Below are positions 1-64,000 of a DNA stretch of 64,000 bases, one piece after another. A program made the position numbers and the translations under genes. The DNA is from Cardiobacteriaceae bacterium TAE3-ERU3 (GTDB lineage Bacteria > Pseudomonadota > Gammaproteobacteria > Cardiobacteriales > Cardiobacteriaceae). The DNA is taken from contig JAHUUI010000005.1 of assembly GCA_019218315.1 (NCBI GenBank), positions 62,001-126,000 of the forward strand, written 5' to 3'. Every line of letters starts with the position of its first letter. Positions within the stretch are counted from its first letter, which is position 1. Under the pieces are notes generated by a model. That model was not told the DNA's origin. It saw only the letters and a list, made by a program, of their open reading frames with translations, and did not search any database.

Positions 1-224
1 CCATTGTGACTGAGCATTTCAGCACCGCGCAACGCTTCTTGCGCGAAATTGATTCCGCTTCAGTCATGGTCAATACCCCAACTTGCTTTGCTGATGGCTA
101 TGAATATGGCCTCGGTGCAGAAATTGGCATCAGTACAGACAAAATACATTGGCGTGGTCCTGTCGGGCTTGAAGGGCTCACCGTAGAAAAATTCATCGTC
201 ATCAGTGATGGCGTTACCCGTTAA
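1..224 (+). CDS. proA: Gamma-glutamyl phosphate reductase, C-terminal end (partial)
   Basis: This is the last 73 or so codons of ProA, which reduces gamma-glutamyl phosphate to glutamate-5-semialdehyde in proline synthesis. The reading frame enters from the left edge in the frame of base 3. The visible part contains the characteristic C-terminal ALDH-fold segment with [17 protein letters not shown] followed by [10 protein letters not shown], which is nearly invariant in ProA. The GTG at base 6 is internal and is not the real start. The next gene, rsfS, begins 32 bp downstream, so nadD, which often sits between proA and rsfS, is absent here. Confidence 0.93.
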
Positions 225-256
225 ACAACATTATTTACACACAAAATTGGAATTTT

Positions 257-592
257 ATGAACGTAGAACAACTTAAAGAACTCGTCCACGCAAGCCTTGA
301 AGACATGAAAGGCGTCGATATTCAGACCATCGAATTAGCTGGCAAAAGTGACATCGCCGATTACATGGTCGTCGTCAGTGGTACTTCTGATCGCCACTTG
401 CACGCCATGGCAGACAAAGTCGTCACTGACAGTAAAGCAGCCGGCGTGCCACCAATTGGAGTAGAAGGCGAAGACAGCCGCGACTGGGTACTGGTTGACC
501 TCGGCGACATCATCGTACATTTGATGCGCCCTGAGACGCGTGAACTCTATGCGCTGGACAAGCTGTGGTCATTGCCACCAACTCGCGGCTAA
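257..592 (+). CDS. rsfS: Ribosome silencing factor RsfS (Iojap/YbeB family)
   Basis: A 111-residue protein of the usual family length. It contains the conserved segments around DIQTIELAGKSDIADYMVV, the SGTSDRH turn and the C-terminal EGEDSRDWVLVDLGDIIVH stretch. RsfS binds ribosomal protein L14 on the large subunit and blocks subunit joining during starvation. It follows proA closely on the same strand and is probably cotranscribed with it. The usual partner rlmH is not adjacent; a lipoprotein gene follows instead. Confidence 0.95.
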   Translation: MNVEQLKELVHASLEDMKGVDIQTIELAGKSDIADYMVVVSGTSDRHLHAMADKVVTDSKAAGVPPIGVEGEDSRDWVLVDLGDIIVHLMRPETRELYALDKLWSLPPTRG

Positions 593-670
593 ACCATTGA
601 GATTCGATCTGTCATTGCGTACAGATCGATTTCCCGTCGCCTATACTTAACATCCACGACTGAGAAACAA

Positions 671-1321
671 ATGATGCGCCCACTTTGGACCCTGACTTTA
701 CTCTGTGTACTCACCGCTTGTTCCACAGCCTACTATGGGACTATGGAAAAATTTGGTGTTTACAAACGCGATATCCTCGTTGACCGCGTCGTCTCGGCAC
801 GCGATGCGCAAGACGACGCAAAAGCCGAGTTTCAATCAGCACTAGAGCAATTTGGTTCAGTCGTGTCGTACAACGGTGGTGAGCTGGAAGCAACCTATAA
901 GCGGCTTGATGATGCTTATAAGGACAGCGAGTCAGCAGCTAAGCGTGTTGATGAGCGCATTCGTGCCATAGAGCGCGTCGCAGAGGATTTATTTGACGAA
1001 TGGGAAGATGAGCTCGACGAATACAGTAATGCTTCGCTACGCGCAGATAGTGAGCGACAACTGCGCGATACCCAGCGTGAATATCAGCGTCTTATCCGTG
1101 CGATGAAGGCCGTACAAGCGAAGATTCCACCTGTACTAACCGTATTCCACGATCAAGTACTTTACTTAAAGCACAATCTCAATGCCCGTGCAGTTGCCGC
1201 ATTACGCGGTGAATATCGCAACGTCCAAGGCAATGTATCGCGCTTGCTAAACGAACTTGACGCATCTATTCGCGAGGCCGATCAATTTATTCAGCGTATG
1301 AAATACACTCAGGGTCAATAA
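671..1321 (+). CDS. DUF2959-type lipoprotein
   Basis: A 216-residue protein with a lipoprotein signal peptide and lipobox LTAC, lipidated Cys17. The mature part is highly charged and helical, with long heptad-like stretches between residues 40 and 215. It is therefore probably a coiled-coil periplasmic protein anchored to a membrane. It resembles the DUF2959 family, whose function is not established. Two ATG codons stand in tandem at 671 and 674 and either could start it. The PAP2 gene begins only 9 bp after its stop, which suggests a two-gene unit. Confidence 0.75.
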   Translation: MMRPLWTLTLLCVLTACSTAYYGTMEKFGVYKRDILVDRVVSARDAQDDAKAEFQSALEQFGSVVSYNGGELEATYKRLDDAYKDSESAAKRVDERIRAIERVAEDLFDEWEDELDEYSNASLRADSERQLRDTQREYQRLIRAMKAVQAKIPPVLTVFHDQVLYLKHNLNARAVAALRGEYRNVQGNVSRLLNELDASIREADQFIQRMKYTQGQ

Positions 1322-1330
1322 ATCACTTCC

Positions 1331-2008
1331 ATGAAAAATGATCCTATTGCGCGCTATTCAACAGATTTTATTATCCGTTGTTGGCCTTTTTTACTGGTAT
1401 TTGCTGTTTTTTCTATCGCTGGCTTAGCCGCACAAAGTTATTTTGGCAAAGTTGATCTGCATTTAATGCTGGTGACTAAAGGTACGCCGGCTTTGGATCA
1501 CGCCTTTCAGTTTATTACCGACTTAGGAGACTTGCCTTTCGCATTGTTGGTTGCTGCAGTCATTGGCTGGCGCTATCGCTGGGGTGGGGTTGGCTTTTAC
1601 GTCGTTGCCTGCTTATTACAGCTGATCATCGTGCAAGCACTCAAGCATGGACTGTTTGCCCATCATCTGCGGCCAATCCATTTCTTTCAAGAGATGGGCA
1701 TCACGGTACACAGTATTGCCAGCGTTGATCAAGGCATGTACTTCCACTTCCCTTCGGGCCATACCGCGATGACTTTCACCGCCTTCTTGTGCCTGGCAAC
1801 ATTTAGTCACCGGCGCTGGTGGCAGTTCGTCTGTGGGCTGCTCGCTGTAGCCGTCGCCTATTCTCGGCTTTATCTCGCGCAGCACTTTATCCTTGATACC
1901 ATCGCTGGCGCGACTATTGGCGTTCTATGCGTTATTGCTAGCTATTATGGCTGGCAAGCAATCGTCGCACGCAAGCAATTACGCGACAGTGAATCTAACC
2001 ACATATAG
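1331..2008 (+). CDS. PAP2-family membrane phosphatase (PgpB-like)
   Basis: A 225-residue integral membrane protein with about five or six hydrophobic segments. The three phosphatase signature motifs are visible: K105 with RP at 114-115, PSGHT at 141-145 and SRLYLAQH at 178-185 followed by D189. Such enzymes dephosphorylate phosphatidic acid, phosphatidylglycerol phosphate or undecaprenyl pyrophosphate at the outer face of the inner membrane. The substrate cannot be assigned from sequence alone. The gene follows the DUF2959 lipoprotein closely, with a hairpin shortly after its stop. Confidence 0.85.
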   Translation: MKNDPIARYSTDFIIRCWPFLLVFAVFSIAGLAAQSYFGKVDLHLMLVTKGTPALDHAFQFITDLGDLPFALLVAAVIGWRYRWGGVGFYVVACLLQLIIVQALKHGLFAHHLRPIHFFQEMGITVHSIASVDQGMYFHFPSGHTAMTFTAFLCLATFSHRRWWQFVCGLLAVAVAYSRLYLAQHFILDTIAGATIGVLCVIASYYGWQAIVARKQLRDSESNHI

Positions 2009-2020
2009 CCCGGGCGAAAC

Positions 2021-2044
2021 AAAAAGCCCGGCCATATAGCCGGG
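2021..2044 (-). terminator. Rho-independent terminator of trhO
   Basis: A six-pair GC-only stem, CCCGGC/GCCGGG (2027-2032 with 2039-2044), is followed on the minus strand by five U residues (the A run at 2021-2025). It lies 29 bp beyond the trhO stop codon and probably terminates that gene. It may also slow transcription arriving from the PAP2 gene. Confidence 0.75.
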
Positions 2045-2072
2045 ACTTGATGTTTCACAACAAGCTTGTGCG

Positions 2073-3074
2073 CTATTGCGCCTTACCTGAAGGAGCTTGC
2101 GCTTTCTTTGCTTCTTTTTCCGCTTTACGCTGCTCAATCAAATCAGGGACTTCACCGCCAATATGCGTCTCACCACGTGCTTTAGCGAGCTGAATTTGGC
2201 GTTCACGCTCGCGGAATCGCGCACGCTGCTCCTCAGTTGCCTTATCGATGCAATGCGGGCAGGACTCACCACGCACATACGCAGCACTTTGCTTGTCTTC
2301 TTCTGTAATTGGCATACGACAGGCGTAGCACTGGTCATACTGCCCTTTTTCAAGCTTATGGTTTACGGCAACGCGGTTATCGAAGACGAAACACTCTCCT
2401 TCCCATAAAGACTCTTCTTCCGGTACTTCTTCCAAATATTTCAGGATGCCACCTTCAAGATGATAAACCTCATCAAAGCCTTGCTGCTTCAGGTACGCAG
2501 TCGATTTTTCACAGCGAATACCACCTGTGCAGAACATTGCCACTTTCTTGTGCTTCTTGGGGTCAAGGTGCTCTTGCACATACTCGGGAAACTCACGGAA
2601 AGACTCGGTATGCGGATTGACGGCATGCTTGAACGTACCAATCTGTACTTCATAATCATTGCGCGTATCAATCAACACCACATCAGGATCAGAGATCAGC
2701 GCATTCCAATCTTTTGGCTTCACGTAGCGCCCAACGGACTGCAATGGATCAATACCTTCCACACCAAGAGTGACGATTTCTTTTTTCAGCTTAACCTTGG
2801 TACGGTAGAAGGGCTGTTCATCAGTAAATGATTCTTTATAGTCAAAGCTACCAATCGCAGGAATAGTGCGCAGATAATCAAGTACGGCATCAATACCGGC
2901 TCGGCTGCCTGCAATCGTGCCATTAATGCCTTCATGGGCAATCAATAGTGTGCCTTTGACGTCATGCGCAAGCATGGTATCGCGAATGGCTTCACGGTAA
3001 TCGGCAAAATCAGGGAAAGGGGTAAATTTATACAATGCGGTGACGACAATATCACCATTTGAGGCTTCACTCAT
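2073..3074 (-). CDS. trhO: tRNA uridine-34 hydroxylase TrhO (rhodanese-like, YceA/UPF0176)
   Basis: A 333-residue protein with an N-terminal ferredoxin-like domain (about 1-100) and a rhodanese domain (about 120-215). The active-site loop reads [10 protein letters not shown] with Cys182 and Cys188. A C-terminal cysteine-containing segment (CYACRMP and SCPHC) could bind metal. TrhO catalyses O2-dependent hydroxylation of uridine 34 of some tRNAs, the first step toward 5-methoxyuridine or cmo5U. The length agrees with E. coli YceA. An AGGAGA ribosome-binding site precedes the ATG. Confidence 0.92.
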
Positions 3075-3263
3075 GTTGTTCTCCTGCTCGCTGAAGCGTA
3101 AGTTCAGTGCATCGGTTAATGGAAGGAATCTATAGATTCTGGAAATTCAGGACTGAATTTTAAAGCTTTTATTTCGAAAGGCAAGTAAGGCGTGCCTTAT
3201 TGCATGACACACTCACGAACCTAATTGACAGCAAACAAGGTAGGGCTGGTTTTTTAGCTATGC

Positions 3264-4337
3264 TCAGCCCAGTAGATCACTGAAAAATTGCCGGCGCCAG
3301 CCGCGATCAATTTTGCATTCGCCAGCCTCGCCAGCTGCGAAATAGCGTAGATTTTTTTGAGTACTCAGCATATCTACATGAATACCCAACACTTCAGCCA
3401 CTTCATGACTGCGCTTATCCAGCCGGTTAAACAGCTCGCGCTGTTTATTATTCAAGCGTGGACTGCGTGGAATGACGGGATAAGGTTTCGCGATCTGGGC
3501 AAAGCCTTCATCGAGCATGCTTTGCTTGCTAAAGATCAGATGAGCGCTATCGAGAAATTCTGCCAGCTCATCCGCTTGCTCAATACCACTTTGCGCAATA
3601 TCAAAGATCACGCCATCATCAAGCACTTTGCGTCTCGGCCAATTTTTATCACGGGCAATATGCTCACGCACAGTATGCAGCAATGCGGCTATGGCTGTTT
3701 CCTGCCCTTTTAACTTTGGCGCATTACGCAGCTTGAACCATTGCTGCTGTAGCTGAACGGTAGCTTGATGATCAAGCAAATAACGACACTCTTCAGCCCA
3801 CCAGCTCAAGCGCTCAAGCTGACTTAATTCAGCACACAAAAGTGGATAGACTCGGCTTAATAGACCAACATCATTCGCCGCATAATCCAGCTGCTTTGCA
3901 TCTAAAGGACGCTTGAGCCAGTCACTACGGGTCGCACTTTTATCCACCACGGCATCGAGATAATATTCAACCATTTCAGCAAAACTGACCGTCAGCTGAG
4001 GGTGGCACAAAGCAAAGCCTATTTGAGTATCTCTGACTGATGACGGTAAATAGCCCGTTTCCTGCCGGATTAACTCAAGATCCTGGCTCCCACTATGCAT
4101 AACTAAAGGCGCTGAATGATGCAGTAATGCTTGCCAAGGCGGCTGGGCTGATAATGGGTCACACAGTGTGGCCTCGGCCGCACCCGCCTCTTGCCACTGC
4201 ATCAAGGCAAGCTTGGGAAAATAACTTTTCTCGCGGACAAACTCACTGTCGTAAAAAACCACACGACCCAAGGCGAACGATTCATTATCGCTCGCCCAGT
4301 GCCATTGTGTCTGTGTCGCAGCTCTGTTTGTCGGCAT
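3264..4337 (-). CDS. rnd: Ribonuclease D
   Basis: A 357-residue 3'-5' exonuclease of the DEDD family that trims tRNA and other small RNA 3' ends. Exo motif I is YDSEFVRE near the N terminus, motif II is HSGSQDLE and motif III is YAANDV. A C-terminal HRDC-like region follows, with LNNKQRELFNRL and a VAEVLGI segment. The frame is open upstream into ppa, but the family N terminus (MPTNRAATQTQWHW) fits the ATG at 4335-4337. That start lies 7 bp after the ppa stop, so ppa and rnd form a tight pair. Confidence 0.88.
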   Translation of the reverse strand: MPTNRAATQTQWHWASDNESFALGRVVFYDSEFVREKSYFPKLALMQWQEAGAAEATLCDPLSAQPPWQALLHHSAPLVMHSGSQDLELIRQETGYLPSSVRDTQIGFALCHPQLTVSFAEMVEYYLDAVVDKSATRSDWLKRPLDAKQLDYAANDVGLLSRVYPLLCAELSQLERLSWWAEECRYLLDHQATVQLQQQWFKLRNAPKLKGQETAIAALLHTVREHIARDKNWPRRKVLDDGVIFDIAQSGIEQADELAEFLDSAHLIFSKQSMLDEGFAQIAKPYPVIPRSPRLNNKQRELFNRLDKRSHEVAEVLGIHVDMLSTQKNLRYFAAGEAGECKIDRGWRRQFFSDLLG

Positions 4338-4344
4338 CAAAGAA

Positions 4345-4878
4345 TTAGCCTTCTTTTTGATAGAGCTTGACGCTATTGCGCACTTCTTCCTCTGCGGCTG
4401 CTTTATCGCCCCAGCCATCAAGCTTAACCCACTTACCTTTTTCAAGTGCCTTGTACTGCTCAAAGAAGTGGCGGATTTGCTCAAGCGTCAGCTCTGGCAA
4501 ATCATCAATACTTTGGTATTGGGCATAGATTGGGCAAAGCTTTTCAGTCGGCACAGCCAACAGTTTTGCATCACCACCTTTTTCATCAGTCATATGCAAA
4601 ACACCCAAGGCACGAGATTCAATGACACAACCCGGCTCAACTGGGTGAGGCGTCAGTACCAATACGTCCAGTGGATCACCATCATCACACAGCGTTTGTG
4701 GGATATAGCCATAGTTAGCAGGATAATACATTGCTGTTGGCATGAAACGGTCAACGGTCAACGCACCGGTTTCTTTATCGATTTCGTATTTAACAGGGCC
4801 TGAATTAGCTGAAATTTCAATTACAACATTAAAAGATTCTGGCAAATTTTTGCCGGCCGGTACATTTTTTAAGCTCAT
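4345..4878 (-). CDS. ppa: Inorganic pyrophosphatase (family I)
   Basis: A 177-residue cytoplasmic enzyme that hydrolyses pyrophosphate to phosphate and so drives biosynthetic reactions. The signature [18 protein letters not shown], with metal-binding aspartates, is present, as are the N-terminal KYEIDKETG and the [15 protein letters not shown] stretch. The start at 4878 was chosen because a GGAGG site lies 5 bp upstream; an in-frame ATG four codons earlier has no such site. rnd follows 7 bp after the stop. Confidence 0.96.
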
Positions 4879-4990
4879 TAAAGCCTCCAAAGATAAAAGT
4901 AAACTGTATCACTTATTCTATAACGTTTGTGCGGTGATAGGGTAAGTTTGGCAGCTTTTATCACGCCACTCTTACCCAGAATAACCTCAC

Positions 4991-6853
4991 CTAGCCTCGC
5001 CGAGACAGCTCCGCCAAGCGCGCTTTATCGCGCACTGCGCCTTTATCGGCACTGGTCGCCAGCAATGCATAAGCTTGTAATGCCGTGCTGACGTATCGTT
5101 CTCTAGGTTCAGCTGGCTGCCAGCCTTTCTTGTCTTGCGCTTCGCGGCGCCGCGCCAGCTCTGCATCATCAATGATCAGGTTAATGCTGCGCTCGGGAAT
5201 ATTGATGTCAATGCGGTCGCCGTCCTCAATCAAGCCAATCGCACCACCGGCCGCGGCCTCTGGTGAGGCATGACCAATGGACAAGCCCGACGTACCACCA
5301 GAAAAGCGCCCATCGGTGAGCAAAGCACATTCCTTGCCCAGCCCCATGGATTTGAGATAACTGGTCGGATAAAGCATTTCCTGCATGCCTGGGCCTCCAC
5401 GTGGCCCTTCGTAACGGATAATGACGATATCACCGGCTTTGACTTGCTTCTTCAAGATTGCGGTTACTGCGGCATCCTGACTCTCATAAACCTTTGCTTT
5501 ACCGCTAAATACGTGAATTGACTCATCAACACCAGCCGTTTTCACCACACATCCATCAAGTGCAATATTGCCGTACAATACAGCGAGACCACCCTCCTGC
5601 CCATAAGCATGCTCTATATTGCGGATACAACCTTGCGCCCGGTCTTCATCAAGTGACGGGTAACGACAATCCTGACTAAATGCCTCTTGCGTCGGGATAC
5701 CCGCAGGGCCTGCCAAATAAAAGTGCCTGACTTCCTCTCCACCTGTACCGGCGACGAGGTCAAAATGAGTGATCGCATCTTTAAGCGTCGCACTGTGTAC
5801 TGTGGGGAGATCCGTATGTAACAACCCTGCACGATCCAGCTCCGCAAGGATATTCATAATCCCGCCAGCACGATGCACGTCTTCAATATGATATTTTTGG
5901 GTATTCGGTGCGACCTTGCACAGCTGAGGTACTTTGCGCGACAACGCATCAATATCGAGCAGTGTGTAATTCACTTCTGCTTCTTGCGCTGCTGCGAGTA
6001 AGTGCAAAATAGTATTGGTTGAGCCCCCCATTGCAATATCGAGGGTCATGGCATTATGAAATGCTTTTGCTGATGCGATAGTGCGCGGTAAGACACGGTC
6101 ATCACCTTCTTCGTAATAACGCCGAGCATTAGTGACAATCTGACGTGCCGCTTTCAAGAATAATTCACGACGATCAGCGTGTGTCGCCAGTACGGTACCG
6201 TTGCCTGGTAAAGACAGCCCCATGGCTTCAGTCAAGCAGTTCATCGAGTTCGCTGTAAACATCCCTGAGCAAGAGCCACAAGTTGGGCAAGCACTGCGCT
6301 CTATTTCAGCGACAGTATTGTCACTGACATCAGGATCAGCAGCCATAACCATCGCATCGACCAAGTCAAGATGATGTTCGGCCAGCTTGGTTTTGCCCGC
6401 CTCCATCGGCCCACCAGAGACAAAAATCACAGGGATGTTGAGGCGCATTGCGGCCATCAACATACCGGGGGTAATTTTGTCGCAGTTAGAAATGCACACC
6501 ATCGCATCCGCGCAATGCGCATTAACCATATATTCGACGCTATCTGCAATGATATCGCGCGATGGCAGCGAGTAAAGCATGCCATCATGTCCCATAGCAA
6601 TACCGTCATCTACAGCAATGGTATTGAACTCTTTAGCAACACCGCCCGCCTTCTCAATCTCGCGCGCAACCATTTGCCCGATGTCTTTCAGGTGCACATG
6701 CCCCGGCACAAACTGGGTAAACGAATTGACGACCGCGACAATAGGCTTATTGAAATCACCATCTTTCATTCCGGTTGCACGCCATAATGCACGCGCACCG
6801 GCCATATTACGCCCGCCGGTAGAAGTCTTGGAACGATAGGTTATTTTGCTCAT
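4991..6853 (-). CDS. ilvD: Dihydroxy-acid dehydratase
   Basis: A 620-residue enzyme of branched-chain amino acid synthesis that dehydrates 2,3-dihydroxy-isovalerate and -methylvalerate to the 2-keto acids. It uses an iron-sulfur cluster; the cluster region is visible as [13 protein letters not shown] and [20 protein letters not shown]. The C-terminal signature [20 protein letters not shown] is present. Length matches the E. coli enzyme. It stands alone, with a good promoter upstream (6884-6912). The start-codon region contains CATCATGAG, which is complementary to the predicted small RNA at 13207-13280. Confidence 0.97.
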
Positions 6854-6883
6854 GATGTTTATAGCTTTAGAAAAAGATCTGAT

Positions 6884-6912
6884 ATTGTAATGGATGGCTT
6901 CGCTTTACCCAA
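6884..6912 (-). promoter_or_regulatory. Predicted sigma70 promoter of ilvD
   Basis: On the minus strand a -35 box TTGGGT (6907-6912) and a -10 box TACAAT (6884-6889) are separated by exactly 17 bp. The transcript would start about 25 bp upstream of the ilvD ATG. No leader peptide or attenuator is evident in this short leader. Confidence 0.55.
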
Positions 6913-6943
6913 GTATTGGGCTACTCCATCACTGCAGACTCAT

Positions 6944-6974
6944 AAAAAAGCGCCACATCCCGTGTGGCGCTTTT
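6944..6974 (-). terminator. Rho-independent terminator of the LysM gene
   Basis: A perfect nine-pair stem AGCGCCACA/TGTGGCGCT (6949-6957 with 6963-6971) has a 5-nt loop. It is flanked by an A run on the left and a T run on the right, so it could work in both directions. On the minus strand it lies 44 bp beyond the stop of the BON-LysM gene. Confidence 0.85.
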
Positions 6975-7017
6975 GGCGTAGTCTTAATTAATAAGATGAA
7001 TAAACGTGCCAATCCAC

Positions 7018-7485
7018 TTATGTGGGAATACGCAGCTTCTGCCCTGGATAAATTTTATCCGCACTGCTCAACATTGGCTTATTCGCTTCAAAAATCTTGT
7101 TGTACTCATTGGCATTGCCGTAATACTCTTTGGCAATATGGGACAGCGTTTCGCCCTTTTGTACTTCGTGGTAGCGCGCTTCCTCACCATTCTGTTCAAC
7201 TTCCAGATCATTTTCAACCTTGGCTACGCCTTTGATGTTCCCAGCAGCCAATGCAGCCTTCTCACACGCAGCTTGATCTGGCGCACGCCCTTTCAAAGTC
7301 ACCAAACCTTCTGCTGCTGAAAATGACACTTCCAGATCTTCCAAGCCAAGCTTCTGCTGCTCAACGTGCGCACAAATTGCGTCAGCCGCTTCTTGGTTCA
7401 ATTGCTCTATACTTTTCTCTTGCTCAGCTTTTTTCTGCGCAATAATTTGCTCACCAGCATCGGTCAAAAAATCAAACATACCCAT
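7018..7485 (-). CDS. kbp: BON-LysM protein, Kbp/YgaU-like
   Basis: A 155-residue protein with the two-domain layout of E. coli Kbp (YgaU). A BON domain lies at about residues 30-97 with the typical VTLKGRA and GVAKVENDL strands. A LysM domain lies at about 106-153 with the core GETLSHIAKEYYG and the ending YPGQKLRIP. There is no signal peptide. E. coli Kbp is a cytoplasmic potassium-binding protein; that role here is inferred from the shared architecture. It is monocistronic with its own terminator at 6944-6974. Confidence 0.85.
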   Translation of the reverse strand: MGMFDFLTDAGEQIIAQKKAEQEKSIEQLNQEAADAICAHVEQQKLGLEDLEVSFSAAEGLVTLKGRAPDQAACEKAALAAGNIKGVAKVENDLEVEQNGEEARYHEVQKGETLSHIAKEYYGNANEYNKIFEANKPMLSSADKIYPGQKLRIPT

Positions 7486-7615
7486 CGTTTTGCTCCTTTA
7501 ATGCTTAAAACATATTTAGCTTATTAATCATGTTCCATGATACCGATTGCCATAAGCACAATAAATAACTTTCATTCATCTATCATGCAAACAATTTCAC
7601 CGTCACACCAAAGAG

Positions 7616-8386
7616 CTATAAGTCGGTCCCCTCTTGCTGCTCACGCTTGGCAACCAAGCGTGCAGAAATAAATAGCCCAAGCTCAAATAAGACCAATAGC
7701 GGCAAAGCCAATAAAGTCTGCGAAATGATGTCTGGCGGGGTAAGGATCATACCAATCACGAATGCAGCCAAAATAATATAGGGGCGCTTGGCTTTAAGTG
7801 ATTCGACACTAACCACATCCATCAAGACCAGAATCACGGTCGCGATTGGCACTTCAAAAACAATCCCAAAAGCAATAAATAGACGCAGGCTGATCGACAT
7901 ATAGTTAGTAATATCCGGCATGAAAGCAACGCCTTCGAGCTCAATACTACCAAGAAAATGGAATAAAATCGGCAGGATAACGAAGTAAGCAAACAGCACA
8001 CCAAGATAAAATAAAATTGTGCTGGATGCGAGAATAGGAAGCATCAAGCGCTTTTCATGGCGATACATACCCGGTGCAATAAACGACCAAATCTGATACA
8101 AAGTCCACGGCATTGAAGCAAGTACAGCGAGAAACAGGCAAACTTTTACCGGGGTTAAAAAGACGTCAATCGCATCTTTAGCCAGCATTGATTGTCCCGG
8201 GAGTAAATTCGCCAATACCGGGCGCGCAAACAACGTATAAACCTGCTCATAAAATGGTAATAGCGCGACGAACACGATAGCGACCGCAATCAGGATACGT
8301 AGCACACAGCTACGCAACTCAATAAGATGCTCGACCAGCGTCATCTCTTGGTCATCTGGGTTTGGATCAATTTTGGGTTCAGTCAT
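7616..8386 (-). CDS. tatC: Sec-independent protein translocase subunit TatC
   Basis: A 256-residue polytopic inner-membrane protein with six predicted membrane segments. It carries the conserved N-terminal HLIELRS element, the periplasmic and cytoplasmic loops around FIAPGMYRHEKR, and the FGIVFEVP stretch. TatC recognises the twin-arginine signal and forms the receptor complex with TatB. Its start overlaps the end of tatB by 8 bp. It is the last gene of the ackA-pta-hisI-hisE-tatABC run. Probable Tat clients in the window are the OpgG-like protein (43955) and the TRAP binding protein (47799). Confidence 0.97.
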   Translation of the reverse strand: MTEPKIDPNPDDQEMTLVEHLIELRSCVLRILIAVAIVFVALLPFYEQVYTLFARPVLANLLPGQSMLAKDAIDVFLTPVKVCLFLAVLASMPWTLYQIWSFIAPGMYRHEKRLMLPILASSTILFYLGVLFAYFVILPILFHFLGSIELEGVAFMPDITNYMSISLRLFIAFGIVFEVPIATVILVLMDVVSVESLKAKRPYIILAAFVIGMILTPPDIISQTLLALPLLVLFELGLFISARLVAKREQQEGTDL

Positions 8387-8888
8387 GCTGCTTTGGTGGG
8401 GTAGTTGAGTCGGGTTTATCGGCTATATCATTCGAAGCTTGGTCATCATGTATAGGCTCAGCTTCAACACCAGTATCAGCATATTCTTCGCTGTCCGCCG
8501 CATGAGGATCATAGTCGTAATTATCGTATTCAATACCCGAATCACGCTCATCTACCGCGCGCACTTCCGGGTCATTGAGGTCATCAATACTCTGGCGAAT
8601 ATCATCGTCAAAGCGCGATACGGCTTTGCGTACATCGCGGTCAGCGTCCATCACAGATTGATTGAGCTTTTTGATGTGGTCTTCCATATCCACTTCCTGC
8701 ATTTGCCGACGGATATCATCAAGGTCGAGTTCGCGCTCGATGTCTGATTTCACATCCTGAAATGCACGGCGCGCTTTACGCACATACGCAGCAACAGTAC
8801 GCACCACTTCCGGCAATCGCTCCGGACCAACCACCACAATTCCAATAATAGCGATGGTCGCGAGTTCCCAAAAACCGATATCAAACAT
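8379..8888 (-). CDS. tatB: Twin-arginine translocation subunit TatB
   Basis: A 169-residue protein with one N-terminal membrane helix (about residues 5-21) followed by the TatB-type VGPERLPEVVR hinge, a long amphipathic helix and an acidic tail. The Glu near the N terminus and the hinge GPERLP separate it from TatA. TatB forms the signal-peptide receptor with TatC. The stop overlaps the tatC start, and tatA ends 11 bp upstream. Confidence 0.94.
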   Translation of the reverse strand: MFDIGFWELATIAIIGIVVVGPERLPEVVRTVAAYVRKARRAFQDVKSDIERELDLDDIRRQMQEVDMEDHIKKLNQSVMDADRDVRKAVSRFDDDIRQSIDDLNDPEVRAVDERDSGIEYDNYDYDPHAADSEEYADTGVEAEPIHDDQASNDIADKPDSTTPPKQHD

Positions 8889-8899
8889 GGCTGGAACGC

Positions 8900-9145
8900 C
8901 TAGCGATCAAGGTGAGTTTTATCCTCTCGCTTGACTTCAGCATCAATGATACGATCATCATGCTGCTCTTGATTAATACGCTCTTGAGTTACAGCATCTT
9001 CTTCTTTTTTGTCGTCTTTGCTGACTTCTTTGAAGCCTTTAATTGCATGACCGAGGTCTGAACCAAGGCTGCGCAGGCGCTTGCCACCAAAGATCAGTAC
9101 GACGATGACCAATACGATCAATAATTGGATTGGACTGATTCCCAT
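8900..9145 (-). CDS. tatA: Twin-arginine translocation subunit TatA
   Basis: An 81-residue pore-forming subunit. It has a short N-terminal membrane helix, the [14 protein letters not shown] hinge and amphipathic helix, and a charged hydrophilic tail. A GAGGTG ribosome-binding site precedes the ATG. It lies 8 bp after hisE, so the tat genes are likely read through from the histidine genes. Confidence 0.95.
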
Positions 9146-9153
9146 ATTTCACC

Positions 9154-9480
9154 TCATTCAGTGCGTTGTGCTTTTTCTGTAAGCCCCGAAAGGCCGAATC
9201 TTCTCGCTAATTCTACACAAATGTCATCAAGCGCGATACCTTGGCGTCTAAGAAGCACCATCAAATGAAAGATCAAATCAGCACTTTCATAGACCACTTC
9301 ATCCCGCGCACCACCTTTTGCGGCAATCACAGTTTCGGTCGCTTCCTCACCAATTTTCTTTAGCAGCTTGTCCTCGTGGCCATGCAGCAACTTGGCCACA
9401 TAGCTTTCCTCCGGGTCCGCAGACTGCCGTTCGTGAATAACTTGCTCGAGTGCATATAAAATGTCAGCTTGATTGCCCAT
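9154..9480 (-). CDS. hisE: Phosphoribosyl-ATP pyrophosphatase
   Basis: A 108-residue enzyme of the second step of histidine synthesis, which removes pyrophosphate from phosphoribosyl-ATP. The MazG-like motif GEEATETVIAAKGG and the following ESADLIFHLMVLL helix are present. The frame is open further upstream inside hisI, but the family start MGNQADILYALE corresponds to the ATG at 9478-9480. It overlaps the end of hisI by 17 bp. In enterics hisI and hisE are fused; here they are separate. Confidence 0.94.
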   Translation of the reverse strand: MGNQADILYALEQVIHERQSADPEESYVAKLLHGHEDKLLKKIGEEATETVIAAKGGARDEVVYESADLIFHLMVLLRRQGIALDDICVELARRFGLSGLTEKAQRTE

Positions 9481-9856
9481 AAATAGCCTCTTGTGATTTG
9501 ATAACCGGTGCTTCAACTTGCCACATCCCATCTTCAAGACGACGATAGAAGCAGCTCTTTCGCCCAGTGTGACAGGCGATACCACCTTTTTGGCGCACCT
9601 GAGCAACGAGTGCATCACCATCGCAATCAAGCCATAACCCAACGACGGTTTGCGTATGCCCCGAGCTTTCACCTTTGTGCCACAAGCGCTGGCGTGAGCG
9701 GCTAAAGTAAACCATCTCACCGCGCGAGACTGTCTCACGCAGGGCAGCCTCATTCATCCACGCCTGCATGAGGACGGTGCCATCGTCTGCGTCCACAGCT
9801 GTAGCGCAGACGAGGCCTTGCGCATTAAAGCGCACTTCACTCAACCAATCAGCCAC
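9464..9856 (-). CDS. hisI: Phosphoribosyl-AMP cyclohydrolase
   Basis: A 130-residue enzyme that opens the purine ring of phosphoribosyl-AMP in histidine synthesis. It shows the conserved MQAWMNEAALRET and YFSRSRQRLWHKGE segments. The metal-binding region LDCDGDALVAQV and the GIACHTGRKSCFY cysteine segment follow. Its start overlaps the pta stop by 8 bp, and it overlaps hisE at its end, which points to translational coupling through the whole block. Confidence 0.95.
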   Translation of the reverse strand: MADWLSEVRFNAQGLVCATAVDADDGTVLMQAWMNEAALRETVSRGEMVYFSRSRQRLWHKGESSGHTQTVVGLWLDCDGDALVAQVRQKGGIACHTGRKSCFYRRLEDGMWQVEAPVIKSQEAIYGQSS

Positions 9857-11951
9857 GTTGGCTTGCCGCCTGTTCTGCTTGAACAGCAGTGATGGCGATC
9901 GTATAAAGAATATCGTCGATCAGCGCACCACGCGACAAGTCATTAACCGGCTTACGCATACCTTGCAATACCGGCCCCATCGAAATGGCATTCGCTGAAC
10001 GCTGCACTGCTTTATAAGTGGTATTACCGGTATTGAGATCCGGGAAGATAAATACCGTAGCCTGACCAGCAACCGGACTATTCGGCGCTTTGCTCTTGCC
10101 GACTGAGGCAATAGCAGCCGCATCGTATTGCAATGGACCATCGACGACGATATCAGGGCGCAGTTCGCGTACTTTATCCGTTGCGGCTTTAACCTTTTCA
10201 ACGTCTTCGCCAGTGCCGGATGTACCTGTTGAGTAACTGATCATCGCAACTTTTGGCTCGACGCCAAATGCTTTGGCCGTGTCATGCGACTGAATGGCAA
10301 TCTGGGCCAATTCATCTGCATTCGGGTTCGGCACAATCGCGCAGTCCCCGTAGACCAATACTTGCTCTGGCAAGCACATAAAGAATACTGATGACACCAT
10401 CTTCGCACCTGGGGCGGTTTTAATGATTTGCAGCGGTGGGCGCATGGTATTGGCCGTAGTGTGTACTGCACCAGAGACCAAACCATCAACTTCACCAGCT
10501 TCAAGCATCATCGTGCCAAGCATCACGTTATCTTCAAGCTGAGTACGGGCAAGAGTTTCATTCATGCCTTTGTGCTTACGCAACTCAACCAAGCGCGCAA
10601 TATAACGCTCACGCACCACATCAGGATCAATGATTGAAATATTATCGCCGAGCGTCACGCCTTGTTGTGCGGCAATTTCATTGACGCTATCAGGATTGGC
10701 TAGCAACACACATTTTGCCATACCACGCTCTGCACACTGGCTGGCTGCAACCACCGTACGCGGCTCATCACCTTCTGGCAGCACAATCGTCTTTTGCGCA
10801 GCAATCGCACGTTGCACAATGCTGTAGCGGAATGCAGCCGGAGAAATACTCGCTTTACGCACCTCTGTAAGGTAGGCATCAACCCAGTCGCTCTTGATAT
10901 GCTCAGCAAAAAATTCTTTAGTGTGCTGAATGCGGCGTGCATCATCATCCGGGATATGCTTATTGAAGTTATCCATGGCACGCGCAGTCTTCCAGCTGTT
11001 GGTATTAATCTGCAACACTGGCAACTTTGACTCTTCAAGCAATGGACGACACAGCTTCATGACGTTTTCAGATGGGCTGGTAGAACCCGTCAAAATCAAA
11101 CAGCCAAGATTATTACCCGACTTGGCTGAAATCGTGACTGCCATCAGCGTATCATCACGATCGCCCGGCGAGAAAATACAGTAGTTCGGCTTCAAGAACT
11201 CAACCGCATTGGGCACTGTACGCGCAAACATGACGTAATCATGCACACGGCGAGTTTCCAGCTCCCCTTCAAACAATACTTTGGCATTAAAGTGGCGCTT
11301 CAGATCCAACACTCGTGGCGCAGAAATATCAGCACGATTAGGAATCAAACCAAGCAGTTTAAAACGCTGACCAAAACGGCGCGAGCTGAAAATAGTATCG
11401 CCATCAAGGCAACCTTCCCCACCAACGTGATTGACAATCGCGCCGAGCAGATTACCTTTTTCATAACCACCAAACCCTTCAACTGAAAAATCGAGGCGGT
11501 TTTCAAGGCGGCTCAAGCTAGGCACTTTTGCACTGGTGACGAACACCACATCCGAACCCAATGAGCGGGCAATTTTCTGGTTAATCCCATTAGCGTAAGG
11601 TACGTTTGGCGTTTCGAGCAAACCTTCCATGACGATGATATCGGCATCGCCCTTCGCAGCCTCGAATTGCTGGATAACGTTTTCCATCAACTCATCAACA
11701 TTATGCGTATCGAGTGCTTTCTGCACCACTTCCGGGCGGATAGTCAACGACTCATCCTGCTTGCCGCGGCAATACTTTGCCATCATACGGCTGCTGTTAT
11801 CGACTGTATCACTGTCGCTGTTGTACTGCATCACTGGTTTATGGAAGCCAACTTTCATGCCTTGACGTTCCAGCGCGTGATACAGGCCCAATACTGCTGA
11901 GGTAAGCCCCGCCCCCTGATGGGTAGAGACTACTAAAATTGATTTAGCCAT
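9849..11951 (-). CDS. pta: Phosphate acetyltransferase, long form
   Basis: A 700-residue Pta of the three-domain type found in gammaproteobacteria. It has an N-terminal P-loop-like domain (residues 1-220, starting STHQGAGLTS), a central DRTGG domain, and the C-terminal catalytic phosphotransacetylase domain from about residue 370 with VLPEGDEPR and MISYSTGTSGTGEDVE. It interconverts acetyl-CoA and acetyl phosphate and acts with AckA, whose gene ends only 4 bp upstream. Confidence 0.97.
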   Translation of the reverse strand: MAKSILVVSTHQGAGLTSAVLGLYHALERQGMKVGFHKPVMQYNSDSDTVDNSSRMMAKYCRGKQDESLTIRPEVVQKALDTHNVDELMENVIQQFEAAKGDADIIVMEGLLETPNVPYANGINQKIARSLGSDVVFVTSAKVPSLSRLENRLDFSVEGFGGYEKGNLLGAIVNHVGGEGCLDGDTIFSSRRFGQRFKLLGLIPNRADISAPRVLDLKRHFNAKVLFEGELETRRVHDYVMFARTVPNAVEFLKPNYCIFSPGDRDDTLMAVTISAKSGNNLGCLILTGSTSPSENVMKLCRPLLEESKLPVLQINTNSWKTARAMDNFNKHIPDDDARRIQHTKEFFAEHIKSDWVDAYLTEVRKASISPAAFRYSIVQRAIAAQKTIVLPEGDEPRTVVAASQCAERGMAKCVLLANPDSVNEIAAQQGVTLGDNISIIDPDVVRERYIARLVELRKHKGMNETLARTQLEDNVMLGTMMLEAGEVDGLVSGAVHTTANTMRPPLQIIKTAPGAKMVSSVFFMCLPEQVLVYGDCAIVPNPNADELAQIAIQSHDTAKAFGVEPKVAMISYSTGTSGTGEDVEKVKAATDKVRELRPDIVVDGPLQYDAAAIASVGKSKAPNSPVAGQATVFIFPDLNTGNTTYKAVQRSANAISMGPVLQGMRKPVNDLSRGALIDDILYTIAITAVQAEQAASQRG

Positions 11952-11955
11952 GCTG

Positions 11956-13143
11956 TTACTCCTGCATTAATGCCAAAGTGTCACGGGCAATCATTAATTC
12001 TTCATTGGTTGGCACGACCCAAATTGGCAGACTGTTCGCTGCATCAATACGACCTTCTGCACCGCGGATGGTCGCTTCATTTTTCTCTTCATCAAGTGCG
12101 AAACCCATAAAGGCGAGCTTTTTAATCACTTCACTGCGCACATACGATGAGTTTTCGCCAATACCACCGGTAAATACCAGTGCATCCGCACCACCCAAGG
12201 CCACCATTTGCGCAGCGATGTGCTTCGCCAAGCGATAGTTATAGACGTCCATTGCGCGCTTAGCCGCTTCATTACCCGCTTCAACACCTTCTTCCAGCGT
12301 ACGGCAATCATTGGAAAGTCCAGAAAGACCGAGCAAGCCGGATTTTTTCCACAGCAAATCGGTTACTTCTTTTTCTTCCATACCAAATTGCTCAACGAGG
12401 ATACCAGGAATAGCAGGGTCAATATCACCTGATCGCGTGCCGTGAACGATGCCTTCAAGTGGTGTTAAGCCCATAGTCGTATCGACCGAGTGATCACCGT
12501 CAATCGCGGCAACTGAACCACCATTGCCGAGGTGTGCAATCACCAACTTGCTACCTTCTTTGCCGGTCAACTCCTGAACACGACCAGCAGTGTAACGATA
12601 GGAGGTACCGTGGAAGCCATAGCGACGGATACCCTTTTCTTTGTAAAGCTCATAAGGCAAAGCATATAAAAATGCCTGCTCAGGCATATGCTGATGGAAT
12701 GCAGTATCAAAGACCACAACTTGTGGCAACTCTTTAAAAGCTTCTCGCGCTGCATCAATACCTGCGACATGCGCCGGATTGTGCAAAGGTGCGATACGGA
12801 TACAATCCGCAATCTTATCGCGCACATCATCATTAACGCGCACAGATTCAGAAAAATACTCGCCACCATGAACGATACGGTGACCAATACCAACGACTTT
12901 GTCGAATAAGTTCAACTCTCGCAACTTAGCAACAATATCTTCCAACGCTTGTTTGTGAGTTCCTTCCGACAGTGTATGGGTTTCTTTTTCCCCATCGTAC
13001 TTAAATGTAATTTCGCCAGCCTGCCCACTTTGTCCGAGACGTTCGGCCAAACCTTTGAGTGACTCCTCTCCACTTGCAGGATCGATCAAAGCGAATTTAA
13101 CGCTAGACGAACCGCAATTTACCACCAATACCCATTCTGCCAT
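11956..13143 (-). CDS. ackA: Acetate kinase
   Basis: A 395-residue kinase that makes ATP and acetate from acetyl phosphate. Visible signatures are the N-terminal VNCGSSSVKF, HRIVHGG, the central RYGFHGTSYRY and VFTGGIGENSS near the C terminus. The start at 13143 was preferred over an ATG eight codons upstream because an AAGGAGT ribosome-binding site lies just before it. It is the first gene of the ackA-pta-hisIE-tatABC run. Its promoter must lie between 13144 and the small-RNA terminator at 13207, or transcription reads through that terminator. Confidence 0.97.
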   Translation of the reverse strand: MAEWVLVVNCGSSSVKFALIDPASGEESLKGLAERLGQSGQAGEITFKYDGEKETHTLSEGTHKQALEDIVAKLRELNLFDKVVGIGHRIVHGGEYFSESVRVNDDVRDKIADCIRIAPLHNPAHVAGIDAAREAFKELPQVVVFDTAFHQHMPEQAFLYALPYELYKEKGIRRYGFHGTSYRYTAGRVQELTGKEGSKLVIAHLGNGGSVAAIDGDHSVDTTMGLTPLEGIVHGTRSGDIDPAIPGILVEQFGMEEKEVTDLLWKKSGLLGLSGLSNDCRTLEEGVEAGNEAAKRAMDVYNYRLAKHIAAQMVALGGADALVFTGGIGENSSYVRSEVIKKLAFMGFALDEEKNEATIRGAEGRIDAANSLPIWVVPTNEELMIARDTLALMQE

Positions 13144-13206
13144 GCAAGACTCCTTGTATTTCATCATTCGGATATAATATCAAATTTCGTGTCTACTACT
13201 CGGACT

Positions 13207-13280
13207 AAAAAAAAGCCCCAAGCAAACGCTTGAGGCAAATCATCATGAGGCAATGTGACAGATTGCTTTCGCGCTCCATC
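13207..13280 (-). ncRNA. Predicted RyhB-like iron-responsive small RNA
   Basis: This region has the parts of a small-RNA gene. A promoter with an overlapping Fur-like box (13284-13315) precedes a predicted start near 13280. The RNA is about 74 nt and ends in a stem (13215-13223 with 13228-13236, one mismatch, 4-nt loop) followed by eight U (A run 13207-13214). The body contains GAAAGCA, then TCACATTGC followed by CTC. These are in the same order and near-identical to the conserved pairing core of E. coli RyhB. Two TTGCCTCA modules (complement of 13246-13253 and within 13229-13239) match the sdhC Shine-Dalgarno region. There is no ORF. The alternative reading is a plain 3' UTR terminator of the oxidoreductase gene upstream, but that would not explain the promoter, Fur box or RyhB-like core. 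Confidence 0.68.
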
Positions 13281-13283
13281 AAG

Positions 13284-13315
13284 CGTAATGATAACGATTC
13301 TTAAAAATATTGCAA
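13284..13315 (-). promoter_or_regulatory. Promoter with overlapping Fur-box-like site for the small RNA
   Basis: On the minus strand the -35 box is TTGCAA (13310-13315) and the -10 box is TATCAT (13288-13293), spaced 16 bp. The 19 bp at 13284-13302 match the E. coli Fur consensus at 13 of 19 positions when read on the plus strand, and they cover the -10 box. Repression by Fe-Fur is therefore expected. The match count was made by eye. Confidence 0.55.
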
Positions 13316-13339
13316 CAAGAAATCGCTACTATTAGTTTA

Positions 13340-15649
13340 TTACCCACTATTCTTTAGCAAATCAGCTTCGCTGCGCATAAAGCGTACAGCAATAAATTTA
13401 GACGTTGGCGTGTAACTTTTATCGCCAAAGCTCTCCAGCGGAACCAATGGATTAGTCTCGGGATAATACGCAGCACACTGCCCGGCAGGAATATCGTATG
13501 GCACAATTTCAAAACCGTGGATTGTTCGTGTACGCTGATCGCTCCACAGCGATGTAATATCGACGCGCTGTCCTTTTTCAAAACCTAACCGCTCGATATC
13601 ATTGGGGTTCATAAACACAATATCGCGCTTACCACGTATGCCGCGATAACGATCGTTATAGCTATAGACTGTGGTGTTGTACTGATCATGCGAGCGCAAC
13701 GTCTGCAAGATCAAATCAGGCTGTTCTTCATTATTTGGTACCGTGGTTTGCAGGATGCTTTCTGGCAACGGATTGGCTTTAAACACCGCCTTGCCACTAG
13801 CAGTCAACCAACGTCGTTCATCAGCAGCATTACCAAGGTGGAAACCACCAGGTTGCTGAACGCGCTTATTAAAGTCTTGGAAGCCATCAATAGTATCCTC
13901 AATCATATCTCGAATACGACTGTAGTCACCAATAGCCCAATCCCAATCTATCGGATGATTACCCAACGTTGCTTTCGCCATTCCAGCGATAATCGCTGGC
14001 TCTGATTTCAAGTGTTCAGATGCTGGTTCAAGCATACCGGAGGAAATATGTACCATCGAAAAAGTATCTTCAACCGTCACGCCCTGCCTTCCCTCACTCT
14101 GCATATCAAGCTCAGTACGGCCAAGGCAAGGCAAAATTAAAGCATCTTTGCCGTGTATCAAATGGCTGCGATTGAGCTTGGTCGCAATCTGCACCGTCAA
14201 ATCACATTGCTGCAAAGCAGCATGGGTCCGCGGGGTATCAGGTGTTGCCTGAGCAAAGTTACCACCAAGGCCAATAAAAACCTTTGACTCACCACGCTCC
14301 ATCGCACAAATCGCTTGCACGGTATTATGCCCATCATGACGCGGACTCTTGAACTTGAAGCGTTCATCCAACGCATCGAGCAGTTTTGCCGGTGGCGTTT
14401 CGTGAATACCAACGGTGCGATCACCTTGAACGTTACTGTGCCCACGCACCGGCGACAACCCGCAACCAGGCTTACCAACCTGACCACGTAACAATTGCAC
14501 GCTAACAATTTCCTGAATAATAGGCACAGAATGGCGATGCTGAGTGACGCCCATTGCCCAGCACATGATCACGCGCTCGGAATCACGATGCATAGCAGCA
14601 ATATTGCCAATCTCCTCTTTGCTCAGCCCTGACTGGGAGACGATATGTTCCCACTCGGTGGCATCTACCAATGCCAAATAATCATCCAGCCCTGTGGTAT
14701 GTTCTTCGAGAAATGCATGATCGAAAATAGGCTGACCTTCGCGTTCCCATTGCAAAAACCACTTCGCCACACCACGCATTACCGCCATATCACCACCCAA
14801 ATGTGGGTGATAAAAAGCAGTACTGGTTGGCTCAGAAGCATCGAAAATCATTTCCAGCTTTTCTTGCGGATTCTGAAAACGCTCCAAACCACGCTCTTTG
14901 AGCGGATTAAGGCAGATGACTTTCGCACCACGCTCAACGGCCTCACGCAATGGCTCAAGCATCCGTGGATGGTTCGTGCCGGGATTTTGCCCAATAACGA
15001 AAATACAATCAGCGTGATCAAAGTCCTGAATGACGACTGTACCCTTACCGACACCAATGGTTTCCTTCATGCCCGTACCACTTGCTTCGTGACACATATT
15101 TGAACAGTCCGGCATATTATTGGTGCCATAAGCGCGTGCAAAAAGCTGATACAGGAACGCTGCTTCATTACTCGCACGGCCTGAAGTATAAAACTCTACC
15201 GCGTCCGGGCTTTTTTGCGCTTTTAGATGCTTGGCAATTAATGCAAATGCATCATCCCATGTCGTCTCAACGTACTTATCCGTTGTCGCGTCATAACGCA
15301 TCGGATGGGTGATCCGGCCATTTTTCTCCAGCTCATGGTCACTTTGCTGCAACAACTCGGTAACCGTATGACGTGCAAAAAACTCCGGCTTGGCGAGGTT
15401 GGCGGTCGACTCCCAGTTAACCGCCTTTGCGCCATTTTCACAGAACTTGAATGCACCTTTTTCAGGTGCATCACCCCATGCACAGCCCGGACAATCAAAG
15501 CCAGCTGGCTGATTGGTCTTAAGCATGGCACGGGCATTTTGCAGGATTTTTTTACTTGCAACCCAGTTTTTCGCCACACTTTTGAGCGCACCCCAACCAC
15601 CAGCAGGCCCTTCATAATCATTGTATTTATCGTCAATTTTTCGTTTCAT
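13340..15649 (-). CDS. FdhF/YdeP-family molybdopterin-dependent oxidoreductase
   Basis: A 769-residue protein of the bis-MGD molybdoenzyme family, closest in pattern to YdeP-type formate-dehydrogenase-like proteins. The N-terminal cysteines are C53, C56 and C70 (FDCPGCAWGD and FKFCENGAKA). A NMCHEASG segment with Cys186 lies where formate dehydrogenases place their active-site residue. No selenocysteine codon or Tat signal is seen, so the enzyme is probably cytoplasmic. It follows an OFA transporter by 27 bp and fdhD by 1.7 kb, which argues for a formate or oxalate connection, but the substrate is unproven. The start codon lies in ATCATCATGA, complementary over 10 nt to the nearby small RNA. 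Confidence 0.85.
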   Translation of the reverse strand: MKRKIDDKYNDYEGPAGGWGALKSVAKNWVASKKILQNARAMLKTNQPAGFDCPGCAWGDAPEKGAFKFCENGAKAVNWESTANLAKPEFFARHTVTELLQQSDHELEKNGRITHPMRYDATTDKYVETTWDDAFALIAKHLKAQKSPDAVEFYTSGRASNEAAFLYQLFARAYGTNNMPDCSNMCHEASGTGMKETIGVGKGTVVIQDFDHADCIFVIGQNPGTNHPRMLEPLREAVERGAKVICLNPLKERGLERFQNPQEKLEMIFDASEPTSTAFYHPHLGGDMAVMRGVAKWFLQWEREGQPIFDHAFLEEHTTGLDDYLALVDATEWEHIVSQSGLSKEEIGNIAAMHRDSERVIMCWAMGVTQHRHSVPIIQEIVSVQLLRGQVGKPGCGLSPVRGHSNVQGDRTVGIHETPPAKLLDALDERFKFKSPRHDGHNTVQAICAMERGESKVFIGLGGNFAQATPDTPRTHAALQQCDLTVQIATKLNRSHLIHGKDALILPCLGRTELDMQSEGRQGVTVEDTFSMVHISSGMLEPASEHLKSEPAIIAGMAKATLGNHPIDWDWAIGDYSRIRDMIEDTIDGFQDFNKRVQQPGGFHLGNAADERRWLTASGKAVFKANPLPESILQTTVPNNEEQPDLILQTLRSHDQYNTTVYSYNDRYRGIRGKRDIVFMNPNDIERLGFEKGQRVDITSLWSDQRTRTIHGFEIVPYDIPAGQCAAYYPETNPLVPLESFGDKSYTPTSKFIAVRFMRSEADLLKNSG

Positions 15650-15676
15650 GATGATGTTCCGTGCAATACTCTACGA

Positions 15677-17200
15677 TCAGAATAAATCCAGCACCTTAAC
15701 AAATACCATGACAACACCGTAAACCAATGGCACACCAACAATCAGCCAGCTAATAATGGCACGCGCTGGGTGTGCTGAGGTCACTGCATCAGATACGCCA
15801 TGAATCACTTCACTGGCATCATCAAGTGTCTGGTGGCGATTCACTTCAATATGGTGTTTCTTATCAACCGGCTTAACCAGCAGATTCAAAATCAGACCGA
15901 CAATCAGCAGCCCAGCCATGATATACATCGTAATGCTATAGGCATCTGACGGCGCTACACCGCTATCAATTTGCCCCTGACGAATGTAGTTAACCAGAAC
16001 CGGGCCAATAATTGCGGCGGTTGACCATGCCAGCAAAATACGGCCGTGAATTGCACCGACTTCAAACGTGCCAAACAAATCGCGCAGATAAGCAGGAATT
16101 GTGGCAAAGCCGCCGCCATACATCGAGATAATCAAGCAGAAGCCGACGATAAACATCGTCAAGTTACCGCTTTCCCCGAAAGTAGGAATCAAGAAATAGA
16201 GAATTGCGCCAAAGACAAAGAATACTGAGTAGGTATTTTTACGACCAAGTAAATCTGACATACTTGACCAGAAGAAGCGCCCGCCCATATTGAACAAGCT
16301 CAGCAAACCAACAAATCCAGCCGCAGCTGCAACGCTTACCGCCAGATTTTCACCGACAGAGCTCACTGAAAACATTTCTTGGATCATGACGGATGCTTGC
16401 CCGAGTACGCCAATACCCGCGGTAATATTCAAGCACAATACGCCAAACAGCAGCCAAAATTGTGGCGTTCTCACCGCCTGCTTTGCACTGACATGCCCAT
16501 CAGAGACCAGCTTATTATTCGATACTTTAGGCTCATAGCCTTCAGGCTTCCAATCTGGCGCAGGTACCTTCACAGTAAACATGCCAAACATCATGAATAC
16601 GAAATAAAAAATCCCCAGCGTAACAAACGTTGGTACAAGGCCGACAGAAGTGGGGGTCGCGAAATGATCAAGCAACGCAACACTAAGTGGTGATGCCAAC
16701 ATCGCACCGCCACCAAAGCCCATAATAGCCAGGCCAGTCGCCATACCAGGGCGATCAGGGAACCATTTAATCAGCGTAGAAACAGGCGAAATATAGCCTA
16801 GCCCCAAGCCGATACCACCCAAGACGCCATTACCAAGATAGACCAGCCAAATATTGTGTAAATGCAGCCCTAGTGCTGAAACCAGAAAGCCACCTCCAAA
16901 ACAACAGGCAGAAATAAACATCGCCTTACGAGGGCCAGCACGCTCAAGCCATTGACCAAAAATAGCCGCAGAAGCACCAAGCACAGCCAATGCGATACTG
17001 AAAATCCAGCCAACAGTTGCCAAGCTCCAATCTGCTTCTGTCGAGGTACTAACGCCGAGCACACGCGTCATTGGTTCGTTGAAGACGCTATACGCATAAA
17101 TCTGGCCGATGGAAAGGTGAATAGCCAGAGCAGCAGGAGGAACCAGCCAACGATTAAAACCCGGTGGCGCTATTGAGTGAGATCGATCAAGAAAAGACAT
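15677..17200 (-). CDS. OFA-family MFS transporter (oxalate/formate antiporter-like)
   Basis: A 507-residue transporter with 12 or more hydrophobic segments. The N-terminal IHLSIGQIYAYSVFNEP segment and the YISPVSTLIKWFPDRPGMA loop are typical of the oxalate:formate antiporter family. A C-terminal extension of about 70 residues ends in another membrane helix. The gene lies between fdhD and a formate-dehydrogenase-like gene on the same strand. Carriage of formate, oxalate or a similar small acid is therefore likely, but cannot be settled from sequence. Confidence 0.8.
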   Translation of the reverse strand: MSFLDRSHSIAPPGFNRWLVPPAALAIHLSIGQIYAYSVFNEPMTRVLGVSTSTEADWSLATVGWIFSIALAVLGASAAIFGQWLERAGPRKAMFISACCFGGGFLVSALGLHLHNIWLVYLGNGVLGGIGLGLGYISPVSTLIKWFPDRPGMATGLAIMGFGGGAMLASPLSVALLDHFATPTSVGLVPTFVTLGIFYFVFMMFGMFTVKVPAPDWKPEGYEPKVSNNKLVSDGHVSAKQAVRTPQFWLLFGVLCLNITAGIGVLGQASVMIQEMFSVSSVGENLAVSVAAAAGFVGLLSLFNMGGRFFWSSMSDLLGRKNTYSVFFVFGAILYFLIPTFGESGNLTMFIVGFCLIISMYGGGFATIPAYLRDLFGTFEVGAIHGRILLAWSTAAIIGPVLVNYIRQGQIDSGVAPSDAYSITMYIMAGLLIVGLILNLLVKPVDKKHHIEVNRHQTLDDASEVIHGVSDAVTSAHPARAIISWLIVGVPLVYGVVMVFVKVLDLF

Positions 17201-17373
17201 ATAGACCCTCGTTTTTTGTTAAGTAAATATCAGTTATGTAAATTACTAAACAAAGCTTAATTAAAATCTCGGATCTTTACAATATCTATTTTTAACTGAA
17301 AAAAGCTTCAAAACAATCACTGCATATAAAACTATGCTTTTATTTATATTTAAAGTGCTAAAAACACAGCTCC

Positions 17374-18177
17374 CTACTCAATAATTCTTTTGGGGTAGCT
17401 ATAAATCACCAGCTTCTCCGGCCGCGCAAATCCAGCCAGCGTCAGGCCATAACGCCGCGCCAAGCGAACTCCTTTAGCTGTCGGCGCAGAAACTGCAACC
17501 AAAATACCACAGCCTGTATTGGCGGCTTTTTGTACCATTTCATAGCTTGCACGACTTGAAATAAGCAACCACCCATCCTGCCAATCGACTTTATGACGCG
17601 CCCCCCAGCCAATCAGTTTATCAAGCGCATTATGTCGCCCAACATCCTCATATACTGCTGCAATTTCACCACTCAGCGATACCCACGCAGCACCATGTAC
17701 AGCGCCAGTTTCTTGTCGTAATGGCTGATGCCGGTTCAATTCATCTAGTGCTTTTTCTATCGCATCGGCCGTCACTGTTTTGGTCGCGCGGATCTGCCGG
17801 CGCACATCAGGCAAATCTTCCAGCTTTTCCAAGCCACATAATCCACACCCTGTACGCCCGGCCATATTGCGCTTGATCTCACGCATCCGCTCACCGCCAA
17901 TACCTGCTACCCCAACGTCGATAATAAAGCCATCGCCCTGCTCTCGCACCAGTACCGTATCAATACGATCATACTCACTGACGACGTCCTCACTCAACGA
18001 AAAGCCCACTGCCAATTCGGGTAAATCAGCCGGGGTCGCCATTAAAACCGCATAAGAACGCTCGTTATAGCGGATCTCAACAGGCACTTCTTCAGCGAGA
18101 ATATCCTCACTAATTTCACCTGCTTCTCCACGGCGGATCACTTGAAATACCTGCGTATTTTTTACATTTTCTTCCAT
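17374..18177 (-). CDS. fdhD: Formate dehydrogenase accessory sulfurtransferase FdhD
   Basis: A 267-residue protein that passes sulfur from IscS to the molybdopterin cofactor of formate dehydrogenases. The catalytic cysteine pair is visible as GCGLCG with Cys111 and Cys114, together with the AVGFSLSEDVV and ALDKLIGWG segments. It is the first of three co-oriented genes with the OFA transporter and the YdeP-type oxidoreductase. This supports the view that the oxidoreductase needs sulfurated bis-MGD. The gap of 173 bp to the transporter gene is AT-rich and may hold a second promoter. Confidence 0.93.
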   Translation of the reverse strand: MEENVKNTQVFQVIRRGEAGEISEDILAEEVPVEIRYNERSYAVLMATPADLPELAVGFSLSEDVVSEYDRIDTVLVREQGDGFIIDVGVAGIGGERMREIKRNMAGRTGCGLCGLEKLEDLPDVRRQIRATKTVTADAIEKALDELNRHQPLRQETGAVHGAAWVSLSGEIAAVYEDVGRHNALDKLIGWGARHKVDWQDGWLLISSRASYEMVQKAANTGCGILVAVSAPTAKGVRLARRYGLTLAGFARPEKLVIYSYPKRIIE

Positions 18178-18325
18178 AGCGCCCCCTTAAATATATTTTG
18201 ACTGACCATACTTTTCGCTAACACCACACAATAATATCGCCGACAATCAGCTTTCATACAACTGGCAAGAGACGCTGGACAATACATATCACTTTTAGCA
18301 ATTCTGGATGAATTTCTTGATGGTA

Positions 18326-18355
18326 TTAAAAAGCCCCACTCATAAAAGTGGGGCT
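18326..18355 (-). terminator. Rho-independent terminator after the META lipoprotein gene
   Basis: A nine-pair stem AGCCCCACT/AGTGGGGCT (18332-18340 with 18347-18355) has a 6-nt loop and a short U-rich end on the minus strand. It lies 37 bp beyond the stop of the META-domain gene. Confidence 0.75.
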
Positions 18356-18392
18356 ATACTTACATCATAACAATTCAAGTTAAAAATACAGC

Positions 18393-18812
18393 TTATAACT
18401 TGAGTGTAAAGTGTAGTTCATCGCCTTCGCCAGTAATGACCAAGTTATTACCGCTACGCTGTAATGATTCAGCTTCACCAAGTGCGCTCAAGTATTCAGA
18501 TTCGAGCTTCATCGCGGGAATAGGCCCAGCCATGCGGGTGGTGATTAGCGGCCCGGTATGCTTAATACTGCCACCAGAAATGGCTACAGGAGCCCGGTAT
18601 TTATTTACCGACCCATTGCCGACCATGGCTTCACCATCAACAAAAGACAAGGTAATCTCACCATTACTCAGATCCAATGGCTGCCCATCAACCTGACCTT
18701 CGACCAACACCCAAGTCTCGCTCTCAACACTAAGAGAATCTGCGCTTTCTCCAGCACAAGCACCGAGCAACAAAGCACTAAATGCCAAGCCTGTCAGTAT
18801 GGATGCTTTCAT
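18393..18812 (-). CDS. META-domain lipoprotein (HslJ-like)
   Basis: A 139-residue protein with a lipoprotein signal peptide, lipobox LGAC and lipidated Cys19. The mature part shows the META/HslJ pattern: WVLVEGQVDGQPLD, then ITLSFVDG, GNGSVNKYRAP and a final ELHFTLKL strand. HslJ-type proteins are envelope proteins linked to heat and antibiotic stress; the exact role is unknown. Its ATG overlaps the zapG stop by 4 bp (ATGA), and an AGGGAAC site lies inside zapG, so the two genes are translationally coupled. Confidence 0.75.
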   Translation of the reverse strand: MKASILTGLAFSALLLGACAGESADSLSVESETWVLVEGQVDGQPLDLSNGEITLSFVDGEAMVGNGSVNKYRAPVAISGGSIKHTGPLITTRMAGPIPAMKLESEYLSALGEAESLQRSGNNLVITGEGDELHFTLKL

Positions 18813-19564
18813 GCCTTTGTTCCCTTATTATGATCATCTTTAATGTGCTTTTTGACCGAGTCAATAGCCGATTCATGTTGATTGCTCTTAACGATGGTGT
18901 CCGCTGGCTTTAAGCCGGCATTTTCCGCAGCTTTCTGTACATTACTCTTGGTGCTCTTGGCTTCTTCATTGACCTGAGCTTTGGCTGGAGCGGCATTAAC
19001 TGCTGTTTCAGCTTTGACTTTCTGTTCACTCACAGGCTTTACTGCTTCAGGCTTCGCTGTATCAGCTGGCGTCTTTACTGTATTGGCATAGGCAATAACA
19101 TCTGCTTTTTCATCGGCTGGCACCGGCGCCTCTTTCTTGAGCAACGGCTCAATGGCTTGCTTACCATCACTGACCACACTAGATGCTTCAACCTTACTCA
19201 CCTTAGTTTTGCCCGCACCAGACTTTGGCTCACTTTCCTGGTCAACCAAATAAGCCAGCGTCACAGCCTTGCCTTGGCGCTTCTCAAGCTGATCCTGCAA
19301 TGCTTTCTTGTCCATCAGGTTCTGAGCGCCATCGCTTAAGTGATCAAAAACTTGCTGATAGCTTTTGGTCAGTCCGTCAACCGCATCAGCAGTCTTGGCA
19401 AAATGTGCATTCACCTTTTCACGGTAGCTGTCATATTCTGCTTGCAGCTTGGCTGTTTCCAGATCCTTCTTCCCTTTGCTTCCACGGCCAATGATCGCCA
19501 TCAAAACAGCGCCGATTACAAAGCCAATCAACCCTGCAATCACTACATCCATTTCTGTATTCAT
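18809..19564 (-). CDS. zapG: ZapG/YhcB-like (DUF1043) inner-membrane protein, long form
   Basis: A 251-residue protein with an N-terminal membrane helix (about residues 6-26, GLIGFVIGAVLMAIIGR). A coiled-coil region follows with EYDSYREKVNAHF and KSYQQVFDHLSDGAQNL, the core of the DUF1043 family. E. coli ZapG (YhcB) is about half this length and links cell division, envelope synthesis and shape. The extra C-terminal half here is rich in Ala, Lys, Glu and Val and looks disordered. An AGGAG site precedes the ATG at 19564. Confidence 0.78.
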   Translation of the reverse strand: MNTEMDVVIAGLIGFVIGAVLMAIIGRGSKGKKDLETAKLQAEYDSYREKVNAHFAKTADAVDGLTKSYQQVFDHLSDGAQNLMDKKALQDQLEKRQGKAVTLAYLVDQESEPKSGAGKTKVSKVEASSVVSDGKQAIEPLLKKEAPVPADEKADVIAYANTVKTPADTAKPEAVKPVSEQKVKAETAVNAAPAKAQVNEEAKSTKSNVQKAAENAGLKPADTIVKSNQHESAIDSVKKHIKDDHNKGTKA

Positions 19565-19647
19565 CTTTTTCTCCTCAGTTTTGCCACTCGTAAACGATTA
19601 TAATATAACAAACGTTGAGTGTTGATATTGCTTTATACGCCAGTAAT

Positions 19648-21066
19648 TTAATGGCCACGATAGCCAAAAAGGCGCTTTTCCTTAATCAGCTCAGCCACAG
19701 GCTCTGGGACGTCATTTTCCCATCCCGGCAATCCGTCTTGAATTTCCTGCAACACTTTGCGTGAGAAAATATTAAACAACTCAGCATTAGAATCGTGAAT
19801 ACCTCGAACAAATCCATTCTCAACCAAATGGCGGTACAAATGGCGCAGATGATCAGGCAATTTCACATTCTGATAGCTTACTTCTTCGCCATCACCATTT
19901 AGCTCAGGGTATGCGTATACAATCGTGTTGTCCGGGAACAACTTACCCAGACCTTCCATAATTCCGCCTTCAACGCCGCGATAAAATTCTTCATCAAAGA
20001 TTTGGCGGATATTGTCCATCCCCATGACGATGCCAATTTGCTTGCGCGTAAACTGGCGGAAATAAGCACGCAGACGGAAATGGCGAACATAATCCGAAAT
20101 CATGACGTGATAGCCCAGTGCGGACAACTGATCGACGCGCTCGACGAAGTCTTTGTCATTGACGTTTTCATTGTCCCCCACCAGCTGGTTCATGGTGATC
20201 TCGGCGAGCATCAAAGTATTATCGACGTTTACCCCCGGTAACTGCGCAAATTCACGCATCCCTTGGGTCATCATATCTTCGTTGATCTTGGTGAATGGCT
20301 TAAAAGAACCACGCGTCACAAGAATATTCTTTTTATATAGCAGCTCTGCAGGTACACACACTTCCCCTTCGGGATTAAACATAATCGCGCGCGTTTTCCA
20401 AGAGCGGATTAAGTGCAAGTTCAAGCAGCGGTTATCTTCATCTTCAAAATACGGACCAAAGAATTCGATACTGTCAATTTCCAGGCGGTCATCCCCAATA
20501 CCATCAGTCAGTGAATCAATGATATCGCGTGGATTTTCGTAGAGATAATAGGCACCATAGATCAAATTGACGCCCAAAACACCCAGCGCTTCTTGCTGCT
20601 CATTGACGTCCTTATCCAACATACGCACATGCACGATAATGTCACTTGGCACAGCCTCAGGATAAAGCTGCACGCGAATCCCGCACCATGCATGGCATTC
20701 GTTATCGCGGTTAAAACTCTTTGCAGCAACGGTCGCCGCGTAAGCAAAAAATGTCGAGCTTTTGGGCCGGGTATCTTTTACCCGTTCAACCACCTGAGAA
20801 AACTCACGTTCCAACATTGCATACAAACGGCTACGGCTGACAAAACGACCATTTGGGTCCGTGCCATAGATCGCATTGGAAAACTGCATATCATAAGCAG
20901 ACATCGTTTTAGCGATCGTCCCCGCCGCCGCACCAGCACGGAAAAATTCACGCGCAACCTCCTGGCCCGCACCAATTTCAACGATTGTGCCGTATTTACG
21001 CTCATCGAGATTCACCTGCAATGCTTTTTGTCGTGAAGACAACTCACGGTGATTTATCTTTTCCAT
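19648..21066 (-). CDS. Conserved uncharacterised protein, 472 residues
   Basis: A long cytoplasmic protein without signal peptide or membrane helix. It begins with a strongly patterned segment (SSRQKALQVNLDERKYG, then EIGAGQEVAREFFRAG). It also contains HAWCGIRVQLYP, FKPFTKINEDMMTQGMREF and a C-terminal FGYRGH. I recognise it as a widely conserved bacterial protein that databases have labelled inconsistently, but I cannot assign a function. The frame also offers a GTG at 21078 overlapping the ygfZ stop; the ATG at 21066 is preferred because the GTG lacks a ribosome-binding site. It is coupled to ygfZ. Confidence 0.8.
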   Translation of the reverse strand: MEKINHRELSSRQKALQVNLDERKYGTIVEIGAGQEVAREFFRAGAAAGTIAKTMSAYDMQFSNAIYGTDPNGRFVSRSRLYAMLEREFSQVVERVKDTRPKSSTFFAYAATVAAKSFNRDNECHAWCGIRVQLYPEAVPSDIIVHVRMLDKDVNEQQEALGVLGVNLIYGAYYLYENPRDIIDSLTDGIGDDRLEIDSIEFFGPYFEDEDNRCLNLHLIRSWKTRAIMFNPEGEVCVPAELLYKKNILVTRGSFKPFTKINEDMMTQGMREFAQLPGVNVDNTLMLAEITMNQLVGDNENVNDKDFVERVDQLSALGYHVMISDYVRHFRLRAYFRQFTRKQIGIVMGMDNIRQIFDEEFYRGVEGGIMEGLGKLFPDNTIVYAYPELNGDGEEVSYQNVKLPDHLRHLYRHLVENGFVRGIHDSNAELFNIFSRKVLQEIQDGLPGWENDVPEPVAELIKEKRLFGYRGH

Positions 21067-21074
21067 CACACTAC

Positions 21075-21899
21075 TCACTTAGATTCATAAGAGCGCTTAA
21101 AATACAGCACTTCATCGCAGCCGTCCAACTGCAACGGTGTGCCAATTAATCGTTCCGGCAATACAGCCTGCACCACACCACCCGCTTCATCTGCACCAAA
21201 ATCAAGCACCACTCCGCCAAGCTGGCTGGCATTGCGCAGTTGATCCCCGGGTAAAACATTAATCTTTCTCTTGGTTTCTGCAACAGCAAGATGGCGTCGA
21301 GTTTGTGATTTATAGTGTAAGCGTGCCACATTCTCCTGCCCGACATAACACCCCTTAGTAAAGCTCAATGCACCAGCATGATCCAATCCCAACGCCTGAG
21401 GCAAAAATGTATCAGCCGTCTGTACATGAACCTGAGCTATACCAGATCTGATATAGCTTGCACGCCACTGTAGTGCATCTATTGCTTCATGAGCATCGAG
21501 TGCAGAACCAATAAAAACATCTACTCCAGCCGTCCCTGAAAGCAGAACAGAATCACTACCTATGACGCTACGCTTGCGCGTATCTTGAGCACCACCAACA
21601 CCGAGCGTCGCCACCGCCATACATGGCACATCACGCAGTTCAATCGAAACGCGGCTGCGCAATACAAACATCTTTAGCCGGCGCTGAACGGACTCAACAA
21701 TATCCTCAGCCATACCTAACCAGATTTCATCTGCATTACGCCACAGCCAAACAACTGCCAACACTTTACCTTGTGGAGAACAGTAGGCCGCCAACTGCCA
21801 ATTATCATCACACAAAGCATTAACGTCATTACTGAGCTGACCTTGCAGAAATTCCACACGATCCTCACCAGTGACCACCAACCATCGAAGTAATTCCAT
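21075..21899 (-). CDS. ygfZ: Folate-binding protein YgfZ (Fe-S maintenance)
   Basis: A 274-residue folate-dependent protein of the GcvT-like fold that supports assembly or repair of certain iron-sulfur enzymes and tRNA thiolation. The family signature KGCYVGQENVARLHYKS, with its conserved cysteine, is present in the second half. The N-terminal FLQGQLSNDVNAL segment is also diagnostic. A strong AAGGAGGGAGA ribosome-binding region precedes the ATG. It is divergent from the SDH block, whose enzyme carries three iron-sulfur clusters. Confidence 0.92.
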   Translation of the reverse strand: MELLRWLVVTGEDRVEFLQGQLSNDVNALCDDNWQLAAYCSPQGKVLAVVWLWRNADEIWLGMAEDIVESVQRRLKMFVLRSRVSIELRDVPCMAVATLGVGGAQDTRKRSVIGSDSVLLSGTAGVDVFIGSALDAHEAIDALQWRASYIRSGIAQVHVQTADTFLPQALGLDHAGALSFTKGCYVGQENVARLHYKSQTRRHLAVAETKRKINVLPGDQLRNASQLGGVVLDFGADEAGGVVQAVLPERLIGTPLQLDGCDEVLYFKRSYESK

Positions 21900-22292
21900 T
21901 CTCCCTCCTTTTTACGACCCAGCCGTATTTATGGCTCAAGCATAAAATTGTTAATTAATCTAGAATCTTACTTGACTACGCGAGATAAGCCATAACGCAA
22001 CCTATCACCAATAAAGCACCTCTATCATCCACAATAGCGTAATTTATTTATATTTCAGCCGCATGCTCAGCAATACCACTCTTGCATTATTTCCAGCACC
22101 AACCCCAAAGCCAATCACAAATAACAAGGCAACATTATATTAATCAACAAGATAGATATAGGATAAACCATGTAAAAAGTGATTACCTTGTGCTTAAAAA
22201 CCTTCATATATAGAGCAAATATAAGTAGCGTTGCTTTTCACCCGATCTTAGAAGTAATACACTAAATCAGAATTTTAGCGAAGGTAAAGATC
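21900..22292 (+). other. Intergenic region between divergent ygfZ and the SDHAF4-type gene
   Basis: 393 bp, AT-rich, with no open frame of note. It must contain the promoters of ygfZ (minus) and of the SDHAF4-type gene (plus). I see no convincing -35/-10 pair or hairpin and name none. Confidence 0.6.
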
Positions 22293-22484
22293 ATGACGCA
22301 CCAACCCCCAGAAAAATACACGCCACAGAGTGCTGAAAACGCAAAGCCAAACAGCGCCGAAGCGCAGCATGTTGATAGCGAGCTAGACAACAATCAGTCT
22401 ACAAAAGAAAGTGGCGGCCCTTCAGGACCTGAACCCACCCGCTATGGTGACTGGGAACGCAAAGGGCGCTGCATAGACTTTTAA
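22293..22484 (+). CDS. SDHAF4-type (DUF1674) succinate dehydrogenase assembly factor
   Basis: A 63-residue protein with a disordered polar N terminus. The C terminus, [19 protein letters not shown], is the diagnostic motif of the DUF1674/SDHAF4 family. In mitochondria SDHAF4 binds the flavinated SdhA subunit, shields it from making reactive oxygen, and helps it join SdhB. The gene lies 217 bp upstream of sdhCDAB on the same strand, which strongly supports the same role here. The rest of the protein is typical low-complexity sequence rich in Ser, Glu, Asn and Pro. Confidence 0.85.
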
Positions 22485-22613
22485 ACAGTAGCAGAAGTCC
22501 GTAATTACCCCTTAATTAGCAACAGTATTCTATCCCAGCTAAAAGCCAAAAATAAGCTATTCGATTAGCGTTCTCAATAAGAGCGATAATCACATAAAGC
22601 TATTAGTTTGCTA

Positions 22614-22630
22614 TATAATCCTGTTATAAT
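22614..22630 (+). promoter_or_regulatory. Candidate -10 boxes for sdhCDAB
   Basis: Two perfect TATAAT hexamers (22614-22619 and 22625-22630) lie about 72-88 bp upstream of the sdhC ATG. Neither has a good -35 box at the usual spacing, so an activator may be needed. A start here would leave a leader of roughly 65-75 nt carrying the sdhC ribosome-binding site. Confidence 0.4.
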
Positions 22631-22687
22631 TCACGTGTAAAACTGATACAAGCGCCAGCCTTTTTGGCACCTTGTGACACAAGACTT

Positions 22688-22698
22688 CTTGAGGCAAA
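22688..22698 (+). promoter_or_regulatory. sdhC Shine-Dalgarno region, predicted small-RNA target
   Basis: CTTGAGGCAAA contains the GAGG ribosome-binding site 8 bp before the sdhC ATG. The same 11 bases occur on the plus strand at 13229-13239, so the minus-strand small RNA predicted there is perfectly complementary. A second copy of its inner 8 bases, TGAGGCAA, lies at 13246-13253 in a part of the RNA that should be unpaired. Pairing would occlude the ribosome-binding site. Confidence 0.6.
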
Positions 22699-22701
22699 AC
22701 A

Positions 22702-23082
22702 ATGCAACAACAAAATCGACCCTTATCGCCGCATTTGCAGGTTTATCGCCCGCAATTTACGTCTATTATGTCCATATTGCACCGCGCCACTGGTGTTACA
22801 AGCGCAATGGGATTGCTGCTGATTACATGGTGGTTAGCGATGACCGCGACAGGCAGCGACAGCTGGCACACAGCCAATAGCTTATTCGCCAACCCATTTG
22901 TCGTACTCATTTTATTCTTTTGGTCTGGCGCACTGATTTATCACCTCTGTAATGGTATTCGCCACCTAACATGGGATACAGGCAAATGCCTAACCATCGC
23001 AGAGTCGCGCAAAACAGCACGCATCGTCCAAATCGCAACTGTCATTATTACAGTCGCGCTGTGGATTGGCATTTGGTGGTAA
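22702..23082 (+). CDS. sdhC: Succinate dehydrogenase cytochrome b556 subunit
   Basis: A 126-residue membrane anchor with three helices. The quinone-site segment SILHRATG (Ser24, Arg28) and the heme-ligand region YHLCNGIRHLTWD (His81 as ligand) are both present. With SdhD it binds heme b and ubiquinone and fixes SdhAB to the inner membrane. GAGG lies 8 bp before the ATG and coincides with the predicted small-RNA pairing site. sdhD begins 9 bp after the stop. Confidence 0.96.
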   Translation: MQQQNRPLSPHLQVYRPQFTSIMSILHRATGVTSAMGLLLITWWLAMTATGSDSWHTANSLFANPFVVLILFFWSGALIYHLCNGIRHLTWDTGKCLTIAESRKTARIVQIATVIITVALWIGIWW

Positions 23083-23091
23083 GGAGCAGAC

Positions 23092-23475
23092 ATGAGCATA
23101 CTTAACGAACTCAAAAAAGCCAAAGGCCTTGGTTCTGGCCATAACGGAACGCACCACTTTATCGTCCAGCGCGTCAGTGCCGTTATCCTCATCCCGCTGG
23201 TACTTTATTTCCTCTACAGCATCGTACGTATCACCGGCGCACACGACTATCAAGCCGTACAAGCGTGGTTTGCCAACCCGATCAACAGTGCTTTAGTACT
23301 CGCATTCATGATTACCGGCTTTTACCACGCTGCTCTCGGCGTACAAGTCGTCATCGAAGACTACGTACATCACGAACAAATCAAATGGCTTTCGCTTATT
23401 GCCGTACGCGGCGTCTGCCTGATCGGCGCACTCATTGCCATTACCTCTATTCTGAGCCTCGGCCTCGCCCGATAA
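23092..23475 (+). CDS. sdhD: Succinate dehydrogenase membrane anchor subunit
   Basis: A 127-residue three-helix anchor. It carries HHFIVQRVSAVILIP at the start of helix 1 and FYHAALGVQVVIEDY in helix 2, where the Asp-Tyr pair matches the quinone-site residues known from E. coli. It pairs with SdhC around heme b. A GGAG site precedes the ATG, and sdhA follows 12 bp after the stop. Confidence 0.94.
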   Translation: MSILNELKKAKGLGSGHNGTHHFIVQRVSAVILIPLVLYFLYSIVRITGAHDYQAVQAWFANPINSALVLAFMITGFYHAALGVQVVIEDYVHHEQIKWLSLIAVRGVCLIGALIAITSILSLGLAR

Positions 23476-23487
23476 AAGGACAGCAAC

Positions 23488-25278
23488 ATGACACAACCAT
23501 ACAAAATTCATCACCACACTTATGACGTCGTCGTGGTCGGCGCTGGCGGCGCTGGATTGCGCGCCACCTTCGGCATGGCACTTGAAGGCCTGAAAACAGC
23601 CTGCGTCACCAAAGTATTCCCTACTCGTTCACACACCGTTGCAGCACAGGGCGGTATCGCAGCCGCACTCGGCAATATGGGTGAAGACAAATGGCAATGG
23701 CACTTCTACGACACAGTTAAAGGCTCAGACTGGCTCGGCGACCAAGACGCCATCGCCTATATGTGCCGTGAGGCAATTCCAGCCATTATCGAGCTTGAGC
23801 ACTATGGCGTACCGTTCTCACGTAACGACAAAGGCCAGATTTACCAGCGTCCATTTGGTGGCATGACCACGCACTTCGGCGAAGGCCAAGCTGAGCGTAC
23901 CTGCGCTGCTGCTGACCGTACCGGTCACGCCATTTTGCACACCCTGTATCAGCAAGCACTGCGTAACCACGCTGAGTTCTACATTGAATACTTCGCAACT
24001 GACCTGCTTATGGGTGAAGACGGCGATTGCCGTGGCGTCCTCGCGCTCGACCTTTCATCAGGTGAACTACACGTCTTCAACGCACAAATGGTCGTTCTCG
24101 CGACCGGCGGTTATGGTCGTGCATGGCAGTCTTGTACTTCTGCACATACCTGTACCGGTGACGGCAACGGCATGGTGCTGCGCGCAGGTCTCGCTCTGCA
24201 AGACGTTGAATTTACCCAATTCCACCCAACCGGCATCTACGGCTCAGGCTGCTTGATGACAGAAGGTTGCCGTGGTGAAGGTGGCTACCTGACCAACAGT
24301 GAAGGTGAGCGTTTCATGGAACGCTACGCACCAAACGCCAAAGACCTCGCCTCGCGCGACGTCGTATCCCGTGCAGAAGCAATCGAAATCCGTGAAGGAC
24401 GTGGCGTTGGCAAGCACAAAGACCACATCTACTTACACCTTGAGCACCTCGGTGCAGACGTCATCAATAAGCGCCTGCCAGGTATCGCTGAAACAGCGCG
24501 CATTTTTGCCGGCGTTGACGTCACCAAAGAGCCAAGCCCAATTCTGCCTACAGTTCACTACAACATGGGCGGCATCCCGACTAACTATCACGGCGAAGTC
24601 GTACAGCTCAAAGATGGCGACCCGGATTACGTCGTGCCTGGTTTGATGGCAATTGGTGAAGCTGGTTGTGTATCCGTACACGGCGCAAACCGCCTTGGCT
24701 CTAACTCACTGCTTGACCTCGTCGTCTTTGGTCGCGCCGCTGCGCACCGTGCTCGCGATATTATCAAGCCAAACAGCAAGCCAGCTCCAATTCCAGCTGC
24801 AGAACTTGAAAAAGCCCTTGGCCGCTTTGCTCAAATTCATAACGCAAATGGCGACATCGGCACTGCGGAAATTCGCGACAGAATGCAACGCGATATGCAG
24901 GCACACGCAGCAGTATTCCGCACCAGTGAAAGCCTCATCGAAGGCGTTGATAAAATCGACAAAATTTATCACAGCTTTGAGAACGTCCGCATCAAAGACA
25001 AGAGCCTCAACTGGAATACTGATCTCGTCGAAACCTTCGAGCTTGCCAACCTGCTCGCCTGTGCGCAAGTTTCTATCGTTGCGGCTGAAAACCGCAAGGA
25101 AAGCCGCGGTGGTCACGCACACGAGGACTATCCGGATCGCGATGACAAGAACTGGATGAAACACACACTCACGTGGCTCGACGAAGATGGCAAAGTAACC
25201 ATCGACTACCGCCCTGTCCACGATTTCACCGGCACCGATGAAGTCGAATACGTCAAGCCGAAAAAACGCGTGTACTAA
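23488..25278 (+). CDS. sdhA: Succinate dehydrogenase flavoprotein subunit
   Basis: A 596-residue subunit that oxidises succinate to fumarate with covalently bound FAD. The dinucleotide-binding motif [15 protein letters not shown] and the flavin-linked histidine in [11 protein letters not shown] are visible, as are [21 protein letters not shown] and the C-terminal [12 protein letters not shown]. Flavin attachment is normally assisted by SdhE (32227) and later steps by SDHAF4; both factors are encoded in this window. Confidence 0.98.
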
Positions 25279-25292
25279 GGAGCAACATCATC

Positions 25293-26072
25293 ATGGCAGA
25301 ATTTAAACTCCCAGCCAATTCCACAATAAAAAAAGGCAAACACTACCCAGCCCCAGCCGGTGCGACCAACGTCAAGACATTCAAAATCTACCGTTGGGAC
25401 CCGGGTGATGGCGAAAACCCACGTACCGACACCTATGAAATCGATCTAGATGATTGTGGGCCAATGGTGCTTGATGCACTGATTAAAATCAAAAATGAAA
25501 TTGACAGCACCCTGACCTTCCGTCGCTCTTGCCGTGAAGGCATCTGCGGTTCGTGCGCAATGAACATTGACGGCACCAACACGCTTGCGTGCACCAAGGC
25601 CATTGATGACGTTAAAAAAGGCGTCAACATCTACCCATTGCCGCACATGCATATCGTCAAAGACCTCGTGCCTGACCTGACCCACTTCTACGCCCAGCAC
25701 GCCTCAATCAAGCCGTGGTTGCAAACCGAAACCCCGGCACCTGAGCGCGAACGCCTGCAAAGTGAAGAAGAGCGCGCCAAGCTTGACGGACTTTACGAGT
25801 GCATCCTCTGCGCCTGCTGCTCGACTTCGTGCCCAAGCTACTGGTGGAATGGTGACAAATATCTCGGCCCTGCCATCCTACTGCAAGCCAACCGTTGGAT
25901 TCAGGACAGCCGCGATGAAGCGACTGCCGAGCGTCTGGACTTCTTGGAAGACAGCTTCAAGCTCTACCGCTGCCACACCATCATGAACTGTACCAATACT
26001 TGCCCGAAAGGCCTGAACCCGGCAAAAGCCATTGCTGAAATCAAGCAAAAGCTGGTCGAGCGTCAAGTGTAA
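25293..26072 (+). CDS. sdhB: Succinate dehydrogenase iron-sulfur subunit
   Basis: A 259-residue subunit with the three cluster motifs in order. The 2Fe-2S set is [16 protein letters not shown] and its following Cys, the 4Fe-4S set is [16 protein letters not shown], and the 3Fe-4S set is [17 protein letters not shown]. It passes electrons from SdhA to ubiquinone in SdhCD. An AGGAG site precedes the start. The operon ends at a strong hairpin 16 bp after the stop. Confidence 0.98.
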
Positions 26073-26087
26073 TATTGTGCACAGGCA

Positions 26088-26118
26088 CAAAAAAGGCGGG
26101 CAATGCCCGCCTTTTTTA
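26088..26118. terminator. Bidirectional terminator between sdhB and the ABM-like gene
   Basis: A seven-pair GC-only stem GGCGGGC/GCCCGCC (26095-26101 with 26105-26111) has a 3-nt loop. It is flanked by seven A and six T residues, so it serves both convergent genes. Confidence 0.88.
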
Positions 26119-26131
26119 TTGCTTGAAACAA

Positions 26132-26551
26132 TTATTCGCGAATCAACTTGTATAACGCTGGGGTGAATTTTAAACCTTCAACCGGACGAACACCCTGCTC
26201 TTTCAAATACTGCTTCATATTTTCTGACGCAGTCATAAAGTCTTGCGGTGATGCCCAAACAGCGACATTAATCAGCTCAAAAGTCGCATCATCTTTCAGA
26301 GACTGATGCAGCTTGGTTGAAATATAGCCGGGCTGTGTCTTCAAGAAATCACGGCAAATTTCCCAAAATGCGATCGATTCATCCAGCTTGTCGGCCGGTA
26401 CTTCAAAAGGGTTAATCAGTACAACTTCTGTCGCATTCACTTGCTCTGCTTGAGTGTCCATCTTTTCTCCTGACTGTGCATAACTATTCGCAGCCACTAA
26501 AGAGCAAACAAACCCAAGTGACAGCATCAATGTTTTTAAAGTGTTTTTCAC
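26132..26551 (-). CDS. Exported ABM-like (dimeric alpha/beta barrel) protein
   Basis: A 139-residue protein with a signal peptide (MKNTLKTLMLSLGFVCSLVA, cleavage probably after SYA). A mature domain of about 100 residues follows, with the antibiotic-biosynthesis-monooxygenase pattern: INPFEVPADKLDESIAFW, then QPGYISTKLHQSL, FELINVAVWASPQDF and a final strand. The frame extends to a GTG at 26563, but a TGGAG site sits just before the GTG at 26551, giving a standard signal peptide. Function is unknown; periplasmic location is inferred from the signal peptide. Confidence 0.65.
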   Translation of the reverse strand: MKNTLKTLMLSLGFVCSLVAANSYAQSGEKMDTQAEQVNATEVVLINPFEVPADKLDESIAFWEICRDFLKTQPGYISTKLHQSLKDDATFELINVAVWASPQDFMTASENMKQYLKEQGVRPVEGLKFTPALYKLIRE

Positions 26552-26821
26552 TATTTTCTCCACATATTATTCGATAAATGAACGATTAGTATAACGCTTG
26601 TAGCTTCGATAAAACTAAAGCTTTAGCCTCAAAAAGTGGATTAATTTGGTAACCAGTTGTCATTAATAAACATTATTTTTCCTCTTTTGCCCTACTTAAA
26701 TGACCAGCAATACAACATTTCCGCTCTACTTTCTTCCCCTAACGCTACTTTTTATATGCAGCAAAAGCCAATCTCTTTCGTAAATGAATTAGACTACCCG
26801 TTTTAATTATCAGGATTGAAC

Positions 26822-27304
26822 ATGAGCACTATTGATAAACACAGCGTCGTCAGCTTTCACTACACTTTACGTGATGACGAAGGCAACATCCTCGACCAAT
26901 CCGAGCAGCACCCGCTGACTTACCTCCACGGCAACGGCGCCATCATTCCCGGCCTTGAAAAGGCACTCGACGGCAAAGCAGTTGGTGATCAATTCACCAT
27001 CACCATCGAGCCTCAAGATGCTTATGGCGAGCACCATGCAGATGGCGTCAACACCGTACCGCGTGAGCAGTTTAAAGGCGTTGATAAAATCGAGCCGGGC
27101 ATGCAGTTTGAAGCGAACTCAGGTGAGCAAACCATGCTGGTCACCGTTACCGAAGTCAACGACGACACCGTCACCATCGATGCCAACCACCCTCTCGCTG
27201 GCAAACGCCTGACTTTCGACATTAACGTCACCGAAGTACGCAATGCCACAGCCGAAGAAATCAGCCATGGCCACGTCCACGGTGCTGGTGGCGTACATCA
27301 CTAG
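26822..27304 (+). CDS. slyD: FKBP-type peptidyl-prolyl isomerase, SlyD-like
   Basis: A 160-residue isomerase. The FKBP half-domains flank an inserted IF domain (about residues 70-130), with LTYLHGNGAIIPGLEKAL and EPQDAYGEH as key segments. The C terminus is histidine-rich (HGHVHGAGGVHH), like the metal-binding tails of SlyD but shorter. SlyD acts as a cytoplasmic folding helper and nickel carrier. No nickel-enzyme genes are nearby. The ATG at 26822 was preferred over an upstream TTG. Confidence 0.88.
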   Translation: MSTIDKHSVVSFHYTLRDDEGNILDQSEQHPLTYLHGNGAIIPGLEKALDGKAVGDQFTITIEPQDAYGEHHADGVNTVPREQFKGVDKIEPGMQFEANSGEQTMLVTVTEVNDDTVTIDANHPLAGKRLTFDINVTEVRNATAEEISHGHVHGAGGVHH

Positions 27305-27669
27305 CAGCCCTAGCTTACTGATTCATGCTGCGGACGTTAGCCGTATTACAATACAAAAGCAGCAACACAATCCGCTATATTTAGTATTGTAGCCAACTGC
27401 CTGAAATCTTTCGGCTATGCGTCAGCCGGTATTAACACTTGTTGGAGGCATACTGCATAGCGTATCACTCAACACATATCAATCATTACTAGCTTTATAC
27501 ACAGACAAGCATAGCCTAGAGATCATACACAATCACTCCATGCCAATTATATAAAGTGGGCCATCAGCATTAGTTATCAGTAGGTAATGCCAAAAAGGCT
27601 GGTCTTTGCAACATATGTTACAAAGACCAGCCTCAATTATGATCCTTCTACCAGATAAATCTTTTAGAA
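27305..27669 (+). other. Intergenic region between convergent slyD and slam
   Basis: 365 bp without a convincing gene. It contains a weak CGGCT/AGCCG hairpin (27412-27428) and the strong hairpin at 27596-27633 listed separately. Nothing else was recognised. Confidence 0.6.
27592..27633 (-). terminator. Terminator of the Slam-type gene
   Basis: A perfect 13-pair stem (27596-27608 with 27621-27633) has a 12-nt loop and a short U run on the minus strand (A run 27592-27596). It lies 36 bp beyond the stop at 27670. Confidence 0.75.
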
Positions 27670-29136
27670 TTAAAATGTTTTCGTAAATTCGAGGAATACA
27701 TTATTCCCATCGTTGCTATAGAATGGATGATTGCTATCAACCTTCTTATATTGCCATGTCAGGCGTGGTGTCACATCCCAAATATGCCAGTCGCGGTTCC
27801 AAACACTCAAGCTGAGACTATAGTCAGTACTCTTTTGCTTGATGGCAAAGAAATCCATTCCATCATAATATTTCCTACCCAATCCAACAGAGGCTCTCGT
27901 AGAAATACCCTTACCCCACTCTTGGCCCCAGCCAAGACGGCCTCCTATGCGTCGATAAGACTGACTTGGAATGTCATTCTTACGCTTGCTTCCATCAAGG
28001 CCTGCAAAGAAGTATTGACGTGGATTGCGTGCGTAAAGGATCGTATTAGAAAGCAAATAATCGTTACCACTTGAAGCTTTTCTAGCGTCACGATAAATAA
28101 GCTTGGAAGCTTCAAGAGCACCCTGATAACGCAAGTTTGGTGATAACCATTGCGACAGCTCTGTTCTCACCCCTATGCTTTTATTATTGAAGTCGAAACC
28201 ATGATTATCTTCATCTGAATCAACATACCAACGATAGGCAAAGAATGGCGTAACTGACACTTCTGTTATCGCATTGGAATAACCACCACCTATTCCAATA
28301 CGGGTGGATAAATCATTATAGGACTTGTTGTCAAAATAGAGTGACCCATATACGCCCAAATCTATTTTGGCAAACAATCCATTATCAAATTGATAGCGCT
28401 TATCTGCACCGAAATTAAACTCAAGCCCTTTACCACTCTCAGGCTCTTGCAGGGAGCTTACCACCGCACCATTCGGGTAAACGATCTTGGTGCCTTTTTT
28501 AGGAGAATCATTGATATTCTTATCGTAAATATAAGAAGCACCAAAACTGAAGCTCCATTCATTTTGCTTTGAGATCGCTTCTAGAAATTGATCAATTATT
28601 TTATAGTAGGATTCGTTAAGATCCTGATTGCTACGCAGCTTTTCGAGTTCACTTTTTGCTGCTTGAAACTGCCTGTCGTAAAACAAAGCTATCGCCAATT
28701 GCAGGCGAACGCCAGCCTGATCCGGCAAAGCAGAGGTAATCTTGCGGTAAAGAGAAACAGCATCATTGGTCCTCCCTTCCGATAGGGCAATAATCGCTTC
28801 GCCCCAATCAATTAATGAATCATCACGGTTTTCAACTTCATAATACAGCTTCAGCTTTTCTTTTAATCCAGCTGCATCTGAGCGTAAGATCATCTCTGCA
28901 AGTTCTTCTTCCAAAGAAGAAACCGAGGTAGCTGAGAGAGCATCACCATTCTGTAAATCGGGGATAGCAATAGCCTTACTCTGAATATTTCTGGAATCTC
29001 TTTGAATCAAATCCTGATCAGGAACCACAAGCTTTTGATCCCTTTCTAGCGCGGCATCATCACCAAGTTGCTGTGCGTATATAGGTAACGCACAAAAAAC
29101 AGAGATAGGAGCCAGAAAATAAATCGCTTTAAACAT
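27670..29136 (-). CDS. Slam-type surface lipoprotein assembly modifier (TPR plus beta-barrel)
   Basis: A 488-residue outer-membrane protein. A signal peptide (about residues 1-21) is followed by a helical TPR-like region (about 75-185, with QAGVRLQLAIALFYDRQFQAA). A C-terminal barrel of about 300 residues then starts at WSFSFGASYIYDKNINDSP and ends in Phe. This is the layout and length of Slam (DUF560) proteins, which move specific lipoproteins to the cell surface. The barrel-entry motif with DKNINDSP is typical. The upstream gene on the same strand encodes a large lipoprotein with a Slam-client signature, which supports the assignment. Confidence 0.8.
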   Translation of the reverse strand: MFKAIYFLAPISVFCALPIYAQQLGDDAALERDQKLVVPDQDLIQRDSRNIQSKAIAIPDLQNGDALSATSVSSLEEELAEMILRSDAAGLKEKLKLYYEVENRDDSLIDWGEAIIALSEGRTNDAVSLYRKITSALPDQAGVRLQLAIALFYDRQFQAAKSELEKLRSNQDLNESYYKIIDQFLEAISKQNEWSFSFGASYIYDKNINDSPKKGTKIVYPNGAVVSSLQEPESGKGLEFNFGADKRYQFDNGLFAKIDLGVYGSLYFDNKSYNDLSTRIGIGGGYSNAITEVSVTPFFAYRWYVDSDEDNHGFDFNNKSIGVRTELSQWLSPNLRYQGALEASKLIYRDARKASSGNDYLLSNTILYARNPRQYFFAGLDGSKRKNDIPSQSYRRIGGRLGWGQEWGKGISTRASVGLGRKYYDGMDFFAIKQKSTDYSLSLSVWNRDWHIWDVTPRLTWQYKKVDSNHPFYSNDGNNVFLEFTKTF

Positions 29137-29579
29137 TAAATAATACCTTTTTTCACTCTTAAAATTGAGATTTTAAATCAATAAGAACATTCCTGGACAC
29201 AAAATACGTGCTTGAATATAAATACACCACTTTTCTAATAGAGCAGCTTACCACCGCGCATTGTCGCATTTAAACTATCTTGCATAGGTTACAGAACTTT
29301 ATATCCATTTTAGCAAACAGATTGATGGAAGCTGACCACAGAACAAACTGTAGATTCATCATTCCCTGAAAGCAGCAGAATAAAAAGTAGAAAAAATATC
29401 AAGCAGCTTTAATTTGTTTTCACCGAAGAACTTCAGCTATCGTAGCAGAAATTCAATCTATTTATATAGAGAATGCTGCCCAAAAAGCAAACGAAGTTTT
29501 AAACTGCATATAAAAATAAAGCGGCCACATAAGTGACCGCTTTATTACTAAAGGCTAGAATTAAGCCAAAAGTTTTGAC
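29137..29579 (-). other. Intergenic region between the lipoprotein and slam genes
   Basis: 443 bp, AT-rich, without a gene. It holds the terminator of the lipoprotein gene (29515-29546) and should hold the slam promoter, so the two genes are probably separate transcripts. I see no clear operator or Fur box. Confidence 0.6.
29515..29546 (-). terminator. Terminator of the Slam-client lipoprotein gene
   Basis: A 14-pair stem with one mismatch (29515-29528 with 29533-29546) has a 4-nt loop. It is centred on AAAGCGG/CCGCTTT, and the AT-rich base gives U residues on the minus strand. It begins 34 bp beyond the stop codon. Confidence 0.75.
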
Positions 29580-31421
29580 TTAGTCAAGGTTAGAAACATC
29601 ACCAACGTCAAGGTTGTCTAAGCCTTTGACTGGATCTGCATCGCGCTTAGCACCGAAGACACCGCCCCAGACATCGCCTTTAGCGCCAAACTTCTCTTGC
29701 CATGTGGTAGAGTTGATAGATCCACCTAACTCAGCAGCTTTTTCGCCGAAGAATGAAGCACGAAGGTCAGCTTTGTCTGATTTGTCGTAAATACGAGTAG
29801 CTTCACCCAATACGGTGTTACCGTGAATGTTACCTTCAAATTCAACCAAAGTATCTGTAACACTTGTCAAAGAATCATTCTTCTTCCAAACGTTATAAAT
29901 ATTACCTTTAACGTTGGCATTAGCCAGGTCAACAGTTGCAGTTACGAAGTTACCCAGAGCGTGAGAACCAGCACCTACACCGATTGCTGTAGGAACGTCT
30001 TGCTTGCCTTTGCCACCGTGGTAGCTGTTGTCGATACCGTACATCAGAGCGTGGCCATTATAAACAACCTTACGGTCGCCAAGGTCTTTAGCCAGTTTTT
30101 CCATTTCTTCAACAGTAGTTGCATCAGCACCACGGTAGAAGTAAGTATCAACGGCTTTTTCATCACCTTTTCTCAGGAATGGAGCACGAACATACTGTAC
30201 TTCGCTAGTTTCTTCGTAATCCGCAATTGGATCCAAGTTACCAGTGACACGGCCATACTGTACCAATTCCAAAGTTTGTGGTACTGCAGCCAAGTTTGCT
30301 ACAGCCTTCAAGGTACTTGCTTGTAGTTTTTCAGTAGCATTTTGACCACTAGTGCTAACTTTACCTACATTCGTTCCAGCAACGAAAGTTGTAGCACCTT
30401 TGTAGCTGTTGTAATAGTCAGGCGTACTTTGCGCATCAGTGTTGTAATAACGACCAAAGATGCGAGTAGATGAACGAGAATTCTCTTCAAGACCTTGGAA
30501 TGTCTTCTTCTCGACAGGATTATTGGTAGCATCGTATGATTCTTTTGAATCTTTCAGACCTGGATAGTTAACACCAACCAGACCAATGGCTTCAGGGCCT
30601 TCGGCAGCGCCACTTTTTACTTTCTCCATCGCTTCTTCAGAAGTTGGCACCAAGTCACCAAAGACGTTCTGTTGGCCTAGCCAATTATTATCAAAGCGTA
30701 AAGAAACAAGTCCTAAACCGTAGTTTGGATCATCTTTAATCTTCTTCTCAAGATCTTTCAAGACTTTCTTGTAAGCTTCTGCTTCTTTCAAGATTTCTTT
30801 TTGCTCAATGCTCTTATTTGTCACAGCTTTCAGTTCTGTAATTTGATCATCTAAGTTACCGATAAGAGTGGTCAAATCAGTTTCTGTAACTGGAATGTCT
30901 GCCGCACTAGAACCAGTAGCTTTAGTTTGATCAAGCAGGTTAACGTTGAGATTATTCTGCGTCTGCAGAGACTGGTCACCATTGATATTATCTGCATCTT
31001 CACGAGGTTGACCCAAGTATTGAATTACCTTGATTTTGCCGTCTTTAAGCAAACGTGCACGAACGATGTTTGTGAACTTAGGGTTTTGGCTATCTGCATC
31101 TACACCAAGAATTGAAGTTGCTGAAGTGCTTTCATCCTTGTTAGCAAGACGGTCAAACAGTGACTTTTCATCACGAATGTATTGCAATGTACCTTGGCTA
31201 GGCTCTTTTTTGAAGTTCAGCTTGCCTACTACGCCAGTCTGTGATGGATCAACGATTTCCTGAGAAACTTCACCTGGAGTTTCAGTTTCAGGAATAACAA
31301 CAGGAGTTTCAGGCTTAGGTGCTTGCTTTTCAGGAGTAGTCTGGTCATTGTTGCTGCTGCCGCCACATGCCGCAAGAGAGATTGCAGCAAAAATAGCGAT
31401 AGATAAGTTCGAAAGTTTCAT
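29580..31421 (-). CDS. Large surface lipoprotein, probable Slam client (TbpB/fHbp-like barrel)
   Basis: A 613-residue protein with lipobox LAAC (lipidated Cys19), then a Gly-Ser, Pro-Glu-Thr-rich tether to about residue 60. A charged coiled-coil-like stretch (ELKAVTNKSIEQKEILKEAE region) lies in the N-terminal half. The C terminus has short strands ending in ASFFGEKAAELGGSIN, the signature of the C-terminal 8-stranded barrel in TbpB, factor-H-binding protein and other Slam clients. The start at 31421 was chosen because AGGA lies 8 bp before that ATG. The ligand cannot be told: no TonB-dependent receptor adjoins it. Confidence 0.75.
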   Translation of the reverse strand: MKLSNLSIAIFAAISLAACGGSSNNDQTTPEKQAPKPETPVVIPETETPGEVSQEIVDPSQTGVVGKLNFKKEPSQGTLQYIRDEKSLFDRLANKDESTSATSILGVDADSQNPKFTNIVRARLLKDGKIKVIQYLGQPREDADNINGDQSLQTQNNLNVNLLDQTKATGSSAADIPVTETDLTTLIGNLDDQITELKAVTNKSIEQKEILKEAEAYKKVLKDLEKKIKDDPNYGLGLVSLRFDNNWLGQQNVFGDLVPTSEEAMEKVKSGAAEGPEAIGLVGVNYPGLKDSKESYDATNNPVEKKTFQGLEENSRSSTRIFGRYYNTDAQSTPDYYNSYKGATTFVAGTNVGKVSTSGQNATEKLQASTLKAVANLAAVPQTLELVQYGRVTGNLDPIADYEETSEVQYVRAPFLRKGDEKAVDTYFYRGADATTVEEMEKLAKDLGDRKVVYNGHALMYGIDNSYHGGKGKQDVPTAIGVGAGSHALGNFVTATVDLANANVKGNIYNVWKKNDSLTSVTDTLVEFEGNIHGNTVLGEATRIYDKSDKADLRASFFGEKAAELGGSINSTTWQEKFGAKGDVWGGVFGAKRDADPVKGLDNLDVGDVSNLD

Positions 31422-32226
31422 ATATATGTTCCTATTCAATTGATGAATTCATAGCCATCTTGAATGACTGTCAGTAAGTCTAGCTTAGTTGTCCAGTCTG
31501 TGCAAGTCTTAAACAGGTTTTTTGTGGTTTTTTTACAAAAATCTATAGTTAATTACATTTTGATGTACAGGTTTATTTGACCTGCGGACTTATTATATCA
31601 CCTAAATACGCCAATACTGTCGTTTTTTTGCAACAATTTTTTTGTATCAAAATTGCTACACTTAGGGCACTAAGCTCATCATCCATCTTTTATTAGTTAT
31701 TATTTCTCTTAACTCTTTACTTATAATTCTAATATTATTGTCATTTTGGGAATGAGATTGGTTTCTATAGCTAAATTATCTTTCACATTCTTCCAGCTAA
31801 GCATCTGGATGACGAACGGCAAATCGTAATAGCAAGGCACATAGATTTTACAAATACCATAATCAAGCCCTACATAATATGTTTACAGCGCCGAACTTCT
31901 TCATAGCAATTAGCTATACCACCCTTCTAAAGGCAATAAATAATGCTTTGACATAGACCTTAAATACACAAGCAGAGAACCTAGCACCACCCACACGAGA
32001 ACTACTATATATAGGGACTATCAAATGACATTAACCTAATAAGTCACCCTAACTGTACAAAGACCACATTCGCTCATAAGGTGTCATAACACACCTATTT
32101 AATTAATCTGATTATTCAATGGATAAAAGACTGCAATATCACTGCTCTTCCAATATGTAGACGATACATGCTCCCGGTCAGGGTAAGTACGTTTATAATG
32201 CATTTTCCAATGTATAGGACATCATC
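31422..32226 (+). other. Long AT-rich intergenic region
   Basis: 805 bp between the divergent lipoprotein gene and sdhE, the longest gene-free stretch in the window. It contains many AT tracts (for instance the T runs near 31520-31660). A small hairpin AGGTGT/ACACCT lies at 32079-32096, and a TATAAT at 32194-32199, 27 bp before sdhE, could serve that gene. No ORF, tRNA or repeat was recognised. The low GC relative to flanking genes hints at acquired DNA or a heavily regulated promoter. Confidence 0.6.
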
Positions 32227-32466
32227 ATGACTGCAAGACTCAAATGGCTGTGCCGCCGAGGCATGAAAGAGCTCGATATGCTCGTTGAAGGTTATCTGAT
32301 CAACGACTACCCCAACGCTAGCCCTGAGCGACAGGCGGCCTTTGCCAAGCTGCTTGAATATCAGGACCCGCTAATCCTCGATTTACTGTTTGAGCGCACC
32401 CAAGATGAAGATGCTGAAGTGCAGGCGTTGATTGACGAACTCAAGGTCAAAAATACCAGCAAGTAA
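32227..32466 (+). CDS. sdhE: SDH flavinylation factor SdhE (SDHAF2/YgfY family)
   Basis: A 79-residue protein with the family signature LKWLCRRGMKELDMLVEGYL, in which the RGMKELD motif contacts SdhA. The C-terminal helix is YQDPLILDLLFERTQ. SdhE promotes covalent attachment of FAD to SdhA and FrdA. In many gammaproteobacteria it neighbours ygfZ; here it is 10 kb from ygfZ and paired with xseA, which starts 8 bp after its stop. The start lies in ATCATCATGA, complementary over 10 nt to the predicted small RNA. Confidence 0.94.
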   Translation: MTARLKWLCRRGMKELDMLVEGYLINDYPNASPERQAAFAKLLEYQDPLILDLLFERTQDEDAEVQALIDELKVKNTSK

Positions 32467-32474
32467 ACTGATTC

Positions 32475-33812
32475 ATGAACACTTTTAGCGTCAGCGAACT
32501 GAATCGGCAAGTCCGCGCCGAACTCGAAACCACGTTTGGCGATGTGTGGGTCGAGGGTGAAATATCCAACCTCGCACGCCCAGCCTCCGGTCACCTCTAT
32601 TTCAGCCTCAAGGACAACAACGCACAAATCAGTTGCGCGCTATTCAAAGGCAGTCGCTACGGGCTCAAAATCCCAATGCGCGATATAGAAAATGGTATCG
32701 CCGTGCGTGCGCACGGCCGGGTCAGCCTCTATGAGCCACGCGGCAACTACCAGCTCATTGTCGATCAAATCGAACCCGCCGGGCTTGGTGCACTTGAGCA
32801 AGCATTTAAGGCACGGCAAGCTGAGCTTGCTGCTGAAGGACTGTTCGACATGGCGCACAAGCAAGCCATTCCCGAGCACCCGCGCACCATTGGCCTGATT
32901 ACTTCAGCAAGTGGTGTAGCGGTTCACGACGCCCTGACCACGCTCAAGCGCCGTCATCCGCTGATGCCGGTGATTATTTATCCAAGTATGGTGCAAGGTG
33001 AAGGTGCGCCAGCACAGCTCATCGCGCAAATCAAAGCCGCCAATCGCCGCGCAGAATGTGATTTACTGTTGCTCATTCGCGGTGGTGGCAGCCTAGAAGA
33101 CTTATGGGCATTCAACGACCCGCAATTGGTGCGCGAAATTGTCGCCAGCCGTATTCCAATCATCAGTGGTATCGGCCATGAAGTGGACGTGACCCTTGCA
33201 GACCTCGCCGCTGACCTACGCGCCCCTACCCCAACCGCAGCCGCCGAACAAGCTGTACCAGCGCTCAGTGATACTATCCGCCACCTTGCGCAACACCTTG
33301 AACAAATCGAGCAGCGTGTAGCGCGCCATCTCATGCACACTCGCCAGCATCTGGGCAACCTCGAACACCGCTTACAGCTGCAAAACCCCGTTCGCCAGCT
33401 ACAAACCCACAGTCAGCGCTGTGACGAACTCGCGCAACGGCTCAGTCACGCCATGCAGCGCCGCATCAGTTTGCAACGCAATACACTTTCCTCCCTCAGC
33501 CAACGCCTGAGCATTGCTCCTGTACAACGCCGCGTTCAGCGCGAACGCCAAGCCGTGCAAAACCTCGAACAACGCCTAGGTCGAGCCATGACAGCCAAGC
33601 AGCAACACAGCCGTGAACGCCTTGTGTACCTGATGCAAAGCCTGCACAATCTCAGCCCACTGAATATTCTCGGGCGTGGCTATGCGATGGCATTTGATGA
33701 TCAACAGCAGGTTATCCGCAGCAGCCAGGACGTCCCGCCCGGTGCACGCATCCACGTCCATCTTGGTGAAGGTAAACTGCACTGCGATGTGGTTCGCCGC
33801 AGCAAGAAATAG
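32475..33812 (+). CDS. xseA: Exodeoxyribonuclease VII large subunit
   Basis: A 445-residue nuclease subunit with an N-terminal OB-fold (FSVSELNRQVRAELE, VEGEISNLARPASGHLYFSLKD). The catalytic core carries RGGGSLEDLWAFND and SGIGHEVDVTLADL, and a long coiled-coil follows before the C-terminal GRGYAMAF segment. It degrades single-stranded DNA with XseB. The small subunit gene is not in the window. sdhE precedes it by 8 bp. Confidence 0.97.
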   Translation: MNTFSVSELNRQVRAELETTFGDVWVEGEISNLARPASGHLYFSLKDNNAQISCALFKGSRYGLKIPMRDIENGIAVRAHGRVSLYEPRGNYQLIVDQIEPAGLGALEQAFKARQAELAAEGLFDMAHKQAIPEHPRTIGLITSASGVAVHDALTTLKRRHPLMPVIIYPSMVQGEGAPAQLIAQIKAANRRAECDLLLLIRGGGSLEDLWAFNDPQLVREIVASRIPIISGIGHEVDVTLADLAADLRAPTPTAAAEQAVPALSDTIRHLAQHLEQIEQRVARHLMHTRQHLGNLEHRLQLQNPVRQLQTHSQRCDELAQRLSHAMQRRISLQRNTLSSLSQRLSIAPVQRRVQRERQAVQNLEQRLGRAMTAKQQHSRERLVYLMQSLHNLSPLNILGRGYAMAFDDQQQVIRSSQDVPPGARIHVHLGEGKLHCDVVRRSKK

Positions 33813-33840
33813 CTTCTTCTAGCCAAGAGGAAATGATGAC

Positions 33841-34665
33841 ATGATGAACCTCTTTCAAATTGACGATCCGCGCTTAACGCCCAATAGCGGCTATGATCCG
33901 ATTACCTATGCACTCGTCACAGCTCCCGAAGCGTGGGTATTCGCTCACCCAGACACCAGCAGCGCTCGCCAAACCCAATACACTTTTGGCGAACCACTGC
34001 GCATCTTCGCTGAGCAAAACGGCTGGTTATATGCACAAAGCCTGCGTGATGACTATTGTGGTTGGCTACTGGCCTCTCAAGTGCGGCAATCTACGCAGCT
34101 GCCAACCACGCAAAGCCACGCTACACGCTACGCAGCCCCAATAACCACCAGCGCGACACTCAAAGGCGAACCGGTATGCATGTTGCCACCTGATGCTACA
34201 TTTACGCCTGATGACGAACAAGGCGATTACCTGCATATTCCCAACCTCGGTTGGCTACATAAAAATCACACCATGCGCGGTGATGAGATCATCAATCCAG
34301 TCACTACCGCACGCGAACTATTGGGCAAAAGTTACGTCTGGGGTGGGCGTAGTGTCGCCGGGCTTGACTGCTCGGCACTGGCGCAGCTCTGCTACCGCCG
34401 CGCAGGGCGCAATATCCCGCGCGATGCCGACTTACAAGCACAATACTTACGCAACCACCACCAAACTATCGGCCTTGATGAAGTGCAAGCTGAAGACCTT
34501 ATTTTTATTCCCGGTCACGTCATGCTCGCCATTGATCCAAATACCGTCATCCACGCCAGTGGCCACCACATGCTGGTCGTCAAAGAACCTCTACAGCCGG
34601 CACTCGAACGCTACCAACAATCTCTCAAAGAGCGCTACCAAATCAGCATCCACCGCTGGTCATAA
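33841..34665 (+). CDS. NlpC/P60 cysteine peptidase with SH3-like domains
   Basis: A 274-residue protein with two bacterial SH3-like segments (about residues 20-80 and 95-140) followed by an NlpC/P60 domain. The catalytic Cys lies in GLDCSALAQLCYRRAG, and the histidines are in PGHVMLAID and IHASGHHM. Such enzymes cleave D-Glu-containing peptides of cell-wall muropeptides. No signal peptide is seen, so it probably acts on cytoplasmic muropeptides like the dipeptidyl-peptidase VI group. AGAGG lies 10 bp before the ATG. Confidence 0.85.
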   Translation: MMNLFQIDDPRLTPNSGYDPITYALVTAPEAWVFAHPDTSSARQTQYTFGEPLRIFAEQNGWLYAQSLRDDYCGWLLASQVRQSTQLPTTQSHATRYAAPITTSATLKGEPVCMLPPDATFTPDDEQGDYLHIPNLGWLHKNHTMRGDEIINPVTTARELLGKSYVWGGRSVAGLDCSALAQLCYRRAGRNIPRDADLQAQYLRNHHQTIGLDEVQAEDLIFIPGHVMLAIDPNTVIHASGHHMLVVKEPLQPALERYQQSLKERYQISIHRWS

Positions 34666-34670
34666 ACAAT

Positions 34671-34700
34671 AAAAAAGGCCGCGATGATCGCGGCCTTTTT
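34671..34700. terminator. Bidirectional terminator between the NlpC gene and glpT
   Basis: A seven-pair all-GC stem GGCCGCG/CGCGGCC (34677-34683 with 34689-34695) has a 5-nt loop. It is flanked by six A residues (34671-34676) and five T residues (34696-34700). Confidence 0.88.
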
Positions 34701-34720
34701 ATCAGGGTTTGCTCACAAAA

Positions 34721-36118
34721 TTAACCGTAGTGCGCCTCACCCATGTTGCGCTTGTGTCTGCCTTCCTGAATCATAGTCAGCAACAAAAGGACGCAAGCAA
34801 GGATACTGCCGCCAATCATGACGTAGAAACCACTATCCCAGCTGTAGTGCTCAACCGTCCAGCCAATCACGGCACTGGCCGCAACTGATCCACCAAGGTA
34901 GCCAAACAAGCCGGTGAACCCAGCGGCGGTGCCAGCGGCTTTCTTCGGCGCCAGCTCAAGCGCGTGCAAGCCGATCAGCATCACAGGGCCGTAAATCAGG
35001 AAGCCAACCACAACCATCATCGTCATCGCCATATTTTGCGATGTTGATTGCCAATAAGCATAGACGGCAATAGTAACTGCAATCATGAATACCAAGCCCG
35101 TCAGGCCACGGTTACTCTTGAACACTTTATCCGACATCCAGCCACACAGCAGCGTGCCCGGAATAGCCGCAATTTCATAAAGTGCGTAAGCAGTGGAAGA
35201 TTTATCGATATTGAAGTGGCGAACTTCGCTCAAATAGGTCGGTGCCCAATCGAGGATGCCGTAGCGGATTAGGTAAACAAATACGTTTGCTACTGCGATG
35301 TACCACAGCAGTTTGTTCTTAAAGACATACTGAACAAAGATTTCTTTCGCCGTCAGTTCCTGCTCGGATTTAACCTTGTCATAGCCCTCAGGGTAATCGT
35401 CTTTATACTCTTCAATCGGTGGCAAGCCACATGATTGCGGCGTGTCTTTCATCACAAAGTAAATGATGATTGCAGCGACAACTGCAGCAATACCCGGATA
35501 GTACAGCGCTTGCTGCCAGACGTCTTTTTGCTCAACCGCATCGCGAACGATATTGTGTTGGCTCGCGTAAATAGTCGATGCCAAAATCAGCAATAATGCC
35601 GGAACAGCGCCACCGAAGTTGTGCGCAGTATTCCACACGGAAACAATCGTACCGCGTTCTTTTTTCGACCACCAATGCACCATAGTGCGGCCACAAGGCG
35701 GCCAACCCATGCCCTGTACCCAGCCATTGATGAACAGCAGAATAAACATGATGGTTACGCTACTCGTCGCCCAAGGGAACAGCCCCATCAGGATCATCAC
35801 GATACCGGAAAGCACCAAGCCCAAAGGCAAAAATACCTTCGGATTCGAGCGGTCGGATACAGCACCCATCAGAAATTTTGAAATTCCGTAGGCAATTGAA
35901 ATTGAAGACAGTGCATAACCCAATTCCGCTTTGGTGTATAAGCCCGCATCAATCATACCCGGCATAGCCAGAGAAAAATTCTTGCGTACAAAATAATACG
36001 CAGCATAGCCAAAGAAAATGCCAATGAACACCTGCCAACGCAAGCGCCGATAGGTAGGATCAATCTGTTCTTCGGGCAAACGTGGCTTATGCGCTGCCGG
36101 CTTCAAAAATCCGATCAT
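34721..36118 (-). CDS. glpT: Glycerol-3-phosphate transporter GlpT
   Basis: A 465-residue MFS antiporter of the organophosphate:phosphate family with 12 membrane segments. It contains [13 protein letters not shown] (first helix and its arginine), [15 protein letters not shown] and [20 protein letters not shown], all characteristic of GlpT. It is divergent from glpD with a 285-bp shared upstream region. This makes uptake and oxidation of glycerol-3-phosphate a single functional unit. GlpT is also the main entry route for fosfomycin, which is relevant because a fosA gene lies 5 kb away. Confidence 0.93.
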
Positions 36119-36403
36119 ATATGCTCTCCATCACTTTTATAAAACAGGGAGCCAATTCAACATCGGCTCCCGCGTGCAAAATTTGCGCGCGGATTGTAAC
36201 AAATAAATAATACTTGTGTAATATTACCGAAACATTACTATGGTAGCGAATTTCCCTCAGAAAAATCAGTAGCTACTGCTCAATCAGATAAAGCATCGAC
36301 ATGTATAGAAAAAAAACAATCTAAAATGGATAACTTATTATATTTACTGATTATCCACTTTTGATTATCATGCGCCCAACCAAAAAGAAGAGCGGAATTA
36401 GCC

Positions 36404-37963
36404 ATGCAAAGAAACGAGCAAATAGCACGAATTAAACAAATAGAAGAACAAGATGTTTTGATTATTGGGGGTGGCGCAACTGGATTGGGCATTGCCGTCG
36501 ACGCAGCCAACCGCGGATTCAAGACCGTGCTATTTGAGCGTGCTGACTTTGCCAAAGGCACATCCAGCCGTAGCACCAAGCTGGTTCATGGTGGCGTACG
36601 TTATCTCGCTCAGGGTGATGTCGCGCTGGTTCGCGAAGCACTGCGTGAACGTGGTCGCCTCGCAAAAAATGCCCCGCACCTGTTCAAAACAGAAGCATTT
36701 ATCATCCCCGGTGAGAAATGGTGGACTGCGCCCTACTACACCTTTGGCCTGTGGCTCTACGACCGCCTATCCGGCAAACTCGGTATTGGCCGCACGCGCT
36801 ACCTCGCACAAGACAAAGCCAAAGCACAGCTCAAAGGCGTCAAAGCAGACAAGCTGCGCAACGGTGTATGCTATTACGATGGCCAATTTGACGATGCCCG
36901 ACTCGCCATCAACCTCGCGCAAACCGCCGTTGAACAAGGCGCAACGCTGGCAAACTACTGTGCAGTTACCGGGTTGGAAAAAGATGATAGCGGCAAAGTC
37001 TGCGGCGTTACGGTGCAAGACACCCTGAACGGCGATACATTTACCGTCAAAGCACGCTGCATCATCAATGCGACCGGCGTCTTTGCCAACGAAATAAATG
37101 ATATGGACGATCCAAACCACAAAGAAGGCATCGTCCCCAGCCAAGGTATCCACCTCGTGCTTGACCGCGAATTCCTACCCAACGATGCTGCACTGATGGT
37201 ACCTAAGACCTCTGACGGCCGCGTACTCTTTGCCGTGCCGTGGCACGGTAAACTCGTCGTCGGTACAACCGATACCCTCGTTGAACACGCTGAATACGAA
37301 CCGCGCCCACTTGAGCAGGAAATCGATTTTATCCTGCAAACCGCTACCGACTATTTCACCAAAGCACCAACCCGTGCTGACGTACGCAGTGTCTTTGTTG
37401 GTCTGCGCCCACTCGCAGCACCAAAAGAAGGCAGTAAGAGTACCAAAGAAGTCTCACGCAGCCATAAAGTCAGTATTAACCCATCGAATTTGGTCAATAT
37501 CATTGGCGGCAAATGGACGACCTACCGTCAAATGGCGGAAGACACACTCGACGCAGCAATCAAAGCCAACATCCTGCCACACAAACCCTGTGGAACGACC
37601 GAACTCCCCATCCACGGCCACCACAGTGCGGACATGGGCAATCATCTCGGCTATTACGGCTCTGACCGTGCGGCAATCGAAGCGCTGGCACAGCAAGACA
37701 GCAAAGCTGGTGAGCAAATCCATCCGCAATATCCGTATCTCTACGCTGAAGTCTTGTGGGCAGTACGCGAAGAAATGGCGCAAACATTGGAAGACGTCCT
37801 CGCGCGCCGTATTCGCCTGCTGTTCCTTGACGCACAAGCCGCAGATGAAGCAGCCGAAAACGTCGCACGCTATATGGCGCAAGAATTGGGCAAAGACGAT
37901 ACATGGGCCAGCGAGCAAGCCGCGACGTTCCGCGAACTTTGCCAACAATACCGTTTACAGTAA
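36404..37963 (+). CDS. glpD: Aerobic glycerol-3-phosphate dehydrogenase
   Basis: A 519-residue FAD enzyme that oxidises glycerol-3-phosphate to dihydroxyacetone phosphate at the inner membrane and feeds electrons to quinone. The dinucleotide fold motif IIGGGATGLGIAVDAANRG is at residues 20-38. FAKGTSSRSTKLVHGGVRYL and the ATGVFAN and VSINPSNLVNIIGGKWTTYR segments follow. It is divergent from glpT. The shared 285-bp region is very AT-rich close to glpD, but I cannot point to a defined GlpR operator. Confidence 0.95.
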   Translation: MQRNEQIARIKQIEEQDVLIIGGGATGLGIAVDAANRGFKTVLFERADFAKGTSSRSTKLVHGGVRYLAQGDVALVREALRERGRLAKNAPHLFKTEAFIIPGEKWWTAPYYTFGLWLYDRLSGKLGIGRTRYLAQDKAKAQLKGVKADKLRNGVCYYDGQFDDARLAINLAQTAVEQGATLANYCAVTGLEKDDSGKVCGVTVQDTLNGDTFTVKARCIINATGVFANEINDMDDPNHKEGIVPSQGIHLVLDREFLPNDAALMVPKTSDGRVLFAVPWHGKLVVGTTDTLVEHAEYEPRPLEQEIDFILQTATDYFTKAPTRADVRSVFVGLRPLAAPKEGSKSTKEVSRSHKVSINPSNLVNIIGGKWTTYRQMAEDTLDAAIKANILPHKPCGTTELPIHGHHSADMGNHLGYYGSDRAAIEALAQQDSKAGEQIHPQYPYLYAEVLWAVREEMAQTLEDVLARRIRLLFLDAQAADEAAENVARYMAQELGKDDTWASEQAATFRELCQQYRLQ

Positions 37964-37983
37964 TTTATTTCTTAACCATAAAA

Positions 37984-38014
37984 CAAAACGGCGTCCATGA
38001 AAGACGCCGTTTTG
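37984..38014. terminator. Bidirectional terminator between glpD and purU
   Basis: A perfect 12-pair stem CAAAACGGCGTC/GACGCCGTTTTG (37984-37995 with 38003-38014) has a 7-nt loop. A and T runs sit within the stem base, which suits both convergent genes. Confidence 0.88.
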
Positions 38015-38031
38015 CTATGCCTGCAATAAGT

Positions 38032-38901
38032 TCAGGAAAACACCACCGTCTTCTTGCCATTGAGCAAGACACGGTGTTCACAGTGATATTGCAGCGCACG
38101 GGCAAGCACCAAACGCTCAATATCATGGCCAATTTCAGTCAGCTTTGCTGCACTCATGTTGTGGGTAACGCGCGCGACATCCTGCTCGATAATCGGACCT
38201 TCATCGAGATCAGTGGTTACATAATGCGCTGTCGCACCAATCAGCTTCACACCTTTGGCATGTGCCTGATGATACGGACGAGCACCCTTGAAGCTGGGCA
38301 AAAATGAATGGTGAATATTAATTGCACGGCCAGTTAAAAACTCGCATAGATCTTCGGACAAAATCTGCATATAGCGCGCCAGCACCACCAGATCAACATT
38401 ATGATCAACTACAGCTTGCTTGAGTTTTGCTTCCTGCGCAGCGCGATTATCATCATCGCGATTGGCCAAAGGCCAGTGGTAATACGGCAAACCATGTCCT
38501 TCACACACTTCACGAAATGTATCGTGGTTACTGCCAACCGCAACAATCTCGATTGGCAGTGAGCCAGACTGCCAGCGGAACAGCAAATCATTCAGGCAAT
38601 GCCCCGCCTTTGATACCATCAGCATCACTCTCGTTTTGTCGGTCACGCGGTGCCATTCAGATTGCATTTCCCATTGGCTCGCCACTGCGGACCATTCTTT
38701 TTCCAGCTCATCGAAAGAGGATGTAGCGGCCGATGCATCCATTTTCACACGCATGAAAAAGTGATTGGTTTCCTCATCACCGTATTGTGCTGAAGTGAGA
38801 ATATTGATCCCACGATCAGCGAGGAAACCAGACACTGCATGAACGATTCCCGGTCGATCAGGGCATGACAAAGTCAGGATATAAATCGCATTTTCTTGCA
38901 T
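38032..38901 (-). CDS. purU: Formyltetrahydrofolate deformylase
   Basis: A 289-residue enzyme that releases formate from 10-formyl-tetrahydrofolate and so balances one-carbon pools. It has an N-terminal ACT domain (ILTLSCPDRPGIVHAVSGFL, residues 5-80). The formyltransferase domain carries VVLARYMQIL, the catalytic NIHHSFLPSFKGARPYHQA and GATAHYVTTDLDEGPII. It is divergent from the marR-type gene across a 142-bp region containing a palindromic operator. Confidence 0.96.
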   Translation of the reverse strand: MQENAIYILTLSCPDRPGIVHAVSGFLADRGINILTSAQYGDEETNHFFMRVKMDASAATSSFDELEKEWSAVASQWEMQSEWHRVTDKTRVMLMVSKAGHCLNDLLFRWQSGSLPIEIVAVGSNHDTFREVCEGHGLPYYHWPLANRDDDNRAAQEAKLKQAVVDHNVDLVVLARYMQILSEDLCEFLTGRAINIHHSFLPSFKGARPYHQAHAKGVKLIGATAHYVTTDLDEGPIIEQDVARVTHNMSAAKLTEIGHDIERLVLARALQYHCEHRVLLNGKKTVVFS

Positions 38902-38982
38902 CTTGTTCTTCTTTATATATGAATGAAACCGCGCACATCATACGCCAGCAGCCCACGCAGATAAAAATTTTTCACAAATTAA

Positions 38983-39019
38983 TTGACAACCAGTTTCCAT
39001 GATGTAAACTGGTTGTCAA
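38983..39019 (+). promoter_or_regulatory. Palindromic operator overlapping the marR promoter
   Basis: A perfect 14-bp inverted repeat TTGACAACCAGTTT/AAACTGGTTGTCAA (38983-38996 and 39006-39019) has a 9-bp centre. The left arm begins with a consensus -35 box TTGACA, and a -10-like TAAACT (39005-39010) lies 16 bp downstream. A repressor bound here would cover the promoter. It lies 24 bp before the MarR-type gene, so autoregulation is the natural reading. The divergent purU gene may be affected too. Confidence 0.8.
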
Positions 39020-39043
39020 ATTACACAACAGGACAAGCCAATC

Positions 39044-39511
39044 ATGGCACAACCTTCCAAACAAATAGGCGACATCGTGTTATCTTTATTCAGACTCAAC
39101 GGGCTATTGCTCGCTTGGGGCGACCACTTTGCCAGTAGCGCCGGGCTGACCTCGGCTCGCTGGCAGGTACTTGGCGCACTCAGCCTGGCTGATGACCCGA
39201 TGACAGCCCCACAAATTGCCGAGCGCATGGGCGTGACCCGCCAAGGTGTGCAAAAACAGCTCAACCTGTTGCTTGACGACGGTTGCGTTGAAAAGCGTGC
39301 CAATCGCATGCACAAGCGCTCGCCGCTGTATGTACTGACCGACAAAGGCGAAGCCTTGTTCCAGCGCATCAGTAACCTTTGGGACAACCACGCCGCAGAA
39401 TGGGCCAAAACCCTGACTACCGAGCAGCTTGACCAAACTCAAAATACACTAAACCAATTAACCAACATCATCAATGAGGAAAACCACCATGAAAAGACAA
39501 ACCATTCGTAA
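39044..39511 (+). CDS. MarR-family transcriptional regulator
   Basis: A 155-residue winged-helix protein. The central DNA-binding part reads TAPQIAERMGVTRQGVQKQLN followed by the wing with RANRMHKRSPLYVLTDKG. Helices at both ends would form the dimer interface. It is the first gene of a set that continues with a small membrane protein (overlap 23 bp) and, after a weak hairpin, a cytochrome b561. A palindromic operator covers its promoter. The effector is unknown. Confidence 0.9.
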   Translation: MAQPSKQIGDIVLSLFRLNGLLLAWGDHFASSAGLTSARWQVLGALSLADDPMTAPQIAERMGVTRQGVQKQLNLLLDDGCVEKRANRMHKRSPLYVLTDKGEALFQRISNLWDNHAAEWAKTLTTEQLDQTQNTLNQLTNIINEENHHEKTNHS

Positions 39512-39956
39512 CATCCACGTCGGCGCCGCCGTACTTGCCACCCTTGGTATCGCTACCTTTTGGCTTTCAACCATCACCGCAGAATTGTTCATGAGCCATG
39601 ACAGTATTGCCACCGTCAAAATGCTGATTTGCTGCGCCATGTTTATTTTCATACCAACCATGGCCATCACTGGCGCGACCGGCATGAAAATGGGTGCAAA
39701 AAGCCCACACCCAAACATCGTGCGCAAGCGTAAGCGCATGCCGATCATTGCCTTGAATGGTCTGCTCGTATTGCTGCCCTGCGCCATTTACCTGAACCAT
39801 CTTGCCAGTGCCGGGCAATTCACCACTACGTTCTACGTCGTGCAAATTATCGAAATTATTGCCGGTGCAACCAACCTGACCATGATGATACTCAGCATGC
39901 GTGACGGCATCACCCTGCACCGCCGTCCGAAAAAACGCAAACCAGCAATGGCATAA
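39489..39956 (+). CDS. Four-helix membrane protein of unknown function
   Basis: A 155-residue protein with four predicted membrane segments and a basic C-terminal tail (HRRPKKRKPAMA). I do not recognise a family. The start at 39489 has a TGAGGAAA site just upstream, inside the end of the marR-type gene. It overlaps that gene by 23 bp, so the two are translationally coupled. A conserved histidine near the N terminus (RNIHVGAAV) is reminiscent of heme-binding cytochrome-like membrane proteins, but this is speculation. Confidence 0.75.
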   Translation: MKRQTIRNIHVGAAVLATLGIATFWLSTITAELFMSHDSIATVKMLICCAMFIFIPTMAITGATGMKMGAKSPHPNIVRKRKRMPIIALNGLLVLLPCAIYLNHLASAGQFTTTFYVVQIIEIIAGATNLTMMILSMRDGITLHRRPKKRKPAMA

Positions 39957-39965
39957 ATACACACA

Positions 39966-39987
39966 AGGGCTGCCACAGAGCAGCCCT
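39966..39987 (+). terminator. Weak terminator-like hairpin after the membrane protein gene
   Basis: An eight-pair stem AGGGCTGC/GCAGCCCT (39966-39973 with 39980-39987) has a 6-nt loop but is followed by only a broken T run (GTTATTT). It may allow read-through into the cytochrome gene. Confidence 0.55.
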
Positions 39988-40034
39988 GTTATTTACACAA
40001 AACAATAATATAACATTCATCATAAGGCTTGATT

Positions 40035-40532
40035 ATGTCCGCAGACACCCGCACCAAACTCTCTACTACCACCATCATCCTGCACTGGATTACCGGTATT
40101 GGCATCATATTCATGATGGCATTTGGTATTTATATGAGTCAAAACGAATTATTTGACCTCTACCCGATACACAAGGCCGTCGGCGTTGCTCTTTTTGCCC
40201 TGATTTTGCTGCGCCTGTTTTGGCGTATGCGCCAAGGATTTTTCCTGCAACACGTCGGTAACTATCACAAATGGGAAACTATACTGTCCAGAATCATCTT
40301 GCTGGTATTGCTGATCGGTATGGTGCTGTTCCCGATTTCCGGCATCGTCATGGCAAATGCCAGCGGCGTTGCTGCAACCATTGGCCAAGGCATCCACAAA
40401 GCACTGCTACCCATTATGGCTCTGGCCATAATCATCCATATCGTGGGTGCATACAAGCATCACCTGATCGATAAAGACGGCACCATGCGCCGTATGCTTG
40501 GCCGAAGAATTAACGACACTGGAGCCCTCTGA
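40035..40532 (+). CDS. Cytochrome b561-type membrane protein
   Basis: A 165-residue four-helix protein of the prokaryotic b561 family. The histidines expected to bind two hemes are visible at residues 17 (ILHWITG), 46 (IHKAVG), 121 (IHKALLP) and 135 (IIHIVGAYKHH). E. coli members such as CybB oxidise quinol with superoxide. The ATG at 40035 with an AAGG site was preferred over an upstream TTG. It is followed by its own strong terminator and is probably part of the MarR-controlled set. Confidence 0.88.
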   Translation: MSADTRTKLSTTTIILHWITGIGIIFMMAFGIYMSQNELFDLYPIHKAVGVALFALILLRLFWRMRQGFFLQHVGNYHKWETILSRIILLVLLIGMVLFPISGIVMANASGVAATIGQGIHKALLPIMALAIIIHIVGAYKHHLIDKDGTMRRMLGRRINDTGAL

Positions 40533-40539
40533 TAGTTAA

Positions 40540-40568
40540 AAAATGCCCCCAGCAATTGGGGGCATTTT
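40540..40568 (+). terminator. Terminator of the cytochrome b561 gene
   Basis: A perfect 11-pair stem AAAATGCCCCC/GGGGGCATTTT (40540-40550 with 40558-40568) has a 7-nt loop. It lies 8 bp past the stop codon. Confidence 0.85.
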
Positions 40569-40778
40569 ATGCATCATAATATATGCAAATTTCAGCATAA
40601 CCCATCTATACAAAAATCTTTGTTCGTCATTTAATGACAACAGCCTCCAAGCAGCACGCACAAAAACTGAACACTCACCCATTTTGCGTGCGTCTTTTTA
40701 TGATCAAATATACCTTGTCACTATAGTAGCCATAGCAAAACGGTCACAACTTCACCGAATGATTAGGAATTAAATTCA

Positions 40779-41180
40779 ATGCTTACGTCACTAAACCACA
40801 TCACGCTTGCAGTGCAAAATCTGGAGGTCTCTTTAACATTTTATACAGAGATTTTAGGATTCAAGCCGAGTGTGCGTTGGGACAACGGCGCTTACCTGCA
40901 TTTGGGCAGTTTATGGCTTTGTCTTTCAGTAGATGCTGTATCACCACGGTCAGACTACACGCACATCGCGTTCACCATAGAAAAGAGTAACTTTGAGACT
41001 TTCGCGGAGAAGTTAAAACAATATCAAGTGCCAATATGGAAGCAAAATAAAAGCGAGGGAGACTCGATATACTTTCTTGATCCTGATCAGCACAAGTTGG
41101 AGGCTCATGTCGACAATTTACAGTCTCGGTTATCAGCACTGCATGATCACCCTTACGCCGGGCTTCAGTGGTTAAGTTAA
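40779..41180 (+). CDS. fosA: FosA-type fosfomycin glutathione transferase
   Basis: A 133-residue vicinal-oxygen-chelate protein. The Mn2+ ligands of FosA are all in place: His7, His62 and Glu108. So are Thr9, Lys88 and the potassium-loop region KQNKSEGDSIYFLDPD with Ser92, Glu93 and Ser96, plus Arg117; each sits two residues earlier than in the Pseudomonas enzyme. FosA adds glutathione to fosfomycin. It stands alone between a terminator and the BASS gene, with no mobile-element traces. The sequence is more AT-rich than its neighbours by eye. Confidence 0.88.
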   Translation: MLTSLNHITLAVQNLEVSLTFYTEILGFKPSVRWDNGAYLHLGSLWLCLSVDAVSPRSDYTHIAFTIEKSNFETFAEKLKQYQVPIWKQNKSEGDSIYFLDPDQHKLEAHVDNLQSRLSALHDHPYAGLQWLS

Positions 41181-41296
41181 TCTAATAACAATCTCTGCAA
41201 ACAGGCTGGTAGCTAAAAATCAGACGCTACTTTATTTTTAATAGTCCTCTTCTTTATGGCTCACTCAAACCATACTGAAGCCGGTTTCTTTCCATT

Positions 41297-41344
41297 AAAA
41301 ACAGCACAGCGGACGATAGTCGACAACCATCGTCCGCTGTGCTG
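41297..41344 (-). terminator. Long-stem terminator of the BASS transporter gene
   Basis: A perfect 16-pair stem (41302-41317 with 41329-41344) has an 11-nt loop. It is followed on the minus strand by five U residues (A run 41297-41301) and starts 15 bp beyond the stop of the transporter gene. Confidence 0.85.
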
Positions 41345-41358
41345 CAAGTAAAAATCAA

Positions 41359-42297
41359 TCAGCTGCGCTTTTTCGTATCTGCCCATACGCAGATATTGGC
41401 GAGTAATGCACCACTGATGTTGTGCCATACGCTGAATAACGCACTCGGCAATGCCGCCAATGGTGAGAAATGCGCCGATGCCAGTGCTGCGCCCAAACCA
41501 CTGTTCTGCATCCCGACTTCAACCATAATCGCACGCTGCTGCGCGAGGCCAAAGCCGCAGACCTTGCCGAGTGCAAAGCCACAGGCGTAACCAAGCAGGT
41601 TGTGCAGAACGACCACACCGAAAATCAACGCACCACTTTCAGCAATCTTGGCCTGTGACAATGCGACCACAATTGCAATAATCAGCACAATACCACCAAC
41701 CGACACCAGCGGCAGAACCTCAATAGCAGGCTTAACCTTGTCGCCCAGCAAACGGTGCACAATCAAACCAGCAGAAATAGGCAACAAGACGATCTTGGCA
41801 ATCGACCACATCATCGCCGCCAGAGGCACATCAATCAGCGTACCGGCATACAGCTCCAACAACAGCGGAGTGACAATTGGCGCAAGCACGGTTGAAAACG
41901 AGGTGATGGTGACGCTCAGTGCGACGTCCCCACGCGACAGGAACGTAATTACATTGCTCGACGTACCCCCGGGGCAGCAGCCGACCAGAATAACCCCTAC
42001 GGCAACCATCGGATCAAGCGCAAACACTTTGGTTAACAGCAGCGCAAGCAGTGGCATAATCAAAAACTGCGCCGCAATACCAACGATGACCTGCACTGGA
42101 CGTTTGGCAATTTCGGCAAAGTCTTTCACATCCAGCGTCAAACCCATACCGAACATAATCAAGCCCAGCGCAGGAACAATCCAGCCTTTTAACCCGACAA
42201 ACCACTGCGGGAAAAAGAACCCCACGACTGCGAACAATATTGCCCACAGCGCAAATGTACGCCCAACCCAAGCGGAAAACCGCGCCAAACCTTGCAT
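41359..42297 (-). CDS. Bile acid:sodium symporter (BASS) family transporter
   Basis: A 312-residue membrane protein with about ten hydrophobic segments. It shows the BASS hallmarks GLIMFGMGLTLDVKDF, GCCPGGTSSNVITFLSRGDVALSVT (the unwound helix) and the C-terminal EVGMQNSGLGAALA. Bacterial members carry organic anions such as pantoate-like compounds, keto acids or bile acids with sodium. The substrate here is not predictable. It is divergent from the TRIC gene. Confidence 0.9.
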   Translation of the reverse strand: MQGLARFSAWVGRTFALWAILFAVVGFFFPQWFVGLKGWIVPALGLIMFGMGLTLDVKDFAEIAKRPVQVIVGIAAQFLIMPLLALLLTKVFALDPMVAVGVILVGCCPGGTSSNVITFLSRGDVALSVTITSFSTVLAPIVTPLLLELYAGTLIDVPLAAMMWSIAKIVLLPISAGLIVHRLLGDKVKPAIEVLPLVSVGGIVLIIAIVVALSQAKIAESGALIFGVVVLHNLLGYACGFALGKVCGFGLAQQRAIMVEVGMQNSGLGAALASAHFSPLAALPSALFSVWHNISGALLANICVWADTKKRS

Positions 42298-42417
42298 AAT
42301 GCCACCTTACTGATTAATGAGAAACAATTAATACTATGCCTCTGCATAGCTTAATGCAACACTTCCGTGCCCACCGCCTGATGCGTATAATCCGCATTTT
42401 TGCACCACCAACCATCT

Positions 42418-43059
42418 ATGCCCAACACGCCGCAAACCCTGATTTACCTGCTCGACATGATCGGCATCTTTGCCTGCAGTGTCGCGGCTAGCGTACTCGC
42501 AAAACGTGTGCGGCTGGATGTCTCGGGGGCAATCATGGTTGCTGTAGCAGGCGCAATCGGCGGCGGTACAATGCGTGACCTACTCATCAACCGCCACCCC
42601 ATTTTTTGGCTCACGGACCTCAACTACCTCATCCTGATTACCGCTACCGCGATTATCACGCAAATTTTCTATCATCAGTTCGAGCGCCTTGACCACCCCT
42701 TGCGCTGGTTCGACGCTATCGGCCTCGCTGCATTTTCCATCATTGGCTTTAATGCCGCAGCCGAACAGGGCATGAATGCTGCAATTATCGTCCTAATGGG
42801 CGTCATTACCGCCGTCATGGGCGGCATCATGCGCGACATCATCTGCCGTGAAATTCCACTCGTTTTGCGCCGGGAGATTTACATATCTGCAGCCATAGCA
42901 GGCGGACTGTGTTGGCTAGCCATGAATCATCTCGGCCTGCCAAGCTGGCTGCGCGACCTCGCCAGTATGCTCATTATCATTGCCATCCGCATGATCTCGT
43001 TCTATCGTGATTGGCATCTACCCGATTTAACCAAACAACCAAAGAGAGAAAAACCATGA
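42418..43059 (+). CDS. TRIC-family channel protein (UPF0126, YadS/YicG-like)
   Basis: A 213-residue membrane protein built of two homologous halves. Each half has a glycine-rich kink followed by a MRD motif: GAIGGGTMRDLLINRHPIFW in the first half and MGGIMRDIICREIPLVLR in the second. Prokaryotic TRIC proteins are trimeric cation channels. The start at 42418 lacks a strong ribosome-binding site. Its stop overlaps the pdxK start (ATGA). Confidence 0.87.
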   Translation: MPNTPQTLIYLLDMIGIFACSVAASVLAKRVRLDVSGAIMVAVAGAIGGGTMRDLLINRHPIFWLTDLNYLILITATAIITQIFYHQFERLDHPLRWFDAIGLAAFSIIGFNAAAEQGMNAAIIVLMGVITAVMGGIMRDIICREIPLVLRREIYISAAIAGGLCWLAMNHLGLPSWLRDLASMLIIIAIRMISFYRDWHLPDLTKQPKREKP

Positions 43060-43883
43060 ACTACAGCGAACTCAACCCACTCACCTACGACATCGTTTCC
43101 GTGCAATCGCAAGTCATCTACGGTACGGTCGGCAACTGTGCTGCCATGCCTACCTTGCGCGACCTCGGTCAACGCGCCATCGCTGTACCAACCGTCTTAC
43201 TCAGTAATACCCCGTTCTACGCCAGCAACGCCGGCGGCATTATCAGCGATGAGTGGTTCAGCGGTTATTTGCGCGATGTCGATGCGCGTGACGCCATCCC
43301 TGAACTCAAAGCAATCATCAGTGGCTACCTCGGCGCACCGTCACAAGCACACATCCTGCACGATTGGATCGTCGAACAGCGCGGCAAACATCCAGATCTG
43401 ATCGCCTGCATTGATCCAGTGATGGGCGATAGCGACAGCGGCCTCTACGTTGACCCTAACCTCGCTGCTGCTTACCGCGACAAACTCATCCATGCCGCCA
43501 ACATCCTCACCCCGAACCACTTTGAAGTTGAATACCTTACCGGCGGAGACAAACTCGAAGGTACCGATGCACTCATCAAAGGTGCACGCAGCCTGCTGCA
43601 CGATAACCTGCGCGCCATCGTCGTCACCAGCGCAAACCTTGACGATACGCCAGAAAACAGCATCAGTATCTTGATCGTCACAGCCGACAGCGCCGAGCAC
43701 TTCCATCATGAGCGCATCGACTGCAACGTCAAAGGCTCAGGCGACACTTTCAACGCCACCCTCGCCACTGGCCTCATTCAAGGCAAGCCACTGCTCGATG
43801 CTGCCAAACACGCTGCTGAGTACGTCGTCAACGCCATGCGTGAAACTGCCAAAGGCAACTACGGCGAGCTTTTACTGCCTTAA
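43056..43883 (+). CDS. pdxK: Pyridoxal/pyridoxine kinase
   Basis: A 275-residue ribokinase-fold enzyme that phosphorylates vitamin B6 vitamers. The N-terminal QSQVIYGTVGNCAAMP, FAVPTVLLSNTP-like AVPTVLLSNTPFYASNAGG and DEWFSGYL segments resemble E. coli PdxK more than PdxY. The catalytic anion-hole motif is KGSGDTFNATL near residue 230. The ATG overlaps the end of the TRIC gene by 4 bp. Confidence 0.9.
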   Translation: MNYSELNPLTYDIVSVQSQVIYGTVGNCAAMPTLRDLGQRAIAVPTVLLSNTPFYASNAGGIISDEWFSGYLRDVDARDAIPELKAIISGYLGAPSQAHILHDWIVEQRGKHPDLIACIDPVMGDSDSGLYVDPNLAAAYRDKLIHAANILTPNHFEVEYLTGGDKLEGTDALIKGARSLLHDNLRAIVVTSANLDDTPENSISILIVTADSAEHFHHERIDCNVKGSGDTFNATLATGLIQGKPLLDAAKHAAEYVVNAMRETAKGNYGELLLP

Positions 43884-43954
43884 TAAACTGATAATCAGAC
43901 GTTTCAAAGAGCCATGCTATAATTGAGCGCTTGCCAAATTTTAACGAGAGCGCA

Positions 43955-45502
43955 ATGAAACGTCGTCAATTCGTCATTACCGGTGCAGCTGGGCTACTGG
44001 CTGCACCCAAACTGTTTGCCGCTGATGAAGCAGCCCCTGCGGCCGTAGCCACGCATAACTTTGACGCTGTGCGCGAGATTGCACGCCATCAGGCAACTCG
44101 TGTCGACAACCCAATAAAAATGCCTCTTGGCGGCCCATTTGCCAACCTCAACTACGATCAGTATCGCGGCATCCGCTTCCGCAAAGAGCGCAACCCATTG
44201 GCTGACAACAGCGGCTTCAGTATTGACTTGCTGCCGCCCGGCTTACTCTACGAACAGCCAGTTGATATTTATCTAGTACGCGACGGGATTGCTGAGCCGG
44301 TCACTTTCGATCCAACTGCATTCGACTTCCAGTCCAATCTTTTTGCTGACCGCAGCCTTGATGTCCCTGAAGAGGAACGTCGCAAAATGGGCTGGTCGGG
44401 CTTTCGTATCCGCTACCCAATCAATACACCTGACATCAGTGATGAAATTGCCGTCTTCCAAGGCGCGAGCTATTTCCGCGCCATCGCACGCGATACCTTA
44501 TACGGTCTTTCCGCGCGTGGCCTGGCAATAAAAACAGGGAACCCTAAAGGTGAGGAATTCCCGCGCTTCACCCGCTTTTGGATTCACCAGCCCCCAGCTG
44601 GCTCACGTACTATTCGCGTTGAAGCCCTGCTTGAAAGTGATTCACTGACCGGTGCGTATAGCTTTGATATCACACCCGGTGCTGAAACCGTCTTCGTGGT
44701 CAATTGCAGCTTATTCCCACGACGTGTTATTGAAGACTACGGCATTGCACCACTGACCTCGATGTACTATTTCAGCCCGGCACAGCGTGCACAAATCAAC
44801 GACTACCGCGAAGCCGTTCACGATAGCGAAGGCATCGCCATGCTCACCGGTCGGGATGTGCGCTTGTGGCGCCCTCTCTCAAACCCGCCACGCCTGCAGT
44901 TTTCCGCCTTTCAGGACAACAACCCCAAGGGCTTTGGCCTCATTCAGCGCAGCCGCAATTTTTCCGACTACGAAGACGGCGAAGCACGCTACGAAGACCG
45001 CCCATCAGCATGGGTTGTACCACGTGGCGAGTGGGGAAAAGGCAACGTGTCACTAATTGAAATACCGGTCAATGATGAGTTTAACGACAACATCGTCAGC
45101 TTCTGGAAGCCAGACGCCAAACTCGAAGCTGGCGTGCAAAAAGACTTCGCCTATGACCTGATTTGGTCAGCAGCAGGCCCATCATTTTCACGCCGTGCGC
45201 GGATCGTCTCGACCCGTTCAGGCCGTTCAGTCAATGATCCTGACAACATTACCTTTACCATCGACTTTGCACCTATTACCCGCCAGCAATTTCTCGATCC
45301 TGACAAAATCCGCCTGGACGTCAACGCGAGCCAAGGAGAAATCATCTCCTCATACCTGACCTCGCTACCAGATAGCGGCCTGCTTCGTGCCAGCTTTGAC
45401 TTCCGCCCCGGAGATGCCAAGCTCGCCGAGCTACAACTCGTCATCCACGAGAGTGACAAGCAAATCGCAGAAAACTGGCTCTATCGCTGGATCGCCAAAT
45501 AA
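43955..45502 (+). CDS. opgG: Osmoregulated periplasmic glucan protein (OpgG/OpgD family)
   Basis: A 515-residue periplasmic protein involved in shaping beta-glucan chains made by OpgH. Recognisable segments are LGGPFANLNYDQYRGIRFR near the N terminus and FGLIQRSRNFSDYEDGEARY with PSAWVVPRGEWGKGNVSL in the second half. The signal region starts MKRRQFVITGAAGLLAAP with twin arginines at 3-4. This resembles the Tat-dependent paralogue OpgD rather than Sec-exported OpgG, while the operon with opgH is the OpgG arrangement. The stop overlaps the opgH ATG by one base. Confidence 0.9.
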   Translation: MKRRQFVITGAAGLLAAPKLFAADEAAPAAVATHNFDAVREIARHQATRVDNPIKMPLGGPFANLNYDQYRGIRFRKERNPLADNSGFSIDLLPPGLLYEQPVDIYLVRDGIAEPVTFDPTAFDFQSNLFADRSLDVPEEERRKMGWSGFRIRYPINTPDISDEIAVFQGASYFRAIARDTLYGLSARGLAIKTGNPKGEEFPRFTRFWIHQPPAGSRTIRVEALLESDSLTGAYSFDITPGAETVFVVNCSLFPRRVIEDYGIAPLTSMYYFSPAQRAQINDYREAVHDSEGIAMLTGRDVRLWRPLSNPPRLQFSAFQDNNPKGFGLIQRSRNFSDYEDGEARYEDRPSAWVVPRGEWGKGNVSLIEIPVNDEFNDNIVSFWKPDAKLEAGVQKDFAYDLIWSAAGPSFSRRARIVSTRSGRSVNDPDNITFTIDFAPITRQQFLDPDKIRLDVNASQGEIISSYLTSLPDSGLLRASFDFRPGDAKLAELQLVIHESDKQIAENWLYRWIAK

Positions 45503-47595
45503 TGACAAATAAACTGCAATACGACGCCGCACTTCCACCGGAAGCGCCACTAGAGATGCCCATTCAGTCGCTGCGCAAAGCCAAGCGTGCCCCCAGGCTC
45601 GCTTGGTCATGGCGCACTTTTTTTGCGCGCATCATTGCCTTTGGCGGCGCTATTGCACTCGGCACGCTGGGTAGCTGGCAACTCTATGAAGCCTTTGGCA
45701 GCGAAGCCAATAGCTTGCAGTATGCCTTGCTCGGGTTATTCGCCCTGACCTTCTACTGGATTGCCTTCTCAACCACGGCCGCACTTGCCGGGTTATTGCC
45801 GGCACGCAAGCCTAAAAACAGCCCGGAACATCCTGCGGACAGCAAAATAGCACTGGTCATGCCCGTTTATGGTGAAGATCCGGCGATGACCGGCTCCGCA
45901 CTGCTTGCCATGAGCAAACAACTTGCAGAGACGAACACCGGCCAACGCTTCGAGCTATTCATCATCTCTGACACACAAAATATCGACGCATGGGCCGCCG
46001 AAGCCGCGGCATTTGCTATCTTACGGCGCGAATCGCCATTACCGGTGTGGTATCGCCGCCGCCCCAAGAACACCGCGCGTAAAGTGGGCAACGTCGAGGA
46101 CTTCGTCAAACGCTGGGGTGCACGCTACGAATACATGGTCATGCTAGATGCTGACAGCATCATGGATGCAGCCACCCTCACCCGCATGGCCGAACGCATT
46201 GATGCCTCACCTCGGCTCGGGCTGCTGCAAACTATGCCACGCTTGGTCGGTGGTGACTCCTTACTTGCCCGCACCATTCAGTTTGCCGGCGCATTATATG
46301 GGCCAATCGTTGCGCGCGGGGTCGATGCGTGGCAGGGGCAAGACGGCAACTACTGGGGGCACAACGCCATCATCCGTACCCGTGCCTTTGCCGAAAGCTG
46401 CGGCCTGCCCAAGCTCCGCGGCCGTCGCCCAATAGGTGGGCATATCATGAGCCACGATTTCGTCGAAGCAGCACTGCTGCGCCGTGCTGGCTGGGGCGTA
46501 CGCATGGACGGCGACTTGCACGGCAGCTACGAAGGCATTCCACCTACGCTTGGTGACCTCGCGGGTCGTGAGCGCCGCTGGGCGCAAGGCAACCTACAGC
46601 ACCTAGGCGTCATCGCAGCCAAAGGCTTACGCTGGCCAAATCGCGTCCATTTCCTGATCGGGATTTTTAGCTATCTGATGAGCCCAATCTGGCTCGCGAT
46701 GCTTCTTGTCGGTGGCCTGCTTACCGCACAAACCCTGCTCATCCCGACGGAATACTTCACCTCGCGTTACCAGCTCTTCCCGGACTGGCCTACTTTTGAC
46801 GCTGAGCGTATGCGCCTATTGTTTTTCGCAGCCCTCGGCTTACTACTATTACCCAAATTCCTCGGCCTGCTACGCGGACTGCTTCTACCGCGTGTCGCGC
46901 GTAGCTTTGGTGGCTACCTTGCACTCATTACCAGCTTCATCAGTGAGTTATTTATCTCGGCACTCTATGCGCCGTTAATGATGCTGATGCAAACCCATCA
47001 CGTCTTCGACATCATCTTTGGTCGCGATTCCGGCTGGGCAACGCAAAGCCGTAATGCAACCGTTATGCCTTGGCGCGAAGCCTTCCGCCGCAGCTGGCTG
47101 CACTTATTTGCTGGCTGGGTTCCACTCATTCTGCTGATATTTCTTGCTCCAGATCAAATCATTTGGTTATCACCGGTACTTGCCGGGCTATGCCTCTCGC
47201 CATTACTGACCCGCCACAGCGGTAATACTCGCTTAGGCAAAGCATTGGCGCGCGGCCGAATTTTGCTAATCCCGGAAGAAACCAACCCACCAGCAGTCAT
47301 CAATGAAGCTGACCAATACCGGCCACTATTTGCCAAAGCAGCCTCTTTGACCTTTGCCCAACTCATCAATGACAGCAGCGCAATCAATGCTCATATTGAC
47401 AGCCTGCCCACACCATATGGCGAAGGCCGTGACGAACGCTTACTCGCCATCACAGCACATGCAAAAATCGACGCTGCACGAGATATTGAGCAAGCGCTTG
47501 ACTACCTCAACCGCGATGAAATTATGTATGTGGCCGGTCACCCGGATTCACTACGCTACCTGCACACAAAAGCCAACCCGCTCGGCCTCGCCTGA
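45502..47595 (+). CDS. opgH: Glucans biosynthesis glucosyltransferase H
   Basis: A 697-residue inner-membrane GT2 glycosyltransferase that makes the beta-1,2-glucan backbone from UDP-glucose. The core motifs are visible: MPVYGEDPAM, MLDADSIMD and GRERRWAQGNLQH (the QxxRW-type site). Two membrane segments lie before the catalytic domain and several after it. E. coli OpgH has 847 residues, so this one has a much shorter N-terminal cytoplasmic region, the part that in E. coli binds FtsZ. It is cotranscribed with opgG. Confidence 0.94.
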   Translation: MTNKLQYDAALPPEAPLEMPIQSLRKAKRAPRLAWSWRTFFARIIAFGGAIALGTLGSWQLYEAFGSEANSLQYALLGLFALTFYWIAFSTTAALAGLLPARKPKNSPEHPADSKIALVMPVYGEDPAMTGSALLAMSKQLAETNTGQRFELFIISDTQNIDAWAAEAAAFAILRRESPLPVWYRRRPKNTARKVGNVEDFVKRWGARYEYMVMLDADSIMDAATLTRMAERIDASPRLGLLQTMPRLVGGDSLLARTIQFAGALYGPIVARGVDAWQGQDGNYWGHNAIIRTRAFAESCGLPKLRGRRPIGGHIMSHDFVEAALLRRAGWGVRMDGDLHGSYEGIPPTLGDLAGRERRWAQGNLQHLGVIAAKGLRWPNRVHFLIGIFSYLMSPIWLAMLLVGGLLTAQTLLIPTEYFTSRYQLFPDWPTFDAERMRLLFFAALGLLLLPKFLGLLRGLLLPRVARSFGGYLALITSFISELFISALYAPLMMLMQTHHVFDIIFGRDSGWATQSRNATVMPWREAFRRSWLHLFAGWVPLILLIFLAPDQIIWLSPVLAGLCLSPLLTRHSGNTRLGKALARGRILLIPEETNPPAVINEADQYRPLFAKAASLTFAQLINDSSAINAHIDSLPTPYGEGRDERLLAITAHAKIDAARDIEQALDYLNRDEIMYVAGHPDSLRYLHTKANPLGLA

Positions 47596-47623
47596 GCGGA
47601 TACGGCAATATCACTAATGCTTT

Positions 47624-47642
47624 AGCGCCGCACGGCGCTTTT
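47624..47642 (+). terminator. Terminator of opgGH
   Basis: A six-pair stem AGCGCC/GGCGCT (47624-47629 with 47634-47639) has a 4-nt loop and four T residues. It lies 28 bp after the opgH stop. Confidence 0.72.
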
Positions 47643-47798
47643 GCAAAATCTCTACTGACATATAAATTTGTCGGTTTACGCATATTTTTGTAAGCTAACC
47701 TAAAATATATCGTTAAATTATCAGTACGATTTATAGGTTAAATCACTCTATCAATATCGTCGCTTGACCTTTCATCCATAACCACAAGGAAGCCTCTC

Positions 47799-48866
47799 GT
47801 GAAAAGAAGAAACCTCATCAAAGCCGGTAGTGTTAGCGCACTTGCTATGGGTGCTGCTGGAGCCGCACGCGCTGAAGAAAAGCAATACAACTGGAAAATG
47901 GTCATGTCGTGGCCAAAGAAATTCCCCGGCCTCGGCACCGGTGCGCAATGGTTTGCAGACGAACTCAAGCGCGTCACCAACGGCCAGATCAATATCACCA
48001 TCTACGGCGGTGGCGAACTCGTTCCGGCGCTGGAAGTATTTAATGCCGTCAGCGACGGCACTGCCGAGCTCGGTCATGGTACAGGTTATTACTGGAAAGG
48101 TACTGTACCTGAAGCTGAAATTTTCACATCCGTACCCTTTGGGCTTACCCCTTTGGACTACACCTCATGGTATGAAATGCACGGCGGCCACGACCTACAT
48201 ACCGAACTTTACAAACCATTCAATGTTGTCCCAATGTTGGCCGGCAATACCGACTATCAAATGGGCGGCTGGTTCAACAAGGAAATTAATTCCCTGGAAG
48301 ATTTCCAAGGATTGAAAATCCGTATGCCAGGCATTGGCGGTGAAGTACTCAAGCGCGTCGGCGCAACCCCGGTTACCATGCCCGGCAGTGAGATTTTCAC
48401 CTCGATGCAAAATGGCGTCATTGATGCTGCTGACTGGGTAGGGCCGTGGAACGATCTCGCTTTCGGTCTCTATAAAGCAGCAAAATATTATTATGGCGGC
48501 TGGAACGAACCGAGTGCCGGAGTCGAACTCCTGATCAATGGCGATGCTTGGAACAGCCTGCCGGAACACCTGCAAGCCCAAGTTAAAAGCGTCTCGCAGG
48601 CGGCAACCATGTTTATGATCAATGAATACCGCGTCAACAATGCCCAAGCATTACAAACGCTGGTCGATAAACACGGTGTAGACGTCCGCTTCATGAGCGA
48701 CGACATCATGCGTGAGCTGAAGAAACTCACCGCAGACTACATGGATGAATACGCGGCTCAAAGCGATATTGCCAAGCGCATTGCCGACTCATATCGCGCC
48801 TATTCTGCATTGCAAGACAAAGGCTCAGCCAACGAGCGCCATATCCTGCAATACCGCACTCTGTAA
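47799..48866 (+). CDS. TRAP transporter substrate-binding protein with Tat signal
   Basis: A 355-residue DctP-type periplasmic binding protein. The N terminus MKRRNLIKAGSVSALAMG is a good twin-arginine signal, cleaved after ARA. The mature part has YNWKMVMSWPKKFPGLG, GLKIRMPGIGGEVLKRVGA and the ligand-site region NGVIDAADWVGPWNDLAFG, resembling the TakP-like branch that binds keto acids. No DctQ or DctM genes follow: the gene is closed by a terminator, so it is an orphan here and the membrane subunits must be elsewhere. Confidence 0.88.
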   Translation: MKRRNLIKAGSVSALAMGAAGAARAEEKQYNWKMVMSWPKKFPGLGTGAQWFADELKRVTNGQINITIYGGGELVPALEVFNAVSDGTAELGHGTGYYWKGTVPEAEIFTSVPFGLTPLDYTSWYEMHGGHDLHTELYKPFNVVPMLAGNTDYQMGGWFNKEINSLEDFQGLKIRMPGIGGEVLKRVGATPVTMPGSEIFTSMQNGVIDAADWVGPWNDLAFGLYKAAKYYYGGWNEPSAGVELLINGDAWNSLPEHLQAQVKSVSQAATMFMINEYRVNNAQALQTLVDKHGVDVRFMSDDIMRELKKLTADYMDEYAAQSDIAKRIADSYRAYSALQDKGSANERHILQYRTL

Positions 48867-48879
48867 CCAATCCTCATAC

Positions 48880-48912
48880 AGCCGCAAGTGCTTCAAGCCT
48901 TGCGGCTTTTTT
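48880..48912 (+). terminator. Terminator of the TRAP binding-protein gene
   Basis: A nine-pair stem AGCCGCAAG/CTTGCGGCT (48880-48888 with 48899-48907) has a 10-nt loop and is followed by a run of six T (48907-48912). Confidence 0.87.
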
Positions 48913-48961
48913 AGGCACTATAGCCCATTCGATTGACTATCTAACTCTTCAAAAAAAATAG

Positions 48962-49275
48962 ATTATCGGTGCTTTACTGATCGGTATCAGCACAGCTAGC
49001 ATCACCTATATCCATAAGTATGGCTTCACCGAAGAGATACCCTCGCACTCAACTGGCCTCTATATCACATTGAGATCAAGCTCCATTGTGATACGCAACT
49101 GCTGCAGCGAAGAAGCGCTTATCACCGCCTACTTCAGCTCGAATCCTTTTCAGAAGACGATACCGCACTAGAGCTTACTGAAGACTGCCAGATTTCGACC
49201 TCACAGCCAGTATTTGATGATGTTGTGATTGGTAACAGAAGGTTTCAAGTGCCACCACATCCCAAGGTCAACTGA
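48962..49275 (+). pseudogene. Possible frameshifted gene remnant
   Basis: In the 529-bp gap before livK one frame encodes GALLIGISTASITYIHKYGF, a membrane-anchor-like stretch (from 48962). A second frame is open from 49018 to the TGA at 49273-49275 and contains ALNWPLYHIEIKLHCDTQLL and TSQPVFDDVVIGNRRFQVPP. The two could be joined by a single frameshift near 49040. No ribosome-binding site, start codon or family match is seen. It may be decayed coding sequence or chance; the rest of the gap shows only the livK leader. Confidence 0.3.
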
Positions 49276-49395
49276 AATTGAACTTTGTTTGGATACCGTG
49301 GCTTGAGTAATTAAAAAATGGGTAATAAAAAACTTCACTTTTATTAAGTTATGGTTATAATCTTACTTGTCTACTTACCCCATAGGAGTTCGATA

Positions 49396-50505
49396 ATGAA
49401 AAAATCTCTGCTTGCTCTCGCGATCAGCACCATGATGCCTGCTGCATTTGCCGCCGACACCATCACCATTGCCCTTGCTGGCCCAACCACTGGTCCGGTC
49501 ACGCAATATGGCACCATGCAAAATACCGGAGCAAAAATGGCGATTGAACAAATCAACGCCAATGGCGGTATGAACGGTCAACAAATCGAATACAAAATTT
49601 ACGACGATGCTTGTGAGCCAAAGCAAGCCGTTTCAGTTGCCAACCAAATCGTTAATGACGGTATCCAGTACGTTATCGGCCACCTCTGCTCATCATCTAC
49701 GCTGCCAGCAGCAGAAATTTATGACGAAGAAGGCATCGTCATGGTTACGCCAGCTGCAACTGCGCCAGAGCTGACTGAAAAAGGCTACACCACTATTTTC
49801 CGCACCATCGGTACCGACGCACAAAGCGCCCCGACCAGTGCCAACTACATCGTTGACGTTTTAAAGCCTAAACGCATTGCCCTGTTGCACGACAAACAGC
49901 AGTACGGCCAAGGACTCGCTGAAGGCGTGGAGAAAGTACTTAAGGAAAAAGGTGTTGAGCCGGTTATTATGGAAGGCGTGAGCAAGGGTCAAACTGACTT
50001 CGCTGCACTGATCACCAAGCTCAAGTCTGAAAATGTCGACTTCGTCTATTGGGGCGGCTACCACCCTGAGCTCGGCCTGATCATCCGCCAAGGTAACGAC
50101 CAAGGCTTCAACCCAACTTACATGGGTGCAGACGGTATCGATAACCCTGACTTGTTCGCTATTGCTGGTGAAGCAGCCAATGGCATCCTCGCGACTGTAC
50201 CTAAGAACTTCGCAGAAGATCCAAACAATGCCGAGCTGGTTGAAGCATTTAAAGCCAAAGGCGACGATGTTAGCGGCCCATTCGTACTCCCAGGCTACAC
50301 TGCAGTACAAGTTATTGTTGATGCGGCCAACGAAGTTGGTAGTAACGACGATAGCGAAGCCGTTGCTGATGCAATCCGCGCTGGCACGTTCAACACCCCA
50401 ATCGGTGAAATCAGCTATCAGGAAAATGGCAACCTGAAAGACTTCCAGTCAGTTATCTATGAGCTGAATGCTGACGGCAGCCGTAAGCTGGTCACTGGCG
50501 AATAA
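49396..50505 (+). CDS. livK: Branched-chain amino acid ABC transporter binding protein
   Basis: A 369-residue periplasmic protein with a Sec signal peptide (MKKSLLALAISTMMPAAFA). It carries the Liv-family pattern IALAGPTTGPVTQYG, GAKMAIEQINANGG, YDDACEPKQAVSVANQIV and VIGHLCSSSTLPAAEIY. It captures leucine, isoleucine, valine or related amino acids for LivHMGF. The start at 49396 has a TAGGAG site 6 bp upstream; the frame is open further up but unsupported. A hairpin separates it from livH, so it is probably made in excess over the membrane parts. Confidence 0.94.
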   Translation: MKKSLLALAISTMMPAAFAADTITIALAGPTTGPVTQYGTMQNTGAKMAIEQINANGGMNGQQIEYKIYDDACEPKQAVSVANQIVNDGIQYVIGHLCSSSTLPAAEIYDEEGIVMVTPAATAPELTEKGYTTIFRTIGTDAQSAPTSANYIVDVLKPKRIALLHDKQQYGQGLAEGVEKVLKEKGVEPVIMEGVSKGQTDFAALITKLKSENVDFVYWGGYHPELGLIIRQGNDQGFNPTYMGADGIDNPDLFAIAGEAANGILATVPKNFAEDPNNAELVEAFKAKGDDVSGPFVLPGYTAVQVIVDAANEVGSNDDSEAVADAIRAGTFNTPIGEISYQENGNLKDFQSVIYELNADGSRKLVTGE

Positions 50506-50517
50506 GCCATCATTACC

Positions 50518-50550
50518 ACGGCGGCATGGTTTCCATGTCGCCGTTTTTTT
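50518..50550 (+). terminator. Hairpin terminator/attenuator between livK and livH
   Basis: A 12-pair stem with one mismatch (50518-50529 with 50533-50544) has a 3-nt loop and a run of seven T (50544-50550). It likely lowers expression of the downstream permease genes relative to livK. Confidence 0.83.
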
Positions 50551-50649
50551 GACTGTATAGCCAAGTGATTTTAAATTTCATATCAATACGATACCGTATG
50601 AATTTTAAAGGCACTTACTTTATGCGTACCTTTTCGCGGAACAACACAC

Positions 50650-51564
50650 ATGTACGATCTTCCCCAACAAATTATTAATGGCGTGACGCTTGGCAGCATC
50701 TACGCTCTAATCGCCATCGGCTATACGATGGTGTATGGCATTATCGGACTGATCAACTTCGCGCACGGCGAAGTCTATATGATCGGTGCTTACACTGGCA
50801 TTGTTGCCATAGTCGGCCTACCGATGATCGGGATCACCGCCCTGCCGATTATTCTGATCCTGACTTTTGCCATCGCTATGCTCATCACCAGTGGCTACGG
50901 TTACATGATTGAGTCCGTCGCTTATAAGCCATTACGCAACAGTCCGCGCCTCGTACCGCTCATTTCCGCAATCGGTATGTCGATCTTCCTGCAAAACTTT
51001 GTCGCTAACGGCCAAAGCAATAAAGACATTGCCCTGCAACCGGTCATGGACCAGCGCTGGGAACTATTCAGTGGCAGCGAAGCCGCCTTCTCCGTCTCAG
51101 CACTGCAAATCATCATTATTATCTCGACCCTTGTATCCATGGCCGCACTAAGCCTGTTTATCCAGAATTCCAAAATGGGTAAAGCCTGCCGCGCCTGCGC
51201 ACAAGACCTCGGGATGGCACGCTTGCTTGGCATTGACGCCAATAAAGTCATCGCCCTGACGTTCGTTATCGGTGCTGCGCTCGCTGCAATTGCCGGCGTA
51301 CTCGTCGCTCTGTACTACGGCGTCGTTACCCCATATATCGGCTTCATTGCCGGGCTTAAGGCATTTACCGCAGCCGTTCTTGGCGGTATCGGTTCAATTC
51401 CTGGCGCCATGCTTGGTGGCTTGATTCTCGGCCTCACTGAAAGCTTTACATCTGCCTACTTATCCAGTGAATACAAAGATGTGGTCGCATTTTCGCTACT
51501 GATCCTTGTGTTACTGTTCCGCCCAACCGGAATCCTTGGTAAACCGGAGGTAGAAAAAGTATGA
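50650..51564 (+). CDS. livH: Branched-chain amino acid ABC permease LivH
   Basis: A 304-residue inner-membrane permease with about eight hydrophobic segments. The family start GVTLGSIYALIAIGYTMVYG and the INFAHGEVYMIGAY motif are present. The EAA-like loop GKACRACAQDLGMARLLGID contacts the ATPases. Its ATG lies 144 bp after livK, and its stop overlaps livM (ATGA). Confidence 0.95.
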   Translation: MYDLPQQIINGVTLGSIYALIAIGYTMVYGIIGLINFAHGEVYMIGAYTGIVAIVGLPMIGITALPIILILTFAIAMLITSGYGYMIESVAYKPLRNSPRLVPLISAIGMSIFLQNFVANGQSNKDIALQPVMDQRWELFSGSEAAFSVSALQIIIIISTLVSMAALSLFIQNSKMGKACRACAQDLGMARLLGIDANKVIALTFVIGAALAAIAGVLVALYYGVVTPYIGFIAGLKAFTAAVLGGIGSIPGAMLGGLILGLTESFTSAYLSSEYKDVVAFSLLILVLLFRPTGILGKPEVEKV

Positions 51565-52787
51565 TACGCCACACATTAAAACAAGCCGTGGTGATGGGCT
51601 TTCTCACCTTCCTCATCACTCTGCCAATTCTTGGCGTCAAAATCCATCAGGACGCCAGCGGCCTCAGCCTCACCGGAACATGGATGCACAGCGTCTATGC
51701 GGGGCTGGCAGTATTTATTGCCAACTTGATGCTGCCGGTCATGCGCTTCACCAAGCACATCAATCCACGCTTCCAACCATCGAGCTATCTCGAATCACAC
51801 CGTGACTGGGTACTCGGTATCCTGATCATCATCGGCTGCCTGATTCCATTTATCGGCTCACGAGCCACCATCGACATTGCAACCTTGGCATTGATTTATG
51901 TCTTACTCGGCCTCGGCCTTAACGTCGTGGTCGGCTTTGCCGGGCTGCTTGATCTCGGCTATGTCGGCTTTTATGCCGTTGGCGCATACACCTACGCCCT
52001 GCTTTCGACTCACTACGGCATCAGCTTCTGGTGGGTGCTGCCCATTGCCGCTGTACTCGCCGGTATCGTCGGTATCTTACTCGGCTTCCCCGTCCTGCGC
52101 TTGCGCGGTGACTACCTCGCCATCGTTACTCTGGGCTTCGGTGAAATCATCCGTATCCTGCTCAACAACCTCGATACCTACACCAACGGCCCGGCCGGCA
52201 TCAGTTCAATACCGGCACCAAGCCTGTTTGGTATCGTGTTTACCAAACGAGCCAAAGTCGGGGAAATCCCATTCCATGAATGGGCGGGGCTGAAATACAG
52301 TTCGGAATACCGCTTAATATTCCTCTACATCATTATTTTTGTCCTTTGCCTGGCAACATTGTGGATCGTCAACCGTCTCCTGCGTATGCCGGTTGGTCGC
52401 GCGTGGGAGGCACTGCGTGAAGATGAAATCGCTTGCCGCTCACTCGGCCTAAACCCAACGTTGGTCAAGTTATCAGCCTTCGCCATCGGCGCATTATTTG
52501 CCGGTATTGCTGGTGCATTCTTCGCCGCTAAGCAGGGCTTTATCAACCCCGAATCATTTACCTTTATCGAGTCGGCCATCGTCCTCGCCATCGTCGTCCT
52601 CGGCGGCATGGGCTCGCAAGTTGGCGTTATTCTCGCCGCCATTGCGCTCACAGCCATCCCCGAACTGGCACGCGAATTTTCTGAATACCGCATGCTGATC
52701 TTCGGTGCGGTGATGGTCGTCATGATGATTTGGCGACCACAAGGTCTTATCCCTGCTCAACGTCCAAAAATGGAGCTGCCGGAATGA
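51561..52787 (+). CDS. livM: Branched-chain amino acid ABC permease LivM
   Basis: A 408-residue permease. The N-terminal extension of about 100 residues, with two extra membrane segments, is typical of LivM. The core contains LNVVVGFAGLLDLGYVGFYAVGAY and the coupling loop GRAWEALREDEIACRSLGLN. It overlaps livH and livG by ATGA at both ends. Confidence 0.95.
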   Translation: MIRHTLKQAVVMGFLTFLITLPILGVKIHQDASGLSLTGTWMHSVYAGLAVFIANLMLPVMRFTKHINPRFQPSSYLESHRDWVLGILIIIGCLIPFIGSRATIDIATLALIYVLLGLGLNVVVGFAGLLDLGYVGFYAVGAYTYALLSTHYGISFWWVLPIAAVLAGIVGILLGFPVLRLRGDYLAIVTLGFGEIIRILLNNLDTYTNGPAGISSIPAPSLFGIVFTKRAKVGEIPFHEWAGLKYSSEYRLIFLYIIIFVLCLATLWIVNRLLRMPVGRAWEALREDEIACRSLGLNPTLVKLSAFAIGALFAGIAGAFFAAKQGFINPESFTFIESAIVLAIVVLGGMGSQVGVILAAIALTAIPELAREFSEYRMLIFGAVMVVMMIWRPQGLIPAQRPKMELPE

Positions 52788-53548
52788 AATCACTGCTCTC
52801 TGTACACGACCTGCGCATGGTCTTCGGCGGCCTCGTTGCGGTAGATGAAGTCACTTTCCACCTTTATCAAGACGAAATCTCTGCCATCATTGGCCCTAAC
52901 GGCGCCGGAAAAACCACGGTATTTAACTGCATCAGCGGCTTCTATAAGCCCAGCGGCGGCACTATCACCCTCGACGGCGAAGATATCACCGGCAAACCCA
53001 GCCACATCGTCGCGCAAAAAGGGCTGACGCGAACCTTCCAGAACATCCGCCTATTCAAAGAAATGACGGTGCTGGAAAATCTGCTGATTGCGCGCCATCA
53101 ATACGTCAACCGTAGCTATTTTGCCGGTATATTCCGCACCAAAAGCTACCGCGACAGCGAACAGCGCGCCAAGATCCTCGCAGCCGAATGGCTGAGCTTC
53201 TTCGGCCTGCGCGAGTACGCTAACCACGAAGCGGGCAATCTCGCCTACGGCCAGCAGCGCCGCCTCGAAATTGCGCGCTGCATGATGACCGAGCCCAAAG
53301 TGCTGATTCTCGACGAACCTGCAGCGGGGCTAAACCCCAACGAAACTGCCGAACTCGTCACCCTCATTCGCCGCCTACGCGATGAGCACCGCATCTCCGT
53401 GTTGCTGATTGAGCACGACATGAGCCTCGTCATGCCGTTATCCGAACAAATCATGGTGATGGAATACGGCCGCCCAATCGCCATCGGCAGTCCAGACGAT
53501 ATCCGCAACAACCCCGACGTCATCAAAGCCTACCTCGGAGAAGAATAA
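52784..53548 (+). CDS. livG: Branched-chain amino acid ABC ATPase LivG
   Basis: A 254-residue ATPase. The Walker A motif is GPNGAGKTT, the Q-loop region contains TRTFQNIRLF, the signature is NLAYGQQRRLEIAR (a Liv-type variant of LSGGQ) and Walker B is VLILDEPAAGLN. The start at 52784 overlaps the livM stop; the longer open frame upstream lies inside livM. livF follows without a gap. Confidence 0.95.
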   Translation: MKSLLSVHDLRMVFGGLVAVDEVTFHLYQDEISAIIGPNGAGKTTVFNCISGFYKPSGGTITLDGEDITGKPSHIVAQKGLTRTFQNIRLFKEMTVLENLLIARHQYVNRSYFAGIFRTKSYRDSEQRAKILAAEWLSFFGLREYANHEAGNLAYGQQRRLEIARCMMTEPKVLILDEPAAGLNPNETAELVTLIRRLRDEHRISVLLIEHDMSLVMPLSEQIMVMEYGRPIAIGSPDDIRNNPDVIKAYLGEE

Positions 53549-54250
53549 ATGCTGCAAATTACCGACCTGCATACTCACTACGGACAAATTGAGGCACTCA
53601 AAGGCGTATCTCTGCACGTTGAACAAGGCGAAATCGTCACACTTATCGGTGCCAATGGTGCAGGAAAATCGACCTTACTCAATACCATCTGCGGCAACCC
53701 GCAAGCCTCATCAGGCAGCGTCATCTACGAAGGTGAAGACATCACCCAACAGCCCACGCACCGCATCAGCCAATCGGGCATTGCCCTTGTCCCCGAAGGG
53801 CGCCGCATCTTTTCTGGCTTAACCATCGAAGAAAACCTCGAGCTCGGTGGCTTCCACCGCAGCGCCAGTGAAAACAAACAGGGTATAGAACACGCCTACA
53901 GCCTATTCCCGCGCCTTGCCGAACGCCGTAAACAACGCGCCGGCACCTTATCCGGCGGCGAACAACAAATGCTCGCCATTGGCCGCGGGCTGATGATGCG
54001 CCCACGCCTGCTGCTACTTGATGAACCTTCGCTTGGTCTCGCGCCGCTAATCATCGCGCAGATCTTCAACATCATTGAGGACATCCGCAAAGAAGGTATC
54101 ACCATCTTTTTGGTCGAGCAAAACGCACACCGCGCCCTACAAATAGCCGACCGTGGCTACGTCCTCGAAATCGGCAAGATCACCATGCACGATACTGGCG
54201 CCAACCTGCTCACCTCCGACCGCGTCAAGGCCGCCTATCTAGGAGGCTAA
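53549..54250 (+). CDS. livF: Branched-chain amino acid ABC ATPase LivF
   Basis: A 233-residue ATPase with Walker A GANGAGKST, signature LSGGEQQMLAIGRGLM and Walker B LLLDEPSLGLAP, all typical of LivF. It starts on the base after the livG stop codon. It completes a livKHMGF importer. No terminator hairpin is obvious immediately after it. Confidence 0.95.
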   Translation: MLQITDLHTHYGQIEALKGVSLHVEQGEIVTLIGANGAGKSTLLNTICGNPQASSGSVIYEGEDITQQPTHRISQSGIALVPEGRRIFSGLTIEENLELGGFHRSASENKQGIEHAYSLFPRLAERRKQRAGTLSGGEQQMLAIGRGLMMRPRLLLLDEPSLGLAPLIIAQIFNIIEDIRKEGITIFLVEQNAHRALQIADRGYVLEIGKITMHDTGANLLTSDRVKAAYLGG

Positions 54251-54432
54251 GCCGTTATCATAGACTTAAACAACTGATTTTATTTGAAACAAAATAACAC
54301 TAGTTAAATAAATGCTAACAGCAATATATAGAGATTATATTTTTTAAGTAGTAGTGTAATGACATATAGCCAATTCATTTTAAAGACAATTGGCTATTGC
54401 ATTTCGTTCATCACATGAGGGGAGAGCAAGTC

Positions 54433-55521
54433 ATGTCAACTATGAAAGCAACCGTATTTATTGCACCCGGGAAAATCGAGGTACAGGAAAAGCCCATACC
54501 TGAAATCGGGCCAAACGATGCACTAATTAAGATCACTACAACCACCATCTGCGGCACAGACATCCATATTCTAAAAGGAGAATACCCCGTAGAAAAAGGC
54601 CTGACCATCGGCCATGAGCCTGTCGGGATCATTGAGAAGCTAGGCAAGAATGTCCATGGCTACGAAGAAGGCCAGCGCGTTATTGCAGGCGCGATTTGCC
54701 CTAGCTTCAGTTCTTATGCCTGTCAGGACGGCGTCTCATCTCAAGATGGCGGCTACATCATGCCGGATGGCCCTTGCCATGGCTACAAAGCAACTGGCGG
54801 CTGGCGCTTCGGCAACATCATCGACGGCACTCAAGCCGAATACGTGCTCGTACCAGACGCACAGGCAAACCTCGCCCCAGTACCTGATGAACTCACTGAC
54901 GAACAGGTACTGATGTGCCCGGATATTATGTCTACCGGCTTTAAAGGTGCTGAAAATGCCAATATCAAAATTGGCGATACCGTTGCCATTTTTGCTCAAG
55001 GCCCTATCGGGCTATGCGCTACAGCAGGGGCAAAGTTGCGCGGCGCGGCTGCAATTATCGCCATTGATGGCAACGACGAACGCTTGGCAATCGCCAAAAA
55101 GATGGGTGCAGATATCACCCTGAACTTCACCAAAGTCGACGTGATTGATGAAATCATGAAGCTGACCAATGGTCGTGGTGTCGATGCCAGCATTGAAGCG
55201 CTTGGCATGCAAAAGACATTCGAACAAGCGCTGCGTATCCTTAAACCGGGCGGTACATTATCAAGCCTCGGCGTTTATTCAGAAGACCTCAAGATTCCAA
55301 TCAGCGCATTTGCCGCCGGACTCGGTGACCACAAAATCAACACTGCACTTTGCCCCGGCGGAAAAGAACGCATGCGCCGCCTGATGGCCGTCATTGAGCA
55401 CGACCGCATCGACCTCACGCCACTGGTCACCCATGAATACAAGCTCGATAACATCGTCGAAGCCTATGACCTATTCATGAACCAGCGCGACGGCGTACTA
55501 AAAGTCGCGATCAAACCATAA
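54433..55521 (+). CDS. Zinc-dependent secondary-alcohol dehydrogenase
   Basis: A 362-residue medium-chain dehydrogenase. The catalytic zinc ligands expected for the isopropanol/butanediol branch are present: Cys40 (ICGTDIHIL), His61 with Glu62 (GHEPVG) and Asp164 (MCPDIMSTGFKGAE). That last motif resembles the bacterial NADP-dependent secondary alcohol dehydrogenases of Clostridium and Thermoanaerobacter. The four-cysteine structural zinc lobe is not evident, as in that branch. The start has a GGGAGAG site. It is monocistronic with its own terminator. Confidence 0.85.
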   Translation: MSTMKATVFIAPGKIEVQEKPIPEIGPNDALIKITTTTICGTDIHILKGEYPVEKGLTIGHEPVGIIEKLGKNVHGYEEGQRVIAGAICPSFSSYACQDGVSSQDGGYIMPDGPCHGYKATGGWRFGNIIDGTQAEYVLVPDAQANLAPVPDELTDEQVLMCPDIMSTGFKGAENANIKIGDTVAIFAQGPIGLCATAGAKLRGAAAIIAIDGNDERLAIAKKMGADITLNFTKVDVIDEIMKLTNGRGVDASIEALGMQKTFEQALRILKPGGTLSSLGVYSEDLKIPISAFAAGLGDHKINTALCPGGKERMRRLMAVIEHDRIDLTPLVTHEYKLDNIVEAYDLFMNQRDGVLKVAIKP

Positions 55522-55542
55522 TCAACAAACCAAGCTCATTCA

Positions 55543-55565
55543 AGCCCTGCTTTTGCAGGGCTTTT
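55543..55565 (+). terminator. Terminator of the alcohol dehydrogenase gene
   Basis: An eight-pair stem AGCCCTGC/GCAGGGCT (55543-55550 with 55555-55562) has a TTTT loop and a T run. Confidence 0.82.
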
Positions 55566-55626
55566 GTTTTCCAAAAACATTGCTCACTAATTTAAAATAA
55601 CGAGCTGTTTACCAAACCGAATCACC

Positions 55627-56427
55627 ATGCTTATTCTTAACGAATTGTTTCCAACCTTTCTTTGGCTTATTCCGTTATTGGTATGCGTCATGGTGCTCAA
55701 GCTGGTATTCAGTAGCAGACGCGTTAAAGGCTGGATAGGTGAAAAAGTCGTTGCTACTTCATTTCAACTGCACCTCAATCCCGAGGAATATCAGGTAATC
55801 AATGATGTCACGTTACCGACGCATAATGGCGGTACGACGCAAATAGACCACATCATCACTTCACGCTACGGCATCTTCGTCGTTGAAACCAAAAATATGA
55901 AAGGCTGGATATTTGGTGATACAAAGCAAGCGAAATGGACGCAAATCCACTACAAACAAAAACACCAATTCATGAATCCGCTACGACAAAACTACAAGCA
56001 CACCAAAACGCTCGCCGACCTGCTCAATATCAATCACGAATACTGCATACCCGTTGTCATTTTCATCGGTGATGCAATATTTAAAACCCCCATGCCGGAT
56101 AACGTAGTTAGTGACGGCGGCAGCCTCGCTAACTATATTCGGCGCCATCAGCAAACCCGGTTTAGTGAAGCCGAAGTATTGAGCATGACAGACACCATCA
56201 AAAATAACTGTCTCATGCAGAACAGAGCGACCAAGCAGGCCCATATTAACCACATCAAAACATTACACACCCAAGCACAAAAACAGCCTACACCGTCCTG
56301 CCCGCACTGCGGCAGCAATATGAAACTACGCACCGCCCACAAAGGCGCACACAGTGGCAAACAGTTTTGGGGCTGCGAACATTTTCCCAAATGCCACGGC
56401 ACTAAAGCCTATATTCAGGGGCGCTAA
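55627..56427 (+). CDS. NERD-domain protein with topoisomerase-type zinc finger
   Basis: A 266-residue protein. An N-terminal membrane segment (about residues 8-30) is followed by a NERD domain (about 35-150). The NERD core is visible as GWIGEKVV, TQIDHIITSRYGIFVVETKN and GWIFGDTKQAKWTQ, a nuclease-like fold with Asp, Glu and Lys in the expected order. The C terminus carries a four-cysteine zinc ribbon, C225, C228, C250 and C256, of the topoisomerase I C-terminal type. Function is unknown; DNA binding or cleavage near the membrane is a guess. Confidence 0.82.
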   Translation: MLILNELFPTFLWLIPLLVCVMVLKLVFSSRRVKGWIGEKVVATSFQLHLNPEEYQVINDVTLPTHNGGTTQIDHIITSRYGIFVVETKNMKGWIFGDTKQAKWTQIHYKQKHQFMNPLRQNYKHTKTLADLLNINHEYCIPVVIFIGDAIFKTPMPDNVVSDGGSLANYIRRHQQTRFSEAEVLSMTDTIKNNCLMQNRATKQAHINHIKTLHTQAQKQPTPSCPHCGSNMKLRTAHKGAHSGKQFWGCEHFPKCHGTKAYIQGR

Positions 56428-56476
56428 TAACCAAGCTATTAAGACTATCTAAATAACCTTAGCTTGATATCCTTAC

Positions 56477-58777
56477 TTACCGCTTCAACTTCGCAAATGC
56501 ATCAGCCATTGCGGTATTCGGCTGTGGTTTGCTGTCGCGTTTGTTGGATTTATGCTGGTTGCGTGACGGGTTGTTGTCTTGTCGTTTGGCGCTGCTGTGG
56601 TCACTGCCGGATTGTCCGCCGTCTTTGCGCATCGACAGGCTGATGCGTTTGCGCTTGGGATCAACTTCAAGCACGCGCACCTTAACCACATCACCGGCTT
56701 TAACCACCTCACGCGGATCACTGACGTAGCGATCCGCTAGTTGCGAAATATGCACCAGTCCGTCCTGATGCACGCCGATATCGACGAATGCTCCAAAATT
56801 GGCGACATTACTGACCACGCCTTCGAGCACCATGCCCACTTCAAGGTCGCTGACTTCATTCACGCCCTCGGCAAAGCTCGCGGTTTTGAATTCACCACGC
56901 GGATCACGGCCCGGCTTTTCCAGCTCGCTGATGATGTCGCGGATGGTCGGCAAGCCAAATTGTTCGGTGATGAAGTCTTGCGGCTTGATACGCGCAATCG
57001 CCTCACGGTTGCCAATCAGTTCACCAGTAGACAAGCCCAGCGCTTCGCTCATTTTCTTGACCACACCATACGCTTCAGGGTGTACCGCGGAAGCATCCAG
57101 CGGCTCTTTACCGCCATTGACGCGCAAGAATCCCGCCGCCTGCTCGTAGGTTTTCGCGCCCAAGCGCGGTACTTTGAGCAAGGTCTTGCGGCTGTTGAAT
57201 GCGCCATGTTCATCGCGAAATGCAACAATATTTGCCGCCAAAGTTGCATGCAAACCGGCAATGCGTGCCAGCAATGCCGGTGATGCCGTATTCACATCAA
57301 CCCCGACCGCATTCACGCAATCCTCAACCACGCCGTCGAGACTGTGCGCCAGTGCATTCTGGTCAACATCGTGTTGATACTGACCGACACCAATCGACTT
57401 CGGATCAATTTTGACCAGTTCTGCGAGCGGATCTTGCAAGCGCCGCGCAATCGATACCGCACCGCGCAACGACACATCCAAATCCGGCAACTCCTGCGAC
57501 GCCAGTTCCGACGCGGAATATACCGACGCACCTGCTTCACTCACCACCAGCTTGTGCACTTCCATATCCTGCTTGCGGCATTCGGCGACCAGTTCCGCAG
57601 CAAGCTGATCGGTTTCGCGGCTCGCGGTGCCATTGCCAATCGCAACCAGGCGCACATTGTGCTGCTTGATCAGCTTGAATAAGGTATGCAAACTACCCTG
57701 CCAATCCTTGCGAGGCACATGCGGGTAAATCGTATCCGTCGCGGCGACTTTGCCGGTATCGTCAACCACCGCCACTTTGACCCCAGTACGCAAACCGGGA
57801 TCAAGCCCCAAGGTCGGCAAACGCCCTGCTGGTGCAGCAAGTAACAAGTCTTTTACGTTACTGGCGAATACAGAAATGGCGTCTTCATCCGCCTGTTGCT
57901 TGAGGCGGGAAAACGCATCGGTTGATAGTGAAATAAGCAACTTGGCGCGCCATGCAAGTCGCACGCAATCGCGCAACCAGCAGCATTTCTCGCCAATGCC
58001 GAAATGCTCCACTATAATCAGCTCGTATTCACTCGGCACACTGCTTGGCAATTCCTCGGCCTGCGCCTGCAAGCTGACATTGAGCACGCCTTCATTGCGC
58101 CCACGGAACAGCGCCAACGCCCGGTGCCCCGGTACTTTAGCAATTGGCTCAGCGTAGTCAAAATAATCCTTAAACTTCTCACCTGCCTCGGCCTGCCCTT
58201 CGACCACCTGCGACACCACCACACCTTCACGCCACAATTTCTCGCGCAAGCGTGCCAACAAGGCCGCATCCTCGCCTAATTGCTCGATGACAATCGCGCG
58301 TGCACCATCAAGCGCCGCTTGCGCATCAGCTACACCCTTATCGGCGTCGACATAATCAGCAGCCAAATCAAGTGGCTCGGCTGGCTGCGTATCCATAATT
58401 GCTTCAGCCAATGGTGCCAACCCAGCCTCACGCGCAATCTGCGCCTTGGTACGGCGCTTGGGCTTATATGGTAGATAAAGGTCTTCAAGTGTGGTCTTAT
58501 TATCCGCCGCCTCAATCGCTGCACGCAGCTCATCATTCAGCTTGCCTTGTTCATCAATGGATTTCAGGATGGTCTCGCGGCGCTCGTTTAGCGAGCGTAA
58601 ATAGCCCAGCTGGTCGTGCAAATTGCGCAACTGGGTATCGTCCAACCCGCCGGTCACCTCTTTACGATAACGGGCAATAAACGGCACCGTCGCACCATCG
58701 TCGAGCAGCGCAATCACCGCCTCGACCTGCTTCGGCTGCACATTCAACGTCGTCGCAATCTGGCGAATAATATCCAT
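56477..58777 (-). CDS. tex: Tex-family RNA-binding protein
   Basis: A 766-residue cytoplasmic protein with the Tex layout: N-terminal helical domain ([17 protein letters not shown]), YqgF-like domain ([16 protein letters not shown]) and helix-hairpin-helix region ([18 protein letters not shown]). The S1 domain is at the C terminus ([21 protein letters not shown]). Tex binds nucleic acid and affects transcription. A basic, Asn/Gln/Ser-rich tail follows the S1 domain. The gene is divergent from the lipoprotein at 58948. Confidence 0.96.
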
Positions 58778-58947
58778 AATCCCTCACAATCTATATAATC
58801 TGAATAAGCACACAGTTTACCAATCACATACAAACATGCTTGCAAAATATATCTTTGTCAGGATTATGTAACTCCTATAAGATACCTGATGTCCACAGAC
58901 ATAACGGACATAAGAATAACCACCTCACTATTTTTCAGGGAATTATC

Positions 58948-59826
58948 ATGTCAAAAAAATTACTCTTTTCTATTCCGGTATTCATTACTACACTAGCCCT
59001 GACAGGTTGCGGAGGTGGCGGTGCAGATATTAGCCACACTGAAATGATAAAGTCAGAAAACAATAAAAAATTTGAAGAAAAACTTGGTGAATCTATTAAT
59101 AAGAATAATGCTCTAACGCCAGATGAATATCAGGAAGAAGCAAGACGCCTCAAAGACAATACGTTAACAATAACTAACTCCTCCAATTCTGATAGTCTCG
59201 AAGCAACTTTAATCGAGAACAATCACACCTTGATGAAATACAAAAATAACGAACTATATCTATCTTTTAGCACCCTTCCTGCAGGGTTAAGTACAAAAAA
59301 GATCCACTTTATAGGAAATGACCTTCAAGATACTGGTAATTTATACAGTTATCAGCTCCCTTTTTCACTCGCCTCCATATATCGAAACTACGATAAGGGA
59401 ACCAGCATTCACTATGTTCTCGGATCACCTACCCGATTAAGTGAAACACCCTCAACAGGGAAAGCACAATATAAAGGTTTTGCTTCGGATGGAAGAGAAA
59501 GTGGTGAATTAATATATGATATTGATTTTTCAACAAGAAAAGGATCAGGAATAATTTCGGGCTTATCTCACTATGGTGAAATAACCCTGCACGAAGCTTC
59601 CTTAAAACAAGCCCCTTTTGGGCTTAATAATGATTCTATACAAAGTATGACAATTGCTGATGCTTCAGTAAGCTCAAAAAAACAAGATTTTGACTCTGGG
59701 CCACTCCAGAACTATGGTTTAATTTTGTACGGTCCTAAAGCCAGTGAATTGGCTGGTAGTATCAATAGTTTCTCCATTGAACACGTTATCGTTTTTAATG
59801 GAGAAAGAGGCGATATTCAAGAATAG
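58948..59826 (+). CDS. Small surface lipoprotein, possible second Slam client
   Basis: A 292-residue protein with lipobox LTGC (lipidated Cys21) followed by a Gly-rich and polar tether. Charged helical sequence fills residues 30-75, and beta-rich sequence fills the rest. Near the C terminus (about 260-273) LYGPKASELAGSIN parallels FFGEKAAELGGSIN of the large lipoprotein at 29580-31421, in the position where Slam clients carry the last strands of their barrel. The size is near that of factor-H-binding protein. A CAGGGA site precedes the ATG. The gene is notably AT-rich. Overall similarity to the larger protein is low, and the ligand is unknown. Confidence 0.68.
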   Translation: MSKKLLFSIPVFITTLALTGCGGGGADISHTEMIKSENNKKFEEKLGESINKNNALTPDEYQEEARRLKDNTLTITNSSNSDSLEATLIENNHTLMKYKNNELYLSFSTLPAGLSTKKIHFIGNDLQDTGNLYSYQLPFSLASIYRNYDKGTSIHYVLGSPTRLSETPSTGKAQYKGFASDGRESGELIYDIDFSTRKGSGIISGLSHYGEITLHEASLKQAPFGLNNDSIQSMTIADASVSSKKQDFDSGPLQNYGLILYGPKASELAGSINSFSIEHVIVFNGERGDIQE

Positions 59827-59843
59827 TAACTATTAACAAATGC

Positions 59844-59873
59844 AAAAAGCGTCTAAATTTTAGACGCTTTTTT
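59844..59873 (+). terminator. Terminator of the lipoprotein gene
   Basis: A 12-pair stem AAAAAGCGTCTA/TAGACGCTTTTT (59844-59855 with 59861-59872) has a 5-nt loop. It ends 16 bp before the LysR-type gene, so that gene's promoter must overlap the hairpin or lie inside the lipoprotein gene. Confidence 0.85.
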
Positions 59874-59888
59874 CTGTTTTAATGCACC

Positions 59889-60785
59889 ATGCAAGAACTC
59901 TCTTTCCGCAAATACCCGTCCACTGCTTCGCTGCAATGCTTTGAAGCATCTGCACGGCATCTGAGCTTTACCAAGGCAGCGCGGGAATTGCACATGACGC
60001 AAAGCGCGGTGAGCAAGCAAGTCGCCCAACTTGAGAATTTGCTGCAAACACAGCTGTTCCACCGCAGTCGCCAGCGCCTCCACCTCTCTCCGGCTGGCAA
60101 GATTTTTCTCAAAGAAGCAGAGGCGATTCTTGCACGGATTGAACTTGCTGTACTCAATATGCTCGCACACGGCAGCGAGGCCGAGCCGCTACACATCGCT
60201 TGCCACCCGACTTTGTGCGCACGCTGGCTAGTGCCGCTACTTAAGGGATTCAGTCGCGCACATCCGCACATCCATCTCGATATTTGCGACCAGATTGGTA
60301 CGCTGGTCGCGGAAAATCGCACTGTCGATATGGCATTTCTATACGGCGACGGTGTGTGGCCAGAAATGGAATGTATCAAATTATTTGACGAGCACTGCGT
60401 CGCGGTCTGTGCGCCGTCGTTAATCGACGCACCGCTGGCCAATGTCGAAGCACTTGCTGATTACACACTACTACAATCGCGCTCACGCCCGCGCGCATGG
60501 CGCGATTATTTTGCCTTGCAACTGGTCCAGCAAAGCCACACCTTCACTGGTCCACGCTTTGATACCTTTTACGCCTGCATTCAGGCCGCAGAAACTGGCT
60601 GTGGTATCGCATTGGTGCCGCAGCTTCTCGTGCAAGACGAGCTCGATAGTGGCAAATTAATCATGCCGTGGCCGTATGTACTGCACAGCAGCGGTGCGTA
60701 TTACATGCTCTATGCCACCGCACTCGCCGATACGCCAAAAGTCGCGGCGATGCTCGCCTGGGTACAAAAGCACCTTCATGATTAG
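59889..60785 (+). CDS. LysR-family transcriptional regulator
   Basis: A 298-residue regulator of the GcvA-like branch. The winged helix-turn-helix is at residues 12-71 with ASLQCFEASARHLSFTKAAR and QSAVSKQVAQLENLL. The effector domain starts with the short ARWLVPLLKGFSRAHPHIHLD segment. It precedes hglS and amaB on the same strand. In Pseudomonas putida a LysR gene also stands between amaB and the DUF1338 gene, so control of lysine catabolism is a reasonable inference. Confidence 0.88.
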   Translation: MQELSFRKYPSTASLQCFEASARHLSFTKAARELHMTQSAVSKQVAQLENLLQTQLFHRSRQRLHLSPAGKIFLKEAEAILARIELAVLNMLAHGSEAEPLHIACHPTLCARWLVPLLKGFSRAHPHIHLDICDQIGTLVAENRTVDMAFLYGDGVWPEMECIKLFDEHCVAVCAPSLIDAPLANVEALADYTLLQSRSRPRAWRDYFALQLVQQSHTFTGPRFDTFYACIQAAETGCGIALVPQLLVQDELDSGKLIMPWPYVLHSSGAYYMLYATALADTPKVAAMLAWVQKHLHD

Positions 60786-60908
60786 AAAAAAGCTCAAAAA
60801 ATCCTACTTTAGGAAAATAAAGAATAACTAGACGATAAATATTCGTTTGCTTCATGCTTCACTCTCGGCTTCAATAACCATTCCGTGACTAACATAAAGA
60901 GAATAAAC

Positions 60909-62297
60909 ATGAGCCAGTGGATCAACCCAGACGACATCCGCGCAGACTTTTCCGCCGCGATGTCAAAAATGTACCAGCAAGAAGTACCACTCTACGGTGA
61001 CTTGATGGATTTGGTTGCAGACGTTAATACAGCAACCCTTAAAGCTCATCCTGAGCTACAACACCAGCTTGAGCAGACTGGCGAAATTGAGCGCCTTGAT
61101 ATGGAACGCCACGGTGCTATCCGCGTTGGTAAGCCTGAAGAGTTAGCAACCATTCGCCGCGTATTTGCGGTAATGGGTATGCAACCAGTTGGTTATTACG
61201 ATCTTGCCCCAGCGGGCGTCCCAGTGCATTCCACCGCATTTCGCGCCACCGATGCAAAATCGCTAAACCGTAGCCCATTCCGCGTATTTACCTCTTTATT
61301 ACGCTTGGAACTGATTGACGACCCTGCCCTGCGCCAGCAAGCCGAGGAAACTCTTGCCAAGCGCAACATTTTCACCGACGGTGCAATCGCCCTGACCGAA
61401 CAATGCGAGCGCGACGGCGGCCTGAACGAAACAGACGCCAAGCGCTTCGTGGAAGAAGTGCTGGAAACTTTCCGGTGGCACACCGAATCACCGGTATCAC
61501 GTGAGCTCTACCAAGCCTTGCACGACCAACACCGCCTGATTGCAGACGTCGTCGCATTCAAAGGCCCACATATTAACCACCTCACGCCGCGCACCCTCGA
61601 CATCGACGCTGTACAGGCTGGCATGAGCAGCCGCGGCATCACGCCCAAAGCGGTCATCGAAGGCCCACCACGCCGCAACTGCCCAATCTTGCTGCGCCAG
61701 ACCAGCTTTAAAGCACTTGAAGAGAGCGTTACCTTTACCGGCAGCGGCCAACCCGAAACTGGCCACCACACTGCGCGCTTTGGCGAAATCGAGCAGCGAG
61801 GCGTCGCCCTCACCCCCAAAGGCCGTGGGCTATATGACCGCTTGCTAAACGAAGCACGTGGCCAACTTGGCGGCGCACCAAACGAAGCGAATGCCGATCG
61901 CTACATGCAATTACTCGAAGCATCTTTTAGTGACTTCCCTGATGATTACGCTACCTTGCGCAGCGAAGAATTGGCCTATTTCCACTACTTCGTCACTGAG
62001 CAAGGCAAAGCCCGCAATTACGATAAAACCTTAACCGAAGCCGACCTCGATACTCTGCTCACCGCTGGCGACATCAGCATAGAACCAATTGTGTACGAAG
62101 ACTTCCTGCCCGTATCTGCGGCCGGTATCTTCCAATCTAACCTCGGCGAAGGTGGCGCCAAAGAATACAACGGCACATCCAACCGCGATTTATTCGAGCG
62201 CGACCTCGGCGCGTCGGTACAGGACGAACTCGAACTGTACGCGACCACTGAACGGCAATCCATCGCCACCTGCCTCGCCGCACTCAACCAAAACTAA
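60909..62297 (+). CDS. hglS: 2-oxoadipate dioxygenase/decarboxylase (DUF1338, HglS/YdcJ)
   Basis: A 462-residue non-heme iron enzyme that converts 2-oxoadipate to D-2-hydroxyglutarate in lysine breakdown. The iron ligands known for P. putida HglS have clear counterparts: His68 (MERHGAIRVG), His224 (KGPHINHLTPRTLDID) and Glu293 (ARFGEIEQRGVAL). The start at 60909 was chosen to fit the family N terminus. amaB follows 22 bp downstream, so the pair links aminoadipate formation with its further degradation. Confidence 0.9.
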   Translation: MSQWINPDDIRADFSAAMSKMYQQEVPLYGDLMDLVADVNTATLKAHPELQHQLEQTGEIERLDMERHGAIRVGKPEELATIRRVFAVMGMQPVGYYDLAPAGVPVHSTAFRATDAKSLNRSPFRVFTSLLRLELIDDPALRQQAEETLAKRNIFTDGAIALTEQCERDGGLNETDAKRFVEEVLETFRWHTESPVSRELYQALHDQHRLIADVVAFKGPHINHLTPRTLDIDAVQAGMSSRGITPKAVIEGPPRRNCPILLRQTSFKALEESVTFTGSGQPETGHHTARFGEIEQRGVALTPKGRGLYDRLLNEARGQLGGAPNEANADRYMQLLEASFSDFPDDYATLRSEELAYFHYFVTEQGKARNYDKTLTEADLDTLLTAGDISIEPIVYEDFLPVSAAGIFQSNLGEGGAKEYNGTSNRDLFERDLGASVQDELELYATTERQSIATCLAALNQN

Positions 62298-62319
62298 TCA
62301 ACCCATAAAAGGAATACAC

Positions 62320-63816
62320 ATGATTCAGGATTTACTGCAAAAACTCGGTGTTGCCAAAGATGCTTACCAAAACGGCAGCCTCGCCGTACACAGCCCGATT
62401 GACGGCAGCGAATTGGCTAAAGTCAGCGAACACCAAGCCAGCGATGTCGACGGCATTATCAACAACGCTCAGCAAGCGTTCAAGCAGTGGCGCAACGTAC
62501 CAGCCCCGCGCCGTGGCGAATTAGTTCGTCTGCTCGGTGAAGAGCTGCGCGCGCACAAAGCTGAACTCGGCGCACTGGTATCGTGGGAAGCAGGCAAAAT
62601 CGAACAGGAAGGCCTCGGTGAAGTACAGGAAATGATTGATATCTGCGACTTTGCCGTCGGTCTGTCGCGTCAGCTTTACGGCCTGACCATTGCATCGGAA
62701 CGCCCCGGCCACCACATGCGCGAAACGTGGCACCCGCTTGGCGTCGTCGGTATCATCTCGGCGTTTAACTTCCCTGTCGCGGTGTGGTCGTGGAACAGCG
62801 CACTGGCACTGGTGTGCGGCAACAGCTGTATCTGGAAGCCATCGGAAAAAACCCCGTTGACCGCACTCGCTTGCCAAGCCCTGTTCGACAAAGCAGTCGC
62901 CAAATTCGGCGACGACGCACCGGCCAACCTCTCGCAACTGCTGATTGGCGACGCCAAAGTCGGCGATGCACTGGTCACCGATGAGCGTGTACCATTGGTC
63001 AGCGCCACCGGCAGCACGCGCATGGGCCGCATCGTTGCACCGAAAGTCGCCGAACGCTTCGGCAAGTGCATCCTCGAACTCGGCGGCAACAACGCCATGA
63101 TTCTTACCCCAAGTGCCGACCTTGACCTCGCCATCCGTGGCATCCTGTTCTCGGCGGTTGGCACAGCCGGTCAGCGTTGCACCACCCTGCGCCGCCTGTT
63201 CGTGCATGAATCGATCAAGGACGACGTCCTCACCAAGCTGAAAAAAGCCTACTCAACCGTCTCCATCGGCCATCCGCTCGAAGGCAACCTCGTCGGCCCG
63301 CTGATTGATGAAGCCATCTTCAACGACATGCAAGCCATCCTCGACAAAGCCAAAGCCTCTGGCGGCATCGTCACTGGCGGCGAGCGCGTCTTGCAGGACA
63401 AATTCCCCGATGCGTACTACGTTCAGCCAGCCATCGTTGAAATGAACGAGCAAAACGACGTGGTCAAGACCGAAACCTTCGCGCCAATCCTCTACGTCAT
63501 GAGCTACAGCGACTTCGAGGACGCGATTGAACTGCAAAACGACGTCCCGCAAGGCCTGTCGTCCTGCACCTTCACCAACGACATCCGCGAAGCCGAACTG
63601 TTCCTCAGCGACCGTGGCAGCGACTGCGGCATTGCCAACATCAACATCGGCACCAGTGGTGCAGAAATCGGCGGCGCATTCGGCGGTGAAAAAGAAACCG
63701 GCGGTGGCCGTGAATCTGGCTCGGATGCATGGAAAGCGTACATGCGCCGCCAGACCAACACCATCAACTACTCGCGCGAACTACCACTCGCCCAAGGTAT
63801 CAACTTCGGCGACTAA
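62320..63816 (+). CDS. amaB: Aldehyde dehydrogenase AmaB-like (ALDH7, piperideine-6-carboxylate/aminoadipate semialdehyde)
   Basis: A 498-residue ALDH of the antiquitin/ALDH7 branch. The catalytic Glu lies in LELGGNNAMIL and the catalytic Cys in GTAGQRCTTLRRLFVHE. The FNFPVAVWSWNSALALVCGN segment and the C-terminal GGAFGGEKETGGGRESGSDAWK are typical of this branch. It oxidises 2-aminoadipate semialdehyde to 2-aminoadipate. An AAAGGAA site precedes the ATG at 62320. The pairing with hglS supports a lysine role; amaA (pipecolate oxidase) is not seen in the window. Confidence 0.9.
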   Translation: MIQDLLQKLGVAKDAYQNGSLAVHSPIDGSELAKVSEHQASDVDGIINNAQQAFKQWRNVPAPRRGELVRLLGEELRAHKAELGALVSWEAGKIEQEGLGEVQEMIDICDFAVGLSRQLYGLTIASERPGHHMRETWHPLGVVGIISAFNFPVAVWSWNSALALVCGNSCIWKPSEKTPLTALACQALFDKAVAKFGDDAPANLSQLLIGDAKVGDALVTDERVPLVSATGSTRMGRIVAPKVAERFGKCILELGGNNAMILTPSADLDLAIRGILFSAVGTAGQRCTTLRRLFVHESIKDDVLTKLKKAYSTVSIGHPLEGNLVGPLIDEAIFNDMQAILDKAKASGGIVTGGERVLQDKFPDAYYVQPAIVEMNEQNDVVKTETFAPILYVMSYSDFEDAIELQNDVPQGLSSCTFTNDIREAELFLSDRGSDCGIANINIGTSGAEIGGAFGGEKETGGGRESGSDAWKAYMRRQTNTINYSRELPLAQGINFGD

Positions 63817-63823
63817 ACCAGAC

Positions 63824-63847
63824 AAGCCCGCGTTTATCGCGGGCTTT
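63824..63847 (+). terminator. Terminator of hglS-amaB
   Basis: A nine-pair stem AAGCCCGCG/CGCGGGCTT (63824-63832 with 63838-63846) has a 5-nt loop and a short T run. Confidence 0.8.
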
Positions 63848-63908
63848 ATCGCCACAAATACTTGCTGGTACTTATAGTCAAATAACACAATAAATGAGGG
63901 TGCATACC

Positions 63909-64000
63909 ATGTCCGAACTAAATAACCCAGCGGCCATCTACGATAAAGAGCCCAATCACCTGCCGGAAAGTAATAATTTTCTACTCGACATTGCCCCACT
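63909..64000 (+). CDS. Start of an unidentified gene (partial)
   Basis: The first 30 codons run off the right edge, starting MSELNNPAAIYDKEPNHLP. A GAGGG site lies about 9 bp upstream. The NHLPESNNFLLDIAP stretch faintly recalls the N terminus of AidB-like acyl-CoA dehydrogenases, but too little is visible to assign a family. Confidence 0.5.
   Translation, partial: MSELNNPAAIYDKEPNHLPESNNFLLDIAP

Follow-up and report, generated by a model that had tools for sequence, protein, structure and literature searches.

What does the interval separating ackA from the YdeP-type oxidoreductase gene encode in this 64,000-nucleotide stretch of a Cardiobacteriaceae genome (hereafter the window)? A sequence-only reading had proposed that the interval holds a candidate Fur-controlled homologue of the small RNA RyhB. 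The individual signals that it described were recovered. The -35 and -10 boxes, their 16-bp spacing and the Fur-box match at 13 of 19 positions are all present on the minus strand (the 13/19 match lies in frame 13284-13302, and the best frame for the motif derived from the family is 13287-13305). The start, which had been placed near 13280 with a terminator bearing eight U about 74 nt further on, is predicted at ~13281, with the U8 run ending at 13207, and GAAAGCA and TCACATTGC-CTC are both found within the RNA of the window. The predicted locus is laid out as follows.

13310 to 13315, minus strand: -35 element TTGCAA, from a motif scan, separated from the -10 element by a 16-bp spacer
13288 to 13293, minus strand: -10 element TATCAT, from a motif scan
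13284 to 13305, no strand assigned: Fur-box-like operator covering the -10 element, a candidate site by sequence match
13207 to 13281, minus strand: predicted sRNA of ~75 nt, its start placed from the -10 element
13256 to 13281, minus strand: 5' hairpin, its 3' arm formed by the first part of the invariant core
13238 to 13261, minus strand: invariant core CTGTCACATTGCCTCATGATGATT, 24 nt, identical in 11 of 11 copies
13207 to 13236, minus strand: intrinsic terminator, a 9-pair stem (13236-13215) followed by U8

The core is predicted to be mostly single-stranded and to serve as the target-pairing region. A duplicated TTGCCTCA module, part of the original proposal, did not survive inspection: the second one forms the 5' side of the terminator stem and, in the other copy carried by this genome, reads TTACCCCGA.

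Single-sequence scans of 1.2 kb returned two promoter sites (2.4 expected from shuffles) and two terminator sites (1.4 expected), and 442 Fur-box sites matching at least 13 of 19 positions were counted in 1.26 Mb of the window's genome. The promoter, terminator and 13/19 Fur match of one sequence alone are no better than chance, and the element was judged real because it is conserved across copies, not from these signals.

Using a covariance model, the sRNA was detected in 10 of 12 Cardiobacteriaceae genomes as 11 copies, two of them in the window's genome. In a DNA search of 57 genomes the second of these two (G000:C1:477721-477814, on a different contig) showed 88% identity, and the other genome of the window's genus contained a copy with 90% identity. 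A common plan of promoter, Fur site, 5' hairpin, invariant CTGTCACATTGCCTCATGATGATT and terminator runs through all copies: the -35 element is TTGNNN and the -10 element TANNAT in every one of the 11 promoters, a 16-bp spacer is peculiar to the window copy, the other ten having 17 bp, and the predicted RNAs are 67-75 nt long with a U-run of 6-9. Terminator stems have diverged strongly in sequence with their complementarity kept, and changes in the 5' arm of the 5' hairpin mostly keep pairs (Y opposite G, R opposite U). The lowest-energy fold of the 5' hairpin region pairs differently in G010 and G006, and an RNAalifold consensus fold of a MAFFT alignment was left out of the evidence because it misplaced this hairpin. 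Judged by these features, the element appears to be a conserved discrete unit with its own promoter and intrinsic terminator in all 11 copies. G010 has a tandem duplication in the 5' hairpin, where the 3' arm occurs twice, TCTGTCTCTGTC (L036, 2993-3012, just upstream of the core); the doubled arm permits two alternative hairpins, and in one of these the entire core stays free.

Conservation in relatives, which the original proposal had named as a test, was found for the RNA itself, whereas the YdeP-ackA context mostly differs: apart from the window copy, ackA lies downstream only in G010, which belongs to another genus, and the remaining copies adjoin unrelated genes (ubiK-like, suhB-like, NhaC-like transporter) or opposite-strand genes. 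This bears on whether the element could be a cis-acting leader or attenuator of the gene downstream (ackA in the window) rather than a free RNA. Its position upstream of ackA on the same strand, seen again in G010, is what such a leader would look like. However, the differing gene contexts speak for a unit that acts in trans, each copy is closed by its terminator, and the invariant core is predicted to pair with the start regions of distant iron-enzyme genes; we consider a leader most improbable.

Outside the family the sRNA was not encountered. The covariance model matched none of 20 other genomes of the order and, in an even class-wide sample of 274 genomes, the window's genus only; weak DNA matches in other families of the order were rejected, having no covariance-model match there. 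An exact scan for 21 nt of the core in the genomes of 84,980 species gave matches in Cardiobacteriaceae only (Cardiobacterium hominis, C. valvarum, Rappaport israeli and MAGs). Within the family, the sRNA was not found in G011 (86% complete) or in G005 (1.5 Mb). The latter also gave no matches to acnA, sdhB, ccoN, qNor or TonB receptors, and the absence of the sRNA there fits a loss together with its targets.

Fur is encoded in all 12 family genomes. A Fur motif was learned by a palindromic search of the regions upstream of 29 TonB-receptor genes of the family, with no sRNA sequence included. The motif obtained de novo, ATGAtAATnATTaTCAT, is the canonical Fur box (log-likelihood 80 versus ~31 on shuffled sequence). 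It placed the sRNA promoters, 11 out of 11, within the top 0.26-0.61% of upstream windows, and in each the best match falls at the same place, over the -10 element. Moreover, both sRNA copies of the window's genome are among the 17 best sites in 1.26 Mb. A Fur operator at the sRNA promoter, as the sequence-only reading had suggested, is well supported at the sequence level.

Several further loci carry strong motif matches. In the window, positions 26662-26680 (score 15.2) lie between a gene for a monooxygenase-like small secreted protein (26132-26563, minus strand) and an FKBP/SlyD-like gene (26816-27304, plus strand), and possibly mark another Fur-regulated gene. Two genes for DUF4198-type or similar periplasmic proteins (L093:14187-14924 and L086:2234-2965) stand beside top Fur-motif sites, one adjoining katG and the other facing away from a TonB receptor gene, and both resemble iron-regulon members. 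For a 118-aa protein that lacks a Pfam match (L098:3624-3977), a top Fur-motif site upstream is combined with predicted pairing of the sRNA over the start codon.

Candidate targets were ranked by scoring local stacking of the core on the 75-nt start regions of 1083 ORFs, covering about half of the genome (~1.26 Mb, window included) with a simple duplex model that leaves accessibility out. This local stack model was used in place of a ViennaRNA duplex scan, which allowed long bulges. Iron or heme proteins, assigned by Pfam, accounted for 10 of the 40 top predicted targets versus 1 of 40 random lower-ranked genes (one-sided Fisher p 0.0035), the single control being a protein with a Cas4-type domain. 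The set comprises aconitase, a quinol-type NO reductase, NnrS, KatG, a di-haem cytochrome c peroxidase, class I fumarase, a cytochrome c, cytochrome b561, SdhB and the iron enzyme LuxS; a UbiA-family protein resembling haem O synthase was left out of the count. Predicted pairing sites fall on the Shine-Dalgarno (SD) sequence and start codon, as in acnA (GAGGCAATaTGAC), qNor (ATGAGGCAATcaTGA) and sodB (CATGAGGCAA). The window, which carries sdhCDAB (22702-26072), contains these predicted target sites.

22687 to 22697, plus strand: site TCtTGAGGCAA at the RBS of sdhC, first gene of sdhCDAB; pairing kept in relatives
25287 to 25299, plus strand: site ATCATCATGGCAG over the start codon of sdhB; in relatives this pairing is not generally kept
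40017 to 40028, plus strand: site at the RBS of the cytochrome b561 gene (gene start 40035)

The core is therefore predicted to base-pair with mRNAs of iron-using proteins, and the iron-sparing role assigned to the RNA by the sequence-only reading is borne out to the extent that its predicted targets are iron and heme enzymes. The neighbouring YdeP-type oxidoreductase gene (13340-15649) shows moderate complementarity to the core over its own start codon (ATCATCATGAaaCGA, -16.6), so it may perhaps be a target as well.

Pairing in relatives was compared with a background of 181 start regions taken from the other genomes of the family; because these genomes are related, the p values are not independent. 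Orthologues of acnA pair at or below -17.2 in 4 of 4 cases (p 5e-4) and those of ccoN at or below -15.8 in 7 of 7 (p 1e-5), while qNor orthologues also exceed the background (p 1e-4). For sdhC the excess holds across six relatives (p 9e-4), with the strongest pairing, -27.5 kcal/mol, in G010 (GAGGCAATGTGAT). The sdhD and sdhA genes of the same operons show no excess over this background (p 0.13 and p 0.15, respectively) and so provide an internal control. Against the same 181 regions, the sdhB and sodB pairing present in the window's genome is not conserved across relatives, and class I fumarase (fumA) has a match in the window's genome only among the family genomes. When cores were permuted with CCTC held fixed, 0 of 200 reached the observed mean over five genes, which means that anti-SD complementarity does not explain the whole effect. 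The real core has a slight advantage over permuted ones with background genes too (2 of 60 permutations were as good), and general complementarity to start regions thus accounts for part of the signal. In Rappaport israeli (G006), the quinol NO reductase gene consists of two overlapping pieces in different frames (L188 and L189; G006:C12:16274-18501), the second with two TGA stops, indicating a split or frameshifted gene.

Could the RNA be a conserved trans-acting sRNA under a different regulator, one responding for example to respiration or NO stress, with its Fur-box likeness produced by an AT-rich promoter and its targets reflecting respiration rather than iron? The respiratory or NO-related character of ccoN, qNor, NnrS, b561 and Ccp is compatible with this, and AT-rich -10 regions do score on an AT-rich motif. 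However, the upstream windows against which the promoters were ranked contain promoters themselves, and all 11 stand in their top 0.6%; moreover, the predicted targets include acnA, sodB, katG, fumA and sdhC, the classical iron-sparing set. We regard control by another regulator as quite improbable.

Taken together, the results make it highly likely that the locus is a gene for a trans-acting, Fur-repressed, iron-sparing sRNA that is specific to Cardiobacteriaceae and works like RyhB, and iron depletion very probably switches the RNA on. Sequence-level support comes from conservation, the promoter, the Fur-like operator, the terminator, the complementarity and its conservation, and the presence of fur and hfq; from these we infer transcription, Fur binding, Hfq dependence and repression. 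With iron in good supply, Fe-Fur would sit over the -10 region. Under iron shortage Fur would leave, allowing an RNA of 70-75 nt to be made with a 5' hairpin, an exposed core and a U-rich tail. The core (CACAUUGCCUCAUGAUGAUU) would then pair with GAGGCAA-type SD sequences and the adjoining AUG in mRNAs of iron-sulfur and heme enzymes: acnA, sdhC, ccoN and qNor, and in the window's genome also katG, Ccp, sodB, fumA and others. Occupation of the SD and AUG would block translation, the mRNA would be destabilised, probably through Hfq, and the reduced synthesis of iron enzymes would spare iron. Hfq-dependent action is true of RyhB but not of all Fur-repressed iron-sparing sRNAs. In the window's genome, hfq (G000:C2:161298-161501) encodes a product 82% identical to E. 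coli Hfq over 68 aa, and the U-tail fits the suggestion that the sRNA probably works with the help of Hfq.

The sequence-only reading had taken the RNA for a candidate RyhB homologue, but in a scan of all 11 copies none reached the threshold of any Rfam sRNA family. With the Rfam covariance model for RyhB (RF00057) the window copy reached 14.6 bits, the gathering cut-off being 55, and the other ten copies gave no match; with PrrF (RF00444) the window copy scored 21.7 bits against 90. Sub-threshold matches to SorY, a betaproteobacterial toxic sRNA and NsiR1 were rejected, as they mainly match the terminator.

A true, diverged RyhB orthologue, related by common descent rather than an analogue, would have several points in its favour. 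The window copy and E. coli RyhB contain GAAAGCA and UCACAUUGCYUC in the same order, their local alignment shows a nominal similarity (shuffle p 0.003-0.012), the presumed regulator is the same and the predicted targets overlap. However, SorY, the toxic sRNA and PrrF all score higher than RyhB in the same Rfam scan, and the conserved core, taken on its own, resembles E. coli RyhB weakly (shuffle p 0.016-0.06). Of the RyhB-like features cited in the original proposal, GAAAGCA is confined to the window's genus (G000 and G001) and is missing elsewhere in the family, and the duplicated TTGCCTCA is not conserved either. The family's own model detected no copies in the order's other families or in ~270 genomes of the class, and so no sequences bridge to RyhB. 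We consider descent from a common RyhB ancestor unlikely and, given a predicted RyhB-like function with sub-threshold family scores, assign the sRNA to the functional class and not to the RyhB family.

A broader reading, which we offer tentatively and hold at a little under an even chance, is that the sRNA family originated in Cardiobacteriaceae, separately from RyhB, and came by convergence to have the same regulator and targets and a comparable CACAUUGC seed, with a core spanning the SD and start codon and with iron tied to NO handling (qNor, NnrS), a high-affinity oxidase (ccoN) and LuxS. The Cardiobacteriaceae are oral and opportunistic bacteria of humans and animals. No iron-responsive sRNA of this family was found in the open-licence papers searched, and Rfam contains no family matching the one described here. 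The 24-nt core, the covariance model and the ranked target list are directly testable. The sRNA would add another case to the repeated, apparently independent rise of Fur-repressed iron-sparing RNAs (RyhB, PrrF, NrrF, HrrF, BrrF), with a predicted pairing mode focused on Shine-Dalgarno sites.

Among known systems, RyhB of E. coli and its relatives resembles the Cardiobacteriaceae sRNA in its Fur-like operator, length below 100 nt, hairpins, seed with CACAUUGC and U-rich terminator, in targets that overlap those predicted here (sdhC, sodB, aconitase, fumarase) at the RBS and start codon, and in the presence of an hfq gene. Unlike RyhB, the Cardiobacteriaceae core continues CCUCAUGAUGAUU, the RNA is shorter, its gene context is different, it is confined to one family, and ccoN, qNor and katG are also predicted targets. 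PrrF1 and PrrF2 of Pseudomonas share with it two copies per genome, as in the window's genome, Fur-type control, and targets in the TCA cycle and oxidative stress (in part PMC7377471), whereas the Cardiobacteriaceae copies are on different contigs and not side by side. HrrF of Pasteurellaceae, ~97 nt long in a conserved pmbA-hpt context and with reported targets in molybdate uptake and deoxyribonucleotide synthesis, is set apart by this description in length, gene context and targets (PMC4144887). BrrF of Burkholderia is a low-iron sRNA without similarity to known ones that represses acnA, fumA, sdhA, sdhC, sodB and katB (PMC7377471). HrrF and BrrF are thus precedents for Fur-linked or low-iron sRNAs that lack similarity to RyhB (PMC4144887, PMC7377471).

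Follow-up and report, generated by a model that had tools for sequence, protein, structure and literature searches.

Does the complementarity between a small RNA (sRNA) gene and the ribosome-binding site (RBS) of sdhC reflect regulation of succinate dehydrogenase, and if so, which part of the RNA pairs? We investigated this question in a 64,000-nucleotide stretch of the genome of Cardiobacteriaceae bacterium TAE3-ERU3, which we call the window. A sequence-only reading had noted that an 11-nt sequence over the sdhC Shine-Dalgarno (SD) region recurs exactly on the strand opposite the sRNA, and that its inner 8 nt recur in the core of the RNA. Both recurrences are confirmed. The window contains exactly two copies of the 11-mer CTTGAGGCAAA, at 13229 and 22688 (plus strand), and the second (22688-22698) stops 3 nt short of the sdhC ATG (22702). 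The inner TGAGGCAA is found at 13231, 13246 and 22690, as well as at 10104, 21397 and 23769, and the copy at 13246-13253 lies in a core that is indeed largely unstructured.

Taken alone, the bare match is not clearly beyond chance. Of 100 shuffles of the window, 4 contain the inner 10-mer TTGAGGCAAA at least twice, and 25 contain at least three one-mismatch matches to the 11-mer, i.e., chance level; the genome as a whole has 127 copies of TGAGGCAA. In the window genome, no more than 8 nt pair at sdhC, and 12 of 103 control leaders reach an equally good duplex energy. The argument therefore depends on what is conserved in relatives.

Anatomy and conservation of the sRNA gene

The elements of the sRNA gene and of its target are listed in Table 1. 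We denote genomes by numbers, where G000 is the window genome and G001 is its sister species. A search of the DNA revealed a second copy of the sRNA gene in the window genome, at G000:C1:477721-477814; no second copy was detected in the other Cardiobacteriaceae genomes, which have one copy each where the sRNA was found. Altogether, the 24-nt core CUGUCACAUUGCCUCAUGAUGAUU is identical in 11 sRNA genes from 10 of 12 Cardiobacteriaceae genomes, while the 5′ part, the terminator stem and the flanks diverge. The sRNA was not found in the two other genomes of the family, namely G005 (complete) and G011 (a draft that is 86% complete).

Table 1. Positions in the window of the sRNA gene, its parts and its proposed target
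Feature	Position	Strand	Remarks
Small RNA gene, ~75 nt	13207..13281	-	5′ end approximate, placed by the -10 box; homologues in relatives
Fur-box-like element TTTAAGAATCGTTATCATT, overlapping the -10 box	13287..13305	-	Putative; 14 matches to AATGAGAATNATTATCATT
Promoter-like hexamers TTGCAA / TATCAT	13288..13315	-	Spacer of 16
5′ hairpin (predicted)	13256..13281	-	CUGUC start of the core falls in the 3′ arm
24-nt core CTGTCACATTGCCTCATGATGATT, seed region	13238..13261	-	Invariant in Cardiobacteriaceae
8-nt seed UUGCCUCA	13246..13253	-	Complementary to the sdhC RBS
11-nt match of the sequence-only reading	13229..13239	-	Mostly terminator 5′ arm; judged coincidental
Intrinsic terminator	13207..13236	-	9-bp stem (13236-13215), then eight T
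sRNA target site TGAGGCAA	22690..22697	+	Over the sdhC SD region
sdhC, membrane anchor (cytochrome b) subunit of succinate dehydrogenase	22702..23082	+	PF01127 (Pfam Sdh_cyt)
sdhD, sdhA, sdhB, remainder of the operon	23092..26072	+	Pfam

Every sRNA gene comes with its own Fur-box-like promoter and terminator. All 11 promoters have 13-15 matches to AATGAGAATNATTATCATT, a generic consensus; with one promoter counted per genus, the matches sum to 82, whereas none of 2000 shuffles exceeded 67. Folding predicts the 5′ hairpin as the minimum for most homologues, but not for all. Both a free seed and an intrinsic terminator are predicted for the sRNA, as in the class of Fur-controlled, iron-sparing RNAs.

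The core appears to be confined to the family. Allowing up to three mismatches, it was not found in 20 other genomes of the order, and in the genomes outside Cardiobacteriaceae of a class-wide sample (369 genomes), the inner 16-mer was matched only with one mismatch, at approximately the rate expected by chance. We therefore rejected these class-wide matches as instances of the core. We also dropped a first covariance model, R1, whose poor RNAalifold structure resulted from misalignment of the terminators by MAFFT.

Because the element is located between two minus-strand genes, it could in principle be a cis-acting leader or terminator of the adjoining acetate kinase or molybdopterin oxidoreductase gene, or else a gene for a tiny peptide. 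We consider this very unlikely, given that the second copy in the same genome is flanked by different genes, that flanks vary between genera, that every copy carries its own promoter-like element and terminator, and that the core is invariant at all positions, with no codon pattern.

Elsewhere in the window, a Slam-type surface lipoprotein export gene (PF04575) adjoins a gene whose product has a transferrin-binding-protein-B barrel domain (PF01298), at 27670-29136 and 29580-31439 on the minus strand. These genes are a probable pair for the uptake of host iron.

Identity of the pairing region

The sequence-only reading proposed that the RNA has two modules against the same site, while favoring the copy in the core as the seed. 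We agree only with the latter part. The 11-nt copy corresponds for the most part to the 5′ arm of the terminator, and reads UUUACCCCGAG in the second sRNA copy of G000 and UUUGCCCCAAG in G001, so that the match is lost in both the paralogue and the sister species. Opening the terminator for pairing is predicted to cost ~8.4 kcal/mol, leaving a net energy of -3.8 kcal/mol, versus an opening cost of 0.6 and a net energy of -7.2 kcal/mol for the core copy. In the predicted hybrid, moreover, the core is engaged and the terminator remains intact. For these reasons we take the core copy to be the seed. It is highly improbable that the copy in the terminator arm forms a second, functional module for pairing: its 11-nt complementarity is perfect in the window genome, but the frequency of such matches is near chance.

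Conservation of the site in sdhC leaders

SdhCDAB is encoded in eight Cardiobacteriaceae genomes (SdhA at 84-100% identity), all of which carry the sRNA. AGGCA, which is complementary to the core, is present in all eight sdhC leaders versus 19 of 331 control gene starts in the same genomes, and AGGCAA is present in seven of the eight versus none of the 331. It is this conservation that lifts the match above chance. Fisher tests over all genomes give 8e-14 for AGGCAA and 6e-10 for AGGCA, although related genomes are non-independent observations; with one leader per genus, AGGCAA is found in four of five, and the corresponding values are 1e-8 and 1e-6. The control starts were picked by a simple rule based on open reading frames and SDs, such that some are wrong, but this should not produce the difference. 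Ranking sdhC by raw duplex energy was abandoned, since in several genomes the good scores of GC-rich control leaders left it uninformative.

The sdhC leaders read CTTGAGGCAAAACAATG in the window genome, TTCGAGGCAATTATG in G001, GAGAGGCAAAGTGATG in G007, GAGAGGCAATGTGATG in G010 (a 12-nt perfect match to the core), AGAGGCAATCAAATCATG in G006, CATAAGGCAGTGTTTATG in G003, where pairing is kept via one G-U, and TTCAGGCAATATCGGAGACATAACGATG in G002 and G008, where the site lies upstream of the SD. Had relatives with the RNA lost the complementarity, this would have spoken against the proposed target, but no such loss was seen in any genome with sdhC. Since the RNA side never varies, true covariation is not demonstrable; on the target side, the changes are compatible with wobble pairing or shift the pairing. 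Within the same operon, most sdhD leaders carry ordinary SDs.

It might seem that GAGGCAA before sdhC is simply an inherited SD variant with no regulatory role, and that an iron-responsive sRNA has other main targets. Indeed, the motif includes the SD-like GAGG, and GGAGGCAA precedes rplI, which is not an iron gene, in both genomes of the genus. In addition, the core is kept in genomes without succinate dehydrogenase: G004, G009, G011 and G005 encode only a relative of SdhA at 42-44%, which is probably fumarate reductase, and G004 and G009 nonetheless retain the core. Other targets must hold the core there, and sdhC is not the sole one. However, an inherited SD variant fits poorly with the absence of AGGCAA from the control leaders and with the sdhC leaders of relatives in the order that have no sRNA, where AGGCA occurs in none of 20 and ordinary SDs are used. 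Moreover, the site is displaced from a separate SD in G002 and G008, and is thus not simply an SD, and the G-U change in G003 retains pairing. We therefore regard this explanation as unlikely, and prefer the reading in which sdhC is a target of the sRNA.

Other candidate targets

We listed occurrences of GAGGCAA followed by ATG within 10 nt in six genomes, and read their contexts in G000, G001 and G004. In G000, genes with this RBS encode the peroxidase KatG (katG), an Fe/Mn superoxide dismutase (sodB), NorB and aconitase (acnA). Those in G001 encode aconitase, SdhB, a flavoprotein of FrdA/SdhA type and a COX1-type (CcoN-like) subunit of the cbb3 oxidase kind, and those in G004 encode NorB, FrdB, CcoP, a cytochrome c and a NapC-type cytochrome. 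Using a preset filter in the three genomes, iron or heme proteins account for 9 of 28 Pfam-recognized genes with the GAGGCAA RBS versus 0 of 38 controls (p 2e-4), where the iron/heme label is our reading of Pfam names. Counting SufB/SufD as iron proteins raises the controls to 2 of 38 (p 5e-3), and when genes rescued by eye are added, iron or heme proteins make up 12 of 39. The site also precedes genes for iron-free proteins, namely recA, secG and, in two genomes, rplI (ribosomal protein L9; G000:C6:145304 and G001:C1:1035402).

Some candidates can be followed through the family. In aconitase leaders, pairing is kept in five genomes through G-U changes or a shifted register, e.g., GAGAGGTAGTATG in G006 and ACATGAGGCTATCATG in G003. 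A search for the exact 10-mer GAGGCAATGT across Cardiobacteriaceae returned mostly matches in coding sequence, and pointed to katG. In G000, two more long stretches that match the core lie ~230 nt before the katG ATG, in addition to the match at the RBS. We rejected sodB as a family-wide target, as its site is present in the window genome only.

Three further observations concern individual loci. The opposite strand of the katG leader at G000:C1:617292-617530 resembles a degenerate copy of the sRNA core. At G004:C1:1199245-1200356, GAGGCAAAAATG stands before a gene whose product is a periplasmic protein for Fe2+ transport (PF10634), which is an odd target for an iron-sparing RNA and could reflect positive regulation or chance. 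Finally, G001:C1:1499874-1499889 is a 16-nt perfect complement of the core and the start of the terminator, and sits in the 3′ region of a ferritin-family gene (Dps-like, PF00210), directly before a terminator. This complement, which was not found at that length in the window genome, is possibly a decoy or a 3′-UTR target.

Proposed mechanism

We propose the following mechanism. The minus-strand gene at 13281-13207 would be transcribed into a trans-acting sRNA of ~75 nt. When iron is plentiful, Fe-Fur would bind and silence its promoter, and iron starvation would release it. The seed ACAUUGCCUCAUGAUGAUU, predicted to be exposed between the 5′ hairpin and the terminator, would pair with the variant RBS GAGGCAA before sdhC, and also before katG, acnA, sodB, norB, frdA/frdB and the genes for cbb3 oxidase subunits and cytochromes c. 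Such pairing would keep ribosomes from loading and probably speed up decay of the mRNA, and scarce iron would thereby be spared. Any role of Hfq, like the repressive direction of the regulation, is part of what we infer from sequence.

We hold it to be quite likely that the RNA is, as this outline has it, a Fur-repressed sRNA induced by iron starvation that lowers the synthesis of iron proteins by pairing over their RBSs. A bolder idea, which we offer tentatively and consider doubtful, is that in Cardiobacteriaceae the mRNAs of iron proteins share GAGGCAA as a dedicated SD variant that is read by one frozen seed, so that the RBS serves as the label of a regulon, with the ferritin 3′-UTR complement in G001 possibly being a decoy through which the RNA is linked to iron stores.

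We take the iron sRNA to be real, probably functional, and seemingly uncatalogued. With it come a 24-nt signature suited to searches, a predicted iron-sparing regulon across three genomes, and an RBS motif simple enough to be tested at once. It also provides a natural contrast, in that genomes bearing the sRNA mark sdhC, while relatives without it do not.

Comparison with known iron sRNAs

No Rfam family covers the sRNA: a scan of the whole window at gathering thresholds gave no match. The RyhB model (RF00057) scores 14.6 bits (E 3.7 on 301 bases) versus a threshold of 55, the PrrF model (RF00444) scores 21.7 bits on both sRNA copies versus a threshold of 90, with most of this score stemming from the Fur-box and terminator ends, and NrrF gave no match at E up to 10. 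Low-threshold matches to SorY, a Betaproteobacteria toxic sRNA, PrrF and RyhB were rejected, as they are below threshold and mostly terminator-driven. In the literature, we found no paper that names both Cardiobacteri- and RyhB, and no published account of an RNA of this kind from Dichelobacter or elsewhere in Cardiobacteriaceae. Two properties of the class, a Fur-box over the promoter (with putative binding) and conserved complementarity to the RBSs of iron-protein genes, are nevertheless both present, in line with the earlier assignment of the RNA as an iron-sparing type that pairs with the sdhC RBS through its core. The RNA is lineage-specific, and its proposed mode of action resembles that of RyhB, NrrF and PrrF, as well as that of BrrF, HrrF and IsrR, which are lineage-specific themselves.

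The sRNA resembles RyhB of Escherichia coli in its Fur-type promoter, length (~75-90 nt), single-stranded core and terminator, and RyhB acts on sdh, sodB and further iron proteins (PMC4148029), as is proposed here. The core matches that of RyhB (UCACAUUGCYUC, from a sequence present in 5374 E. coli genomes) in 11 of 12 letters, which 4 of 2000 shuffled cores (0.2%) equal. This likeness stands out, but could reflect convergence on a shared type of RBS; there is no clear similarity beyond the 12 nt, and here it is the sdhC RBS that the seed reads. PrrF1 and PrrF2 of Pseudomonas share with our sRNA the presence of sibling copies in a genome, a Fur-box promoter and (here, candidate) iron-protein targets (PMC2851614, PMC4211561), but only a single copy was detected in the Cardiobacteriaceae genomes other than the window genome. 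NrrF of Neisseria is a Fur-controlled sRNA with reported action on sdhC/sdhA (PMC4148029).

IsrR (Staphylococcus aureus), FsrA (Bacillus subtilis), BrrF (Burkholderia) and HrrF (Pasteurellaceae) are likewise lineage-specific iron sRNAs. No shared sequence is known between these RNAs and the sRNA of Cardiobacteriaceae. HrrF and NrrF are stable without a need for Hfq, and dependence on Hfq varies in the class (PMC4144887). BrrF-dependent lowering has been reported for acnA, sdhA, sdhC, sodB and katB (PMC7377471). IsrR has C-rich stretches that pair with RBSs, and the site predicted for it in katA is located upstream of the RBS (PMC11257911), which resembles the extra katG sites described above; IsrR differs in using several C-rich regions, where the Cardiobacteriaceae sRNA has one seed.
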